DNA of 64,000 nucleotides from Rhodobacter sp. (GTDB lineage: Bacteria > Pseudomonadota > Alphaproteobacteria > Rhodobacterales > Rhodobacteraceae), in NCBI GenBank assembly GCA_027487575.1, contig JAIYDJ010000054.1, forward strand, positions 47,812 through 111,811, read 5' to 3'. Made by a program: the position numbers and the translations under genes. The notes under the pieces are model-generated. The model was given only the letters and a program-made list of their open reading frames with translations. It had not been told where the DNA came from and did no database searches. Within the stretch, counting starts at the first letter, position 1; every line of letters begins with the position of its first letter. Of the stretch, positions 1 through 64,000 are shown in pieces.

Positions 1-1
1 G

Positions 2-676
2 CTGGTTGCCTATCACGACCACAACGGCGACGCGGCGCGACCCCGCCTGATCGCGGCGCTGAAGGACGGCAAGTCGGTGGTCTACGCGTCCGAGGCGGGA
101 ACGCCGCTGATTGCCGACCCGGGGTTTCAACTGGCACGGGCCGCGATTGCCGAAAGCCTTCCCCTGATTGCGGCGCCCGGGCCGTCGGCGGTGCTCTGCG
201 CGCTGGGTGTGGCGGGACTGCCCACCGACCGGTTCCTGTTTGCGGGGTTTCTGCCGAACACCACGTCAGCCCGGACCCGGACCCTTGGGGACCTGCGGGA
301 CGTCCCGGCGACCCTGGTGTTTTACGAATCTCCGCGCAGGCTGGCGCGCAGTCTGGCCGACATGGCCGCGACGCTGGGCCCGGCGCGCCCGGCGGCGGTC
401 TGCCGGGAACTGACGAAGCGATTCGAAGAGGTTTCCCGCGGCACGCTGGGGGAACTGGCAGAAATATTCGCCAGCCGCGAGGTGAAAGGCGAAATCGTGG
501 TCGTGGTGGACCGCGCCGCGCCCGAAGTTCTGGATGCGGACGCGGTGGATCGGGCGTTGTTAGCGGCTCTTTCATCCTTGTCTGTGAAAGATGCGGCAGC
601 GGATGTGGCCAGACGGCTGGGCGTGGCGCGGCGCGACGTCTATCAGCGCGCTCTGGATCTGGGGGGGAAGGAATGA
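2..676 (+). CDS. rsmI: 16S rRNA (cytidine(1402)-2'-O)-methyltransferase, 5' end truncated by window edge
   Basis: Frame open from base 2; SEAGTPLIADPGFQL and PGPSAVLCALGVAGLPTDRFLFAGFLP motifs typical of RsmI. Confidence 0.93.
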   Translation: MVAYHDHNGDAARPRLIAALKDGKSVVYASEAGTPLIADPGFQLARAAIAESLPLIAAPGPSAVLCALGVAGLPTDRFLFAGFLPNTTSARTRTLGDLRDVPATLVFYESPRRLARSLADMAATLGPARPAAVCRELTKRFEEVSRGTLGELAEIFASREVKGEIVVVVDRAAPEVLDADAVDRALLAALSSLSVKDAAADVARRLGVARRDVYQRALDLGGKE

Positions 677-1026
677 CGGGCAAGGTTTCCTATTGCGCCG
701 GGTTGGCGGCGGAAGATCAGGTCGCGCAGATCTATGCAAGGTCGGGGCGGCCGATTGCCGCGCGGCGCTGGCGCGGTTCCTGCGGCGAAATCGATCTGAT
801 CGCCCGAAACGGGGCCGAAGTGATCTTCATCGAAGTCAAGAAAAGCCGGACCCATGCACAGGCCGCCGCGCGTCTATCGCAGCGGCAGATCGACCGCATC
901 TATGGGGCCGCCAGCGAATTCCTGACCGGGGAACCGCTGGGTCAGGCGACTGACGTGCGGTTCGATGTTGCGCTGGTCGATAGCTGCGGGCGCATCGAGC
1001 TTTGCGAAAACGTGTTCGCCGCCTGA
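673..1026 (+). CDS. YraN family (UPF0102) endonuclease-like protein
   Basis: [29 protein letters not shown] motif; overlaps the rsmI stop, the usual gene order. Confidence 0.9.
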
Positions 1027-1084
1027 TCAATTGCATCCGGCCCTGGTCTGCGCCATCAAGGGGGCAACAGATCAGGAGAGACCG

Positions 1085-2029
1085 ATGCCGCTGAATGTCG
1101 CCTTGCAGATGGACCCGATCGGTGCGGTCAACATCAACGCCGACAGCACGTTCCGCATTGCGCTCGAGGCACAGACGCGCGGGCACCGGCTGTTCTTTTA
1201 CACGCCGGACAAACTCGCCTTTGTCGAGGGCCGGGTGATCGCACGCGGTTTCCCGGTCGAGGTGCGTCGCGAACTGGGCAACCACGTGACCTTTGGGGCC
1301 GAAACGGAAGTCGATCTGGCGGATTTCGATGTGGTCTGGCTGCGGCAGGATCCGCCTTTCGACATGGGCTACATCACCACCACGCATCTGCTGGACATGA
1401 TCCATCCGCGCACTCTGGTGGTCAATGATCCGTTCTGGGTGCGCAACTGCCCGGAAAAGCTGCTGGTCCTGCAGTTTCCCGATCTGACGCCACCCACCGC
1501 CATTGCACGCGATCTGGCGACGATCCGGGCGTTCAAGGCGCGGCATGGCGATGTCATCCTGAAGCCGCTTTATGGCAACGGCGGCGCGGGGGTGTTCCGG
1601 CTGGATGCGCAGGACCGCAATCTGGCGAGCCTGCACGAGGTGTTCATGGGCATCAACCGCGAGCCGCTGATCGTGCAGAAGTTCCTGCCGGCGGTTTCGC
1701 AAGGCGACAAGCGGATCATCCTGGTGGACGGTGAACCGGTCGGGGCGATCAACCGGGTGCCGCAGGCGGGAGAGACGCGGTCGAACATGCACGCAGGCGG
1801 GCGTCCCGAGCCGGTCGGGCTGACGCCGCGCGATCTGGAAATCTGTGCCGCCATCGGCCCGGTGTTGAAGGAAAAAGGCCAGGTTTTCGTCGGGATTGAC
1901 GTGATCGGCGACTGGTTGACCGAAATCAATGTGACCTCGCCCACAGGCATCCAGGAGTTGGAGCGGTTCGACGGGTTCAACGCGGCCGAACGCATATGGC
2001 AGGTCATCGAGGCCAAGCGCGGACTTTGA
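1085..2029 (+). CDS. gshB: glutathione synthase
   Basis: [30 protein letters not shown] start; ATP-grasp motifs ([45 protein letters not shown]). Confidence 0.95.
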
Positions 2030-2068
2030 TGCGGACGCATCCCGGGACAAAACCTGTTCCCGGCGCGG

Positions 2069-3583
2069 TCAGCTTTTCGCGCCGACGCCGATCCGGAAGC
2101 TGACCGCCTCGGCGATGTGTGGCAGGGCGACATGGTCCGCCCCTGCAAGGTCCGCGATCGTGCGGGCGACGCGCAGGATGCGGTGATAGCCCCGCGCCGA
2201 CAGGCCGAACCGTTCCGCCACCCGCGCCAGCAGCGCCCGGCTTTCGCCGTCGGGGCCCGCGACCTGTTCCAGCAGCGCGCCCTCCAGATCGGCGTTGACG
2301 CGCAGGTCGGGATGATCGGCGAACCGCGCCGTCTGGCGGTCGCGGGCGGCGCGAACCCGGGTTCCGACCTCGGCCGACGTATCCCCCGAGGCGGGCAGGT
2401 CGAGGTCCGTGTAAGCCACCGGAGGCACATCGACACGCAGGTCGAACCGGTCCATCAGGGGCCCGGATATCCGCCCCAGATAGTCGTCGCCGCAATGGGG
2501 AACCTTGGCGCAGGCCCGTGCGGGATCGGTCAGGAAGCCGCATTTGCAGGGGTTGGCGGCAGCAACCAGCAGAAAGCGGCAGGGATAGCGGACGTGCGCA
2601 TTGGCGCGCGCCACCACCACGTCGCCCGTCTCGATCGGCTGGCGCAGGGTTTCAAGAACCGGGCGGGCGAACTCGGGGAATTCATCCAGAAACAGAACGC
2701 CATTGTGGGCCAGGCTGATCTCGCCGGGTTTGGCGGATTTTCCGCCCCCCACGATGGCGGCCATCGACGCGGTATGGTGGGGTTCGCGAAACGGCCGGCT
2801 GCGCGAGATGCCGCCTTCGGTGAGCAGCCCCGCAAGCGAATGGATCATCGAGGTTTCCAGCGCCTCGTTCGCAGACAGCGGCGGCAGGATGCCGGGCAGG
2901 CGGGCGGCGAGCATTGATTTGCCCGACCCCGGCGAGCCGACCATCAGCATATGATGCCTCCCGGCGGCCGCGATTTCCAGCGCGCGCTTGGCCCGTTCCT
3001 GACCTTTCACGTCCCGCAGATCGCGGCCGAACGGCTCGGCGATGACCTCGCCCGCCTCGGCCGGGGTGATCGGCTGTTGCCCGGTGTAGTGGCGCACGAC
3101 CTCTGCCAGGGTGCCGGGGGCCAGAACCTCGCAGGCGCCGACCCAGGCCGCTTCTGCGCCGCAGGCGCGCGGACACAGCAGCGTGCGGTCCTCTTCGGCA
3201 GCGGCCATTGCGGCGGGCAGTGCGCCAATGACCGGCATCAGGCGGCCATCCAGCGAAAGTTCCCCCAGCGCAAGCGTGCGTTCCACCTCATGTTTCGGAA
3301 TGATGTCCAGGGCGGCGAGAAGGGCGAGCGCGATGGGCAGGTCGAAGTGAGAGCCCTCCTTGGGCAGATCGGCGGGCGAAAGGTTGACCGTGATCCGTTT
3401 TGAGGGCAGCGCGATGGACATGGTCGCAACCGCCGCGCGCACCCGTTCGCGTGCCTCGGACACCGCCTTGTCAGGCAGGCCGACGATGCTGAAAGACGGC
3501 AGCCCCGGCGACAGGGCGCACTGCACCTCGACCAGGCGCGCCTCGACCCCTTCGAAGGCCACAGTGTAGGCGCGTGCGACCAT
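2069..3583 (-). CDS. comM: YifB/ComM family Mg chelatase-like AAA+ ATPase
   Basis: GSPGSGKSMLAARLPGILPPL Walker A, FLDEFPEF Walker B, AANPCKCG motif. Confidence 0.93.
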   Translation of the reverse strand: MVARAYTVAFEGVEARLVEVQCALSPGLPSFSIVGLPDKAVSEARERVRAAVATMSIALPSKRITVNLSPADLPKEGSHFDLPIALALLAALDIIPKHEVERTLALGELSLDGRLMPVIGALPAAMAAAEEDRTLLCPRACGAEAAWVGACEVLAPGTLAEVVRHYTGQQPITPAEAGEVIAEPFGRDLRDVKGQERAKRALEIAAAGRHHMLMVGSPGSGKSMLAARLPGILPPLSANEALETSMIHSLAGLLTEGGISRSRPFREPHHTASMAAIVGGGKSAKPGEISLAHNGVLFLDEFPEFARPVLETLRQPIETGDVVVARANAHVRYPCRFLLVAAANPCKCGFLTDPARACAKVPHCGDDYLGRISGPLMDRFDLRVDVPPVAYTDLDLPASGDTSAEVGTRVRAARDRQTARFADHPDLRVNADLEGALLEQVAGPDGESRALLARVAERFGLSARGYHRILRVARTIADLAGADHVALPHIAEAVSFRIGVGAKS

Positions 3584-3633
3584 GCGGCGGCTCTTTTCCG
3601 TTTACCTTGGTTAACGGGTAGCAGCGGAATGGT

Positions 3634-4497
3634 TTAAGATTGGTAAAGTCCCATGAAGTTCGGCCAGGCTTCGGGGTCGGCAGCGGTCTTGTCGCGGCAG
3701 AAGGCGTTGCAGAAACCGAAGCGGCGGTTTTCGAGTTCAAGGACGTGGGTCACGGGATTGCCGGAGTAGGGGCAGGCAGAGTTCTCGGCAGCCGTGCCTT
3801 CGACGCTGCGGGCGGGCAGGGGCACGGGGCCGGGCCAGGCCCGTGTCGGCCAGTCCCGCCGGTAAAAGTCCTGATCCGGACCGTCGACCATCCCCATCGC
3901 CCGCCAGCGGCGGAATGACGGGTGCGCAAGCTGCCGCGCCACATAATCGGCGGCAAGCGGGTTCACCGGCAGGTTGTAGCCTGCGATCCGCCCCGCGACG
4001 GGCGCAAAGAATGCGTCGGCTGCCGAATAGCCTCCACACAGCCAGGGACCGCCGAATTTCTCCAATGCCCAGGCCCAGAGGGTTTCAAGCCGGGCAAGGT
4101 CTGCTAGGACCGCCGGGGTGGGGGTGCAGTCGGTGTAGCTGACGCGCAGGTTCATCGGGCAATGGCTGCGCAGTGCGCCAAAGCCTGCATGCATTTCGGC
4201 GGCCAGCACGCGGGCGGTGGCGCGCAGGGCGGCGTCGGCGGGCCAAATTCCGGCCTCGGGATGGCGGGAGGCCAGTTCTTCGGCGATCGCGATTGTTTCG
4301 GGCACGACGGTGCCGTCGGGCGTGCGCATCGTCGGGGCGGTGCGGGCCGGAGGGAAATCGCGCAGGATGGTTGCCAGTTCATCGGTGTAAAGCTGCGCGC
4401 GGATCGTCTTGACCGGGATGCCGAACGCGTCGAACAACAGCCAGCCGCGCAAGGACCAACTGGAATAGGCGCGGTCACCGATGACAAGATCGTACAT
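3634..4497 (-). CDS. glutathione S-transferase family protein with C-terminal Cys-rich (CPYSG..GFCNAFCRDKT) extension
   Basis: MYDLVIGDRAYSSWSLRGWLLFDAFGIP N-terminus; C-terminal ACPYSGNPVTHVLELENRRFGFCNAFCRDKTAADPEAWPNFM. Confidence 0.85.
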   Translation of the reverse strand: MYDLVIGDRAYSSWSLRGWLLFDAFGIPVKTIRAQLYTDELATILRDFPPARTAPTMRTPDGTVVPETIAIAEELASRHPEAGIWPADAALRATARVLAAEMHAGFGALRSHCPMNLRVSYTDCTPTPAVLADLARLETLWAWALEKFGGPWLCGGYSAADAFFAPVAGRIAGYNLPVNPLAADYVARQLAHPSFRRWRAMGMVDGPDQDFYRRDWPTRAWPGPVPLPARSVEGTAAENSACPYSGNPVTHVLELENRRFGFCNAFCRDKTAADPEAWPNFMGLYQS

Positions 4498-4607
4498 GGG
4501 TCGTTCTTTCCTGAATGGGGGGCCAGCCCTGCATCCCGATGGCCGCCTTTGCAGAAAGGAAGCGGACAAGGGCGGGCGGGGCAAGCGGTATTCCGTGCGG
4601 TAACCAA

Positions 4608-5183
4608 TCACGGGCGGTGATTGATGAGGCCCGCGTGCCAGCCTTGCCCCGTCAGGCGCAGTTCGGTGACCGACAGGTTGTCGATCTTGTGGGCAAAGAC
4701 CTCGATGGCCGGAATGTTCAGGGCGCGTTGCAGGGCGGCAAGGATCGCCCCGAAATGGGCCACCACGATGATGTCTTCTCCGGGGTGCGCAGCCGCCAAC
4801 CGGTCAGTCGCAGCCCAGACTCGCTGCGTCAGATTGTCCCATCCTTCGCCTCCCGGCGCGCGGACCTGACCCGGCTGGTCCCAGAAGGCGCGGATCAGCG
4901 CCGGGTTCTCGGCTTCGACCTCGGCAAAGGTGCGCTGCTCCCAGGCGCCGAAGTGGATTTCCCGCAGACCGGGGTCGTGCGGCAAGCGGCGGCCGGGGCA
5001 AAGGACGTCGGCGGTCGCAGTGGCGCGGATCAGGTCGGACGAGATGGTCAAGGCAGAGCGGGGCAGGTGACCGCGCAGGCGGCTGATTGCGGCGGTGTCG
5101 GCAAGATCGGCGGAAAGGTCGGTCCAGCCGATCATCGCCTTCGCGTGAGTCGGGCCATGGCGTACCCAGAAAAACCGCGTCAT
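4608..5183 (-). CDS. histidine phosphatase family protein (possible alpha-ribazole phosphatase)
   Basis: MTRFFWVRHGPTHAKAMIGW RHG motif; overlaps the cobU-like gene. Confidence 0.87.
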   Translation of the reverse strand: MTRFFWVRHGPTHAKAMIGWTDLSADLADTAAISRLRGHLPRSALTISSDLIRATATADVLCPGRRLPHDPGLREIHFGAWEQRTFAEVEAENPALIRAFWDQPGQVRAPGGEGWDNLTQRVWAATDRLAAAHPGEDIIVVAHFGAILAALQRALNIPAIEVFAHKIDNLSVTELRLTGQGWHAGLINHRP

Positions 5184-5677
5184 TTCAAGGCGATGGCCAG
5201 ACCGGCCACCACAAGGACCACCCGGTTTGCCTGCGCCGCCAGCATCTGGTTCAACCGGCCCTGCGCGTCTGAAAAGGCGCGGGCCAGCGCGTTGTCGGGC
5301 ACGATGGACCAGCCGACCTCGTTGCTGACCACGATCACCGAAGCCGGACATTCGGCCAGCGCCGCCTTCAGCCGGGCTGTTTCCGCCACCAGATCGTGGC
5401 CCGCCAGCAGGTGGTTGGTCAGCCACAGCGTCGCACAATCCAGCAGCACCACCTCGTCGGATGCCGCCTGTCCCAGGGCCATACAAAGGTCGAGCGGGGC
5501 CTCGACCAGATGCCAGTCCGGTCCGCGATCCGCCTTGTGGCGCGCGATGCGGGCCGTCATTTCGGCGTCGAACGGCTGTGCCGTGGCGATGTAGCGCCGC
5601 TTTCGGCCGGTGGCGCGGGCCAGACCCTCGGCTTGGGCCGATTTTCCCGACCGCGCCCCCCCCAGCACGAGGGTCAT
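5180..5677 (-). CDS. cobU: bifunctional adenosylcobinamide kinase/guanylyltransferase
   Basis: MTLVLGGARSGKSAQAEGLA P-loop, RRYIATAQPFDAEMTARIARHK, VVSNEVGWSIVPDN. Confidence 0.93.
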   Translation of the reverse strand: MTLVLGGARSGKSAQAEGLARATGRKRRYIATAQPFDAEMTARIARHKADRGPDWHLVEAPLDLCMALGQAASDEVVLLDCATLWLTNHLLAGHDLVAETARLKAALAECPASVIVVSNEVGWSIVPDNALARAFSDAQGRLNQMLAAQANRVVLVVAGLAIALK

Positions 5678-5692
5678 TTCTGAGATTTCAAG

Positions 5693-5722
5693 TGATCCGG
5701 TCACAACTTTCCCGCGTAACGA
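5693..5722 (+). promoter_or_regulatory. candidate ECF (RpoE/ECF11-like) promoter of the rpoH-like gene
   Basis: TGATCC - 18 nt - TAACGA about 40 nt upstream of the ATG at 5758. Confidence 0.45.
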
Positions 5723-5757
5723 GTGTTGAAGCTTCGAGACTGAGGCACATAGGGGAG

Positions 5758-6642
5758 ATGGCAATGGCGCTTGACGGCTATAACGACCAAATCCTGTCCC
5801 GCCAAGCGCGGGCGGCGGAATTGCTGGATGCGGAAACCGAGTTGAAGCTGGCCTATGCGTGGCGCGATCAGCGCGACGAGCAGGCGCTGCACCGGTTGAT
5901 CACCGCCTACATGCGCCTCGCCATCAGCATGGCGTCGAAGTTCCGCCGCTATGGCGCGCCGATGAACGACCTGATCCAGGAAGCGAGCCTTGGCCTGATG
6001 AAGGCCGCCGACAAGTTCGATCCGGATCGCGGCGTGCGGTTTTCGACCTATGCGGTGTGGTGGATCAAGGCATCCATCCAGGACTATGTGATGCGCAACT
6101 GGTCCATGGTCCGGACCGGGTCCACCTCCAGCCAGAAGAGCCTGTTCTTCAACCTGCGCCGCGTGCAGGCCAAGCTGGAGCGCGAGGCGGCAGCGATTGG
6201 AGAGCGGCTGGACAGCCACCAGTTGCGCGAAAAGGTCGCGATCGAGTTGGGCGTGCCGCGCCATGACGTCGAGATGATGGAGGGGCGCTTGCTGTCCTCC
6301 GACCTGTCGCTGCATGCGCCGCAGGCCAGCGACGAGGATGGCCGCGAGTGGATTGACGCGCTTGAGGATGAAGGCCCGCAGGCGGCAGAGGTGGTGGAAG
6401 ATCGCCACGACAAGGCGCAGCTTCGCGAATGGCTGCTGTCGGCGCTGGCCCAGTTGAACGAGCGCGAGAGGTACATCGTGGCGCAGCGCAAGCTGATCGA
6501 CGATCCGCGTACCCTCGAATCGCTGGGGCTTGAAATGGGCCTGTCGAAGGAACGCATCCGCCAACTGGAAGCCGCGGCCTTTGCCAAGCTGAAGCGCGGG
6601 TTGGAGCAACGCTCGCCCGAGGTGCACGCCCTTCTCGCATGA
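5758..6642 (+). CDS. rpoH: RNA polymerase sigma-32 family factor (RpoH, possibly RpoHII type)
   Basis: YMRLAISMASKFRRYGAPMNDLIQEASLGLMKAADKFDPDRGVRFSTYAVWWIKASIQDYVMRNWSMVR and C-terminal region 4 (KERIRQLEAAAFAKLKRGL). Confidence 0.93.
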   Translation: MAMALDGYNDQILSRQARAAELLDAETELKLAYAWRDQRDEQALHRLITAYMRLAISMASKFRRYGAPMNDLIQEASLGLMKAADKFDPDRGVRFSTYAVWWIKASIQDYVMRNWSMVRTGSTSSQKSLFFNLRRVQAKLEREAAAIGERLDSHQLREKVAIELGVPRHDVEMMEGRLLSSDLSLHAPQASDEDGREWIDALEDEGPQAAEVVEDRHDKAQLREWLLSALAQLNERERYIVAQRKLIDDPRTLESLGLEMGLSKERIRQLEAAAFAKLKRGLEQRSPEVHALLA

Positions 6643-7433
6643 GGTGGGTCGCGGTCTGGCTGGTGCTGGGTCTGCCCGCGATGGCGGGCCGGATCGCGGA
6701 TGTGGCGGAGATTCCGGCGGCGGACGTGGTGATCCTGGGGGAAATCCACGACAACCCGCAGCATCACCGCAATCAGGCCGATGCGGTCGCGGCGCTGCGA
6801 CCGACCGCCTTGGTGTTCGAAATGCTGACCGCCGAACAGGCGGCGCTGATCACGCCCGAAAACCGTGACGATCCTGCGCTGGCAACGCTGTTGGGTTGGG
6901 AACAGTCGGGCTGGCCGGATTTTGCGATGTACCGTCCGATCCTGACCGCCGCGCCGCAGGCTGCAATCCTTGGCGCTGCACTCGCCGCGGAATCGTTGCG
7001 CGGTCTGCGTGACCCTGCGGCCATCGCGGCTTTGTTGCCTGACGCGCGGTTCGGGCTGACGAAGCCGCTGACCGCCGCTGATCAGACGGCACGCGAGGCC
7101 GAACAGAAGGCGGCGCATTGTGATGCTTTGCCGGATGACCTGCTGCCCTACATGGTCGCGGTGCAGCGGTTGCGCGATGCGGTTCTGGCGGAGAGGGCAC
7201 TGGACGCGTTTCAGGAACACGGCGGTCCGGTCGTCGTCATCACCGGCACGGGCCATGCCCGCCGCGATCAGGGCATACCTGCGGCCTTGGCGCTGGCCGC
7301 GCCACAGGTTCAGGTCCTGTCGGTCGGGCAGTTCGAGGCGGACCCGGGGCCGGATGCACCCTATGACCTATGGATCGTGACCGACGCCACTCCCCGCGAA
7401 GACCCCTGCGCCGCCTTCCGGACGGGCAATTGA
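6639..7433 (+). CDS. ChaN family lipoprotein-like protein
   Basis: ADVVILGEIHDNPQHHRNQADAVAALRP and GHARRDQGIPAAL motifs; overlaps rpoH stop. Confidence 0.85.
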   Translation: MRWVAVWLVLGLPAMAGRIADVAEIPAADVVILGEIHDNPQHHRNQADAVAALRPTALVFEMLTAEQAALITPENRDDPALATLLGWEQSGWPDFAMYRPILTAAPQAAILGAALAAESLRGLRDPAAIAALLPDARFGLTKPLTAADQTAREAEQKAAHCDALPDDLLPYMVAVQRLRDAVLAERALDAFQEHGGPVVVITGTGHARRDQGIPAALALAAPQVQVLSVGQFEADPGPDAPYDLWIVTDATPREDPCAAFRTGN

Positions 7434-7482
7434 ACGCGGACCGGTTTCGCCCTAGACAGGGACGACCCTGCGAGGAGCCGAA

Positions 7483-8676
7483 ATGCTGGCCGCAAAGCGC
7501 ATCCTGTTGATCATCGGCGGCGGCATTGCCGCCTACAAGTCGCTGGAGCTGATCCGGCTCTTGACCCGCGCCGGGGCGACGGTCGTGCCGGTTCTGACCC
7601 GTGCGGGGGCAGAGTTCGTGACACCGCTGACCGTCGGGGCGCTGGCGGGGTCAAAGGTTTACCGCGACCTGTTTGATCTGGGCGACGAGGCCGAGATGGG
7701 CCACATCCAGTTAAGCCGTGCCGCCGATCTGGTGGTCGTGGCGCCCGCGACGGCGGACCTTATGGCCCGGATGGCCGCAGGGATGGCGGACGATCTGGCC
7801 GCGACGCTGCTGCTGGCGACGGACAAGCGGGTGCTGCTGGCGCCGGCGATGAACGTGCGGATGTGGCATCATCCGGCAACGCAGCGGTCTCTGGCCGCGC
7901 TGGACGGCGACGGGGTTCTGCGCGTCGGACCGAACGAGGGCGACATGGCCTGCGGCGAATTCGGGTTGGGACGGATGGCGGAACCGGTCGGGATCGTGGC
8001 CGCGATCGAGGCTGCTCTGGGTGGAGGTTTGCTGGCGGGCAAGCATGTGCTGGTGACGTCGGGGCCGACGCATGAACCCATCGATCCGGTGCGCTACATC
8101 GCCAACCGGTCTTCGGGGGCGCAAGGGACGGCCCTTGCGGTGGCGCTGCGCGATCTGGGCGCGCGGGTGACCTTCGTGACCGGTCCGGCCAGTGTGCCGA
8201 CACCCGGTGGCGTGGCTGTGGTGCGGATCGAGACGGCGGCGGAAATGCTGGCGGCAGTGCAGGCGGCCTTGCCTGCCGATGCGGCGGTTATGGCGGCGGC
8301 GGGGGCGGACTGGCGGGTTGCCAATGCGCGGGATCAGAAGATGAAAAAAGACGGCTCCGGGCGGGCCCCTGCATTGGAGTTCGCCGAAAACCCCGACATT
8401 CTGGCGACCGTGTCGAAGGGGGCGATGCGCCCGGCGCTGGTGGTCGGCTTTGCTGCCGAAACCGACGATGTGCTGGCCCATGCCACGGCCAAGCGGTTGC
8501 GCAAGGGATGCGACTGGATCGTCGCCAACGACGTGTCGCCCGCGACTGGCATCATGGGCGGCACCGAGAACGCGGTGACGCTGATCACCGCCGACGGTGC
8601 CGAAACCTGGCCCCGGCTGGCCAAGGCCGAGGTTGCCCGCCGTCTGGCTGCCCGCATTGCGGCGGCTCTGGCATGA
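7483..8676 (+). CDS. coaBC: bifunctional phosphopantothenoylcysteine decarboxylase/phosphopantothenate-cysteine ligase
   Basis: [67 protein letters not shown]. Confidence 0.96.
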
Positions 8677-9140
8677 CGCCCGTGCTGCGCGTCGTCTGGG
8701 AGGACTGGGCGGACCGCACGCTGCCGCTGCCGGTCTATCAGACCTTTGGCGCGGCCGGCGCGGACCTTTGCGCCAACCTGTTGCCCGAAGACCGGTCAAC
8801 CGGCTTTACGCTGGACCCGATGCATCGGGCTGTGATCCCGACCGGCCTGCGCATGGAAATTCCAGCCGGGTTCGAGGCGCAGATCCGTCCGCGGTCGGGA
8901 CTGGCCATGAAACACGGGATATCGCTGCCCAACACGCCGGGCACCATCGACAGCGATTATCGCGGGCCGCTGGGGGTGGCGCTGATCAATCTGGGGCACG
9001 ACCCCTACACCATCCGCCACGGCGACCGGATTGCCCAGATGGTGGTGGCCCCGGTGGTGCAGGCCGTGTTTCAGGTGGTTGACAGGCTGTCGCAAACCGA
9101 TCGGGGGTCGGGCGGGTTCGGGTCGACGGGGCGCGGATGA
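8673..9140 (+). CDS. dut: dUTP diphosphatase
   Basis: [43 protein letters not shown]-terminal motif. Confidence 0.96.
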
Positions 9141-10171
9141 CAACGGTCTTTGCGCTGATGGCGGCGTTGTGGGGGCTGGGGGCGGTGCTGCGGACGCCTT
9201 ACGTCCTGCGCTGGGGCATGGTGGGCGCTGTCTGGCTGGCGGTGGTCGCGTTGCAACTGACCCTGCCCGATGGAAATCCGCTGCGCGCGGCAACCGGGGG
9301 CGATCCGCGGGCCTGGCTTGCGGTGGGCGTGGTGGCTGCGCTGGTGATCGGGTATCGCAGAATACTGGGCCTGTTGCGGAACAGGGTTGCTTTGCCAGAA
9401 GTCGCGCCGGGTTCGGCGTTCCGCCCGGCCGAACTGGACCGCTATGCCCGCCACATCCTGCTGCGCGAGATCGGCGGGCCGGGGCAGCGGCGGCTGAAGG
9501 ACGCCAAGGTGCTGGTCGTGGGGGCCGGGGGTTTGGGGTCGCCCGCGTTGCTGTATCTGGCGGCGGCCGGGGTGGGGGTGATCGGGGTCATCGACGACGA
9601 CGTGGTCGAGGCGTCGAACCTGCAGCGGCAGATCATCCATACCGATCAACGAATTGGCATGGACAAGGTGCAGTCGGCGGTGACGGCGGTGACGGCGCTG
9701 AACCCGTTTGTCGAGGTGCGCCCCTACAAGCGACGGCTGGACGAAACCATCGCGGCGGCGCTGATCGGGGACTATGATCTGGTGCTGGACGGCTGCGACA
9801 ATTTCGACACGCGCTATCTGGTGAACCGGATTTGCGCAGGCTTGGGCAAACCGCTGGTTTCGGGCTCGATCACCCAGTGGGAGGGGCAGGTTTCGCTGTT
9901 CGACCCGGCAAGGGGAAGCCCCTGTTATGAATGCATCTTCCCGGTGCGCCCCGCCCCCGGCATGGTGCCGACCTGCGCCGAGGCGGGGGTGGCCGCGCCG
10001 CTGCCGGGGATCATCGGGGCGCTGATGGCAATGGAGGCGGTCAAGCACATCACCGGCGCCGGAGAGACACTGGCGGGGCGGCTGATGATCCACGACGCGC
10101 TTTATGCCGACGTTCGGGTGATCGGGGTGAAGAAGCGGGCGGATTGTGCGGTGTGTGGGGTAACACATTGA
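9137..10171 (+). CDS. HesA/MoeB/ThiF family adenylyltransferase with N-terminal hydrophobic (2 TM-like) extension
   Basis: [47 protein letters not shown]; CxxC pairs near the C-terminus; ~85-aa hydrophobic N-terminus. Confidence 0.93.
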
Positions 10172-10210
10172 GTGCGATGCATTAAAGCGGGTTCTTTGCG
10201 AAAATCCGGT

Positions 10211-10261
10211 GTCGGATTTGCGTATGGCCTGCATATGGCAAACGTCTGGCAAGCGTACAGC
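10211..10261. repeat. 11-bp phased repeat array, locus 1 (4 units, consensus NNGCGTATGGC)
   Basis: GTCGGAT then TTGCGTATGGC-CTGCATATGGC-AAACGTCTGGC-AAGCGTACAGC. Confidence 0.8.
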
Positions 10262-10475
10262 GGTTCGGCAGCGGCGCGTGCGTTAACCAGGTGGGGCGAA
10301 TCGGAAGGGCATTGGGATTGCGCGCGTGTTTTCCACCGATCCCCGACTTCCCCTGCGCCAGAACTTCGGTTGCTGCGACCACCCGGCGGTCAGACGCCGT
10401 TCTCCCTTGGCTCCGGATGAATGTCCGCATAGGGATCAAAGCTGCCCGTGGGTTCATGACGTCAGGTGGCCGGAG

Positions 10476-11159
10476 CTAGTCTGCCGCATCTATCCTTGCT
10501 GCGACCAGCCGTTGCAGCGCCCACAACCCGCTGTCGTGGATGCCGCGCTGTTCCAGATGGGTGACGGTGTTCATCAGGTATTCCGCGCCGCTGCCCCAGT
10601 AGCCGCAGGCGCGCGACAGCATGTCGGCCTGATCGGCCAAGGGCAGGCGGCCCATATAGGCCGGGGAAGCGCGGTTCATCACGAAGGCCAGCGCGGTGGC
10701 CGGGCCCGCAGCGGTGTTGACGCTGATCCAGCGGGGCATCGAGTTGATCGGCTTGACGGTGAACTCGCGCCGGAACAGCCGGTCGAGCAGCGGGCCGGGG
10801 TCCACGGCGGGCAGGTCGTAAAGGATTCCCTTGCAGGAGCCGCCCCGGTCCAGCGCCATCATCAGGCCGGGGCAGTCGGGCGTTGCACGGAAGCGGATCA
10901 TCCGCAGGCAGAAGCTGCGGTGCCAGCCGTGCGCGGTGGCGGGGCATTCGGCGGTGTGGGCGATCTCGGGTTTCCAGATCAGCGAGCCGTAGGCGAACAG
11001 GCGCAGCGGGCCGGCGGGGGCTGTGGCCAGCATCCGGGCAACCCATTCGGCATAGTCGGCGTCGGTGTGAAGCACCATGCCGGGCGGCGGGCCGGTATCG
11101 GGCACGGCGCGGTGGACGCGGGCAATGTGGGCCGGGGTCAGGGACAGGGTGCGGGGCAT
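10476..11159 (-). CDS. gamma-glutamylcyclotransferase (ChaC-like)
   Basis: LRLFAYGSLIWKPEI; AYMGRLPLADQADMLSRACGYWGSGAEYLMNTV. Confidence 0.9.
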   Translation of the reverse strand: MPRTLSLTPAHIARVHRAVPDTGPPPGMVLHTDADYAEWVARMLATAPAGPLRLFAYGSLIWKPEIAHTAECPATAHGWHRSFCLRMIRFRATPDCPGLMMALDRGGSCKGILYDLPAVDPGPLLDRLFRREFTVKPINSMPRWISVNTAAGPATALAFVMNRASPAYMGRLPLADQADMLSRACGYWGSGAEYLMNTVTHLEQRGIHDSGLWALQRLVAARIDAAD

Positions 11160-11293
11160 GGCGCAGATGCTGTCAGACCGGGCGGGCGGGGTCAAAACCT
11201 TTGTGGGCGGCGGCGGGGTGAACCCCGCCCTACTTGCGCGCCCGTCGGCGGCGCGGCATGCTGTTGCGGATGTATGTGACAGGAGTGCACCCG

Positions 11294-12076
11294 ATGAAAC
11301 TGACCGCCGCCCTTGGCCTGATGGCCCTGACGCTTGCCGCCCCCGCTTTTGCCCAGGTGCCCGATCTGGCGGGCCGCGAGATTGTGGTGGTGACCGAGAA
11401 CGCCTATCCGCCGCTGCAGTTTCTGGACAGCTCCGGTGCGGCGGTCGGGTGGGAATACGATGCGATGGCCGAGATCGCCAAGCGGCTGAACGCGACCGTG
11501 ACCTATCAGAACATCAGCTGGGACGCGATGATTCCGGCGGTGTCGGAAGGCCAGTTCGATGTCGGCATGACCGGGATCACGATCCGCGACGACCGCAAGG
11601 ACAAGGTGGACTTTTCCGACAGCTACATGACCTCGGAAATGGTGATGATGGTGCGGGGAGACGAGGCGCGCTTTACCGATGCGGCATCCTTTGCGGCCAA
11701 TACCGAGCTGTTCATGGCCGCGCAGCCCGGCACCACGCCGTTCTACGTGGGGGTTTACAGCGTTCTGGACGGAGACGAGGCCAACCCGCGCATCAAGCTG
11801 TTCGAGACGTTCGGTGCGACGGTCGAGGCTTTGAAATCGGGCGATGTCGATCTGGTGCTGACCGATGGCACGGCGGGCGCGGGCTATGTCGAGGCCAGCG
11901 CGGGCGGGCTGAAGATCATCGGCGAAAAGCTGGGGACCGAGGATTTCGGATTCATCTTCCCCAAGGGGTCTGACCTGGTGGCTCCGATGAACGCGGCGAT
12001 TGCCGCCTTGCGGGCGGACGGCACGATCGACGCACTGAACAAGAAGTGGTTTCTTGACTACAAGATGGGCCAATAG
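11294..12076 (+). CDS. amino-acid-type ABC transporter substrate-binding protein
   Basis: Signal peptide; [56 protein letters not shown]. Confidence 0.9.
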
Positions 12077-12082
12077 CGGTTC

Positions 12083-12874
12083 GTGAAGCAGGACCACGAG
12101 GCCGAGTTTCCCTGGTGGCTGGTCCTGCTGTGCGGGATCGGCCTGTGGCTGTTCTACGAGGTCTGGGCGAACGACATCTATGCGCAGGTGCTGCGGACCC
12201 TGCTGCGCGGCATCGGTGTGACCGTGATGGTGACGCTGATCGCCTATGCCGGGGCCTGCACCCTCGGGCTGGGGCTGGCGCTGGCCTGCCTGTCGCGGTG
12301 GATCGTGCTGCGGCAGGCGGCCCGGTTCTACATCGAGGTGGTTCGGGGTGTGCCGATCCTCGTGCTGCTGCTATATGTGGCCTTCGCGGCCGCACCCGCC
12401 CTGATCATCGCGGTCAACTGGGTGGTGACGCCGTTCGGGCTGGAGCCTTGGCGGACCCGGGACTTTCCGCTGATCGCGCGGGCGGTCATTGCCCTGACCA
12501 TCGCCTATTCGGCCTTTCTGGCCGAAGTGTTCCGCGCCGGGCTGATGTCGGTGGACAAGGGGCAGATCGAGGCGGCGCAGGCGTTGGGCCTGTCGGGGAT
12601 GCAGCGGTTCCGGCTGGTGGTGTTTCCGCAGGCGTTCCGGGTGATCCTGCCGCCGCTGGGCAATGATTTTGTGGCCATGGTCAAGGATTCGTCGCTGGTG
12701 TCGGTGCTGGGGGTGGCGGATGTCACGCAACTGGGCAAGGTACTGGCAGCGGGGAACTTCCGCTATTTCGAGACGTACAACGTGGTGGCACTGGTGTATC
12801 TGACGATGACGATCGGGCTGAGCCTCGTGTTGCGGCGGCTGGAAGCGCGTCTGCGCGGGCGGGACGGGCGGTAG
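12083..12874 (+). CDS. amino acid ABC transporter permease (GTG start)
   Basis: LRTLLRGIGVTVMVTLIAYAGACTLGLGLAL; QIEAAQALGLSGMQRFRLVVFPQAFRVILPPLGNDFVAMVKDSSLVS. Confidence 0.9.
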   Translation: MKQDHEAEFPWWLVLLCGIGLWLFYEVWANDIYAQVLRTLLRGIGVTVMVTLIAYAGACTLGLGLALACLSRWIVLRQAARFYIEVVRGVPILVLLLYVAFAAAPALIIAVNWVVTPFGLEPWRTRDFPLIARAVIALTIAYSAFLAEVFRAGLMSVDKGQIEAAQALGLSGMQRFRLVVFPQAFRVILPPLGNDFVAMVKDSSLVSVLGVADVTQLGKVLAAGNFRYFETYNVVALVYLTMTIGLSLVLRRLEARLRGRDGR

Positions 12875-12976
12875 CGGAGCGGAGCGCCTGCGGCGCAGGA
12901 GTTTGCCTCGCGTTTCGCCGTTGGCGAACCGCTCAGGTGCGCTCCGCGCGGGGAAATTTGGGCAGAGAAGAAGGGG

Positions 12977-14992
12977 ATGGCGATGGGCAATGTATTGATG
13001 GACGTCTGGGAGACGCCGTTCGGGCTGCCGCCGTTCGGGGCGATTTCGGATGCGGATTTCGCCCCGGCGTTCGAGGCGGCGCTGGCCGAGGCGCGGGCAA
13101 ATGTCGCGTCCATCGCGGCGGACCCGGAGCCTGCGACATTTGCCAACACCATCGCCGCGCTGGAACTGGCCGAAGGCGCGTTGGACCGGGTGTCGGGGGT
13201 GTTCTACAACCTTGCCGGGGCCGACAGCACCGACGCGCGCGAGGCGTTGCAGCGCGACCTTGCGCCGGTCATGAGCGCGTTCGCCTCCGAGGTCACCAAC
13301 AACAAGGCGCTGTTCGCGCGGGTGGAGGCGGTCTGGGCGGCGCGGGACGGCCTGGTGGGCGAAGAGTTGCGGGTGCTGACGCTGTACCGGCAGATGTTCG
13401 TTCGGGCCGGGGCGCTGCTGGAAGGGGCAGAGGCGGAGCGGCTGACGGCGGTCAAGGCGCGGCTGGCGGTGCTGGGCACGGCGTTCAGCCAGAATCTGCT
13501 GGCCGAGGAGCGGGGCTGGTTCATGGAACTGTCCGAGGATGATCTGGACGGGTTGCCCGACTTTGTGGTGGCCAGCGCCCGGGCGGCGGGTGCCGAAAAG
13601 GGGCTGGGGCCGGTGGTCACGCTGAACCGGTCGCTGATCGTGCCCTTCCTGCAGTTTTCGCCGCGCCGCGAATTGCGGCGGAAAGCCTATGAGGCCTGGG
13701 GACTGCGCGGGGCGAACGGCAATGCCAGTGACAACCGGGGGGTGGCGGCCGAAATCCTTGATCTGCGGGCGGAACGGGCGGCGCTGCTGGGCTATGACAG
13801 TTTTGCCGACTACAAGCTGGAACCCGAGATGGCCAAGACTCCCGACGCGGTGCGGGGACTTCTGGTGCGGGTGTGGGAGCCCGCAAAGGCCAAGGCGATG
13901 TCGGATGCCGCGGTGCTGGAAGCGATGCTGCGGGCCGATGGACTGGCGGGGCCGCTGGAGCCGTGGGACTGGCGCTACTACTCCGAAAAGCGGCGCCGGG
14001 CCGAGCATGATCTGGATGAAGCGGTGCTGAAGCCGTACCTGAGCCTTGATGCGATGCTGGGCGCGCAGTTCGACTGCGCCAACCGGCTGTTCGGGCTGGA
14101 GTTCCGGGCACTGGATGTGCCGCTGTACCATCCGGACGCGCGGGCGTGGGAGGTGACGCGCCGGGGCGAACACGTGGCGGTGTTCATCGGCGACTATTTC
14201 GCGCGGGCCTCGAAACGGTCGGGGGCCTGGTGTTCGGCGATGCGCAGCCAGCGCAAGCTGGGGGGCGATCAGCGGCCGATCGTGGTGAACGTGTGCAACT
14301 TTGCCAAGGGCGACCCGGCGCTGCTGTCTTATGACGACGCGCGCACGCTGTTCCATGAATTCGGCCATGCGCTGCATCAGATGCTGTCGGATGTGACCTA
14401 CGGATTCATTTCGGGCACGTCGGTGGCGCGGGATTTCGTCGAACTGCCGAGCCAGCTTTACGAACACTGGCTGGAGGTGCCCGATGTGCTGTCGCGGCAT
14501 GCGCGCCACCATGCGACCGGCGCGCCGATGCCCGCCGACATGCTGCAGCGGCTTCTGGACGCCGGGACCTATGACCAGGGCTTTGCCACGGTCGAATTTC
14601 TGTCCTCGGCGCTGGTGGACCTCGCGTTCCACGAAGGCCCGCCCCCGGCCGATCCGATGCAGAAACAGGCCGAAGTGCTGGAGGCGCTGGGGATGCCGCG
14701 CGCGATCCGGATGCGGCATGCCACCCCGCATTTCGCGCATATCTTTTCGGGCGACGGCTATTCCTCGGGGTACTACAGCTACATGTGGTCGGAGGTGATG
14801 GATGCCGATGCCTTTGCCGCCTTCGAGGAAGCGGGCGATCCGTTTGATCCGGTGACGGCGGCGGCACTGGAAAAGCACATCCTGTCGGCGGGCGGATCGG
14901 AACCGGCGGAGGTGCTTTACACGAGGTTCCGGGGGCGGATGCCGGGGGTGGAGCCTTTGCTGAAGGGGCGCGGATTGCTGGAGCCTGCGTAG
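12977..14992 (+). CDS. M3 family metallopeptidase (oligopeptidase A/dipeptidyl carboxypeptidase-like)
   Basis: HEFGHALHQML zinc motif; VNVCNFAKGDPALLSYDDARTLFHEFGH. Confidence 0.94.
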   Translation: MAMGNVLMDVWETPFGLPPFGAISDADFAPAFEAALAEARANVASIAADPEPATFANTIAALELAEGALDRVSGVFYNLAGADSTDAREALQRDLAPVMSAFASEVTNNKALFARVEAVWAARDGLVGEELRVLTLYRQMFVRAGALLEGAEAERLTAVKARLAVLGTAFSQNLLAEERGWFMELSEDDLDGLPDFVVASARAAGAEKGLGPVVTLNRSLIVPFLQFSPRRELRRKAYEAWGLRGANGNASDNRGVAAEILDLRAERAALLGYDSFADYKLEPEMAKTPDAVRGLLVRVWEPAKAKAMSDAAVLEAMLRADGLAGPLEPWDWRYYSEKRRRAEHDLDEAVLKPYLSLDAMLGAQFDCANRLFGLEFRALDVPLYHPDARAWEVTRRGEHVAVFIGDYFARASKRSGAWCSAMRSQRKLGGDQRPIVVNVCNFAKGDPALLSYDDARTLFHEFGHALHQMLSDVTYGFISGTSVARDFVELPSQLYEHWLEVPDVLSRHARHHATGAPMPADMLQRLLDAGTYDQGFATVEFLSSALVDLAFHEGPPPADPMQKQAEVLEALGMPRAIRMRHATPHFAHIFSGDGYSSGYYSYMWSEVMDADAFAAFEEAGDPFDPVTAAALEKHILSAGGSEPAEVLYTRFRGRMPGVEPLLKGRGLLEPA

Positions 14993-15103
14993 GGGGGGCC
15001 AGCCCCCCGTCGCGCAGGCGCGACTCCCCCCGGGATATTTGGAAGCAGAAAATGAGAGCACGTCGGTTCACCATTCGTTAATCGGGTTGTCCCATTGTGA
15101 ACG

Positions 15104-15185
15104 GGCCGAACAGGGAGGGATCCCGATGACGGTAGCGGGAAATGGCACCTTGCCCCGGCACGCGGGGCAAGGTGTTTTCATTTTC
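15104..15185 (+). ncRNA. candidate small RNA, copy 1 (conserved core plus terminator)
   Basis: GGCCGAACAGGGAGGGATCCCGATGACGGTAGCGGGAAATGGCACC core followed by intrinsic terminator. Confidence 0.5.
15146..15185 (+). terminator. intrinsic terminator, 12-bp stem, 5-nt loop
   Basis: CACCTTGCCCCG-gcacg-CGGGGCAAGGTG followed by TTTTCATTTTC. Confidence 0.85.
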
Positions 15186-15290
15186 TGCTTCCAAATATCC
15201 CCGCCGGAGGCTTCTGGAGCCAAGCGGCTTGTCCGCGCTGGCGACCTGAAAGTCTTGCGGCGCCAGCCGCTCAATTCGACAGACGCGGGA

Positions 15291-16253
15291 TCAGCGCAAG
15301 TGGCTGGGCGGGTGGCCGAAACGGTTACGAAAGGCGCGGGACAGGGTGCCGGGGGACGAGAACCCGGTGCGCAGGGCCACCTCTGCCAGCGGGTGCCGGG
15401 TGTCGGTGATCATCCGTCTGGCCGCGGCGAGGCGCAGCGACAAGGCATAGGCGGCAGGGGTGAGGCCCAGGTTCGCGCAGAAGATCTGTTCCAGCCTTCG
15501 CGGGGACAGGCCGAGCGCCGCGGCGGTTTGCGGTGTGGTTTCCGGGGTGTCGAGGCGGGCTTCCATCCGGGCGATGGCGGCGGCAACGCGGGGATCAAGG
15601 TGGGGGTCGGGTTTCGCCGGGCTGATCTGCGGTTCGGCCCCGTCCCGCGCGGTGGTCAGGAAACTGGCGGCGGTCTGCAGGGCCAGTGCAGCCCCGTGCC
15701 GCGCGCGGATCAGATGCAGCATCAGGTCGGTGGCGGGGGCGGCCCCTGCGGCGGTGAACCGGTTGCGGTCGATGACGAAACGGTCTGGCACCACATCGAC
15801 GGCGGGATGGGTGGCCGTGAAATCCTCGAGGTCCTCCCAGTGCACGGTGGCGCGGTGGCCGTTCAGCAGCCCGGCGCGGGCCAGGACCCAGGACCCGGCG
15901 TCGATCCCGCCGATGGCCGCAAAGCGCGGGGCCATGCGGGACAGGTCGCGGATCAGCGGCGTGGTGGCGACTTCCGATTGCCGGAACCCCGCGATGACGA
16001 TCAGCGCGTCAGCCTCCTCTGCCGCGGCAAGCGGGCCGGACGAGGGCAGCTCGATCCCGCAGGTCAGGGGCACCGGGCCTCCATCTGGGGACACAACGCG
16101 CCAGCGGTAGCTTTCGGTGCCGAGATGCCGGTTTGCGGCGCGCAGCGGGTCGAGCGTGCTGGCCACCTCAAGGATCGACGACTGCGGCAGCACCAGCAGG
16201 GCCAGTGTCAGAGGGCCGGTTGCGGTTGCGAAGAATCCTGCGGGATTTGCCAT
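15291..16253 (-). CDS. GlxA family transcriptional regulator (DJ-1/PfpI plus AraC HTH), CdhR-like by context
   Basis: LALLVLPQSSILEVASTLDPLRAANR; C-terminal ARRMITDTRHPLAEVALRTGFSSPGTLSRAFRNRFGHPPSHLR; divergent from BKACE/carnitine genes. Confidence 0.9.
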   Translation of the reverse strand: MANPAGFFATATGPLTLALLVLPQSSILEVASTLDPLRAANRHLGTESYRWRVVSPDGGPVPLTCGIELPSSGPLAAAEEADALIVIAGFRQSEVATTPLIRDLSRMAPRFAAIGGIDAGSWVLARAGLLNGHRATVHWEDLEDFTATHPAVDVVPDRFVIDRNRFTAAGAAPATDLMLHLIRARHGAALALQTAASFLTTARDGAEPQISPAKPDPHLDPRVAAAIARMEARLDTPETTPQTAAALGLSPRRLEQIFCANLGLTPAAYALSLRLAAARRMITDTRHPLAEVALRTGFSSPGTLSRAFRNRFGHPPSHLR

Positions 16254-16325
16254 GAAACCTGCGTAAAACGTCAAGCGCATCGGTGCAAGCCGTGTAAGGT
16301 GGGCGGTGCAACAAGGAGGACGCCG

Positions 16326-17234
16326 ATGCCGCTGGCCATGAACCGCGAGGTTTTCATCACCTGTGCCGTGACCGGATCGGGGGGCACGCAGGATCGCAGT
16401 CCGCATGTGCCGCGCAGCCCGGCGCAGATCGCCGAGTCGGCGATTGCGGCGGCCAAGGCCGGGGCGGCGGTGGTGCATTGCCATGTGCGCGACCCGGAGA
16501 CGGGCAAACCTTCGCGCGACCTCGCGCTGTACCGCGAGGTGACGGACCGGGTTCGGGACAGCGCCACCGATGTGGTGTTGAACCTGACGGCCGGGATGGG
16601 CGGCGATCTGCTGTTCGACGGGACCGAGGCGATGGGCCGGATGTCGGCGCGGTCCGACATGGCGGGGGCGGCGGAACGGGTGGCGCATGTCGTGGCCTGC
16701 CGGCCCGAAATCTGCACGCTGGATTGCGGCACGATGAATTTCAACGAGGCCGACTATGTGATGGTCAACACGCCCGGCCTGCTGCGCGACATGGGCAGCC
16801 GGATGCGCGATGCCGGCGTGCGGATCGAGATCGAAGCCTTCGACACCGGCCATCTGTGGTTCGCCAAGGAGTTGGTGAAAGAGGGGGTGATCCCCGCGCC
16901 GACCCTGGTGCAACTGTGCATGGGGGTGCCGTGGGGCGCGCCGGACGATCTGAACACCTTCATGGCACTGGTCAACAACGTGCCTGCCGACTGGCACTGG
17001 TCCGCCTTTTCCATCGGGCGCAACCAGATGCCCTATGTCGCGGCGGCGGTTCTGGCCGGGGGCAACGTGCGGGTCGGGCTGGAGGACAATCTTTGGCTCG
17101 ACAAGGGTGTGCTGGCCACCAACGCGCAACTCGTCGAACGCGCGGTCAGCATCATCAGCAATCTGGGCGCGCGGGTGATCACCCCTGCGGAAGTGCGCGC
17201 CAAGCTGAAGCTTGAAAAGCGCAGCCCGCTTTGA
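16326..17234 (+). CDS. BKACE (beta-keto acid cleavage enzyme, DUF849) family, probably dehydrocarnitine cleavage
   Basis: NREVFITCAVTGSGGTQDRSPHVPRSPAQIAESAIAAAKAGAAVVHCHVRDPETGKPSRD; adjacent carnitine dehydrogenase. Confidence 0.92.
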   Translation: MPLAMNREVFITCAVTGSGGTQDRSPHVPRSPAQIAESAIAAAKAGAAVVHCHVRDPETGKPSRDLALYREVTDRVRDSATDVVLNLTAGMGGDLLFDGTEAMGRMSARSDMAGAAERVAHVVACRPEICTLDCGTMNFNEADYVMVNTPGLLRDMGSRMRDAGVRIEIEAFDTGHLWFAKELVKEGVIPAPTLVQLCMGVPWGAPDDLNTFMALVNNVPADWHWSAFSIGRNQMPYVAAAVLAGGNVRVGLEDNLWLDKGVLATNAQLVERAVSIISNLGARVITPAEVRAKLKLEKRSPL

Positions 17235-17563
17235 TCCACCTTGTCGCGATGGCTGGGCTGATCTGCGTGATGATGGTGCCGCGCGTCCTGCCCGACTGGC
17301 GCGGGGTGGTGGTGCTGGCGGTTCTGGCGGCCGTTGTGGCGGCTGCGGGGTGGTTTGGCTGGGCGGCGGGCCTGTCCACGGCGACCGACCGGGCGCTGGT
17401 CTTGCTGGTGGCACTGCCGGTGCTGGCTGCGCTGGCCATGGGGCTGGTGGTGCGCGGTGTCGTGGTGGCGCGCGGCTGGCCCCGCGGACCCGATGCGTTG
17501 TTGACGGCGGGCGGGGCGGCCATTCTGGTTGTCAGCTATCTGCGGTTGTTTGATCTGATCTGA
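17231..17563 (+). CDS. small hydrophobic membrane protein of unknown function (TTG start overlapping BKACE stop)
   Basis: 110-aa hydrophobic ORF tightly nested in the carnitine operon. Confidence 0.6.
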   Translation: MIHLVAMAGLICVMMVPRVLPDWRGVVVLAVLAAVVAAAGWFGWAAGLSTATDRALVLLVALPVLAALAMGLVVRGVVVARGWPRGPDALLTAGGAAILVVSYLRLFDLI

Positions 17564-17573
17564 GGGGACGGGA

Positions 17574-19025
17574 ATGGCACGGAAAGCGGCAATCATAGGC
17601 GGCGGGGTGATCGGTGGTGGTTGGGCCGCGCGGTTCCTGCTGAACGGCTGGAACGTGTCGGTGTTCGATCCGGACCCCGAGGCGGAAAGGAAGATCGGCG
17701 AGGTGATGCGCAATGCGCGGGCCGCACTGCCCGCGCTGTCGGATGTGCCGATGCCTGCCGAAGGCGCGCTGTCCTTTGCCGGGTCGATCACCGAATGCGT
17801 CGAGGGGGCGGATTACATTCAGGAGTCGGTGTCCGAGCGGCTGGACCTGAAACACCGGGTGTTCGCACAGATCCAGCAATCCAGCCACGGCGTGCCGATC
17901 GGGTCGTCCACCAGCGGTTTCAAGCCCAGCGAGTTGCAGGAGGGGGCGGCGGACCCGTCGGTGATTTTCGTCGCGCATCCGTTCAACCCGGTCTACCTCT
18001 TGCCGCTGGCCGAGATCGTGCCCTCGGTCAAGACCGACCCGGCGCTGGTGGAACGGGCGAAGGAAACGTTGCGCGAGTTGGGCATGTTCCCGCTGCACAT
18101 CCGCAAGGAGATCGACGCGCATATCGCCGACCGGTTCCTTGAGGCGGTCTGGCGCGAGGCGCTGTGGCTGGTGAAGGACGGCATCGCCACCACCGAGGAG
18201 ATCGACGAGGCGATCCGCATGGGGTTCGGGCTGCGCTGGGGCCAGATGGGGCTGTTCGAGACCTATCGCGTGGCGGGCGGCGAGGCGGGGATGAAGCACT
18301 TCATGGCGCAGTTCGGGCCCTGCCTGACCTGGCCCTGGACCAAGCTGATGGATGTGCCCGAGTTCAACGATGAACTGGTCGACCTGATCGCGGGGCAGTC
18401 CGACGCGCAGTCCGGCCACCACACGATCCGCGAGTTGGAGCGGATCCGCGACAGCAACCTGATCGGCTTCCTGCGCGCGCTGAAGGACCGCAACTGGGGC
18501 GCGGGCAAGGTTCTGCTGGAGCATGACGTGCGGCGCCGCACCGAGATTCACGCCACACCGCAGGGTGCGCCGATGATCATGGCGCGGATGCAGGTTCTGC
18601 CGGGGTGGATCGACTACAACGGGCACATGACCGAAAGCCGCTATCTGTTTGCCGGATCGGAAACCTGCGACGCATTCCTGCGGCTGATCGGGGCGGACAT
18701 GGACTATGTCCGGGGCGGGCATTCCTATTACACCGCCGAAAGCCATGTGATGCACAGGGGCGAGGCGAAACTGGGCGATGCGCTGACGGGGACGCTGCAG
18801 GTGCTGCATGCGGATGAAAAGCGGCTGCATCTGTGGATGTCGATCGAACGGGAGGGCGTGGCCGTGGCAACGGTGGAACAGATGCTGCTGCATGTCGACA
18901 TGGGGCTGGGCAAGGCGGTGCCTGCCCCGGCCAGCATTCTTGACAAGCTGATGCCGATTGCCGCGGCGCATGCGGCGCTGCCGCGTCCGGCGGCGGCGGG
19001 CCGTTACGTCGGACAGCGGGGGTAG
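17574..19025 (+). CDS. lcdH: L-carnitine dehydrogenase fused to thioesterase domain
   Basis: ARKAAIIGGGVIGGGWAARFLLNGWNVSVFDPDPEAERKI N-terminus; C-terminal hot-dog-like region MQVLPGWIDYNGHMTESRYLFAGSETCDAFLRLIG. Confidence 0.9.
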   Translation: MARKAAIIGGGVIGGGWAARFLLNGWNVSVFDPDPEAERKIGEVMRNARAALPALSDVPMPAEGALSFAGSITECVEGADYIQESVSERLDLKHRVFAQIQQSSHGVPIGSSTSGFKPSELQEGAADPSVIFVAHPFNPVYLLPLAEIVPSVKTDPALVERAKETLRELGMFPLHIRKEIDAHIADRFLEAVWREALWLVKDGIATTEEIDEAIRMGFGLRWGQMGLFETYRVAGGEAGMKHFMAQFGPCLTWPWTKLMDVPEFNDELVDLIAGQSDAQSGHHTIRELERIRDSNLIGFLRALKDRNWGAGKVLLEHDVRRRTEIHATPQGAPMIMARMQVLPGWIDYNGHMTESRYLFAGSETCDAFLRLIGADMDYVRGGHSYYTAESHVMHRGEAKLGDALTGTLQVLHADEKRLHLWMSIEREGVAVATVEQMLLHVDMGLGKAVPAPASILDKLMPIAAAHAALPRPAAAGRYVGQRG

Positions 19026-19028
19026 GCG

Positions 19029-20192
19029 ATGGACTTCGGACTTTCCCCCGAACAGCAGATGATCGTCGACGCGACCCGCGCCTTCGTGGAAACCGAGCTT
19101 TATCCGCATGAGGCAGAGGTCGAACGCACCGGCATCCTGCGCCCCGAACTGCGCGAAGAGATCGCGGCCAAGGCGCGGGCGGCCGGGCTATATGCCGCCA
19201 ACATGCCCGAGGATGTGGGGGGCGCGGGGCTGGATACCCTGACATGGCTTCTTTACGAAAAAGAGCTTGGCCGCGCGAACTATGCCCTGCACTGGACCTG
19301 CGTGTCGCGGCCGTCGAACATCCTTCTGGCCTGCACGCCCGAACAGCGCGAACGCTATCTGTTTCCCTGTGTTCAGGGCACAAGGCACGACTGTCAGGCG
19401 ATGACCGAACCCGGTGCCGGGTCCGACCTGCGGGGCATGAAATCGACGGCGCGGCGGGATGGCGACGATTGGGTGCTGAACGGGACCAAGCATTTCATCA
19501 GCCACGCCGATGTGGCCGATTTCGCCATCGTCTGGATGGCCAGCGGCGAGGAGGATACCCCGCGCGGCAAGAAGAAGCTGATCACCGCCTTTCTGGTCGA
19601 CAAGGGGACGCCCGGCTTCACCGTCCGCGACGGCTACCGCAACGTGTCGCACCGTGGCTACAACAACATGATCCTCGAATTCGACGACTGCCGCCTGCCC
19701 GCCACGCAGGTTCTGGGCGCGCCGCACAAGGGGTTCGAGGTGGCGGGCCAGTGGCTGGGTGCCACGCGGCTGCAGGTGGCCTCCACCTGTCTGGGCCGGG
19801 CGGAACGCGCGCTGGACCATGCGATCCGCTATGCGGCCGACCGCAAGCAGTTCGGCCAGCAGATCGGCAAGTTCCAGGGCGTGTCCTTCAAGCTGGCCGA
19901 CATGGCGATGGAGCTGAAGGCCGCCGAACTTCTGACGCAGCTGGCGGCGTGGAAGTACGATCAGGGCACGGTGACCGAGGCCGACATGGCGATGGCCAAG
20001 CTGAAGGCCACCGAGGTGCTTGCGATGGTGTCGGACGAGGCGATCCAGATTCATGGCGGCATGGGGTTGATGGACGAGCTGCCGCTGGAACGCATCTGGC
20101 GCGACGCGCGGGTGGAACGGATCTGGGAGGGCACGTCGGAAATCCAGCGCCATATCATCAGTCGCGAGTTGTTGCGACCGTTTGGCGGCTGA
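19029..20192 (+). CDS. acyl-CoA dehydrogenase (crotonobetainyl-CoA dehydrogenase-like)
   Basis: AMTEPGAGSDLRGMKSTA; YAADRKQFGQQIGKFQGVSFKLADMAM; IHGGMGLMDELPLERIWRDARVERIWEGTSEIQRHII. Confidence 0.93.
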   Translation: MDFGLSPEQQMIVDATRAFVETELYPHEAEVERTGILRPELREEIAAKARAAGLYAANMPEDVGGAGLDTLTWLLYEKELGRANYALHWTCVSRPSNILLACTPEQRERYLFPCVQGTRHDCQAMTEPGAGSDLRGMKSTARRDGDDWVLNGTKHFISHADVADFAIVWMASGEEDTPRGKKKLITAFLVDKGTPGFTVRDGYRNVSHRGYNNMILEFDDCRLPATQVLGAPHKGFEVAGQWLGATRLQVASTCLGRAERALDHAIRYAADRKQFGQQIGKFQGVSFKLADMAMELKAAELLTQLAAWKYDQGTVTEADMAMAKLKATEVLAMVSDEAIQIHGGMGLMDELPLERIWRDARVERIWEGTSEIQRHIISRELLRPFGG

Positions 20193-20305
20193 GACGACAG
20201 GACCGGGGGCCAGCCCCCGGACCCCCGGGATATTTAGAGACAGAAAATGAACAAGAAGAACAAATCCGCTAACCTTGCATTAACCGTCCTGCGTCATGCT
20301 GACAT

Positions 20306-20390
20306 GGCCGAACAGGGAGGGATCCCGATGACGGTGACGGGAAATGGCACCCTGTTTCGCAAGTCGAAGCAGGGTGTTCTTCATTTTCTG
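20306..20390 (+). ncRNA. candidate small RNA, copy 2
   Basis: GGCCGAACAGGGAGGGATCCCGATGACGGTGACGGGAAATGGCACC core identical to copy 1 at 44 of 46 positions. Confidence 0.5.
20348..20387 (+). terminator. intrinsic terminator, 12-bp stem, 5-nt loop
   Basis: CACCCTGTTTCG-caagt-CGAAGCAGGGTG followed by TTCTTCATTTTC. Confidence 0.8.
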
Positions 20391-20455
20391 TCTCCAAATA
20401 TCCCGGGGGTGTGGGGGCTGGCCCCCACTCGGCCGGGCAAGGGAGGGGCGAGGGC

Positions 20456-22438
20456 ATGACGCGCCTCGACCGCCTTCTGCGCCCGCGCCATATCGCTGTT
20501 CTGGGGGCCGGCTGGGCGCGCAATGTCATCGAGCAGACAGCCAGGATGGGGTTTGCCGGGCAGGTTTGGCCGGTGCACCCCACCAAGGCCGACATCGGGG
20601 GGGTGCGTGCCTACCCTTCGCTGGCCGATCTGCCTGAACCGCCGGATGCCACCTTCATCGGGGTCAACCGGTTTGCCACCATCGATGTGGTGGCGGAACT
20701 GGCCGCGATGGGGGCGGGGGGGGCGACCTGTTTCGCCTCGGGCTGGACCGAGGCCGGCGAGCCGGAGTTGCAGGCGCGTCTGATCGCAGCGGCGGGCAAC
20801 ATGCCGATCCTCGGGCCGAACTGCTATGGCGTGATCAACTATCTGGACGGGGCGCTGCTGTGGCCGGACCAGCACGGCGGGGTGCGGGTCGACCGGGGGG
20901 TTGCGCTGCTGAGCCAGTCTTCGAACATCGTGATCAACCTGACCATGCAGACCCGCGCGCTGCCGGTGGCTTATGTGGCCTGTCTGGGCAACGCTGCCGT
21001 GGTGGGGTTGGCGGAACTGGCGGGGGCCTTGCTGGCGGATGACCGGGTGACGGCGCTGGGGCTTTACGTCGAGGGGATCGACGATGCGGCCGCTTTCGCG
21101 GCGCTGGCCGAAAGCGCGCGGGCGGCGGGCAAGGGGATTGTCTGCATCAAGTCGGGCAAGACCGAAGCCTCGCGCACGGCGGCGGCCTCGCACACCGCGT
21201 CGCTGGCGGGGGGCGGGGCCGCGTCGAGCGCCTTTCTGCGCCAGATCGGGGTGGCCGAGGTCGCGACTCCGTCAGAGTTGGTAGAGGCACTGAAGATCCT
21301 GCATGTGCACGGGCCGGGGCTGGGCCGTCGGCTGTGTTCGCTGTCCTGTTCCGGCGGCGAGGCGGGGTTGGTGGCTGATCTGGCCGCACCGTTCGGGATC
21401 GACTTTCCCCCGCCGTCCGATGCGCAGCGGGCGCGGTTGGGGGAAATCCTCGGGCCGATCGTGACGGTGGCCAATCCGCTGGATTATCACACCTTTATCT
21501 GGGGTGACGGGCCGCGCACCACGGATGTGTTCACCACCATGCTGGCGGGGTATGACGCGGGCCTGTTCATCATTGATCCGCCGCGCCCGGACCGGTGCGA
21601 TCCAGCGGGGTACGAGCCTGCGCTGCAGGCCATCGTCGCGGCCGCACAGGCCACCGGGAAACCGGCATTCCCGGTGGCGTCTCTGCCCGAGAATTTTGAC
21701 GAAGGCCGGGCGGGTGCGCTGATGGCGCAGGGTGTCGTGACGCTGATGGGGATGGAAACCGCGCTGGCCGCGATCCGTGCCGCGCAGGTGACCGAAGGGG
21801 TCGCGGATTGGCGGCCGCTGGCGCCGCTGCCGCCGCGCGAGAGCGTCCTGCTGTCCGAGGGCGACGCGAAGGCGGTGCTGGAACAGTCCGGGGTCGCAGT
21901 GCCGCGCGGGGTACAGGCGACGGACCTGTCCGGGCTGGATGTGTCGGGGCTGACTCCGCCCTTTGCGCTCAAGGGTCTGGGCTTCGCGCACAAGACCGAA
22001 GCCGGTGCGGTGCGTCTGGGCCTTGCAACGCTGGAGGGGCAGGCCGACATGCCCGGGGCCGCCGGCTATCTTGTCGAGGAAATGGTGGGCGGTGCGGTGG
22101 CCGAGGTGTTGCTGGGTCTGCGGCGCGATCCGGTCTACGGGGTGACGCTGACGGTGGGCATGGGCGGGGTGACGGCGGAACTGCTTGCCGACACGGTGAC
22201 GCTGGTCTGTCCGGTGACGGAAGCCGAGGTCCTGGCGGGGTTGCGGGGGTTGCGGCTGTGGCCGCTGCTGGACGGTTACCGCGGGCGCCCCAAGGCCGAT
22301 GTGGCGGCCCTGTGCGCGATGGCGGTGCGGCTTGCCGACTTGATGCAGGACCCGTCCTTCGAGGAAATCGAGATAAATCCGGTGCTGCTGCGGGCCGAAG
22401 GGGCCATTGCGGTGGATGCGCTGATCAGGAGGGTATGA
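20456..22438 (+). CDS. acyl-CoA synthetase, NDP-forming (acetate-CoA ligase family), CaiC-like role by context
   Basis: RLLRPRHIAVLGAGWARNVIEQTARMGFAGQVWPVHPTK CoA-binding; C-terminal ATP-grasp region (PFALKGLGFAHKTEAGAVRLGL). Confidence 0.9.
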   Translation: MTRLDRLLRPRHIAVLGAGWARNVIEQTARMGFAGQVWPVHPTKADIGGVRAYPSLADLPEPPDATFIGVNRFATIDVVAELAAMGAGGATCFASGWTEAGEPELQARLIAAAGNMPILGPNCYGVINYLDGALLWPDQHGGVRVDRGVALLSQSSNIVINLTMQTRALPVAYVACLGNAAVVGLAELAGALLADDRVTALGLYVEGIDDAAAFAALAESARAAGKGIVCIKSGKTEASRTAAASHTASLAGGGAASSAFLRQIGVAEVATPSELVEALKILHVHGPGLGRRLCSLSCSGGEAGLVADLAAPFGIDFPPPSDAQRARLGEILGPIVTVANPLDYHTFIWGDGPRTTDVFTTMLAGYDAGLFIIDPPRPDRCDPAGYEPALQAIVAAAQATGKPAFPVASLPENFDEGRAGALMAQGVVTLMGMETALAAIRAAQVTEGVADWRPLAPLPPRESVLLSEGDAKAVLEQSGVAVPRGVQATDLSGLDVSGLTPPFALKGLGFAHKTEAGAVRLGLATLEGQADMPGAAGYLVEEMVGGAVAEVLLGLRRDPVYGVTLTVGMGGVTAELLADTVTLVCPVTEAEVLAGLRGLRLWPLLDGYRGRPKADVAALCAMAVRLADLMQDPSFEEIEINPVLLRAEGAIAVDALIRRV

Positions 22439-23232
22439 TGGACATGCTGCTGGAAGGGCCGATCCGCACGCGGGTCGAGGGGGCCGTGCTGGAGGTGACG
22501 CTGGACCGCCCGAAGGCCAATGCGATCGACCTTGTGACCAGCCGGATCATGGGGCAGGTGTTCCGCGCCTTCCGCGATGATGACGCGCTGCGTGTGGCGA
22601 TCCTTCGTGCGGAGGGTGAGAAATTCTTTTGCCCCGGCTGGGACCTGAAGGCGGCGGCGGGCGGCGATGCGGTGGATGGCGACTATGGCGTGGGCGGCTT
22701 TGGCGGTTTGCAGGAGCTTCCCAACCTCAACAAGCCGGTGATCGCCGCCGTGAACGGCATCTGCTGCGGCGGGGGGCTGGAACTGGCGCTGTCCTGCGAC
22801 CTGATCCTGTGTTCGTCGAATGCCACCTTCGCGCTGCCGGAAATCCGGTCGGGTACGGTGGCGGATGCGGCGTCGATCAAGCTGCCCAAGCGCATTCCCT
22901 ATCATGTGGCGATGGACCTGCTGCTGACGGGGCGGTGGTTCGACGCCGAAGAGGCTTTGCGCTGGGGGATCGTGAAGGAAATCTGCGCGCCGGGTGAGTT
23001 GTTGGGCAAGGCGTGGGATCTGGCGCGGCTGTTGGAGAGCGGGCCGCCGCTGGTCTATGCCGCGATCAAGGAAGTGGTGCGCGAGGCCGAGGCGCTGCGG
23101 TTTCAGGACGCGCTGAACCGGGTCACGAAGCGGCAGATGGTGACGGTGGATCGGCTGTATTCCAGCGAGGATCAGTTGGAGGGGGCAAGGGCGTTTGCCG
23201 AAAAGCGGGACCCGGTCTGGAAGGGGAAGTGA
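22435..23232 (+). CDS. enoyl-CoA hydratase/isomerase family (carnitinyl-CoA dehydratase-like)
   Basis: EVTLDRPKANAIDLVTSRIMGQVFRAF; NKPVIAAVNGICCGGGLELALSCDLILCSSNATFALPEI. Confidence 0.93.
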   Translation: MMDMLLEGPIRTRVEGAVLEVTLDRPKANAIDLVTSRIMGQVFRAFRDDDALRVAILRAEGEKFFCPGWDLKAAAGGDAVDGDYGVGGFGGLQELPNLNKPVIAAVNGICCGGGLELALSCDLILCSSNATFALPEIRSGTVADAASIKLPKRIPYHVAMDLLLTGRWFDAEEALRWGIVKEICAPGELLGKAWDLARLLESGPPLVYAAIKEVVREAEALRFQDALNRVTKRQMVTVDRLYSSEDQLEGARAFAEKRDPVWKGK

Positions 23233-23318
23233 GAGGATGTCTCGCAGGGGAGGTATTCTCTTGTGAGTGCGGATTTGAGGGATTTTCAGCAATCGGACGC
23301 TCGTTGATCCCGCGCCCC

Positions 23319-24215
23319 CTACCCGGTGTTCAAAAAGGCCGTCGCCCCGATGTCGCGGCGCAAATCCTGCAGGAACGTCCTGATGATCGGAATCTGGTTC
23401 CGCAACGGCGGAGCGCAGACGTAGATGGCGACCTTGCCAACGGAAACACCGGGCAGGATCGGCGTCAGCCTGCCGGAGGCCACATGGTCCTGCGCGACGA
23501 AGGCCGGAAGGCCGCCGATGCCCAGCCCTTGCGCCAGCAGGGTTGCGGCGGCTTCGGGGTCGTTCACGGTGGCGCGCACCTTGGCCGTCACGCGGTGGGT
23601 CTGCGGGCCTACGGCGAGGGTCCATGTCACCTCGGGGGTCTCGGCATTGCCGGTCAGGATGACGGGGAGTGACGGCAGGTCGTCGGGCGTCAGGACCCGG
23701 GCGGCCAGCCCCGGTGCGCCATATAGGGCGATGTCGAAGTCCGCGAGTTTCTGGACGATCAGATAGGGCGCTTCGGGCCGGACCACGCTGAACGCGAGGT
23801 CGATGTTGCGGCGAAGCGGGTCGATGGGCGTCTGTTCGAACGTCAGGGAGGCGGTGGCCTGCGGTCTGGCAGACAGAAACCTGGCAAGGAAGGGCACCAG
23901 CACCCGCTGCCCGAACAGGAACGGGGCGACCATGCGCAACGATCCCTGATCGTCGCCAGTCTGGGCCTGTGCCAGCGCCTGTGCGGCGGCAAGCGCCATG
24001 CGCACATCGCGCGCGGGCGTGGCAAACGCCTCGCCGATGCGGGTCAGGCGCAGGCGCCGGCCGGTTCGTTCGAACAGTTGCGCGCCAACGGCCTGTTCGA
24101 GCTTGCGCAAACGTCGGCTGACCGTGGTTTTCGGCTGCCCGAGTTTGGCGGCGGCGGCGGTGATGCCGCCTTCGCAGAGGATCGTGTCGAAAAGGGCGAG
24201 GTCGCCTGCATCCAT
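23319..24215 (-). CDS. LysR family transcriptional regulator
   Basis: MDAGDLALFDTILCEGGITAAAAKLGQPKTTVSRRLRKLEQAVGAQLFERTGRRLRLTRIGEAF. Confidence 0.93.
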   Translation of the reverse strand: MDAGDLALFDTILCEGGITAAAAKLGQPKTTVSRRLRKLEQAVGAQLFERTGRRLRLTRIGEAFATPARDVRMALAAAQALAQAQTGDDQGSLRMVAPFLFGQRVLVPFLARFLSARPQATASLTFEQTPIDPLRRNIDLAFSVVRPEAPYLIVQKLADFDIALYGAPGLAARVLTPDDLPSLPVILTGNAETPEVTWTLAVGPQTHRVTAKVRATVNDPEAAATLLAQGLGIGGLPAFVAQDHVASGRLTPILPGVSVGKVAIYVCAPPLRNQIPIIRTFLQDLRRDIGATAFLNTG

Positions 24216-24310
24216 GATCGTGCCACTACCGGGATAGGATGTTCCGGTTTGTGCCACTTTCGGCACTCTCGGGCCACCCCATTTCATGCGGGCAGCCAGC
24301 AACATGGAGA

Positions 24311-24976
24311 ATGGCAATGACCGCGACACCCCAAGACAACCCCGCCCTGACCGGCATGACCGCAGACGACACCGCACTGGTCTATGTGGATTATGTGACC
24401 GGGTTGGACAACCTGATGAACACGCTGCCGGGGCGGGTCTACCGCAACAACGTCGCGGCCTTTGCAAAGTTCAGCGCGTTGTTCGGCCTCCCGACGGGGA
24501 TCATGGGGGAAGAGAATGCCTATTACGGAACCTTCCTGCCCGAGATCAGGGCGCTGATCGACGCGGGCGCGCGGACGTTTCAGCCGCGATCCTCTCCGAC
24601 CGGCTATACGCCCGAGTTTGCCGACTGGCTGGCCGCGACCGGAAAGAAGACGGTGCTGATCGGGGGGATTTCGCTGGACAACTGCACGCTGCATACCTCG
24701 CTGGACCTGCTGCGGCACGGCTACAGGGTGTTCGTGGTGATCGATGCGTCGGGGACCAACAGCAAGGTGTCCGAGGATGTGGCGGTGATGCGGCTGATCG
24801 CGGCGGGGGCGGTGCCTGTGGGCTGGCTGACCGCCTTGACCGAATTGGGCCGCGATTTCGCCGGTCCGCACGGCAAGGGGATGATGCAGATCATTCAGGC
24901 GCACTGGCCCGCGTCCACCGTGGGGCCGACCCACGATACGACGCCTGACGGACACGGGATGCAGTTGCCGTTTTAG
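24311..24976 (+). CDS. isochorismatase/cysteine hydrolase family protein
   Basis: DDTALVYVDYVTGLDNL; TGKKTVLIGGISLDNCTLHTSLDLLRHGYRVFVVIDASGT. Confidence 0.88.
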   Translation: MAMTATPQDNPALTGMTADDTALVYVDYVTGLDNLMNTLPGRVYRNNVAAFAKFSALFGLPTGIMGEENAYYGTFLPEIRALIDAGARTFQPRSSPTGYTPEFADWLAATGKKTVLIGGISLDNCTLHTSLDLLRHGYRVFVVIDASGTNSKVSEDVAVMRLIAAGAVPVGWLTALTELGRDFAGPHGKGMMQIIQAHWPASTVGPTHDTTPDGHGMQLPF

Positions 24977-25105
24977 CAGCAGGTCGAGGCGACCGTATGG
25001 GGCGGCGGGTTTCCAAAACCGACGCCTCCGCGTCGCTCTCTACCCATCCCCCCCGGCGAACCCGCGCTAACACTCCCTCGCCCGGACGCGGGTGTGGGGT
25101 GTTTG

Positions 25106-26716
25106 ATGGATACGGACTATATCATCGTGGGGGCCGGGTCGGCGGGGTGTGTGCTCGCCAACCGGCTGAGCGAGAATGGCAAGCATCGGGTGACGGTTTT
25201 GGAGGCGGGCGGGTCGGATGCGCGGTTCTATGTGCATCTGCCGCTGGGCTACGGGAAGCTGTTCTACGATCCGGCGGTCAACTGGATGTACCAGACCGAG
25301 CCTGATCCGGGGCTGATGGGGCAGCGGGATTACTGGCCGCGGGGGAAGATCCTTGGCGGGTCATCCTCGATCAACGCGATGGTCTATATCCGCGGACACC
25401 GGGACGACTACGAGGAGTGGGGGGCCGAGAACCCCGGTTGGGGCTGGCCCGAGGTTTTGTCCGCTTTCAAGGCGATGGAGCATACCGAGGCCGGGGGCGA
25501 TGACTGGCGCGGCACGGGCGGGCCGCTGTTCATCTCGGAAAACCGCAAGGGGCTGCATCCGCTGGTGTCCGATTACATCGCGGCCTGCGGCGAGGCGGGG
25601 CTGGCGTACAATGCCGACTTCAACGGGGGGGAACAGGAAGGCGCGGGGACCTATCAGCTCACGGTCAAGGGCGCGCGGCGGAATTCGGCGGCACGGGCGT
25701 TCCTGCATCCGGCGATGCGGCGCAAGAACCTGCAGGTGATCACCGGCGCGCATGTGATGCGGGTGATCATCGAGGGCGGCCGGGCGGTGGGCGTCGAATA
25801 CCGGCGCGGCGGCGAGGTGATGACCCTGCGCTGTCGGGCGGAAGTGATCCTTTCAGGCGGGGCGATCAACTCGCCGCAACTGCTGCAACTGTCGGGGGTG
25901 GGGCCGGGGGCGGTGCTGCAGGCGGCGGGGGTGCCGGTGCTGGTGGACAACCCGAACGTCGGCGACCATCTGAACGACCATCAGGGACTGAACTACACCT
26001 GGAAGATGAAGGTGCCGACCTACAACGGCATCCTGCGGCCGTGGTGGGGCAAGCTGTTGGTGGGGTTGCAATACGTGTTCACCGGGGGCGGGCCGCTGGC
26101 CAAGTCGATCAACCACGGTGGCGGGTTCTTCAAGACCTCGCCCGAGCTCGACCGGCCCAACATGCAGCTTTACATGCAGGCGTTCTCGACGCTGATCCCG
26201 AAGGATGGCGAGCGGCCGCTGCTGACGCCGGACCCGTTTCAGGGGCTTTCGCTGGGGCTTTCCAACTGCCGGCCGACGAGCCGGGGACATATCCGCATCG
26301 GGTCGCCGGACCCGTTCGTGCATCCGGTGATCACCGCCAACGCCTATTCGACAAACCACGATGTGGAAGAAATGCTGCTGGCCTGCAAGTTCCTGCGCAC
26401 CATCGCGGCGCAACCGTCGTTCGCGCGGCTGATCGAGGAAGAGTTGCGCCCCGGTCCGAAGGTGGTGACGGATGACGAGGTGGTGACCGATTTCAGGCGG
26501 CGGTCGGGGACGGTCTATCATCCGTCCTGCACCTGCCGCATGGGGCCTTCGCCTGACAGTTCGGTGGTGGATGCCCGGCTCAGGGTGCACGGGGTGTCGG
26601 GGCTGCGGGTGATCGACGCGTCCAGTTTCCCGAACCTGATGGCGGGCAACACCAACGGTCCGGCGATGATGATGGGCTGGAAGGGCGCGGAACTGGTGCT
26701 GGCCGACGCTCGGTGA
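25106..26716 (+). CDS. GMC family oxidoreductase (choline dehydrogenase-like)
   Basis: [57 protein letters not shown]-terminal [25 protein letters not shown]. Confidence 0.94.
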
Positions 26717-26881
26717 TCTGAAAAGGGGTGCCGTTCTCGGGGCCATCGAGGCCCCTCACCCGGCTTTGGCGCATTTTCTGCGCCGTCGGGCTGGGGGAGG
26801 GGTGGGAGCCTCCGGCGGAGATATCTGGGCCAGCAGGAAAGCAGGGACGTATGGGGCTGGGGGACGTGACGCTGATCGGAC

Positions 26882-28390
26882 TTACTCCCCCCGCGGAAAC
26901 CGCTTGCTGTCCTCCAGCACGTTCAGGTCCATGTGGTTGCGCATGTAGCGTTCGGACGCCTTCTGCAGCGGCTGGTGGTCCCACGGGTAGTAGGTGCCGT
27001 TGCGCAGCGCGGGGTAGACGACCCAGCGGCGGGCCTGGGATTGGCGCACTTCGGCGTCGTAGGCGGCGAGGTTCCAGCGGGCGTTCTTCAGGGCGGTGAA
27101 GTGGGCCAGCACCTCGGCCGCGCGGGGGTCGGTGGCGAGGTTGGTGGACTCGTCAGGGTCTGCGGCGAGGTCGTAGAGTTGATCGGGGTCGGCGGGGCAG
27201 TGGATGTATTTCCAGGCACCCGTGCGCAGGGCGATCATCGGGGTGATGCTGCCTTCGGCGGCGTATTCCATCGCGACGGGGGTGGTGCGGTCGTGGCCCA
27301 AGGCAAGCGGCAGCAGGCTTTCTCCGTCGGTCCAGGGCATGATCTCGGTCAGGTCAAGGCCGATCAGGTCGCAAAGCGTGGGCAGCAGGTCGATGGTGCT
27401 GACCGGCGTGGTCACCGTGCGCGGTGTCAGTTCGGCGGCGGCGATCATCATCGGCACGCGGGACGCGCCTTCGAAGAAGTTCATCTTGAACCACAGGCCC
27501 CGGCGGCCGAGCATCTCGCCGTGATCCGAGACGAAGATCACGATGGCCTCTTGCCGCGTGTCTTCTATGGTGCGGATGATCTCGCCGATCTTGTCGTCGA
27601 TATAGCTGATGTTGGCGAAGTAGCCTTGCCTTGCGCGGCGGACATGGTCGGGCGTGATGGTCAGCGACTGCCAGTCGCAGGCGTCCATCAGGCGCTGGGA
27701 GTGGGGGTCCATCTGGGCATAGGGGATTGCCTCGGGCGGGTCGAGTTCGGGGATGCCGTCATACAGGTCCCAGTATTTGCGGCGGGCGACGAAGGGATCG
27801 TGCGGGTGGGTGAAACTGACGGTCAGGCACCAGGGGCGGGGGTCGGACTGGCGCGATAGATCGTAGAGTTTCTGCACGGCCTGATGGGCCACGTCGTCGT
27901 CATATTCCAGCTGGTTGGTGATTTCCGCCACGCCCGCGCCGGTGACCGACCCGAGGTTGTGATACCACCAGTCGATCCGTTCACCGGGTTTGCGATAGTC
28001 GGGGGTCCAGCCGAAGTCGGCGGGGTAGATGTCGGTCGTCAGCCGTTCCTCGAAGCCGTGGAGTTGGTCGGGGCCGACAAAGTGCATCTTGCCGCTGAGC
28101 GCGGTGTAGTAGCCCGCGCGGCGCAGGTGGTGGGCGTAGGTGGGGATGTCGGAGGCGAACTCGGCGGCGTTGTCGTAGACCCGCGTCCGGCGCGGCAACT
28201 GGCCCGACATGAAGGCGGCGCGGGCCGGGGCACACAGTGGCGAGGCGGTGTAGGCGTTGGCGAAGCGCACCGAATGGTCGGCAAGGCGGCGCAGGTTGGG
28301 GGTGTGCAGGAAATCAGCGGGGCCATCGGGGAACAGGGTGCCGGTCAATTGATCGACCATCAGGATGAGGATGTTGGGTTGGGTGGTCAT
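26882..28390 (-). CDS. betC: choline-sulfatase-like sulfatase
   Basis: [49 protein letters not shown] (C-x-P-A-R sulfatase motif); [17 protein letters not shown]-terminus. Confidence 0.9.
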
Positions 28391-28549
28391 AGGGGCCTCC
28401 GTCCGCTGTTTCGGCATGGGTGCGGCGAAGTCGGGCGCCGTGCAAGAGGCTTGATGCAGGGATGTCGCGGGTGATGCGCGAAGCGGCGGAAACAGCCTTG
28501 GCTTTCGCGGGTCGCGGCTTTTCATGGGGCAGCAGGACCGGGGTGCGCG

Positions 28550-30577
28550 ATGGCAGTGGTGACAGAGTTTCCTTTTGCGGTGAGCGACGAGCCGGATGTC
28601 GGCATCGTGCTGTCGGACGGGTGCCGGTTGTCGGCGCGGGTCTGGCGCGCGGTGGGGGCGGGGCCGGTGCCGGCGGTGCTGGAATACATCCCCTATCGCA
28701 AGCGGGACGGGACCTTGCCGCGCGACGAGATGATGCATCCCTACGTGGCGGGGCACGGTTATGCCTGCGTTCGGGTCGATATGCGGGGGAATGGCGACAG
28801 CGACGGGCTGATGGACGACGAGTATACTGCGCAGGAGTTGGCGGATGCCTGCGAGGTGATCGCCTGGCTGGCGGCGCAGCCGTGGTGTTCGGGTGCGGTG
28901 GGGATGATGGGCAAGTCCTGGGGCGGGTTCAACTGCCTGCAGACGGCGTTCCTGCAACCCCCCGCGCTGAAGGCGGTGATCGCGGTCTGTGCGACGACCG
29001 ACCGGTTTGCCGATGACATCCACTTCAAGGGCGGGTGCCTCTTGGGCGAGAATTTCGGCTGGGGGGCGGTGATGCTGTCCTATTCCAGCCGCCCGCCGGA
29101 CCCGATGCTGCGGGACGACTGGCGCGAGGTGTGGCGGGCGCGGCTGGAGGCGGAGCCGTGGCTGGCCCCGCGCTGGGCGGCGTTGCAGGAGCGCGGAGCG
29201 TATTGGGCACATGGCTCGGTCTGCGAGGATTACGCGCGGATGACGGTGCCCGTGCAGGTCTGGGGCGGCTGGGCGGACGGCTACATGAACACCGTCGCGG
29301 CGCTGGTGCAGAACGTGGGGGCCAAGGGGATCGTCGGCCCTTGGGTGCACCAGTATCCGCATACGGCGGTGCCGGGGCCGCAGGTGGGGTTTCTGGACGA
29401 GGCGCTGCGCTGGTGGGACCGCTGGTTGAAGGGGATCGAGAACGGAGCCGAGGACGATCCGGCGTACCGGGTGTTCATGATGCACTCTGCACCGCCGGAT
29501 GCGGCGGCGCCGGTGCGGGCGGGGCACTGGGTAGCAGAGGCCGCGTGGCCTTCGGCGCGGGTAACGCTGCGGGTTCTGCAGTTGGGTTTTGCTGCATCGG
29601 CGCCGGGGGTTTCACACCCCCGGACCCCCGTGGGATATTTGGGGACAGAAAATGCAGGCAGATTTGTCATGCGGGTCTCGACACCGCAGCATCTGGGGAT
29701 AGCGGCGGGCGAGTTCTTTCCGATGGGCCTGAACGCCGAGATGGCCGGGGATCAGTCCGGGGACGATGCGCTGTCCGTGTGCTTTGATGGGGCGGTGCTG
29801 GACAGGCCGCTCGACCTGCTGGGGGCGGCGCGGGTTTCGCTGACCCTGTCTTCGGATAGGCCGCTGGGCTTCGTGGTGGCGCGGTTGTGCGATGTGGCCC
29901 CGGATGGCCGCTCTGTCCGGCTTGCGCACGGGATGCTGAACCTGTGTCACCGGGGCGGGGCGGCCAAGCCGGAACCCATGGTACCGGGGCAGCCGGTGGA
30001 CCTGGTGTTCGATCTGGACCAGATGGCCTGCCGGGTCGCGGCGGGGCACCGCATCCGGCTGGCGCTGTCCAACAGCTATTGGCCCTTCGTCTGGCCTTCG
30101 CCCGAGGCGGGGGTTCTGACCGTCACGGCGGGCAGCCTTGGTCTGCCGGTGCATCAGGGGTCGCAGGCGGAATGGGTGCCCCCCGCAGCGCGGCATGCGC
30201 AACCTTGGAAGCACCGCGTGGTGCGGGCTGGCCGGTCGGCGCGGCGGGTCGAGACGGACCTGCTGTCGGGGCTGGTGGCATTGGTGGTCGAAGAAGACGG
30301 CGGTGACGTCGAAAATCTGGACCATGGGCTGACCACGGGCGAGACGCTGACCGAACGCTGGGAAATCCATCCGGATGATCCGCTGCGGGCAAAGGCCACG
30401 CATGTCTGGGACCAGAGGCTGTCGCGCGGAGCCTGGGCCGTGCGGACAAGGGCGTGGGCCGAGATGACGCAAACGGCCACACATCTGGTGATGTCGGCGC
30501 GTCTGACCGCCTGGGAAGGCGACCGCGAAGTGTTCGACCGCCGGTGGGACGACCGGGTGGAGCGCCGATTTGTCTGA
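28550..30577 (+). CDS. CocE/NonD family hydrolase, with in-frame repeat-derived segment (~aa 352-369)
   Basis: EYIPYRKRDGTLPRDEMMHPYVAGHGYACVRVDMRGNGDSDG; VGMMGKSWGGFNCLQTA. Confidence 0.9.
   Translation: MAVVTEFPFAVSDEPDVGIVLSDGCRLSARVWRAVGAGPVPAVLEYIPYRKRDGTLPRDEMMHPYVAGHGYACVRVDMRGNGDSDGLMDDEYTAQELADACEVIAWLAAQPWCSGAVGMMGKSWGGFNCLQTAFLQPPALKAVIAVCATTDRFADDIHFKGGCLLGENFGWGAVMLSYSSRPPDPMLRDDWREVWRARLEAEPWLAPRWAALQERGAYWAHGSVCEDYARMTVPVQVWGGWADGYMNTVAALVQNVGAKGIVGPWVHQYPHTAVPGPQVGFLDEALRWWDRWLKGIENGAEDDPAYRVFMMHSAPPDAAAPVRAGHWVAEAAWPSARVTLRVLQLGFAASAPGVSHPRTPVGYLGTENAGRFVMRVSTPQHLGIAAGEFFPMGLNAEMAGDQSGDDALSVCFDGAVLDRPLDLLGAARVSLTLSSDRPLGFVVARLCDVAPDGRSVRLAHGMLNLCHRGGAAKPEPMVPGQPVDLVFDLDQMACRVAAGHRIRLALSNSYWPFVWPSPEAGVLTVTAGSLGLPVHQGSQAEWVPPAARHAQPWKHRVVRAGRSARRVETDLLSGLVALVVEEDGGDVENLDHGLTTGETLTERWEIHPDDPLRAKATHVWDQRLSRGAWAVRTRAWAEMTQTATHLVMSARLTAWEGDREVFDRRWDDRVERRFV
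29603..29654 (+). repeat. intergenic-type repeat (C/G palindrome plus GGGATATTTGGGGACAGAAAATG) inside the CDS
   Basis: CGCCGGGGGTTTCACACCCCCGGACCCCCGTGGGATATTTGGGGACAGAAAATG matches the family at 14993, 20204 and 35785. Confidence 0.8.
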
Positions 30578-30631
30578 GCATTCTGCGCCAGTCCGGCAAA
30601 AGTCGTTGATCGAAACCGGAAACGCGGGTTA

Positions 30632-30647
30632 TTGATTCTTCAATCAA
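30632..30647. promoter_or_regulatory. perfect palindromic operator candidate TTGATT-CTTC-AATCAA
   Basis: 16-bp perfect dyad 34 bp upstream of the peptide-transporter SBP start. Confidence 0.5.
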
Positions 30648-30680
30648 CAAAAACGGCCTCGGCCAATCAGGGAGACGACG

Positions 30681-32273
30681 ATGCAAGACCAGATGAACTA
30701 CCTGCTCGCGCAGGCGGCCAAGGGGCGCATGTCGCGCCGTGAATTCATGGGTCGGGCCTCGGCCTTGGGGGTATCTGCGGCGTTGGCCGGGTCGATGCTG
30801 GCCACGGCGGCACGGGCGCAGGCACCGGTCAAGGGCGGCACGCTGCGCGCCGGGATGCAGGGCGGCGAATCGACCAACACGCTGGACCCCGCGCTGGCCG
30901 CGTCGGAAGTGCCGTTCATGGTCAACATGACCTGGGGCGAGATGCTGGTCGATGTGGCGCCGGACAACACCATCGACCTGCGCATCGCGGAAGAGATCAG
31001 CTCGAACGCCGATGCGACCGAATGGAAATTCAAGATCCGTGCCGGGGTGGAGTTTCACAACGGCCAGACCCTGACCGCCGAGGATGTGATCGCCACGCTG
31101 CGCCGGCACACCGACGAGAAATCGCAGTCGGGTGCGCTGGGGATCGTGCAGGGCATTTCCGAAATGACGGCGGAAGGTGACATGGTCACCCTGAAGCTGG
31201 CTTCGGGCAACGCCGACCTGCCCTATCTGATGGCCGACTATCATCTGGTCATCCAGCCGGGCGGCGGTGTCGACAATCCGGCGGCGGGCATCGGGGCGGG
31301 GGCCTACAAGGTCGTCGCGAACGAACCCGGCGTGCGCCATACGTTCGAGCGTCATGCGAACTACTGGGATGCGGCGCGCATCGGCCATGCCGACAGCGTG
31401 GAAATCCTGGTGATCAACGACAACACAGCGCGCACGGCAGCGTTGCAGTCGGGCCAGATCCACATGATGAACCGGGTCGATCCGAAAATCGTCGAACTGC
31501 TGACCGGGGTTCCCGGCGTGTCGATCCAGAAGGCGGCGGGCCGCGGGCACTATGTGTTCATCATGCATGTCGACACCGCCCCGTTCGACAACAAGGACCT
31601 GCGGATGGCGCTGAAGCTGGCGATCAACCGGCAGGAAATGGTGGAAAAGATCCTGGGCGGCTATGGGAGCGTCGGCAACGATTTCCCGATCAACTCGGCC
31701 TATCCGTTCTTCGACGACAGCATTCCGCAGCGCGAGTATGATGCGGCCAAGGCGGCCGAGCATTACAAGGCGTCGGGCCATGATGGCAGCCCGATCATCC
31801 TGCGCACGGCGGCGGGGGCTTTCCCCGGTGCGGTCGAGGCGGCGCAACTGTTCCAGCAGTCCGCACAGGCGGCGGGCATCCCGCTGGAAGTGAAGCTGGA
31901 GCCCGATGATGGCTACTGGTCCGACGTCTGGAACGTGCAGCCGTTCTGCGCCTCTTACTGGGGCGGGCGACCGGTGCAGGACCAGATGTATTCGACGGCC
32001 TACCTTTCGACCGCAGACTGGAACGACACCAAGTTCAAGAATCCGCAATTCGACGAGATCCTGATCAAGGCGCGTGCCGAACTGGACCCGGTCAAGCGCA
32101 AGGAAGAATATTCGCAACTGGCCCACATCCTGCGCGACGAGGGCGGTCTGATCCTGCCGATGTTCAACGATTTCGTCGAGGCGCGGCGCGAAGAGGTCGG
32201 CGGCTGGATCGTCGATCCGAACGGCGAGTTGATGAACGGCAAGGCGCTGGTCAAGTGCTGGGTCACCGCGTAA
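30681..32273 (+). CDS. dipeptide/oligopeptide-type ABC transporter substrate-binding protein
   Basis: Tat-like N-terminus (MSRREFMGRASALG); SBP family 5 features (WKFKIRAGVEFHNGQTLTAEDVIATLRRH). Confidence 0.92.
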   Translation: MQDQMNYLLAQAAKGRMSRREFMGRASALGVSAALAGSMLATAARAQAPVKGGTLRAGMQGGESTNTLDPALAASEVPFMVNMTWGEMLVDVAPDNTIDLRIAEEISSNADATEWKFKIRAGVEFHNGQTLTAEDVIATLRRHTDEKSQSGALGIVQGISEMTAEGDMVTLKLASGNADLPYLMADYHLVIQPGGGVDNPAAGIGAGAYKVVANEPGVRHTFERHANYWDAARIGHADSVEILVINDNTARTAALQSGQIHMMNRVDPKIVELLTGVPGVSIQKAAGRGHYVFIMHVDTAPFDNKDLRMALKLAINRQEMVEKILGGYGSVGNDFPINSAYPFFDDSIPQREYDAAKAAEHYKASGHDGSPIILRTAAGAFPGAVEAAQLFQQSAQAAGIPLEVKLEPDDGYWSDVWNVQPFCASYWGGRPVQDQMYSTAYLSTADWNDTKFKNPQFDEILIKARAELDPVKRKEEYSQLAHILRDEGGLILPMFNDFVEARREEVGGWIVDPNGELMNGKALVKCWVTA

Positions 32274-32297
32274 TCGCGGGGGCATAGGGCGCAGGCG

Positions 32298-33254
32298 GTG
32301 CATCCTGTCATCAAGCTTGTGACCCAGCGCATCGCGCTGGGTCTTCTGCTGCTGCTGGCGGTGTCGGTTGTGATTTTCGTCGGCACCGAGGCGCTGCCCG
32401 GTGACGTCGCCAGCGCCATCCTGGGACAGTCGGCAACACCCGAGGCGCTGGCGAACCTGCGCGACTCGCTGGGACTGAACGAGCCGCCCCTGACGCGCTA
32501 TCTGGCGTGGATGGGCGGGCTTCTGACCGGCGATCTGGGAACCGCGCTGACCAACGGGCAGGACATCGGGCAGGCCATCGCGCAACGCATGGGCAACACG
32601 TTGTTCCTGGCGGTCTGCGCCGCGGCGATCTCGGTGCCGCTGGCAATCCTGCTGGGGCTGGTGGCCGCGCGCTATGCCGGGCGCTGGCCCGACAAGGTGA
32701 TTTCGGGCATAACGCTGTCGACGATCAGCCTGCCCGAATTCGTGGCGGGTTACTTCGTGATCTATCTGCTGACGCAGGTCTTTCCGGTGTTTCAGCCGGT
32801 CGCGATGATCTTTCCGGGCATGACCTTCTGGGCCAAGCTGCACGCGGTGGCACTGCCGGTGATCGTGCTGGTGCTGGTGGTGCTGGCGCACATGATGCGG
32901 ATGACGCGGGCCGCGATCCTGAACGTGATGCAATCGGCCTATATCGAGACGGCCGAACTGAAGGGCCTGTCGCCGATGGCCGTCATCTGGCGGCACGCGC
33001 TGCCCAATGCGGTGGCACCTATCATATCGGTCGTGGTGATCAATCTGGCCTATCTGGTGGTGGGCGTGGTCGTCGTCGAGGTGGTGTTCAGCTACAACGC
33101 CCTTGGCAAGTATCTGGTCGATCACGTCGCCAAGCGCGATCTGCCGGTGGTGCAGGCGGTGGGAATGATCTTTGCCGCTATCTACATCGGGCTGAACATC
33201 GTGGCCGACGTGGTGTCGATCGTCGCCAACCCAAGGCTGAGGCACCCGAAATGA
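32298..33254 (+). CDS. ABC transporter permease (DppB-like, GTG start)
   Basis: VTQRIALGLLLLLAVSVVIFVGTEALPGDVASAILG; AELKGLSPMAVIWRHALPNAVAPIISVV. Confidence 0.93.
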   Translation: MHPVIKLVTQRIALGLLLLLAVSVVIFVGTEALPGDVASAILGQSATPEALANLRDSLGLNEPPLTRYLAWMGGLLTGDLGTALTNGQDIGQAIAQRMGNTLFLAVCAAAISVPLAILLGLVAARYAGRWPDKVISGITLSTISLPEFVAGYFVIYLLTQVFPVFQPVAMIFPGMTFWAKLHAVALPVIVLVLVVLAHMMRMTRAAILNVMQSAYIETAELKGLSPMAVIWRHALPNAVAPIISVVVINLAYLVVGVVVVEVVFSYNALGKYLVDHVAKRDLPVVQAVGMIFAAIYIGLNIVADVVSIVANPRLRHPK

Positions 33255-34066
33255 AGATGCCGCTTTCCGCACTTCTGGGCCTGACCTTCACCGCCCTGTT
33301 CTTTCTGGCCGCGATCTTTGCCGATGTGATCGCCCCCTATCCGCTGGATCTGGCGGTGGGCAAGGTGTGGGAGCCGCCGTCAGCCACCTATTGGCTGGGC
33401 ACCGACACGATCGGCCGCGATATCCTGAGCCGCCTGATCTACGGGGGGCAGGTCACCATCTTCGTGGCCACGGCGTCGTCGCTGCTGGCGTTTTCGCTGG
33501 GGGCCATCCTGGGCTTCACCGCGGCGACGCAGGGCGGGCTTGTGGATCAGCTTCTGTCGCGGCTGGTCGATCTGATGATGGCAATCCCGTCGCTGATCAT
33601 CGCGCTGGTCGTGCTGGTGGTGTTGCCGCGCAGTCTGATCACGCTGATCCTGCTGATGGGGCTTCTGGATGCGACGCGGGTGTTCCGGCTGGCGCGCGCG
33701 GTGGCGATGGACATCGCGGTGATGGACTATGTCGAGGCCGCACGGCTGCGCGGCGAGCGGCAGTCGTGGATCATCTTCCGCGAAATCCTGCCCAACGCGC
33801 TGTCGCCTCTGGTGGCTGAACTGGGGTTGCGGTTCATCTTTGCGGTGCTGTTCATCTCGACCCTGTCGTTTCTGGGGCTGGGCATCCAGCCGCCGCTGGC
33901 CGACTGGGGCGGTATGGTGCAGGAAAACAAGGACGGTCTGATCTATGGCAAGGCTGCCGCGCTGATGCCCGCGCTGGCGATCGCGGTGCTGGCGATTTCG
34001 GTCAATCTGGTGGCGGACTGGGTGCTGTCGCGCACCACCAGCCTGAAAGGCGGGCGCGGTGGATAA
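33251..34066 (+). CDS. ABC transporter permease (DppC-like)
   Basis: YWLGTDTIGRDILSRLIYGGQVTIFVA; YVEAARLRGERQSWIIFREILPNALSPLVAE. Confidence 0.93.
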   Translation: MKMPLSALLGLTFTALFFLAAIFADVIAPYPLDLAVGKVWEPPSATYWLGTDTIGRDILSRLIYGGQVTIFVATASSLLAFSLGAILGFTAATQGGLVDQLLSRLVDLMMAIPSLIIALVVLVVLPRSLITLILLMGLLDATRVFRLARAVAMDIAVMDYVEAARLRGERQSWIIFREILPNALSPLVAELGLRFIFAVLFISTLSFLGLGIQPPLADWGGMVQENKDGLIYGKAAALMPALAIAVLAISVNLVADWVLSRTTSLKGGRGG

Positions 34067-35693
34067 GCCCTTGCTGGAGATCAGGAACCTGAAGATCGAG
34101 GCAACCGCCTATCCGCCCGGCGAGCCGCCGCGGCATGTGGTGCTGGTGGAGGATGTCTCGGTTTCGGTGCAGAAGGGTCGCGTGCTGGGCCTGATTGGCG
34201 AAAGCGGGGCGGGGAAGTCGACGATCGGGCTGGCGGCCATGGCCTTTGGCCGGGGCGGGGTGCGGCTGACCGGTGGGCAGATCCTGCTGAACGGGCGTGA
34301 CATCCGGGGCGCGGATGTGGGCACGTTGCGCGCCCTGCGGGGGCGCGAGGTGACCTATGTCGCGCAGTCGGCGGCGGCGGCATTCAACCCGGCCAAGCGG
34401 CTGATGGAGCAGGTGATCGAGACGACGCTGCTCCACAAGGTGATGGGGCGCACCGAAGCCGAGGCGCGGGCGGTTCAGTTGTTCCACAAGCTGGGTCTTC
34501 CGAACCCCGAAACCTTTGGACAGCGCTTTCCGCATCAGGTGTCGGGCGGGCAGTTGCAGCGGGCGATGACGGCGATGGCGCTGTGCCCGAAACCCGAGCT
34601 TGTGGTGTTCGACGAACCCACCACGGCGCTGGATGTGACGACGCAGATCGAGGTGCTGGCCGCGATCAAGGAGGCGATCCACGATACCGGGGTGGCCGCG
34701 CTTTACATCACCCATGATCTGGCGGTGGTGGCACAGGTGGCGGATGATATTCTGGTGCTGCGCGGCGGCAGGAAGATCGAGTACGGCACGACCGACCAGA
34801 TCATCAATGCCCCGCAAGAGGCCTATACCCGCGCGCTGGTGTCGGTGCGGTCGATCGACCATGTGGAGAAACCCGAAGCGCCGCCGATCTTGTCGGTGGC
34901 CGGGGTGACCGCGCGCTATCGGGGCACCAGTTTTGACGTGCTGAAGAACGTCACGGTCGATCTGGCCCCCGGGCAGACTCTGGCCGTGGTTGGCGAAAGC
35001 GGGTCGGGAAAATCGACGCTGGCGCGGGTGATCACCGGGCTGTTGCCTGCGACGCAGGGGCGGATCAGCTTTGCCGGGCGGGTATTGCCCCCCGATCTTG
35101 CCAGCCGCACGCGCGACGATCTGCGCGAGTTGCAGATGATCTACCAGATGGCCGACACCGCGATGAACCCGCGCCAGACGGTGGGCACGATCATCGGACG
35201 ACCTCTGGAGTTCTACTTCGGTTTGAAGGGCGAGGCGCGGCGCGACCGGGTGCAGGACTTGCTGGACCAGATCGAGATGGGCAAGGGCTATATCGACCGG
35301 TATCCTGCGGAACTGTCGGGGGGGCAGAAACAGCGGGTCTGCATCGCTCGCGCGCTGGCCGCCAAGCCGAAACTGATCATCTGCGACGAGGTGACGAGCG
35401 CGCTTGACCCGCTGGTGGCCGACGGCATCCTGAAACTGCTGCTGAACCTGCAGGCGCAGGAAGGGGTGGCTTACCTTTTCATCACCCATGACCTGGCCAC
35501 GGTGCGCGCCATCGCCGACCGGATCGCGGTGATGTATCGCGGGTCCGTCGTGCGCTATGGGTCCAAAACCGACGTGCTGACGCCGCCGTTCGATGACTAC
35601 ACCGACCTGCTGCTGTCATCGGTGCCCGAGATGAAGCTGGGCTGGCTGGAAGGGGTTTTGGCCTCGCGGCGAATGGAGAGCGCGGGGAACTGA
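34059..35693 (+). CDS. fused dual ABC transporter ATP-binding protein (DppD-DppF-like)
   Basis: Two Walker A (GESGAGKST, GESGSGKST) and two signature motifs (VSGGQLQRAM, LSGGQKQRVCIARAL). Confidence 0.95.
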   Translation: MDKPLLEIRNLKIEATAYPPGEPPRHVVLVEDVSVSVQKGRVLGLIGESGAGKSTIGLAAMAFGRGGVRLTGGQILLNGRDIRGADVGTLRALRGREVTYVAQSAAAAFNPAKRLMEQVIETTLLHKVMGRTEAEARAVQLFHKLGLPNPETFGQRFPHQVSGGQLQRAMTAMALCPKPELVVFDEPTTALDVTTQIEVLAAIKEAIHDTGVAALYITHDLAVVAQVADDILVLRGGRKIEYGTTDQIINAPQEAYTRALVSVRSIDHVEKPEAPPILSVAGVTARYRGTSFDVLKNVTVDLAPGQTLAVVGESGSGKSTLARVITGLLPATQGRISFAGRVLPPDLASRTRDDLRELQMIYQMADTAMNPRQTVGTIIGRPLEFYFGLKGEARRDRVQDLLDQIEMGKGYIDRYPAELSGGQKQRVCIARALAAKPKLIICDEVTSALDPLVADGILKLLLNLQAQEGVAYLFITHDLATVRAIADRIAVMYRGSVVRYGSKTDVLTPPFDDYTDLLLSSVPEMKLGWLEGVLASRRMESAGN

Positions 35694-35704
35694 CCTGCGG
35701 ACGG

Positions 35705-35754
35705 GCCCCCCACCCCCGGCCCCTCCCCACAAGGGGGAGGGGAGGCGCGTCCGG
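35705..35754. repeat. CCCCTCCCCACAAGGGGGAGGGG palindromic repeat
   Basis: Same sequence class recurs at 60003-60108. Confidence 0.8.
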
Positions 35755-35784
35755 GGTGAGGGTGACGCCTTGGGCTGTTGTGGA

Positions 35785-35850
35785 CGGGGGGCTGTCTGCC
35801 CCCCGGCGCGTTCCGCGCGCCCCCCGAGGATATTTATGAACAGAAAATGC
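35785..35850. repeat. GC palindrome plus GAGGATATTTATGAACAGAAAATG repeat
   Basis: GGGGGCTGTCTGCCCCCCGGCGCG...CCCCCGAGGATATTTATGAACAGAAAATG. Confidence 0.8.
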
Positions 35851-35863
35851 AGGGTGAAACGGT

Positions 35864-36610
35864 TCAGGCGGCGTAGTCGCTGCCTTCGGCGTCGAGCAGC
35901 GCCTTGAGTTCTTTCAGATGCGCCTCGGCGAAGCCGGGGTAGGCTTCCCATTCCTGAGCGGTCTTCTCGGCGACGGCTTCGGGCAGGACACGCAGGGGGC
36001 GGCCGGTTTGCAGGGCGCGGATATAGGTTTCGGCGGCGCGTTCAAAGTAGGTCAGCCGGTTGAAGGTTTCGGCGACGGTCTGGCCGATGATCAGCACGCC
36101 GTGGTTGCCCATGATCATCGTGGTGATCTTCGGATCGTCCAGCAGCGCCACACAGCGCGCCGCCTCGTCGGCGAAGGCCATGCCGCCGTAATGGTCGTCG
36201 ACCACATGGCGGTTGTGGAACATCGCGGTGTTCTGGTCGATGGCGGGCAGGCGGCTGTCGGCGAGGCTGGCGAGCACCGTGGCGTGAATGGAATGAACAT
36301 GCATGACGCAGCGCGCGTGGGGAAGCGCGCGGTGGATCGAGCCGTGCAGGCCCCACGCCGTTGGATCGGGCGCGTCGGGACGGGTCATCGTCGCCGGGTC
36401 GTTCGCGTCGATCTCCAGCAGGTCGGATGCCTTGATCCGGGCGAAGTGGCGTCCGTTGGGGTTCATCAGGAACCGCGTGCCGTCGTCGCTGACCGCAAGC
36501 GAGAAATGGTTGGCGACCGCTTCGTGGAGGTTCAGTTTCACGGTCCAGCGGAAGGCGGCGGCAAGGTCGATGCGCTGCGCAAGGTGCGTGAGGTTGCTGT
36601 GGGCGTTCAT
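35864..36610 (-). CDS. class II aldolase/adducin family protein
   Basis: HPNGRHFARIKASDLLEID-like region; ARCVMHVHSIHATVLASL zinc-ligand His motif. Confidence 0.9.
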   Translation of the reverse strand: MNAHSNLTHLAQRIDLAAAFRWTVKLNLHEAVANHFSLAVSDDGTRFLMNPNGRHFARIKASDLLEIDANDPATMTRPDAPDPTAWGLHGSIHRALPHARCVMHVHSIHATVLASLADSRLPAIDQNTAMFHNRHVVDDHYGGMAFADEAARCVALLDDPKITTMIMGNHGVLIIGQTVAETFNRLTYFERAAETYIRALQTGRPLRVLPEAVAEKTAQEWEAYPGFAEAHLKELKALLDAEGSDYAA

Positions 36611-37524
36611 GGGCTGTCTCCATAGGGCCAGTCGCCTTCGGCGAGGGCGTTGAGGGCGGCGATGATCCGGGTGAACGAGGCGGCGGCGCGGGGCACGGTA
36701 TGGCGCGCGCGCAGATAGCCGTGAACGAGGCCGGGCTCCAGAATGCGGTGGGCGCGGGTTCCGGCGGCGGTCAGCCGGGCGCAGTACTGCGCCGCGTCAT
36801 CGGCGATCGGGTCGCACGCGGCGCTGATCGCCACGGTGGGTGGCAGGCCCGTCAGGTTGGGCTCTGACAGGGGCGAGGCGGTGGGATCACCGGGGGCGGC
36901 GCGGCGGATGCCTGCGTAAAACAGCACGTCGTCGCGGGTCAGCATCGGGGCCTGCGCATGGATCAGATAACTGCCCGCTGCGGTATCGCCACCAAGGCCC
37001 GGATAGATCAGCACCTGACCGCACAGACCCGGGTCCCCTCGTAGGGCGGCGGCGGCGGCGGCGGCCAGTGTGCCGCCCGCCGAATCACCCGCAAGAACCA
37101 GGGGGCCCTGCGCCAGAAGGGCACGCGCGACGGCGACCGCATCATCGTAGGCGGCAGGGTGGGCATGTTCTGGGGAAAGCCGGTAGTCGGCGCTGACCAC
37201 GCGCAAACCGGTCGCGGCACAGAGTTCGGCGCAGACGTCATGGTGGCTTTCCAACCCGCCGACCACGAAACCACCGCCATGCAGGTAAAGGACCGCGGGC
37301 AAGGCTCCGGCATAGATCCGGCAGGGCACGCCTGCGACCGCGCGGTCTTCGGTTTGGACGTCGGCCGGGATTTCCGTCGCAAAGCTTTGGCACATCGCAT
37401 CATAGACCTGCCGCTGCCGGGCGATCGGGGCGCTGGCGGTATCGTCGGGGTATTGGGCGGCGGTGCGCGCGATGAAGGCCCAGGTCGGTGCGTCGATCAG
37501 GGATTGGTAATCTGTATGGGTCAT
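36607..37524 (-). CDS. alpha/beta hydrolase (HSL-like lipase/esterase)
   Basis: VLYLHGGGFVVGGLESHHDVC; LAGDSAGGTLAAAAAA. Confidence 0.93.
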   Translation of the reverse strand: MTHTDYQSLIDAPTWAFIARTAAQYPDDTASAPIARQRQVYDAMCQSFATEIPADVQTEDRAVAGVPCRIYAGALPAVLYLHGGGFVVGGLESHHDVCAELCAATGLRVVSADYRLSPEHAHPAAYDDAVAVARALLAQGPLVLAGDSAGGTLAAAAAAALRGDPGLCGQVLIYPGLGGDTAAGSYLIHAQAPMLTRDDVLFYAGIRRAAPGDPTASPLSEPNLTGLPPTVAISAACDPIADDAAQYCARLTAAGTRAHRILEPGLVHGYLRARHTVPRAAASFTRIIAALNALAEGDWPYGDSP

Positions 37525-37683
37525 TCTGGACCTGCATTGGCGTCGCTTCACTGTGACGTTGCCGCGAGAAGGCCGCAATGTCTTATCGATGCCGGAAATG
37601 GGTTCGAAAAAGCCCTGATTGGCTCACAGTTTGGACATTCGGCGGGGGTATCCAGACAGGAAGAACGGGCCGGAGAAGGTGTG

Positions 37684-38118
37684 ATGCAGCAGGTTAGATC
37701 ATTCGAGCAGGACAATGCCGCACTTGTCGGCTGGGGCATCCGTGTCATGCTGGTTACGACGGACGGGCCGGACGGGCTGGCGGCGCGGCGGCTGGCCGGT
37801 CTTGGCGGACAGGTCGAATGTCAGAATGAACTGTTCACCGGACTGTCGCAACTGATCGACGATCCCTACGGATATGGTCTGTTGGTGATCGATTGCGACG
37901 CGTTCGGCGGCGTGGACAACGTGCGCCGGGCTTGCACCAAACTCGGCGAAGAGGCGTCGCGCGTGCCGGTGATCCTGTTCAGCCGAACCTGCCCGAGCCA
38001 GCTTTTTCCGCCTGACCGCCATACGCCGATCCTGCTGCGCGCGCCCTTGTCGGCGGTATCACTGCGCGTCGGGTTCGAATACGCGTTGCGCGACCGGTTG
38101 GCGGTGCGGGCGGCGTGA
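37684..38118 (+). CDS. hypothetical protein, receiver-like (pseudo-response regulator)
   Basis: 144-aa ORF, alternating alpha/beta pattern with LLVIDCDAFGG and VPVILFSR. Confidence 0.6.
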   Translation: MQQVRSFEQDNAALVGWGIRVMLVTTDGPDGLAARRLAGLGGQVECQNELFTGLSQLIDDPYGYGLLVIDCDAFGGVDNVRRACTKLGEEASRVPVILFSRTCPSQLFPPDRHTPILLRAPLSAVSLRVGFEYALRDRLAVRAA

Positions 38119-38120
38119 AT

Positions 38121-38151
38121 GAAAACGGGGGCATGCCGCAGCAAACCCCCG
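38121..38151 (-). terminator. intrinsic terminator of cspA-like gene
   Basis: On minus strand CGGGGG-TTTGCTGCGGCATG-CCCCCG-TTTTC. Confidence 0.7.
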
Positions 38152-38169
38152 CCTTTGGTTCGGTAACGA

Positions 38170-38376
38170 TCAGGCCAGCGACAGGTTGGTTGCCGATTCG
38201 CGGCCATCGCGGCCTGCTTCGATGTCGAAGGTCACCGGCTGGCCGTCCTTCAACGACCGGAGGCCGGCACGCTCCAACGCGGTGATGTGAACGAACACGT
38301 CCTTCTTGCCACCCTCGGGGGCGATAAAGCCGTAACCTTTGGTTTCATTGAACCATTTCACGGTGCCCTTGGCCAT
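38170..38376 (-). CDS. cspA: cold-shock protein
   Basis: MAKGTVKWFNETKGYGFIAPEGGKKDVFVHITALERAG. Confidence 0.96.
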   Translation of the reverse strand: MAKGTVKWFNETKGYGFIAPEGGKKDVFVHITALERAGLRSLKDGQPVTFDIEAGRDGRESATNLSLA

Positions 38377-38541
38377 CGTGAAGTCTCCTGTCCTATCCGC
38401 CGCCCGCGGAAGTGCGGCGGCCCGGCCCCGTCAGCTGAGAATCGAATGCTGCGGCCGAAAACTGCAGACAGTGGTCGATAGAGATAACGTCGCGGTCACA
38501 ATCTGCGACAAGTTGGCCGGAAAATCAAGATGCCTGCCCGG

Positions 38542-38742
38542 TCAGACGGTTTCCGCCGCCTCGTCCGGTTCGGGCGACCGCTGCGGCAGCAGGGCGGGTA
38601 GCAATGCAACCACCATCGCGGCAAAACCGCCGAACATCCACAGGCCGAAGGCCTGGAACAGGCTGGCCTCCATGAACATCAAGGCTGCGATTGCCGAGAC
38701 AAATCCCATCGCACCGCAGACCAGAACCAAGATGACCGCCAT
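38542..38742 (-). CDS. small hydrophobic membrane protein, unknown function
   Basis: 66-aa ORF with two hydrophobic stretches. Confidence 0.55.
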   Translation of the reverse strand: MAVILVLVCGAMGFVSAIAALMFMEASLFQAFGLWMFGGFAAMVVALLPALLPQRSPEPDEAAETV

Positions 38743-38826
38743 GTTCCACCCCTTTGCTGTTTGAACCAGAGTGTTCGCAGAGCAAGGCGCAAATGTGGCA
38801 GGATCAGGGAAAGCTGGCGATGCGGT

Positions 38827-39225
38827 CTACCAGCGGCGGGCCAGCAGAAAACCGGCGAGGAATGCGGCCTGCGTGCCAAGATCGGCAACCGCCGGGGTCG
38901 GCGCGACGCCCGGGTCTGGCGCGGGCGTGGCAGCCGGTGCAGGCGAAGGCGATGCCACGCTGGATTTGCGCCCAGCACGACGGACCGACAGAAACAGCAT
39001 CAGCCCGACGGCCGCAATCAGCAGAACCACCGCCAGCACGGCCGAAGCCCCGGCTGGTCCGATCAGCGGGCGCAGCAGATGATAGGCTGCCGCCAGTGCG
39101 AAACCCCCCGAGGTCAGCAGACAAATCCCGATCAGACAGACAACCGGCAGGTCGGAAAGCCCGGCGCGCAGACGCGCCGAACCCTGGCTGAACAGAAGGC
39201 GGATGGCATCGGGCAGGACGTTCAC
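38827..39225 (-). CDS. small membrane protein (holin-like/YqjE-like by context)
   Basis: Two hydrophobic segments; overlaps the DUF883 gene by 4 bp. Confidence 0.65.
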   Translation of the reverse strand: MNVLPDAIRLLFSQGSARLRAGLSDLPVVCLIGICLLTSGGFALAAAYHLLRPLIGPAGASAVLAVVLLIAAVGLMLFLSVRRAGRKSSVASPSPAPAATPAPDPGVAPTPAVADLGTQAAFLAGFLLARRW

Positions 39226-39521
39226 CTGCGGGTCAGCGCGCCAATCAGGACGCCCATCCCGGCCGCGATCATCAGCGCGACATAGGGGTTGGCCGCCACA
39301 GCAGCCTCGATCCGCACGTCGGTTTCCTGGCCCTTGCGGGCGACATAGCGTGCCGCCTCGGTCACGCCTTCGTTGACGTCGCTGGCCAGAGACTGGCCCT
39401 GACGCGCGCCGGCCTGCGCCAGCGTGCCTGCGAGTTTCCCCATGTCTTCCCGAAGTGCGGCCAGTTGTGCCACCACCGCATCATAATCGGCCGCGATCTT
39501 TGCGGATGCATCCTGTGCCAT
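39222..39521 (-). CDS. DUF883 (ElaB/YqjD-like) membrane-anchored stress protein
   Basis: Helical N-terminus, AAVAANPYVALMIAAGMGVLIGALTRR C-terminal glycine-rich anchor. Confidence 0.8.
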   Translation of the reverse strand: MAQDASAKIAADYDAVVAQLAALREDMGKLAGTLAQAGARQGQSLASDVNEGVTEAARYVARKGQETDVRIEAAVAANPYVALMIAAGMGVLIGALTRR

Positions 39522-39592
39522 GTTCAATATCCAGTTTTCCTGTGGGCGCCGGACCGGAGTGTGGCAGGACGCTACCGTTGCAATCCCAGTTA

Positions 39593-39617
39593 AACGCGCC
39601 GAAAGGAATCTGGTTCC
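39593..39617 (-). promoter_or_regulatory. candidate EcfG-type general stress promoter GGAAC-N16-CGTT
   Basis: Exact GGAAC and CGTT with 16-nt spacer upstream of the DUF883 operon on the minus strand. Confidence 0.6.
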
Positions 39618-39646
39618 ACGCTGCACCAAAGAACGTTCCGGACCGG

Positions 39647-40378
39647 TCAGCGCAGCAGCGGGCCATCATGATCGAGGTAGGCGCGATCAAAATCGGCCAA
39701 GGCAACGACGGCTTCGAAATTGAGGAACGTGACGCGGCCCCCTTGGAAGATCAGCAGGTTTTCCTCGCGCAGTTCGCGCAGCACCCGGTTGATGTGCACC
39801 GCCGACAGACCCAGTGTATCGGCCAGAAGATACTGGGACAACGGGCACTTGTAGCCGGTCTTGTCAGCCAGCCCGACCAGCTTCAGCCGCGCGCCGAGTT
39901 CCAGCAGGAAATGCGCCGTGCGTTCCGTCGCGGTGCGGCGGCCGATGCTGACCAGATTTTCGACCACCATCGCCTCGTCCCGGCTTGCTGCCCACAGGAC
40001 GGCGGTCGCCAGACGCGGCGTTGCGGTGAAGGCGTTCAGCAGGTCTTCGGGCAGAACCTCGGACGCCTCGACCGGGGTGATGGGCAGGGCGTTGTGGTCG
40101 GCGGTGCGGAACAGGACCGACCGCAGACCCAAAAAGTCACCTGGGAGTTGAAAATCCACGATCTGCCGGGTTCCGCCGGGCAGCATCTTGTAAGAACAGA
40201 CCCACCCTGACGCGATGATGTAGGCGGCCTGATCCTTCTGTCCCTGATAGACCATGTCGCGCCCGACCGGAACCTTGCGGCGGCGTTTGTAGACATCGGA
40301 CATGGCCCCGATATCGGCCGACGACAGCTGCACGAAGGCCGCCAGCTTGCGGGCAAAGGGGCTGTCCTGAATATCCAT
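39647..40378 (-). CDS. Crp/Fnr family transcriptional regulator
   Basis: cNMP-like domain (GGTRQIVDFQLPGDFLGL) plus HTH (PLSQYLLADTLGLSAVHINRVLRELREENLL). Confidence 0.93.
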   Translation of the reverse strand: MDIQDSPFARKLAAFVQLSSADIGAMSDVYKRRRKVPVGRDMVYQGQKDQAAYIIASGWVCSYKMLPGGTRQIVDFQLPGDFLGLRSVLFRTADHNALPITPVEASEVLPEDLLNAFTATPRLATAVLWAASRDEAMVVENLVSIGRRTATERTAHFLLELGARLKLVGLADKTGYKCPLSQYLLADTLGLSAVHINRVLRELREENLLIFQGGRVTFLNFEAVVALADFDRAYLDHDGPLLR

Positions 40379-40552
40379 GGCACATCCTTGTGACCCGGAT
40401 CATCTGCGGGTGTCTGCTTTGGTCCCGTAAATCTTATAACCCTGGGGCAGAAGCTGCTTCAGGTTAGCCTTGGTGTCGAGTTTCCTGTCAAAGATAACGC
40501 GGCCGCCCGATCTTGGGATCAGCCTGGATGAATTCCTGAAAAGAAGCACACG

Positions 40553-40789
40553 ATGACACAAACGCCCGATATCGCCGGTGCAGCCGCGCTTGCTATCTGC
40601 GAATCGCTTATGCTGGCTTTGAACGACCGCAAAATCCTGCCAGAGAAAGAGATCATCGGCGTTCTGACGGATGCGGCGAAGTCGCACGAAGACTGCGCGG
40701 CTGAACCAAACGCCCTGCCGCATCACGCGGCCGTGGCTGTCCTGATCAACCGCATCATCGCAGGCGGCAATTCGGTACGTCGGTCCTGA
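40553..40789 (+). CDS. hypothetical protein
   Basis: 78-aa ORF with coding-like composition; no recognisable domain. Confidence 0.55.
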   Translation: MTQTPDIAGAAALAICESLMLALNDRKILPEKEIIGVLTDAAKSHEDCAAEPNALPHHAAVAVLINRIIAGGNSVRRS

Positions 40790-40796
40790 AGAACGA

Positions 40797-40872
40797 TGGT
40801 GGGTGATGACGGACTCGAACCGCCGACCATCTCGGTGTAAACGAGACGCTCTACCAACTGAGCTAATCACCC
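40797..40872 (-). tRNA. tRNA-Val (anticodon TAC), CCA encoded
   Basis: GGGTGATTAGCTCAGTTGGTAGAGCGTCTCGTTTACACCGAGATGGTCGGCGGTTCGAGTCCGTCATCACCCACCA; anticodon loop TTTACAC. Confidence 0.97.
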
Positions 40873-40914
40873 GACGCCTGCGCATCTATCCAGACAGACC
40901 GGGTTGCGCAAGCG

Positions 40915-41931
40915 TCAGATCACCTCGTCCTCGTCAGGGATGTCCATTTCGCGGTCGGTGTCCGCTCCATCCAGCGGCAACTCGCCCAGGTGAAACAGCG
41001 CGTCCCCTTCGTTGACCACCGGCAGATGTGCCCGGCCCAGCAGGATGCCCGGTTTCGGGGCCAGCAGTTCCACCTCCGTCTCACCGAACGGATCGGAAAT
41101 GGTCGCCAGGAGCCGCCCTGCCGCGACACGGTCGCCGACTTCGGCATGGGGCGTCATCAGGCCGGCGCCGGGCGCGCGCAGCCAGTCGCTGTGCTGGCAG
41201 TGGATCGTGGCCCCTCTGGCGCGGGGGGCGGCGCTTGCAGGCAGCATCCCGATGCCCGCCATCACCCGAAGGATGCCCGCAATCGCGATCTTCACCGCCG
41301 CCTCGTCAACGCGCAGCCCTTCGCCCCCCTCGAACAGCAGCACCGTTACCCCCGCCTGCCGGGCGGTCGCGCGCAACGACCCCTCGCGCATCTTCGAGGT
41401 CAGGGTGACCGGGGCGGCAAAGGCCTGTGCCAGACGCAACGCCTCGGGCTGGTTGGGGGACACCCGGATTTGCGGCAGGTTGCTGCGGTGGATCGCCGCC
41501 GAATGCAGGTCGATGCCATGGGTGGCGCGGGCCAGAACCTCGGTGCGGAAGGTGAAGGCCAGCCGCGACGCAAGCGACCCGGACGCCGATCCGGGAAAGC
41601 TGCGGTTCAGATCGCGGCGGTCGGGCAGATAGCGCGAATGGCTGAGAAAGCCGAAGGCATTGACGATGGGTACCGCCAGCAAGGTGCCTGACAGGCTGTT
41701 CAGCGCCGGATGGCGCAGCAGGCGGCGCACGATTTCGACACCGATCACCTCGTCACCGTGGATCGCCGCCGACACGAACATTACCGGGCCGGGCCGCGCG
41801 CCATGCACCACATGCACCGACAGCGCGACCGGCGTGTGATCGGGCATGTTGGTCATCGGCAGCGCGACGGTGGCGCGTCGTCCGGGCGGAATGCTGCGCC
41901 CGGCAATCTCGAAATTCGCGCGCTTGGTCAT
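40915..41931 (-). CDS. succinylglutamate desuccinylase/aspartoacylase family protein
   Basis: VMFVSAAIHGDEVIGVEIVRRLL; DRRDLNRSFPGSASGS; GIDLHSAAIHRSNLPQIRV. Confidence 0.92.
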   Translation of the reverse strand: MTKRANFEIAGRSIPPGRRATVALPMTNMPDHTPVALSVHVVHGARPGPVMFVSAAIHGDEVIGVEIVRRLLRHPALNSLSGTLLAVPIVNAFGFLSHSRYLPDRRDLNRSFPGSASGSLASRLAFTFRTEVLARATHGIDLHSAAIHRSNLPQIRVSPNQPEALRLAQAFAAPVTLTSKMREGSLRATARQAGVTVLLFEGGEGLRVDEAAVKIAIAGILRVMAGIGMLPASAAPRARGATIHCQHSDWLRAPGAGLMTPHAEVGDRVAAGRLLATISDPFGETEVELLAPKPGILLGRAHLPVVNEGDALFHLGELPLDGADTDREMDIPDEDEVI

Positions 41932-41988
41932 CCTGTCCCCCGGTTGGGGGGCAGGACTATCGCGGTTTCGTGACAGTTGGACGAAGCC

Positions 41989-42645
41989 TTACTGCGGTGC
42001 CTTGGCAAACCGCAGATAGGGCAGCTTGATGTCCAGCGGGCCGAACTTCGCCTCGGCCTGTTCGTTGTTCAGCGACAGCGCCACGATCACATCCTGCCCT
42101 GGCAGCCAGTTGGCGGGCGTGGCGATCGGCACGCCGTCAGTCGCCTGCACCGCATCCAGCGCGCGCAGGATTTCGGCAAAGTTGCGCCCCACGCTCATCG
42201 GATAGGTCATCGTCAGGCGCACCTTCTTGTCCGGCCCGATGATGTAGACGGTCCGCACCGTGGCGGTGTTGGCGGGCGTGCGGCCCTCGGCGGGCAGGTA
42301 GTATTCGGCGGGCAGCATGTCGTACGCCTTGGCGACGGTCAGGCTGGTGTCGTCGATGATCGGGAAATCGGCCGGTGTGCCTGCAAAGGCCTCGATGTCG
42401 CGCTTCCACTTTTCATGGTCCGCCGCACCGTCCACCGACACCCCGATCACCTTGGTCTTGCGCTTGGTCCATTCGGCGGCCAGTTGCGCCACTGCGCCGA
42501 ATTCTGTTGTGCAGACCGGGGTGAAATCGCGCGGGTGGCTGAAGATGATGGCATAGTGCCCATCGAGCCAGTCGTGGAAATGGATGGTGCCGGCGGTCGA
42601 GTCGGCGGTGAAATCGGGGGCGATATCGTTGATCCGAACGGACAT
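41989..42645 (-). CDS. peroxiredoxin (1-Cys/Prx6-like)
   Basis: IIFSHPRDFTPVCTTEFGAVAQL; DKKVRLTMTYPMSVGRNFAEILRALDAVQ. Confidence 0.94.
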   Translation of the reverse strand: MSVRINDIAPDFTADSTAGTIHFHDWLDGHYAIIFSHPRDFTPVCTTEFGAVAQLAAEWTKRKTKVIGVSVDGAADHEKWKRDIEAFAGTPADFPIIDDTSLTVAKAYDMLPAEYYLPAEGRTPANTATVRTVYIIGPDKKVRLTMTYPMSVGRNFAEILRALDAVQATDGVPIATPANWLPGQDVIVALSLNNEQAEAKFGPLDIKLPYLRFAKAPQ

Positions 42646-42894
42646 GGTGCGTCTCCTTGCAGGGTTGCTGCGCCAGACATATGCCAAACAGGCGAAGCTT
42701 TCATCCACATGCGGCAGGTCGGCGCGCAAAGAAAACAATTGTCTTGCCTCCGTCCGGCAGACAGAACGCGCGTTTTCCCGGACCCGCGCGCGACGGATGC
42801 TCCTTCCAGCCGTTCGCGACAGGACCGGTCGCTGTGCCGCTTGAATGCGGCGGCAGAGGATGCCACCTTTGATCAAACCCATTGGAGGCTAGCC

Positions 42895-44352
42895 ATGCTG
42901 ATCAAGCGCGACTTCTACATCAACGGTCAGTGGACCGCCCCGGCAACCCCGCGCGACTGCGAGGTGATCGATCCGTCCACCGAAGACGCCTGCGCCATCA
43001 TCTCGCTGGGGTCTGAGACCGACACCAATGCCGCTGTCGCCGCCGCAAAGGCGGCCTTTCCGGCCTGGGCCGCCACGCCGCCCGCCGAACGGCGTGCCGT
43101 CGTGGTGCGGATTCTGGAACAGTACGAGGCCCGCAAGGAAGACCTCGCCCGCGCCATCGCGATCGAAATGGGCGCACCCCTGCAGTTTTCGCGCGACGAA
43201 CAGGCCCCATGTCTGCCGTGGCACCTGACCAACTTCCTGACCGCGTTCGATCAGATCGAATGGATCAGGCCGCTGGGCCCGCAGGCGCCCATGACCCGCA
43301 TCGCGCTGCAGCCGATCGGGGTCGTCGGGCTGATCACGCCGTGGAACTGGCCGATGAACCAGATCGCGCTGAAGGTCATTCCGGCGCTGCTGGCAGGCTG
43401 CACCTGCGTCCTGAAACCGTCCGAGGAATCCCCCTTGAACGCGATGATCTTTGCGGAATTCTGCCATGACGCCGGGGTTCCTCCGGGCGTGTTCAATCTG
43501 GTCAACGGCGACGGGGCCGGGGTCGGTACGCAGCTTTCGACGCATCCCGATGTCGAAATGATCTCGTTCACCGGGTCGACCCGCGCCGGACGCGCGATAT
43601 CCAAGGCCGCGGCGGACACGTTGAAAAGGGTGACGCTGGAACTGGGCGGCAAGGGCGCGAACCTGATCTTCGCCGACGCCGATGACCGCGCGGTGGAACG
43701 TGGCGTTCGGCACATGATGGCCAACTCGGGCCAGTCGTGCAACGCGCCCAGCCGGATGCTGGTGGAACGTCCCGTCTATGAACGGGCCGTCACAATAGCC
43801 GCCGAAGTGGCGAACGGCATCAAGGTCGGCTCGGCGCATGACGAGGGCAACCATATCGGGCCGGTGGTGAACAAGCGTCAGTGGGACCAGATTCAGGGCT
43901 ATATCGAAAAGGGCATCAGTGAAGGCGCGCGTCTGGTGGCGGGCGGACCGGGGCTGCCCGAGGGGTTCAACCGGGGCTTCTACGTCAAGCCGACGGTGTT
44001 CGCCGACGTGGACCCCGGCATGACGATCGAACGCGAAGAAATCTTTGGCCCTGTCCTGTCGATCATCCCGTTCGACACCGAGGCCGAAGCGGTACAGATC
44101 GCCAACAACACACCCTACGGTCTGACCAACTATGTGCAGACCCAGGACGGCGCGCGCCGCAACCGGCTGGCGGTGCAGTTGCAGGCCGGGATGGTCGAAA
44201 TGAACGGCAAGTCGCGCGGGGCGGGGGCGTTCTTTGGCGGGGTCAAGGCATCGGGCCGGGCGCGCGAAGGCGGGGTCTGGGGGATCGAGGAGTTCCTGGA
44301 ATCCAAGGCCATTTCCGGTTGGGACGCGTCGCAGGACATGGCCGCCGAATAG
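42895..44352 (+). CDS. aldehyde dehydrogenase family protein
   Basis: LITPWNWPMNQIALKVIPALLAGCTCVLKPSEESPL; FTGSTRAGRAISKAAADTLKRVTLELGGKGANLIF; NSGQSCNAPSRMLV. Confidence 0.95.
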   Translation: MLIKRDFYINGQWTAPATPRDCEVIDPSTEDACAIISLGSETDTNAAVAAAKAAFPAWAATPPAERRAVVVRILEQYEARKEDLARAIAIEMGAPLQFSRDEQAPCLPWHLTNFLTAFDQIEWIRPLGPQAPMTRIALQPIGVVGLITPWNWPMNQIALKVIPALLAGCTCVLKPSEESPLNAMIFAEFCHDAGVPPGVFNLVNGDGAGVGTQLSTHPDVEMISFTGSTRAGRAISKAAADTLKRVTLELGGKGANLIFADADDRAVERGVRHMMANSGQSCNAPSRMLVERPVYERAVTIAAEVANGIKVGSAHDEGNHIGPVVNKRQWDQIQGYIEKGISEGARLVAGGPGLPEGFNRGFYVKPTVFADVDPGMTIEREEIFGPVLSIIPFDTEAEAVQIANNTPYGLTNYVQTQDGARRNRLAVQLQAGMVEMNGKSRGAGAFFGGVKASGRAREGGVWGIEEFLESKAISGWDASQDMAAE

Positions 44353-44403
44353 GGCCGGGGTCGCCGCACCGGGGCAAACACCGTCTGACGGATTTTGACA
44401 TTC

Positions 44404-44433
44404 AAGGGTCGCCCGCGGGGGCGGCCCTTTTCT
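44404..44433 (+). terminator. intrinsic terminator after aldehyde dehydrogenase
   Basis: AAGGGTCGCCC-gcgg-GGGCGGCCCTTTTC. Confidence 0.75.
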
Positions 44434-44472
44434 GTGGCCGGGCCTAGGCTGATGGCAACCCCGGAGGCTGCC

Positions 44473-46443
44473 ATGACCCGCCTGCTATCCCCCCTGACCC
44501 TGCGCGGACATACCCTGCGCAACCGCATCGTGTTCGGCGCGCATACCGCCAACATGGCCGAAAACGGCCTGCCGGGGGCGCGATACGGGGCCTATCTGCT
44601 GGAGCGGGCCTTGGGCGGGGCGGCGATGATCGTGGCAGAACCGGTGCCGGTGCACCGGACGGGCGTGTTGACGCGGGGCAACTTCCTGCACGGCACGGAC
44701 GAGGTCATTCCGCATTTTCAATCCATCACCACACCGGTCAAGGCGGCGGGTGCGGTCATCCTGCAGCAGTTGTACCACATCGGCGCGCATGGTGATTCGG
44801 ATCTGTCCTTTGCGCCGCACTGGTCGCCGTCGGGCGGGCCCAGCTATCACGACAGCGACGGATCGCATGCGATGACTGGGGCAGAGGTGAAGGAGTTGCT
44901 GGACGCGCATGTCGCGGCGGCGGTGCGCTGCAAGGCCGGGGGGTTTCAGGGGGTCGAAGTCTGGGCCGCGTACCATTCGCTGCTGGACCAGTTCTGGACC
45001 CCATGGTCCAATCAGCGAACAGACGAATGGGGCGGATCGCTTGAAAACCGCACGCGCTTCAGCCGCACCATCATCGAGCGTATCCGCGCCGAATGCGGAC
45101 CGGACTTCATCATCGGGCTGGCGATCAGCTATTCGCCGACCTTTTCCGGCACAACGCTGTCGGCGGCAGAGTTGTGCGAAATCATCGGCTTGCATGACGC
45201 AACGGGCGACGTCGATTACGTCACCGTCGGGTATGGCAGCTATCTGGAATTCGAAGGGATCATTCCGCCCTTCACGCATGCCGAAAAGCTGACCACCCCG
45301 CTGACAGCGCAACTGAAGGCGGTGGTCCGGCATGCGGTGATCACATCGGAGGCGGGGGTGCGCACGCCGGAAAACGCCGAAACCATCCTGTCGGCGGGCG
45401 AGGCTGATCTGGTGTCGATCGTCCGGGGGCAGATCGCCGACCCGCATCTGGCACGCAAGGCGACCGAAGGGCGGACGGGCGATATCCGGGGCTGCATTTC
45501 GTGCAACCAGATGTGCTGGGGGCGGCGGTCGCGGGACTACTGGATTTCCTGCCTGATCAACCCGAGTGTGGGGCGCGAATGGGAGTGGGGTGGCGACCGG
45601 TTCAGCCCGGCGGCGTCGCCCCGCCGGGTGCTGGTGGTGGGGGCCGGTCCGGCTGGGCTGGAAGCCGCGCGCGTGGCGGCCGAGCGCGGTCATGCCGTGG
45701 ACATCGTCGAGGCGTCTTCGGTCATCGGCGGGCAGTTCCGGCTTGCGGGGTTGCAGCCACGGCGTGGACAGATCCTTGATCTGCTGGACTGGTACGAAAG
45801 GCAGTTCGCGCAACTTGGCGTCACGCTGCGGCTGAACAGTTATCTGGACGGGGCAGAGGTGGCGGCGCATCCGGCCGATACGGTGATCATCGCGACGGGG
45901 TCGTTGCCGGACGAAAACGCATTTCAGCGGTGGATGCCGCAGGAACCAACCCTTCCCGGGCTTGCAGCGGGCAATGTCTGGTCGCCCGAGGCGGTGCTGC
46001 GGCGGGAGGCGCGGCTGGGCGATGCGGTGGTCGTCTATGACGAAGGCGGCACCTGGCGCGGGGTGGGGACCGCCTGGGCGCTGGCAGAGCAGGGCAGGCG
46101 CGTGACCATCGTGACCCCCGATCCCTATGTTGGAAAAGAGATCACCCGCACAGCGGCGGATGGGCCGGTGCGGCGCAGGCTGGCGCAACTGGGCGTGCAG
46201 GTCCGCGCCGAACATTGCGTGGCGCGGTGGCACGGCAATGGCGTCACCCTGCGCAACCTGTTGACCGGCGCAGAAGATACGATGCCCGCCTCGGCCCTGG
46301 TGATGGCCACGACCAACCGCGCCTTCGATCCGTTCAGCGACAGCTTTCCGGGCAAGACCACCCACCGGATCGGTGACTGCACGGCTCCGCGACTGGCGGC
46401 CTATGCCTTTCACGAAGGGCGCAAACTGGCCTTGGCGCTTTAG
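44473..46443 (+). CDS. OYE/TMADH-like FMN/4Fe-4S oxidoreductase (NADH:flavin oxidoreductase family)
   Basis: LRNRIVFGAHTANMAENG; CISCNQMCWGRRSRDYWISCLINPSVGRE Fe-S region; VLVVGAGPAGLEAARVAAERG. Confidence 0.92.
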   Translation: MTRLLSPLTLRGHTLRNRIVFGAHTANMAENGLPGARYGAYLLERALGGAAMIVAEPVPVHRTGVLTRGNFLHGTDEVIPHFQSITTPVKAAGAVILQQLYHIGAHGDSDLSFAPHWSPSGGPSYHDSDGSHAMTGAEVKELLDAHVAAAVRCKAGGFQGVEVWAAYHSLLDQFWTPWSNQRTDEWGGSLENRTRFSRTIIERIRAECGPDFIIGLAISYSPTFSGTTLSAAELCEIIGLHDATGDVDYVTVGYGSYLEFEGIIPPFTHAEKLTTPLTAQLKAVVRHAVITSEAGVRTPENAETILSAGEADLVSIVRGQIADPHLARKATEGRTGDIRGCISCNQMCWGRRSRDYWISCLINPSVGREWEWGGDRFSPAASPRRVLVVGAGPAGLEAARVAAERGHAVDIVEASSVIGGQFRLAGLQPRRGQILDLLDWYERQFAQLGVTLRLNSYLDGAEVAAHPADTVIIATGSLPDENAFQRWMPQEPTLPGLAAGNVWSPEAVLRREARLGDAVVVYDEGGTWRGVGTAWALAEQGRRVTIVTPDPYVGKEITRTAADGPVRRRLAQLGVQVRAEHCVARWHGNGVTLRNLLTGAEDTMPASALVMATTNRAFDPFSDSFPGKTTHRIGDCTAPRLAAYAFHEGRKLALAL

Positions 46444-48074
46444 GCGGCCTTGTCAAAACTCGCGGCCTGACTGAGCCGCCAGGCATCGTGGAACAGAGGC
46501 GTGGTCGTGCCTCCGGCCAGAAGCTGCCCCGGTTTCAGCCGTTCGTAGGACTCGGCATAGGACACGACCTTTTCCGCACCGACCCGGCGCAGAAAGTGGT
46601 GCGGGCTGATGTCCGATGCCCGGTCCAGCCCCGCCGCCGCGATCAACTCGCCAAGCGCATGGACGGTATGCTTGTGAAAGTTGTAAACCCGCTCCGCCTT
46701 GTCGGCCACGACCAACCCGCGTTGCCGGGCCGGATCGGCCGAGGTGACGCCGGTGGGGCAATGCCCGGTGTGGCAGGCCTGCGCCTGAATGCAGCCAACC
46801 GCGAACATGAACCCGCGCGCGGCGTTACACCAGTCAGCCCCCAGCGCCATGACGCGCGCCATGTCGAAGGCCGAGGCGATCTTGCCGGATGCCCCGATCC
46901 TGATCCGGTCGCGCAGGCCGACGCCAATCAGCGCGTTGTGCACGAAGTTCAGCCCCTCGCGCATTGGCATGCCGACATGGTCCATGAACTCCAGCGGGGC
47001 TGCGCCAGTGCCGCCTTCCTTGCCGTCCACCACGATGAAATCGGGGGTGATCCCGGTTTCCAGCATCGCCTTGCAGATCGCCATGAATTCCCATGGGTGG
47101 CCGATGCACAGCTTGAACCCGGCGGGTTTGCCGCCCGACAATTCACGCATCCGCGCCACGAACTGCAGCAGGCCGACCGGTGTCGAGAAAGAGGCATGGG
47201 CGGCGGGCGAAACGCAGTCCTCGCCCATCGGGACACCGCGGATCGCGGCAATCTCGGGGGTGATCTTGGCGGCGGGCAGCACGCCGCCATGGCCCGGCTT
47301 GGCCCCCTGGCTCAGTTTCAGTTCCACCATCTTGATCTGCGGGTCGCGGGCCATGTCGGCGAACTTGACCGGATCGAAGTTGCCCGCAGCGTCCCGGCAG
47401 CCGAAATACCCCGACCCGATTTCCCAGACCAGATCGCCGCCATGGGTGCGGTGATAGGGGGATACCCCGCCTTCACCGGTGTCATGAAAGAAGCCGCCCT
47501 TCTTTGCGCCCTTGTTCATGGCCAGAACCGCATTGGCCGACAAGGCCCCGAAACTCATCGCGGAAATGTTCAGCATGCTGGCCGAATAGGGCTGCGTGCA
47601 GGGACCCGTGCCGCCAATTACCACGCGCATCGTATCTTCCGCCGCGACCGGTTTGGGCGCAAGCGAATGGTGCAGCCATTCGTACTGGTTGGCATAGACG
47701 TCGTACTGTGTGCCGAAGGGGCGCTTGTCGAGATCCTTCTTGGCGCGCTGATAGATGATCGCCCGCTTGTCCCGCGGAAACGGCGTTCCATCCTTGTCCG
47801 CCTCGAAGAAGTACTGGCGCATTTCGGGGCGGATCGTCTCCAGTATGAAGCGCAGATGCGCGGCCACCGGGTAGTTGCGCAGGATCGCATGCCGCGTCTG
47901 CGTCAGGTCGTGCAGCGCCAGTGCCAAAACGGCGGCGCAAAGGACGAACCCCGCAAACAGCGGCCAACGCCAGTCGGGCGCGATCACCGCCAGAACCAGA
48001 CAGACAAGCCCGATCACCAGCGGCCACGTCAGGAAGGCGTACCGCGTTTCAAGGGCCAGATGGATCGCACGCAT
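46440..48074 (-). CDS. FMN-binding glutamate synthase family protein (membrane-anchored)
   Basis: SMLNISAMSFGALSANAVLAMNKGAKKGGFFHDTGEGGVSPYH; VDGKEGGTGAAPLEFMDHVGMP; QACHTGHCPTGV. Confidence 0.94.
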   Translation of the reverse strand: MRAIHLALETRYAFLTWPLVIGLVCLVLAVIAPDWRWPLFAGFVLCAAVLALALHDLTQTRHAILRNYPVAAHLRFILETIRPEMRQYFFEADKDGTPFPRDKRAIIYQRAKKDLDKRPFGTQYDVYANQYEWLHHSLAPKPVAAEDTMRVVIGGTGPCTQPYSASMLNISAMSFGALSANAVLAMNKGAKKGGFFHDTGEGGVSPYHRTHGGDLVWEIGSGYFGCRDAAGNFDPVKFADMARDPQIKMVELKLSQGAKPGHGGVLPAAKITPEIAAIRGVPMGEDCVSPAAHASFSTPVGLLQFVARMRELSGGKPAGFKLCIGHPWEFMAICKAMLETGITPDFIVVDGKEGGTGAAPLEFMDHVGMPMREGLNFVHNALIGVGLRDRIRIGASGKIASAFDMARVMALGADWCNAARGFMFAVGCIQAQACHTGHCPTGVTSADPARQRGLVVADKAERVYNFHKHTVHALGELIAAAGLDRASDISPHHFLRRVGAEKVVSYAESYERLKPGQLLAGGTTTPLFHDAWRLSQAASFDKAA

Positions 48075-48178
48075 GGAATACCCCCCGGGATGCTGTTGAA
48101 ACGACTGATACTGCGCCGATCATCTCAGTTCTGCGACAGTATACGTCTTCCCCTGCGGACAGTTTAACGATGGCCTGA

Positions 48179-48823
48179 TCAAAACGGACAAGGGGCATTA
48201 AAGCTGACCCTCGCCTTGGTGACAGGATGGTGCAGCGACAGGGTTTCGGCGTGCAGCATCAGGCGTGAATGGGCGGCGGCATCGGGCGAATAGATCGGAT
48301 CGCCCAGGATCGGGTGGCCAAGGGCCAGCATATGGACCCGCAACTGGTGGCTGCGCCCGGTCAGCGGTGTCAGGCGGACGCGGGTTTCGGTCGCGCTGCG
48401 GGCGACCACCTGCCAGTCGGTCTGAGCCGGGCGGCCCTGCGGGTCCACCTGCTGTCGCGGGCGGTTGGGCCAGTCGGCGGCAAGGGGCAGGTCGATGCGG
48501 CCCGACTCGCCGGATACCACCCCCGCGACGCGGGCGATGTAGGTTTTCTGCGCGCGCCGCTGTTCGAACTCCTGCCCCAGAAACCCCTGTGCGGCCTTGC
48601 TGCGGGCAAAGATGATCAGACCGGACGTGTCGCAGTCCAGCCGGTGCACCAACAGCGATTCAGGATGGGCGCGCAGCAGGCGCGACTGCAGGCAATCGCT
48701 GCGCCCTTCGGTCTTGCCGGGAACCGAAAGCAGGCCGGGTGGCTTGTCCATCACCAGAATGGCCTCGTCCTGATGGACATAGACCAGCGGACCCTGCGGC
48801 GGGTCGTATTCGAAGTCGATCAT
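48179..48823 (-). CDS. RluA family pseudouridine synthase
   Basis: LLVHRLDCDTSGLIIFARSKAAQGFLGQEFEQRRAQKTYIARV; LTGRSHQLRVHMLALGHPILGD. Confidence 0.94.
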   Translation of the reverse strand: MIDFEYDPPQGPLVYVHQDEAILVMDKPPGLLSVPGKTEGRSDCLQSRLLRAHPESLLVHRLDCDTSGLIIFARSKAAQGFLGQEFEQRRAQKTYIARVAGVVSGESGRIDLPLAADWPNRPRQQVDPQGRPAQTDWQVVARSATETRVRLTPLTGRSHQLRVHMLALGHPILGDPIYSPDAAAHSRLMLHAETLSLHHPVTKARVSFNAPCPF

Positions 48824-49716
48824 GCGATCTGGTGACCGGCTTGGCGCAGCGCCTGCGCAAGGGCGCGGATGTGGGCCGGGCCGACTTCGCAGCAACCGCC
48901 GACGATGGTGGCACCCTGTGCGATCCACCCCATGGCGAAATCTACGTATTTCCCGGGCGACAGGTCGTGGCGGTGGGTCAGTTCCTTGACCGTGGGTGCA
49001 TCCTTCAGGAAATTGCCGGAAATGTGCGTGAACCCGTTGGCATAGGCCCCGAACGGCAGACCGAGGGATTTCAGCGCGGACAGCGCATCGCCCATCGCCT
49101 CGGGGACTGAACAGTTGGCGAGGACGGCGGCCACCGGGTGGGCGTCGGTCACGCGGGCAAGGTCACTGACCTGCTCGCCCGACCGCAGTTTGCTGCCATC
49201 ATGGTCGTCGACCGTCACCGACAGCCAGACCGGTTTGCCCGCCGCCTGCGCCCCCTTGGCAGCCCCCATTGCCATCTCGACCGAGGCCATCGTCTCGCAC
49301 AGGATCAGGTCGACATGCGGGGCCATCAGCGCGGCGATTTCAGCGTATTTCGGGGCGGCTTCCGCAACGGGCTGCGTTAGGTCGGGGCGGTAACTGGCGA
49401 CCAGCGGACCGAGCGACCCTGCGATCCGGCCCGATCCGTGCGCCGCACGAGCCTCGTGCGCCTCGGCCAGCGCGCGCAGGTGCAGGGCGTGGAACATCGG
49501 GTCCAGACCAAAGCGTTCCAGCCTGTCATGGTGGATGGCATAGGTATTGGTCGTGGCGACCGTGGCCCCGGCCGAGAAGTAATCGGCATGGATATCGCGC
49601 ACCATGCCGGGGTGGTCGATCATCACGCGTGTGGCCCAGAGCGGGGTCGGATCATCCCCGGATCGTGCCACCAGTTCCTGCCCCATGCCGCCGTCAAGAA
49701 GGGTGATCGTGGTCAT
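48820..49716 (-). CDS. homocysteine S-methyltransferase family protein (BHMT/MmuM-like)
   Basis: LLDGGMGQEL; ANCSVPEAM; GATIVGGCCEVGPAHIRAL Zn-binding GGCCE. Confidence 0.92.
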   Translation of the reverse strand: MTTITLLDGGMGQELVARSGDDPTPLWATRVMIDHPGMVRDIHADYFSAGATVATTNTYAIHHDRLERFGLDPMFHALHLRALAEAHEARAAHGSGRIAGSLGPLVASYRPDLTQPVAEAAPKYAEIAALMAPHVDLILCETMASVEMAMGAAKGAQAAGKPVWLSVTVDDHDGSKLRSGEQVSDLARVTDAHPVAAVLANCSVPEAMGDALSALKSLGLPFGAYANGFTHISGNFLKDAPTVKELTHRHDLSPGKYVDFAMGWIAQGATIVGGCCEVGPAHIRALAQALRQAGHQIA

Positions 49717-49737
49717 TTTCCGCCCCGCGCCAAAACT

Positions 49738-50208
49738 CTAGATCGCATCCTTGAAAACTTTTTGCAAAAGCGGCACCAGAAACGCCTCGTCTTCTGCGGT
49801 AAATGCGCCGGGTGTGTCGCTGTCAAGGTCCAGAACCCCCAGAAGCCGCCCCACCCCGTTCCAGACCGGCAAGACCAGTTCGGACCGGGTAGAGGACGAA
49901 CAGGCGATGTGGTCAGGAAACGCCTCGACATCCGGCACGTTCAACACCTGCCCGGTGCGGGCCGCCGCCCCGCAGACGCCACGCGAGAACGGAATGACAA
50001 GGCAGCCGTGCCCGCCCTGATAGGGGCCGATCTTCAGAAGGTCGGGGGCCACCACCCGGTAGAACCCTGTCCAGTCGGCAAAGGGATGCCCGTGGTGCAA
50101 CTCGCACACCACGGTCGCCATCAGCGCAACCGCATCCGTCTCGCCTTCGGTCAGGGCGAGGATCCGGCCTTCCAGTTCAGGAAAGTCGAGTTCAGTAGCC
50201 AAGGGCAC
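49738..50208 (-). CDS. GAF domain protein, free methionine-(R)-sulfoxide reductase-like
   Basis: HPFADWTGFYRV; GPYQGGHGCLVIPFSRGVCGAAARTGQVLNVPDVEAFPDHIACSSSTRSELVLPV; probable GTG start. Confidence 0.85.
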   Translation of the reverse strand: MPLATELDFPELEGRILALTEGETDAVALMATVVCELHHGHPFADWTGFYRVVAPDLLKIGPYQGGHGCLVIPFSRGVCGAAARTGQVLNVPDVEAFPDHIACSSSTRSELVLPVWNGVGRLLGVLDLDSDTPGAFTAEDEAFLVPLLQKVFKDAI

Positions 50209-51766
50209 AACCGTCCTTGCGCGGGTCCGACGCACCGATGAGAACGCCGCTGTCCTCGATCCGGATCGCCTGCGCGCCACCAAGCGCCACCTCAGGGATC
50301 GTCACCGCATGGCCCATGTCGGACAGTGCCGCGCGGACCCCGTCGGAATAGCCGCGTTCCACCTCCATCGGGCCCAGTGCGCCGAAACTGCGCGGGGCAT
50401 CGAAGGCGGTCTGCGCGTCCATGCCGAAATCGACCATGTTCGAGATGAAACGCGCGTGTCCGTTGGGCTGATACGCGCCGCCCATGACGCCAAAAGGCAT
50501 CGTCACCCGGCCATTCTGCCGGATCATGCCGGGAATGATGGTGTGCATCGGGCGTTTGCCGCCCGCCGCCTCGTTCGGGTGGCCTTCCTTCAGGGTGAAC
50601 CCCGCGCCCCGGTTCTGGAAGTTGATCCCGAATTTGGCCGAAGCCAGACCCGAGCCAAAGCCGTGAAAGATCGAATAGATCAGCGACACCGCCATGCCGT
50701 CGCGGTCCACCACCGTGATCAGGATGGTGTCCTTGTGCACCGCCTCGGACACCTGGACCGGATCGGCCATCGCGCGGGTCGGGTCGATCAGCGCGGCAAG
50801 GCGGCTGGCCGTTTCGGGCGACAGCATGTGGTCCAGACGCGGGGAATGTTCGGCGATGAAGCGGTTGCGGGCGTCGTAGGCGAGTTTCGCCGCCTCCGCC
50901 TCGATATGCGCACGCATGGCACCGCGGGGGTCCATCGCGGCGATGTCGAAATGGTCGAGGATGTTCAGCATCAGGATCGCGGTCGCGCCCTGCCCGTTCG
51001 GCGGATGCTCGATCAGTTCGATCCCCCGGTAGGCGCCGCTGATCGGGGTGGTATAGTCGCAGGCGACGGCAGCGAAATCGGCCATCGTGTGGGTGCCGCC
51101 AAGCGCGTTCAGGCTGGCAACCATATCTTCGGCAACCTCGCCCGTGTAAAAGCCGTCGCGCCCCTGCGCGGCGATCCGGCGCAGCACCTCTGCCTGACCG
51201 GGCGCGCGGAAGGTCTGGCCCGGTTTCGGGGCTGCGCCGTCGATCAGGTAGAACCGGCGGGCGTCGCCCGAAAGCGTATCGACATCCCCGGCCCAGTCGA
51301 ACGCAACGCGGGGGGCGACAGGCACGCCTTCGTCGGCATAGCGGATGGCGGGGGCCAGCAGACGGTCCATCCCCAGACGTCCGTGATCTGCCGACACCTT
51401 GCAGAAGGCGTCGATCGCGCCCGGCAGCGTCACCGATGCAGGGTTGCCGTAAAGCGGCATGTTGACATGACCTGCGCCGCGCAAGGCGGCGGCGGACAGA
51501 CCGGCCGGGCCGCGACCCGACCCGTTCACCGCAATCACATCGTCGCTGCCCGCCGGTTTGATCAGCATGAAGCAATCGCCGCCGATGCCCGTCATCTGCG
51601 GCTCGCAGATGCCCAGCAGCACCGCGCCCGCAATGGCGGCGTCCACGGCATTGCCGCCCGCCTTCAGGATGTCGATGGCGGTCGAGGCGGCCAGCGGGTG
51701 CGATGTGGCGCACATTCCGTTGCTGGCGTAGGTGGCCGATCGGCCGGGCAGTTGAAAATCGCGCAT
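50192..51766 (-). CDS. gamma-glutamyltransferase family protein
   Basis: ATSHPLAASTAIDILKAGGNAVDAAIAGAVLLGICEPQMTGIGGDCFML; HPPNGQGATAILMLNIL. Confidence 0.93.
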   Translation of the reverse strand: MRDFQLPGRSATYASNGMCATSHPLAASTAIDILKAGGNAVDAAIAGAVLLGICEPQMTGIGGDCFMLIKPAGSDDVIAVNGSGRGPAGLSAAALRGAGHVNMPLYGNPASVTLPGAIDAFCKVSADHGRLGMDRLLAPAIRYADEGVPVAPRVAFDWAGDVDTLSGDARRFYLIDGAAPKPGQTFRAPGQAEVLRRIAAQGRDGFYTGEVAEDMVASLNALGGTHTMADFAAVACDYTTPISGAYRGIELIEHPPNGQGATAILMLNILDHFDIAAMDPRGAMRAHIEAEAAKLAYDARNRFIAEHSPRLDHMLSPETASRLAALIDPTRAMADPVQVSEAVHKDTILITVVDRDGMAVSLIYSIFHGFGSGLASAKFGINFQNRGAGFTLKEGHPNEAAGGKRPMHTIIPGMIRQNGRVTMPFGVMGGAYQPNGHARFISNMVDFGMDAQTAFDAPRSFGALGPMEVERGYSDGVRAALSDMGHAVTIPEVALGGAQAIRIEDSGVLIGASDPRKDGCALGY

Positions 51767-51971
51767 GTCTTTGTCTCCCATGGGGGGACCCTAGGTGGCT
51801 GCGACGGGATTTCCAAGGGGGAGGAGCCTCGGTGCCACGAACTGGGTGGGGGCTGTCATCCGCAGCACCGAGGGAAGCTTTATGCAGCTACGAAACCTTT
51901 GTGACGCAGCGAAGCGGCGAAATGAGGGGCGAATTGGGGCGAATTCACGGCTTCGGCAGTTTTGCAGAGCC

Positions 51972-52427
51972 TCATTCGGCGTCGATCTGAAAGACGAGCG
52001 TGTTGCGGCCCGCCTTGCGGTCATAGGCCAAACCGCAGGTCAGGCTGCGAATCAGGAACCAGCCATAACCGCCTTCGGGCAAACTGGCGCAGTCGGCCAG
52101 TTGGCCGGGCGGCAACAGGTTGGCAGGCATGGGCAGACCATGGTCAACCACCTCGCACCGCAGGATGGACCGTTCAAGGATCAGGGTGACGCCGATCTGC
52201 CCGTCGTACTGCGCGTAGGCATGTTCGACGATGTTGTTCAGAACTTCGGCAAGGACAAGTTCAACGGTGCCACGCAGATCGTCCGACAGGTCGCACAGCG
52301 GGGCCATGCACAGCAGGCTCAACAACCCGGCCCGCACGGCCAGAGGGTCCGACACCAGCGTGATGTGGACGCGGGCGGTGGGCAGGGGGGTGACCATTCT
52401 TCGAACAGTGCAAAGGTCAATTTGCAT
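51972..52427 (-). CDS. HATPase anti-sigma factor (RsbW/RbaW-like)
   Basis: LVLAEVLNNIVEHAYAQ N-box; CEVVDHGLPMP; GYGWFLIRSL. Confidence 0.88.
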   Translation of the reverse strand: MQIDLCTVRRMVTPLPTARVHITLVSDPLAVRAGLLSLLCMAPLCDLSDDLRGTVELVLAEVLNNIVEHAYAQYDGQIGVTLILERSILRCEVVDHGLPMPANLLPPGQLADCASLPEGGYGWFLIRSLTCGLAYDRKAGRNTLVFQIDAE

Positions 52428-52752
52428 GGCGCAGCGGCAGGGGCAGCCGGTCGTGAATGGTGAAGACCTGTTCCATCCGTGTCAGGCGGAACACCTTCTG
52501 GACGGTGGGCGTCAGACCCGCGAGTTCCAGCTTGCGGTACGGGGCCAGCGCCTTGAGGACCGCCACCACCGCACCAAGCCCGCTGCTGTCGACGAAGGCG
52601 ACGCGGGACAGGTCCAGCACCACCCGGTCACTGGCCGTTTGCGTCAGTTCGCGCATCCGGTCCTTGAACTGGATGGCCCCTGCGGCGTCGATCCGGTCGT
52701 CCAGTGCCTGGATGACCAGAATGCCGTCCTGAAGGCTGGCTGAAAAATTCAT
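52417..52752 (-). CDS. STAS domain anti-sigma factor antagonist (RsbV/RbaV-like)
   Basis: VVLDLSRVAFVDSSGLGAVVAVLKAL phosphorylatable DSSG motif; overlaps the HATPase gene. Confidence 0.92.
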   Translation of the reverse strand: MNFSASLQDGILVIQALDDRIDAAGAIQFKDRMRELTQTASDRVVLDLSRVAFVDSSGLGAVVAVLKALAPYRKLELAGLTPTVQKVFRLTRMEQVFTIHDRLPLPLRHAN

Positions 52753-52830
52753 TCCCCTGTCCCCGCTGCATCGTCCTGGAGGCAGGATAGGGGGCAGGTC
52801 TTACCGACCCGTAAATCCCGGCACCGAGGC

Positions 52831-53157
52831 TCAGTTCATCTGAAACTGCAGCGGATAGCGCCCATCCTCGAAATCGCCAAAGAGATCCGGCAGATCGGGG
52901 TGGCCCACGGGTTCTCCCGTCTCGTCCGGGACAAGGTTCTGCTCGGATACGTAGGCCACGTAATAGCTTTGATCGTTTTCCGCCAGCAGGTGGTAGAAGG
53001 GCTGGTCCTTCGACGGCCGACTGTCTTCGGGGATGTTTTCGTACCATTCGTCGGTGTTCGAGAACATCGCATCGACGTCGAAAACCACGCCGCGGAACGG
53101 GTGTTTGCGATGGCGCAGCACTTGCCCGATATGATATTTAGCCGCCGTTTTCAGCAT
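52831..53157 (-). CDS. hspQ: heat shock protein HspQ
   Basis: KYHIGQVLRHRKHPFRGVVFDVDAMFSNTDEWYENIPEDSRPSKDQPFYHLLAEN. Confidence 0.93.
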   Translation of the reverse strand: MLKTAAKYHIGQVLRHRKHPFRGVVFDVDAMFSNTDEWYENIPEDSRPSKDQPFYHLLAENDQSYYVAYVSEQNLVPDETGEPVGHPDLPDLFGDFEDGRYPLQFQMN

Positions 53158-53366
53158 GATGCCGCGCCCCCGATCAAGGTTACTAATCCGGTACAACGTC
53201 TTTTGTCCACCGGATGCTGCACAACGCGCGGAAACAGTCTGTGATCCCCACCCCGACAGTCGGTTGTCCGCTCTCGGTTTTCTGATCGGGCGGGGGGTGG
53301 TTGCCCATTTCCCCCGGCACGGTTTTCGCCTAAGGTACCTGAAAACAAAAGACGTACGAGGGGCAG

Positions 53367-53942
53367 ATGAGCAGACTTCTCCGTGCGCAGGTGCTGCTGC
53401 TTTTCCTCGCGTCCTGCGGGGGGGGCAACTTTTCGGCACCGCGCGATCTGGACAACGCCTGCGCCATCGTGGCGCAGCGGCCCGAATACCTGAGGGCGAT
53501 GCGCGCGACCGAACGCAAGTGGGGCATTCCCGTCGCCGTTCAGATGGCAACGATCCATCAGGAATCGAAGTTCATCGGCAACGCCCGCACGCCGCACCGG
53601 TTTGCCCTGGGTGTCATACCCATGGGGCGGCAGTCGTCGGCCTATGGCTACAGTCAGGCGCTGGACGGGACCTGGGAGGAATACGAGGAAGAGCGTGGCC
53701 GGGGCCGTCGCGACCGGATCGAGGATGCCACCGATTTCATGGGCTGGTACATGAACGCCAGCACCGAACGGCTGGGCATTTCGCGGGGTGATGCGACGAA
53801 CCAGTATCTGGCCTATCACGAAGGGCGCACCGGGTTTGCCAACCAAAGCTATCTGGGCAAGCCCTGGCTGGTCGAGGTGGCCGCCGCCGTCGGATCGCGC
53901 GCCGCTACCTATGCGGTGCAACTGGAAGGCTGCCGCCGCTAG
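53367..53942 (+). CDS. transglycosylase SLT-domain lipoprotein
   Basis: Lipobox LLFLASCGGG; GIPVAVQMATIHQESKFIGNARTP; AYGYSQALDGTWEEY. Confidence 0.88.
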   Translation: MSRLLRAQVLLLFLASCGGGNFSAPRDLDNACAIVAQRPEYLRAMRATERKWGIPVAVQMATIHQESKFIGNARTPHRFALGVIPMGRQSSAYGYSQALDGTWEEYEEERGRGRRDRIEDATDFMGWYMNASTERLGISRGDATNQYLAYHEGRTGFANQSYLGKPWLVEVAAAVGSRAATYAVQLEGCRR

Positions 53943-54541
53943 TTGCTGCGCTTTTCCGCTTCGCTGTCGATGCTGAACAGCGACGGCGGGTAATCCCCCC
54001 CGGTCCGCAATTCACCAAGGATCACCGTGGTTTGCTGACCCAGATCGTCCGTGATCACCCATTGGCGCAGGGTGACCGGATCGGCGGTGAACACCAGATC
54101 GATGGTGCCGTATTCCGGATGTTCGGGGTCCTGCGCCCGCACCCGGGTTGAGGTGCCGTCCTCGACATGTCCGACCACCATCTTCGCCCGCCCCAGATCG
54201 ACATCGGCGGCGAGGATCAGGTTCAGGGGGGTGCGGCGGAGGGGGTATTGTTCGGGGGGTTGGTTGGATTTGGCGTCGAAGATCGCGACGGAACCGGCGC
54301 TGGCCAGCACCAGACTGCGGTCGGGGGGGGCGTATTCGAACCGCACGCGGCCGGGGCGTTTGATGAAGAGCTTGCCGGTGGCGATTGAGCCGTCGGCGTT
54401 CACTTGCGTAAAATCGGTTTCCGCCGTCGTCAAGCGATTGAGATAACTGGACAAATCCCGCAACGGTATCAACTCGGCCTGCGCTTGGCCAAGGGACGCG
54501 ATCAGGACGAGCGGGGCCAGAAGGGCGCGGAACATGTTCAT
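53939..54541 (-). CDS. lolA: outer-membrane lipoprotein carrier protein LolA
   Basis: Signal peptide; SSYLNRLTTAETDFTQVNADGSIATGKLFIKRPGRVRFEYAPPD. Confidence 0.92.
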   Translation of the reverse strand: MNMFRALLAPLVLIASLGQAQAELIPLRDLSSYLNRLTTAETDFTQVNADGSIATGKLFIKRPGRVRFEYAPPDRSLVLASAGSVAIFDAKSNQPPEQYPLRRTPLNLILAADVDLGRAKMVVGHVEDGTSTRVRAQDPEHPEYGTIDLVFTADPVTLRQWVITDDLGQQTTVILGELRTGGDYPPSLFSIDSEAEKRSN

Positions 54542-54626
54542 GCGGTGTATATAATCGAGCCCGCCGCCGACTGCACCCCCGGCCGGATCACATGGCGGGG
54601 AGGTGCCGATGGAGGGTCTGTTTTGC

Positions 54627-54666
54627 GTCGGATTTGCGTATGGCAAACGTATGGCTTGCGTACCGA
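54627..54666. repeat. 11-bp phased repeat array, locus 2 (3 units)
   Basis: GTCGGAT then TTGCGTATGGC-AAACGTATGGC-TTGCGTACCGA. Confidence 0.8.
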
Positions 54667-54820
54667 CGTCCCTTGCGCCGTTCCGCAGACGCCGCCGCCC
54701 GACCGTCGCGGGCCCCGGAACCGTCTGATGGGCCTTCCAGCGGAAGGACCATCGGTTCCGATGCGCAGAAGCCGCAAGGCGCTGGGCAAGGGGGGGGTGG
54801 GCCACAGGCCGTCGGTTTGT

Positions 54821-54912
54821 AAATCTGCCCGCGCCTGCCTGGGCGGGCGCGGCTTCGCGCCTGTCGAGGGGCAGGCAGGCGCTGGCAGATTTGTCGCGGG
54901 ACAAATCTGCCG
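54821..54912. repeat. two-hairpin palindromic element, copy A
   Basis: AAATCTGCCcgCGCCTGCCTG...CAGGCAGGCGctGGCAGATTTGTC-gcgg-GACAAATCTGCC. Confidence 0.85.
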
Positions 54913-55001
54913 AGAGAAGGGGGGGAGGGGAATGAAGCGGTGGGTAGGCACCAACCTAATGGTTGCTGAATTCTGGTGTAGCCGAGTGTTTTTGGGCCAA
55001 A

Positions 55002-55640
55002 TCATTCAGTGCGGCGCATTTGGATGGATATGATCTTCTTCTGTCGAGCCAATATGAAGTCCATTTGATAAAGTGCCTTACCTAGCTTGTATGCTGTTCC
55101 AATAAAAACTGGGGCATCCCGAAAATCTTGAATGCGCAATTCTGCTCTCTCAATTCCCTTCTGCGAGTAACGGAGTTGAATGGTATTGACATCAGCAATC
55201 TGCAAAAAGGAAAAGTAGAAAAATTTAGCATACTTTGTTACCCTTTGGAGTTTATAAAACTCCACTTTCACCCCATTCCGGTCGTGGAAGCAACAACCAC
55301 CAGTAGTTGAAAAAGAGCTAAAGGACACCTTGGGAGCTACATTCTGGCGTTTGTCCATGCAATGGTGCTTAGGCCACGGCCACCCTAGGTCGTCAAAATA
55401 AACGCTTCCACCGTTCGGGCACTGATAAAAAAAGACTTTTTCGCCACAAACTGGACAACTTGCATTCGGGTTTAGATAACTGGAAGCCGTAACAAAGCTT
55501 TGCGTTTTTGAGACAGAAGATAGTCGAAAACTAAAGCTACCGGATGCACTCCGGCACCCTCCACTCTGATGTATTGGCAATAGACGGCCATCAACATCCC
55601 TGAATGAAATAACGTCCCCACATCTGTGGCAGGTGGACAA
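55002..55640 (-). CDS. low-GC hypothetical protein with CxxC N-terminus and CPVCG..FFYQCPNGGSVYFDDLGWPWPKHHC motif (TTG start)
   Basis: 212-aa ORF in an AT-rich island between lolA and ftsK; GAGGA upstream of TTG. Confidence 0.75.
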   Translation of the reverse strand: MSTCHRCGDVISFRDVDGRLLPIHQSGGCRSASGSFSFRLSSVSKTQSFVTASSYLNPNASCPVCGEKVFFYQCPNGGSVYFDDLGWPWPKHHCMDKRQNVAPKVSFSSFSTTGGCCFHDRNGVKVEFYKLQRVTKYAKFFYFSFLQIADVNTIQLRYSQKGIERAELRIQDFRDAPVFIGTAYKLGKALYQMDFILARQKKIISIQMRRTE

Positions 55641-55767
55641 AGTTCCTCAATTCCAAGCAAAGCCCACCATAGGTCGATGATGCATGCCACACCTGTTTCC
55701 GCGCACGGAGTTGTCTACCTACTCTAACGAGCCACGCTATGCAACAGCTGACGAAAGAATGACCCCC

Positions 55768-58635
55768 TCACCGCTCCTCCACCAATATCTCCCGCTTGCC
55801 CACATGGTTCGCCGGGGTGACCACCCCGTGTTCCTCCATCTGCTCCACCAGCTTGGCGGCCTTGTTGTAGCCGATCCCCAGCTTGCGCTGGATATAGGAC
55901 GTCGAGCACTTCCGGTCCTTCGCCACGATCGCCACGGCCTGATCGTAGAGCGAGTCGTCCAGCCCGTCGGCACCGATGCCCAGCACCGCGTCGATATCCG
56001 CCTCGCGCTCTTCGTCCACCCCTTCGACCACGCCCGACATATAGACGGGGGGGCCGTAGCTTTTCAGGTGGTTGACGATTTCCTCGACTTCCTCATCGGA
56101 AACAAACGGCCCGTGGATGCGGTTCACCTTGCCGCCCCCGGCCATGTAGAGCATGTCGCCCATGCCCAGCAGTTGCTCCGCCCCCTGTTCGCCCAGGATC
56201 GTCCGCGAGTCGATCTTGGAGGTTACCTGAAACGAAATGCGAGTGGGGAAGTTGGCCTTGATCGTGCCGGTGATCACGTCGACGGAGGGGCGCTGCGTGG
56301 CCATGATCAGGTGGATGCCTGACGCGCGGGCCATCTGGGCCAGACGCTGGATGCAGGCTTCGATCTCTTTGCCTGCAACCATCATCAGGTCGGCCATCTC
56401 GTCGACCACCACCACGATGTAAGGGATGGTGACGGGCATGTATTCGTCGGTTTCGAACACGGGTTCGCCGGTGTCTTCGTCAAAGCCGGTCTGGATGGTG
56501 CGGCGGAACATCTCGTTCTTCGACAGCGCCTCGCGGACCCGGCCGTTGTAGCCCTCGATGTTGCGCACGCCGAGTTTCGACATCTTGCGATAGCGTTCCT
56601 CCATCTCGGACACGACCCATTTCAGGGCGACAACCGCCTTTTTGGGGTCGGTGACGACGGGGGACAGAAGGTGCGGGATGCCGTCGTAGACGGACAGTTC
56701 CAGCATCTTGGGGTCGATCATGATCAGGCGGCATTCCTCGGGCGAGAGTTTGTAGAGAAGCGACAGGATCATCGTGTTGATGGCGACGGACTTGCCCGAG
56801 CCGGTGGTGCCCGCGATCAGAAGGTGGGGCATCTTGGCCAGGTTGGCGATGATCGGCTCGCCCCCGATGTCCTTGCCAAGGGCGAGGGGCAGGCGCATGG
56901 CGCTGTCGCCGAAGTCGCGGGCCGAGAGGATTTCGCGCAGGACGACCTTTTCGCGCGTGGCGTTGGGCAGTTCGATGCCGATGACGGTGCGGCCGGGGAT
57001 GGTGGAGACGCGGGCCGAGAGGGCGGACATGCTGCGTGCGATGTCGTCGGCCAGACCGATGACCCGGCTGGCCTTCAGCCCTGCAGCGGGTTCAAGTTCG
57101 TACATGGTAACGACCGGGCCGGGGCGGACGGAGGTGATTTCACCCTTCACGCCGTAATCGTCCAGCACGGATTCGAGCATCCGCGCGTTTTCCTCCAGCG
57201 CATCATGCGAGAGGGAGAACCGCTGCACGGTGGACGGCGAGGCCAGCAGGCTGAGCGGCGGCAGTTCGTAGGTGGAGGCCGCGTCGGCAAAGGGCAGGGC
57301 AGGTTGCGCCTCGGCCTGGGCCTGTTTCGAGGGGGCGGCGGGTTTGCGGGGGGCGGGCAGCACCACGGCGGGGCGGCGCGGTTCGGGCATCCGCAGGGGG
57401 GGCAGGTCGGCCTGCCAGTCGGCGGCAATGGCGGGATCGTCGTCTTCGTCGGGATCGTCCTCGATCAGTTCGGGAAGGACGGCGAGCGTGATGCGCGGCG
57501 GGGTGGCGGCGGGGCGGCTGGTGTCGGCGATCAGCGGGACCGGGCCGCGCGGCAGTTGCGGGGCGCGCACGACGGGCGGTTCGCGGCGGGCGGCGATGGC
57601 GGCCTGCAGGGGCGGCAGGGGGGCGGGTGTGGCGGTGCGGGCGTTGATCACGTCGGTGATGCGGGCGCGGATGCGGTCGGGCGGGGGCATGGCGGCGGGG
57701 CCGGATGCCTCGGGCAGATGGGATTCCACCAGTTCGGGTTCGGCGCGGCGCAACAGTTGCGGCATGCGGGCCAGAAGGCCGGTGCGTTCGCGGGGCGGGG
57801 CATATTGCGGCGCTTCGGCCAGCGGTTCGGGATAGCGCGGGTCGGCGCGCAGGGGGGCAGGCTTCAGCGCTGCGGGTTTCATTGTGTCGGGGCGGCCGAA
57901 GCCGGGTTCGGCGGTGACGGTCGGGTCGGGGGTGGCTGCGCGGCGGCGTTCGGCCATGGCGCTGGCGGCACGGGCGGTGCCCTGCGCGCCGCGCGACACC
58001 AGCGAGAGGGTGGCGGCGTAGGTCAGGACAAGGCCGTGGATCAGGAAGCGCGCAAGGGCGCGCAGTTCGGCCAGATCAAACCCGGTGACGAACAGCATCA
58101 TGCCCAGCAGGGCCACCGCCGACAGCACCGACAGAAGTTTCAGGCCAAGCCCCGCGCCAACCGGCACCACACCCAGCGCCGCCCCCAGCACGGTGTCGCC
58201 GAACAGCCCCCCCAGACCGAAGGAATGCGGCCAGCCCGATCCGGGAACCAGGGTTGCGGCATAGACCGATCCCAGCGCGATGGCGATGACGGCAAACACC
58301 ATCCGCCCAAGCGCCCGGTCGGCCCCGCGGTGCAGGACGAACCGCAGGCCCCATGCGGCCAGCACCAGCGGAATGCCCCAGGCACCCTGACCCCCGATGA
58401 TGATCAGGGTCGAGGCTGCAGCAGCCCCGAACCGGCCCATCAGGTTGGCGGCGGGTTCTTCGGTGGCGACCATCCAGCCGGGGTCATTGGGCGAATAGGA
58501 CCACAGCATCGCCACAAAGACCGCCGACAGGGCGATGAGGCCCAGCCCCAGCAATTCCTGCCCACGCCGTTCCAGAAGGGCAGCCGTGCCCTGATCGAGA
58601 AGCGGATCGCGTTGCCGTACCTGATAGGATGCCAT
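55768..58635 (-). CDS. ftsK: DNA translocase FtsK
   Basis: N-terminal TM segments; [28 protein letters not shown]-terminal gamma winged helix ([29 protein letters not shown]). Confidence 0.97.
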
Positions 58636-58647
58636 GATACCCGTCCC

Positions 58648-59826
58648 TTAGCCGTACAGACAGTCGCGGAGCATCGTCAGCCCGCGCTGCGTTTCTTCTC
58701 TTGGGGCCACAAGGGCGACCCGGATGTAGCCTGCGCCCGGATTGTCCCCGGCCACGTCGCGTGAAAGGTAAGCCCCCGGCAAAACCCGCACGCCGGTTTC
58801 GCGCCACAGCTTTATGGTGGCCGTTTCGCCGTCGGGAACGGGAAGCCACAGGAAGAAACCGCCTTCGGGAACGCTGAAGCCCTGCAACCCGGCGAAGATC
58901 GCCCCGGCGTCGTGGAATTTCTGCTGGTACAGGGCGCGGGACGCATCGACATGCGCCTCGTCGTTCCAGCAGGCTTCGGACACCTTCTGGATCGGCAGCG
59001 GCAGAGGCGCACCGGCAAAGCTGCGCAACTGGCGCAGGCGGGCCATGGATTGCGGGCCGGTGGCGACAAAGCCCGACCGCAGGCCAGGCAGGTTGGACCG
59101 TTTGGACAGCGAGTGGAACACCGCCACGCGTTCCGGGTCGGTGCCGGTCTGCGCGGCGACGGCCAGCGCGCCGGCGGGCGCGGCATGGCGCCAGATTTCG
59201 CAATAGCATTCGTCGGCGAAGATGCGGAAATCATGCTTCTCGGCCAGCGCCATCAGGTCCGCGAGGTACTCTGCCGAGGCGACCGCGCCCTGCGGATTTG
59301 CGGGCGAGCACAGATAGGCGATTGCGGTGCGGTTCAGGGTTTCTGCAGGCAGGCTCGCATAATCGGGCAGGTGGCCGGTGGCGGCGGTGGCGGGCACGTA
59401 GACAGGTTCGGCCCCCATGGCGAGCGCCGCGACGGCATAGACCTGATAGAACGGGTTGGGCATCAGGATGACCGGTTTCGCGCCGTCCTTCGTTTCGGGG
59501 CAAAGCGCGACGGCGGCGTTGAACAGCCCTTCGCGGGTGCCGTTCAACGCCATGATCCGGTCAGGCGGAACCGTCACGCCATAACGGCGTGCCAGCCAGC
59601 CGCCGATTGCCGCCAGAAGTTCGGGCGTGCCGTCGTTGGGCGGATAGACCGCGAAGCCGTTCAGATGGGCCGCAAGAATCGGGCCGACGAAGTCGGGCAT
59701 CGAATGGCGGGGTTCACCGATGGTCATGGCGATGGGCGGGCCGCCCGGCGCATGGGCATCCAGCAACGTCCGCAGACGCGGAAACGCATATTCCGGCAGG
59801 TTCGAAAACCGCTGTGGGAACGCCAT
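58648..59826 (-). CDS. class I/II aminotransferase
   Basis: AYLCSPANPQGAVASAEYLADLM; ADECYCEIWR; HSLSKRSNLPGLRSGFVA. Confidence 0.94.
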   Translation of the reverse strand: MAFPQRFSNLPEYAFPRLRTLLDAHAPGGPPIAMTIGEPRHSMPDFVGPILAAHLNGFAVYPPNDGTPELLAAIGGWLARRYGVTVPPDRIMALNGTREGLFNAAVALCPETKDGAKPVILMPNPFYQVYAVAALAMGAEPVYVPATAATGHLPDYASLPAETLNRTAIAYLCSPANPQGAVASAEYLADLMALAEKHDFRIFADECYCEIWRHAAPAGALAVAAQTGTDPERVAVFHSLSKRSNLPGLRSGFVATGPQSMARLRQLRSFAGAPLPLPIQKVSEACWNDEAHVDASRALYQQKFHDAGAIFAGLQGFSVPEGGFFLWLPVPDGETATIKLWRETGVRVLPGAYLSRDVAGDNPGAGYIRVALVAPREETQRGLTMLRDCLYG

Positions 59827-60002
59827 TCATGCCTCATGTGTCGGGGTCGTATCGCCCCGTATGGTGCAAGGATAGCCGGGCGGGGGGTGGCCGTCCAGAA
59901 AAACCCCGATGCGGTTTGGGGTTGCGGGCGGAAACTGTGGCTTTTGCGTCCGGGTCCGGGGCGTGGTTGACGAGGAAAAGTTCAGGCCTACGGCGCGGCG
60001 GG

Positions 60003-60108
60003 GCGCTCCCTCCCCCTTGTGGGGAGGGTTGGGGAGGGGGGCGTCGCGCGATGTCAATCCGGTTGCCCCCCACCCCCAGCCCCTCCCCACAAGGGGGAGG
60101 GGAGGCGC
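60003..60108. repeat. large inverted repeat of CTCCCTCCCCCTTGTGGGGAGGG / CCCTCCCCACAAGGGGGAGGGG
   Basis: GCGCTCCCTCCCCCTTGTGGGGAGGGTTGGGGAGGGGGG with near-complementary arm at 60066-60108. Confidence 0.85.
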
Positions 60109-60134
60109 TTGGGGCAAGGGCGTGGCTCGCCCTG

Positions 60135-61466
60135 TCAGGTCAGGGCGCGTTCTGCCGCAGTGCCCAGCCGCAGCAGTCGGTCTTCGGTGCCGGGGGGGGC
60201 CATCAGGCTGATGCCGCAGGACGGCTCGGCGGTGGGCAAAGTCAGCGCGCAGCCCCCCATCAGGTTGCCAATGCGGGTGTTGCGCAGGGCCAGCAGGTTT
60301 TCCGTGACGTAATAGACCGTGTCGGTCATCAGACGTTCAGCGTCGGGCGGCAGGATGGGCGAGGTGGGCAGGATCACCGCGTCATATCCGGCGGTGCGCG
60401 CCGTCCAGGGGGCGCGGAGGGTGTCGAGCCTGCGCCACGCGGCAATGTATTCGGTCGCGGTAACCGATGCGCCGGTGCGGAAACGGTCCAGGATGCGGGG
60501 ATACATCCGGTCGGGTGCGGCTTCGATGGTGGGTCCCCAGATCGCATAGGCCTCGGCGGTGAACAGCACGCCTGCCAGCGCCATCGCCTCGGGCAGGTCG
60601 GGGAAGGTCAGCGTATCGACCCTGGCCCCGGCGCGGGTCAGGCGGGTGACGGCGTCCTGAAAGCCGCGCGCCGGCCGGGGGCGCAGATCGTCCATCGCGA
60701 CGGTTTCGATCAACAGCAGGCGCGTGCCGCGCAGGGTGGCCCCGGTCAGGTCGGGGGCGCGGCGTCCTTCGAGCGCCGCCAGCAGCAGGGCGCAATCCTC
60801 GACGCTGCGGGCCAGCGGGCCGACCGTGTCGAACCGTTCGCACAGCGGAACGACCCCGGTCAGCGGCAGGCGGCCATGGGTGGTTTTCAGGCCCACAAGG
60901 TCGTTCCAGGCGGCCGGGACGCGGACCGATCCGCCAGTGTCGGACCCGATGGCGGCGGGGGCAAGGCCGTGGGCAACCGAAGCGGCGGCCCCCGAGGACG
61001 ATCCGCCCGCCACCGCACGTTCGTCGTTGATGCAGGGCGGGGTGGCGGTGACCGGGTTCAGGCCAAGGCCGGAAAACGCCAGTTCGGACATGTGCGTCTT
61101 GCCGAGGCAGACCAGCCCCTGCCCGGTCGCCACGCGCAGCACCTCGGCATCCTGCACCGGCACGCGGTTGCGCAACAGCGCCGATCCGGCTTCGGTCGCG
61201 ACATCGGCGGTGTCGAACAGGTCTTTCCAGCTTACCGGGACCCCGTCGAGCGGGCCGCGCCGCTGGCCCAGTTTGGCGCGGGCGGCGGCCCCCATTGCCT
61301 CGCCGCGCGCCCGGAGCGCGCTGGTGCGGGCATAGATGCGCCTGGACAGGGGGTGCGCGTCGATGGCGTCGAGGAAGGCTTCGGTCAGTTCGACCGGGTT
61401 GATCCGGCCTGCGGCAATCTCTCGCCCCAGGTCTGCGGCGGTTCTCAGTGTCCACGCTTTGGTCAT
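60135..61466 (-). CDS. amidase signature family enzyme
   Basis: GPLDGVPVSWKDLFDTADVATEAGS; AVAGGSSSGAAASVAHGLAPAAIGSDTGGSVRVPAAWNDLVGLKTTHGR. Confidence 0.95.
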   Translation of the reverse strand: MTKAWTLRTAADLGREIAAGRINPVELTEAFLDAIDAHPLSRRIYARTSALRARGEAMGAAARAKLGQRRGPLDGVPVSWKDLFDTADVATEAGSALLRNRVPVQDAEVLRVATGQGLVCLGKTHMSELAFSGLGLNPVTATPPCINDERAVAGGSSSGAAASVAHGLAPAAIGSDTGGSVRVPAAWNDLVGLKTTHGRLPLTGVVPLCERFDTVGPLARSVEDCALLLAALEGRRAPDLTGATLRGTRLLLIETVAMDDLRPRPARGFQDAVTRLTRAGARVDTLTFPDLPEAMALAGVLFTAEAYAIWGPTIEAAPDRMYPRILDRFRTGASVTATEYIAAWRRLDTLRAPWTARTAGYDAVILPTSPILPPDAERLMTDTVYYVTENLLALRNTRIGNLMGGCALTLPTAEPSCGISLMAPPGTEDRLLRLGTAAERALT

Positions 61467-61542
61467 GCCGATCCCCTTTGTGGTGACGGTAGCGGCAGAG
61501 CGGCGCATGGACAATCCCGCTGCGGGGGTCATATTCACCGGC

Positions 61543-62772
61543 ATGGAACAGGACAGCGACATTCTGATCGTGGGGGGCGGGCTGAACGGCCCGGCCTTGG
61601 CTTTGGCCCTGGCGCAGGGCGGTTTCCGGGTGACGGTGGTGGATGCCCGGCCTGCCGCCGACCGGGGCGAGGCGGGGTTCGACGGGCGTTCCTACGCGCT
61701 GGCGCTGGGGTCGCAACGGTTGCTGTCGGCCATCGGTGTCTGGGGCGCGGTGGCGGACCGGGCACAGCCGATCCTGCAGATCAAGGCCAGCGACGGGTTG
61801 GCGGGGCGGGGGGCGGCGGGGCTGTTTCTGGCCTTCGACCATGCCGAAATCGAGGAGGGGCCGATGGGCTACCTTGTCGAGGACCGGCATCTGTACGCGG
61901 CGTTTCTGGCGGCGATGCAGGAAAGCGCGGGGATCACCCTGATGTCGGGTGAAACTGTAGTGGCGCAGGAGGTGACGTCGCAGGGCGTGGCGGTGACGCT
62001 TGCCTCGGGGCGCAGGGTGACGGGCCGGGTTCTGGTCGGATCGGACGGGCGGGCCTCGGGAACGGCGGCGCGCGCCGGGATCACTCGGGTCGGGCGCGAC
62101 TATGGGCAGACCGCGCTGGTCACGGCGGTGCACCATGCCCGCGACCATCAGGGCATCGCGCACCAGTTCTTCATGCCGGGCGGGCCGCTGGCGATTCTGC
62201 CGCTGGCCGGGGGGCACCATTCTTCGATCGTGTGGAGCGAGGAAGCCGGGTTGGCGGCCGAGATCGCGGCGCTGGGCGATGATGATTTCCTGACGGCGCT
62301 GCGGCCAAGGTTCGGGGATTTCCTGGGCGAGATTTCGCTGGCGGGGGGGCGGTACAGCTATCCTCTGGTGCAGTCGGTGGCGGAACGGTTTGTCGGGCCG
62401 CGACTGGCGCTGGTGGGGGACGCGGCCCATGCGGTGCATCCGATTGCGGGGCAGGGGTTGAACCTTGGGTTGCGCGACGTGGGGGCCTTGGCCGAGGTGG
62501 TGATCCTTGCGGCGCGGCGGGGCGAGGATATCGGTGCATCCGACGTGCTGGAGCGGTATCAACGCTGGCGGCGGTTCGACGTCACGGCGATGGCGGTGGG
62601 CACGGATGCGGTCAACCGGCTGTTTTCGAACGACAACCCGCTGATGCGGGTGGGGCGCGATTTGGGGATGGGGCTGATCTCCCGGATGCCGGGGGTGCGG
62701 CGCGGGTTCATCCGGCAGGCGGCGGGGCTGACCGGCGATGTGCCGAAGCTGTTGGCGGGAATGGCGATCTGA
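61543..62772 (+). CDS. UbiH/UbiF/COQ6 family FAD-dependent hydroxylase
   Basis: DILIVGGGLNGPALALALAQGGFRVTVVDARP; LALVGDAAHAVHPIAGQGLNLGLRDVGALAEVV. Confidence 0.93.
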   Translation: MEQDSDILIVGGGLNGPALALALAQGGFRVTVVDARPAADRGEAGFDGRSYALALGSQRLLSAIGVWGAVADRAQPILQIKASDGLAGRGAAGLFLAFDHAEIEEGPMGYLVEDRHLYAAFLAAMQESAGITLMSGETVVAQEVTSQGVAVTLASGRRVTGRVLVGSDGRASGTAARAGITRVGRDYGQTALVTAVHHARDHQGIAHQFFMPGGPLAILPLAGGHHSSIVWSEEAGLAAEIAALGDDDFLTALRPRFGDFLGEISLAGGRYSYPLVQSVAERFVGPRLALVGDAAHAVHPIAGQGLNLGLRDVGALAEVVILAARRGEDIGASDVLERYQRWRRFDVTAMAVGTDAVNRLFSNDNPLMRVGRDLGMGLISRMPGVRRGFIRQAAGLTGDVPKLLAGMAI

Positions 62773-63054
62773 GCGGTCCCTGTGCGGCTCTGTACTGGCT
62801 CGGTTGCGTTGGTTCTTTCCAAGGGGACGCTTTGTGCCGTTTGATCTGATTCCTTGAAGGCGGGACGCTGGAGAGGCGAGTGGCCGGCAATGTCAAGGGT
62901 TGGGGCAAATCATGTCGCGCATGAAGCGCACGTACGACCTTCCGTTCCTTCATCTGCAGACCGGTCAGGGGACGCAGTGCGTCACCCGGTCTGTCGGCTC
63001 GGAGGCGGGACGCCGGAGAGGCGAGGGGGGTATCCGCCATCCCGCCGGTCGGGA

Positions 63055-63144
63055 AAATCAGGGCGCGCCTGCCTGGGTAGGCGCTTTTCGCGCCTGCCAA
63101 GGGGCAGGCAGGCGCGGCCTGATTTGGTTGAAACCAAATCCGCC
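63055..63144. repeat. two-hairpin palindromic element, copy B
   Basis: AAATCAGGgcgCGCCTGCCTG...CAGGCAGGCGCggCCTGATTTGGTT-GA-AACCAAATCCGCC. Confidence 0.85.
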
Positions 63145-63242
63145 AAGTGCCAGCCTTGCTTTCGTCTTGCTAAGTCCGGGTTTGCGCGAGTGACAAGAAG
63201 CAACCTTGCTTCGGGACTTCCGCATTCCGGCCGTGCTTTCGA

Positions 63243-63425
63243 CTAATCCAGCGACCGCGCCTCGGACACCAGCATGATCGGGATGCCGTCGCGGATCGGA
63301 AAGGCCAGACGGGCACCCTTCGAGTGCAACTCGGCCCGTTCGGCATCGTAATGCAGCGGGCCTTCGGTCAGCGGGCACACCAGCGCCTCGAGCATGCGGC
63401 GGTCGACCGGGGGGGCGTCGGTCAC
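63243..63425 (-). CDS. Trm112 family protein (GTG start)
   Basis: [47 protein letters not shown]. Confidence 0.92.
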
Positions 63426-64000
63426 TGCATGACCTCGTCGCCGGTGCCCCCGCGCAGGGCGAAGGTCATCAGCGCGGTCAGCGTTTCGCGCCGCGTGGTC
63501 AGCGAGGGCGCTTCCAGCAGCGCCTGCTTGTCTTCGGGGCTGAACGGGCACAGCATCGACAGCGAGTTGATCAGCATTTCGGTGTCCGCCTCTTTCAGGC
63601 TGGACCAGTCGGTGCCGAGTTGATGGATGTGGAAGAACTTGCCCAGCGTTCCAAGAAATGCCTCGCGGTCGAAGCCTTCGTCCTGCTCTTCGGCCCCAAG
63701 ATCGCGGCCGAACGGCGACCAGTCCACCGCAAAGCGGCGGTAGGGGGTGAAGCCCTGCTGTTCGTCGCGCAGACGGAACCGCGACACGCCCGACAGCGTG
63801 ATCATGTATCGGCCATCTTCGGTTTCCGAAAAGGCCGTCAGCCGTCCGGCACAGCCGATGGCGGCAAGGCGGGGTTCCGACTTGTCGGGCACGGCGCGCG
63901 GCTGCACCAGTCCGATCAGGCGGGACTTGGTCTTCATGCAATCCTCGATCATCGCCAGATAGCGCGGCTCGAAGATGTGAAGGGGCAACCGGGCGCGCGG
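63422..64000 (-). CDS. LON peptidase substrate-binding domain protein, 5' end beyond window
   Basis: [48 protein letters not shown]. Confidence 0.93.

What the first reader, a model, noticed from the sequence alone, without database searches (positions are those of the whole stretch)
15032..15201. TIR-bounded element with conserved core and covarying terminator, copy 1: candidate new sRNA/mobile RNA family
A 170-bp intergenic element has perfect 24-bp inverted repeats (GGGATATTTGGAAGCAGAAAATGA). It contains the core GGCCGAACAGGGAGGGATCCCGATGACGGTAGCGGGAAATGGCACC and a perfect 12-bp stem/5-nt loop terminator running into a T-rich tract. The core recurs at 20306-20351 with 44/46 identity. The terminator stem changes sequence between copies but keeps its length and loop size, including several compensatory pair changes. 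Each copy's end repeats match each other better than they match the other copy (GGAAGC here, GAGAC in copy 2). Selection on RNA structure or arm homogenisation would explain this; a coding role would not.
Basis: partly seen in the sequence, partly recalled or inferred. Interest (0 to 1): 0.82.

Follow-up and report, generated by a model that had tools for sequence, protein, structure and literature searches.

The report
Two-part guide RNA with dispersed targets
This 170-bp element is one copy of a widespread, apparently undescribed bacterial RNA gene whose hairpin loop and single-stranded guide together match a short split DNA site that flanks the gene and recurs tens of times around the same genome, changing in step with the RNA from genus to genus, which points to an unknown RNA-guided system.

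Summary
The core belongs to an RNA family absent from Rfam and present in 312 of 397 sampled genera of the same bacterial family, plus alpha- and gammaproteobacterial plasmids. The predicted ~75-nt RNA has a covarying 5' hairpin (P1/P2), an 11-nt guide and a terminator-like hairpin. The "TIRs" are cognate sites: N-LLL-TATTT-NNN-guide. LLL equals the last three bases of the P2 loop (142/149 left flanks, 124/132 right; permutation maxima 103 and 85). The guide matches the 11-nt target, with changes almost only G(RNA)->A(site), which keep G.U pairing. The same sites are dispersed at gene 3' ends, ~60 copies in this genome. In 40 genera the guide type predicted the site type (8/8, 12/12, 12/12; near zero elsewhere). 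In one genome with two loop types, sites chosen by guide alone carried the right loop triplet in 34 of 35 cases. A third RNA in this genome matches a second site family. Sequence alone cannot show whether the RNA acts on DNA or on transcripts, or which protein it uses. I favour RNA-guided recognition of dispersed sites, an RNA counterpart of RAYT-REP.

The parts
15032..15054 (+). Copy 1, left cognate site: GGGA-TATTT-GGA-AGCAGAAAATG (loop match, constant TATTT, 3-nt spacer, target)
15078..15104 (+). Copy 1, inferred promoter region: conserved TTAAYC (15078-15083) and a -10-like hexamer at 15093-15098; fixed distance to P1 in the family
   Evidence: promoter role inferred, supported by clear sigma70-like hexamers at the same place in distant copies
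15105..15133 (+). Copy 1, 5' hairpin P1/P2: P1 15105-15108/15130-15133, P2 15113-15116/15121-15124, loop GGGA 15117-15120, GATGA 15125-15129
   Evidence: covariation, MFE fold
15134..15144 (+). Copy 1, guide AGCGGGAAATG (matches arms AGCAGAAAATG with two G->A)
15146..15174 (+). Copy 1, terminator-like hairpin (12 bp, 5-nt loop) followed by TTTTCATTTTC
15179..15201 (-). Copy 1, right cognate site, inverted
20227..20249 (+). Copy 2, left cognate site: GGGA-TATTT-AGA-GACAGAAAATG
20307..20335 (+). Copy 2, 5' hairpin P1/P2, loop GGGA at 20319-20322
20336..20346 (+). Copy 2, guide GACGGGAAATG (matches arms GACAGAAAATG)
20348..20376 (+). Copy 2, terminator-like hairpin
20382..20404 (-). Copy 2, right cognate site, inverted
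29632..29654 (+). Dispersed single site GGGA-TATTT-GGG-GACAGAAAATG
35827..35849 (+). Dispersed single site AGGA-TATTT-ATG-AACAGAAAATG
12951..12973 (+). Possible site of the second family (GGGA-AATTT-GGG-CAGAGAAGAAG), cognate to the genome's third RNA (G000:C32:57962-58027)
   Evidence: one mismatch in TATTT

Best explanation
The element is a small RNA gene between two inverted copies of its own target site. A ~75-nt RNA is transcribed from an internal promoter (inferred). Its 5' hairpin P1/P2 presents a 4-nt loop, followed by an 11-nt guide and a terminator-like hairpin. Loop and guide together match a split site, N-LLL-TATTT-NNN-guide, in antiparallel-consistent order on one strand (shown by sequence). 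I propose that an unidentified protein binds P1/P2, that the RNA pairs with the complementary strand of such sites through both parts, and that the protein acts at the unpaired TATTT/NNN gap (all inferred). The RNA would be the specificity factor of a dispersed site family, as RAYT proteins are for REP sequences. It would serve to spread or maintain the sites, or to use them, at gene 3' ends and near plasmid replication genes.
For: RNA structure: 70 distinct cores keep 98.6% of P1/P2 pairs versus a shuffle maximum of 85.4%, with compensatory changes in both helices. Guide-site match in 149 left and 132 right flanks of 171 elements, spacer 3 nt in 142/149 left and 118/132 right, changes almost only G->A; chance 24/3420. 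Loop-site match 142/149 and 124/132, permutation maxima 103 and 85; non-GGA loops 28/30 and 30/33. Unlinked test: in 400 kb of G393, sites picked by guide carry the cognate loop triplet in 17/18 and 17/17. Cross-genus test: guide type predicts site type in 8/8, 12/12 and 12/12 genera with near-zero counts elsewhere. Two RNA/site families in this genome. Two RNA/site variants in G385. Plasmid RNAs have a cognate site on the same plasmid with a matching loop triplet. No orientation bias of sites in tandem gene pairs, which argues for DNA over mRNA as the general target.
Against: No transcript, protein partner or activity is shown. G368 has 37 CAGATGAA sites but no RNA with that guide was found. 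Several elements lack one or both sites within the searched range. The 3-nt loop contact is short. Target sites often lie just after stop codons in the orientation that would also suit mRNA pairing.
Confidence: 0.62

Rival explanations
1. A trans-acting regulatory sRNA. The target is RNA: the complement of the site just after the stop codon of many mRNAs (guide'-NNN-AAAUA-loop'-GC hairpin). Pairing would steer 3'-end formation, stability or termination for dozens of genes.
For: In this genome most single sites lie 1-30 nt after the stop codon of a gene whose mRNA would carry the complement. A near-fixed G.U wobble at column 62 fits RNA:RNA pairing. The order of loop and guide is antiparallel-consistent. 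On one Rhizobium plasmid the site directly follows a stop codon downstream of repA.
Against: In tandem gene pairs 17 sites face the other way against 25 facing the right way, so many sites would not be in an mRNA in the pairing sense. A large regulon changing its motif in step between genera is hard to explain without site dispersal.
Confidence: 0.27
2. A REP-like or MITE-like repeat family in which the linker resembles the arms only through common descent and gene conversion. The RNA acts on nothing.
For: Arms of one element are homogenised. GC-hairpin units recur across copies. G451 has at least three identical 140-bp copies at contig ends.
Against: Two separate RNA parts track two separate site parts, while the sequences between them (stem, GATGA and P1' in the RNA; TATTT-NNN in the site) do not resemble each other. 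The guide keeps G where sites have A. Helices covary. No target-site duplication is visible around either window copy.
Confidence: 0.07
3. A non-autonomous relative of IS110/IS1111 elements, with the RNA acting as bridge/seekRNA for a transposase supplied in trans.
For: A bipartite RNA-target match; an IS110-family transposase gene lies next to one copy (L178).
Against: No transposase gene in the elements. Both guide parts match the same strand, whereas seekRNA segments match opposite strands. In G451 the other copies shown lack the transposase gene next to the repeat, though their contigs end there. No Rfam match.
Confidence: 0.04
4. A small protein gene starting at the conserved ATG.
For: Purine-rich stretch before the ATG; conserved MT(V/A)xG start.
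Against: The codon constraints equal the P1 pairing constraints. Lengths and sequences after about residue 7 are not conserved, and the ATG context varies in some copies.
Confidence: 0.02

Closest known systems
REP sequences with TnpAREP/RAYT (REPtrons, REPINs; PMC8266576, PMC8049555)
   Same: Dispersed short intergenic repeats, a few trans-factor genes per genome flanked by inverted cognate repeats, several families per genome, factor and repeat co-evolving
   Different: Here the specificity factor is an RNA with a split guide; no transposase gene is in the element; the site is defined by N-LLL-TATTT-NNN-guide
IS110 bridge RNA / IS1111 seekRNA (PMC11208160, PMC11187229)
   Same: Short structured RNA with two separate segments matching one site
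   Different: No DEDD transposase in the element; both segments match the same strand; tens of matching sites per genome; no donor/target double loop recognised
TIGR-Tas (PMC12045711)
   Same: Two short guide segments in one small RNA
   Different: No tandem array; a single gene with its own terminator; both parts match one strand; Tas protein not found, and no box D recognised
naRNA4 / REP325 / HU of E. coli (PMC6907758)
   Same: Repeat-encoded non-coding RNA that contacts repeat DNA elsewhere
   Different: No conserved 5' hairpin plus guide architecture or guide-site co-evolution is described in the passages read
Hfq-type trans-acting sRNAs
   Same: Size and promoter-guide-terminator layout
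   Different: Targets would be a repeated 3'-end module in many genes; the hairpin loop is a second specificity part

Membership tests
Any Rfam 15 family | Match above the family's gathering score | tested here: not met
   weak chance matches only
REP/RAYT | Dispersed repeats with cognate trans-factor encoded between inverted repeats | tested here: met
   factor is an RNA here
REP/RAYT | HuH (Y1) transposase encoded with the repeats | tested here: not met
   no open reading frame of that size between the arms of the 170-bp elements; presence elsewhere in the genome not tested
IS110/IS1111 | DEDD transposase gene in the element | tested here: not met
   only one adjacent case, L178
IS110/IS1111 | RNA segments match opposite strands of the target | tested here: not met
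   both match the same strand; rule
MITE (TIR transposon) | Target-site duplication | tested here: not met
   no duplication visible around 15032-15201 or 20227-20404
TIGR-Tas | Tandem array of dual-spacer units | tested here: not met
   one unit per locus
TIGR-Tas | Nop-domain Tas protein | not tested
Trans-acting sRNA | Detected transcript | not testable with these tools
   two sRNA surveys were consulted by term search only; no match could be established

The most novel reading that the evidence does not exclude
A new class of RNA-guided system: a ~75-nt RNA with a split guide (hairpin loop plus linear segment) directs an unknown effector to tens of dispersed sites per genome. Several orthogonal RNA/site families coexist in one cell and are re-programmed from genus to genus. 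Plasmid-borne versions pair one RNA with one or two sites near repA.
Probability: 0.6. Interest if true: 0.95.

Novelty: categorically new. Interest (0 to 1): 0.88.

Why it matters
A large bacterial family would carry an overlooked RNA-guided recognition system, with natural re-targeting recorded across hundreds of genera. It would account for a common but unexplained repeat at gene ends. It supplies a split guide with tens of built-in positive-control sites, and a handle to find the partner protein by RNA pull-down. It also offers a testable RNA counterpart to RAYT-REP evolution.

Tried and rejected
Leader peptide or attenuator of the downstream CoA ligase: rejected, because the element occurs in both orientations at that site (26 versus 10) and at unrelated loci. 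Small protein: rejected. Guide pairing only with the element's own right arm: insufficient, because copies with no right site found (L164, L278, L307, L309) still match a direct site. CtrA box for TTAACC: the half-site is conserved but a full TTAA-N7-TTAA is not general; left open. Phage records gave no convincing homologue; one viral contig carries the core without a recognisable site. Paper searches for the core sequence and for Rhodobacterales repeats found nothing relevant. I predicted that G368 would have a second RNA matching its 37 CAGATGAA sites; the other two RNAs found there do not match them. Neighbouring genes of distant copies were scanned for a partner protein; no common protein emerged apart from plasmid replication and transfer genes.

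Full report
Checking the observation. The arms, core and hairpin are as described. The two differences between the cores of copy 1 and copy 2 (AGC/GAC) recur in their respective arms. That was the first hint that the linker after the hairpin and the arms are coupled.

Family. A covariance model of the 66-nt core finds three copies in this genome. It also matches 312 of 397 genomes, each from a different genus of the same family, mostly 1-5 copies each. In a class-wide sample, eight genomes of other families match too. Rfam has no matching family. In distant families the core GCGGTACAGGCGGGGACGCCGATGACCGC is preceded by sigma70-like hexamers and followed by an intrinsic terminator with a U tract (L171-L173), so the transcript is inferred to begin at P1. 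In 70 distinct cores the P1 and P2 pairs are kept in 98.6% of cells (shuffle maximum 85.4%). P2 stems include GGCG/CGCC, GGCU/AGCC, GGGA/UCCC, GGCA/UGCC and GGGG/CCCC; P1 outer pairs are A-U, G-C and G.U. The Methylorubrum and Ancylobacter plasmid copies show GCCA/UGGC (by inspection).

Guide and arms. In nearly every element the 11 nt after P1 match the arms. In 171 elements a cognate site TATTT-NNN-target was found within 180 nt upstream in 149 and within about 230 nt downstream in 132; the chance rate is 24 of 3420 random stretches. The differences are G in the RNA and A in the site, above all at column 62 (116/149), so pairing with the opposite strand is kept by G.U. The site search tolerated G->A and T->C alike; only G->A is common.

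Loop and arms. Paralogues have different P2 loops: GGGA, GGAG, GGGG, GAGG, GGAA, GAGA, TGAG. The loop reappears just before TATTT in that element's own sites: last three bases 142/149 and 124/132, and 28/30 and 30/33 when the common GGA is excluded. Loop bases were not used to find the sites.

Dispersed sites. This genome has 93 GGATATTT sites. About 61 continue as NNN-(GAC|AGC|AAC)AGAAAATG and about 9 resemble GCAGAGAAGAAG. The third RNA (L054) has guide CAGAGGAGAAG, matching the second family. With guide type fixed beforehand from the RNA loci, 40 genomes were scanned. CAGAAAATG sites occur in all 8 type-A genomes (7-65) and in 0 of 32 others. CAGATGAA sites occur in all 12 type-B genomes (2-58) and rarely elsewhere, except G368 with 37. 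CAGAAGAA sites occur in all 12 type-C genomes (5-75), plus one site in G243. Reversed control patterns gave 0. Finer variants also track: G385 has ACAG and CCAG sites and two RNAs with those guides; G089 has TCAG sites and a GTCAGG guide; G277 has AACAG sites and an AACGG guide. In 400 kb of G393, sites chosen by guide alone end in GGA for the loop-GGGA RNAs (17/18) and AGG for the loop-GAGG RNA (17/17). In G079 the split is GGA 7/10 versus GAG 9/12, with no crossover between those two triplets.

Where the sites lie. They sit at gene 3' ends, often between convergent genes, and are rare between divergent genes. In tandem pairs the orientation is not clearly biased (17 versus 25), so mRNA pairing alone does not explain them. 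The RNA gene itself recurs between an acyl-CoA dehydrogenase and a CoA-ligase gene in both orientations (26 and 10), between cobO-like and cobQ-like genes, and next to a dnaE2-like gene (gene names by sequence inspection, not by a family search).

Plasmids. The RNA is unannotated on many small alphaproteobacterial plasmids and on Legionella and Thiothrix plasmids. On RPA-type plasmids it lies about 330-600 bp from repA, usually convergent. Most have one cognate site 34-1890 bp upstream with a matching loop triplet: AGG, GGA or GAG. No cognate site was found for the Cereibacter, Thiothrix and one Shinella plasmid copy in the stretches read. In one Shinella and one Mesorhizobium plasmid, toxin-antitoxin genes lie between site and RNA.

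Interpretation. Shown by sequence: structure, family, and two-part co-variation with linked and unlinked sites. Inferred: transcription, base pairing, partner protein. Unresolved: DNA or RNA target, and mobility versus function. The closest analogy is RAYT-REP with an RNA as specificity factor. IS110/IS1111 RNAs fail on transposase and strand arrangement.

Limits. Elements were gathered by similarity to the model, so diverged members are under-sampled. Sites were defined by exact or near-exact patterns. Loci in these counts include some near-relatives, so counts are not independent events. G368 and G346 are imperfect fits.

Noticed in passing
window 15300-23230: Cluster resembling carnitine/betaine-type catabolism by sequence inspection: AraC-type regulator, BKACE-like enzyme, L-carnitine dehydrogenase-like fusion, acyl-CoA dehydrogenase, CoA ligase, enoyl-CoA hydratase. 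Copy 2 lies between the dehydrogenase and the ligase, a position shared by many genera in both orientations.
   Followed up: partly
G302:C2:180433-180495, G346:C11:442918-442980, G258:C131:12106-12167 and others (L287-L294): Two cognate sites face each other about 10-21 bp apart with no RNA between them; such mini-pairs recur in several genera.
   Followed up: partly
G368: 37 CAGATGAA sites but no RNA with a matching guide was found; the RNA may have been lost or re-targeted recently.
   Followed up: partly
L284-L286 (G451): At least three identical 140-bp copies at contig ends, one with the RNA next to an IS110-family transposase gene; suggests recent copying.
   Followed up: partly
L281, L278, L277 (plasmids): Toxin-antitoxin genes sit next to the RNA; in L281 and L278 they lie between the cognate site and the RNA.
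   Followed up: partly
L043, L050: Cobalamin riboswitches lie in the same loci as the cobO/cobQ-linked copies.
   Followed up: no
window 12951-12973: A second-family-like site directly before the start of the M3-type peptidase gene at 12977.
   Followed up: no
window 40800-40872: A tRNA gene on the minus strand, the only Rfam hit in the window.
   Followed up: no
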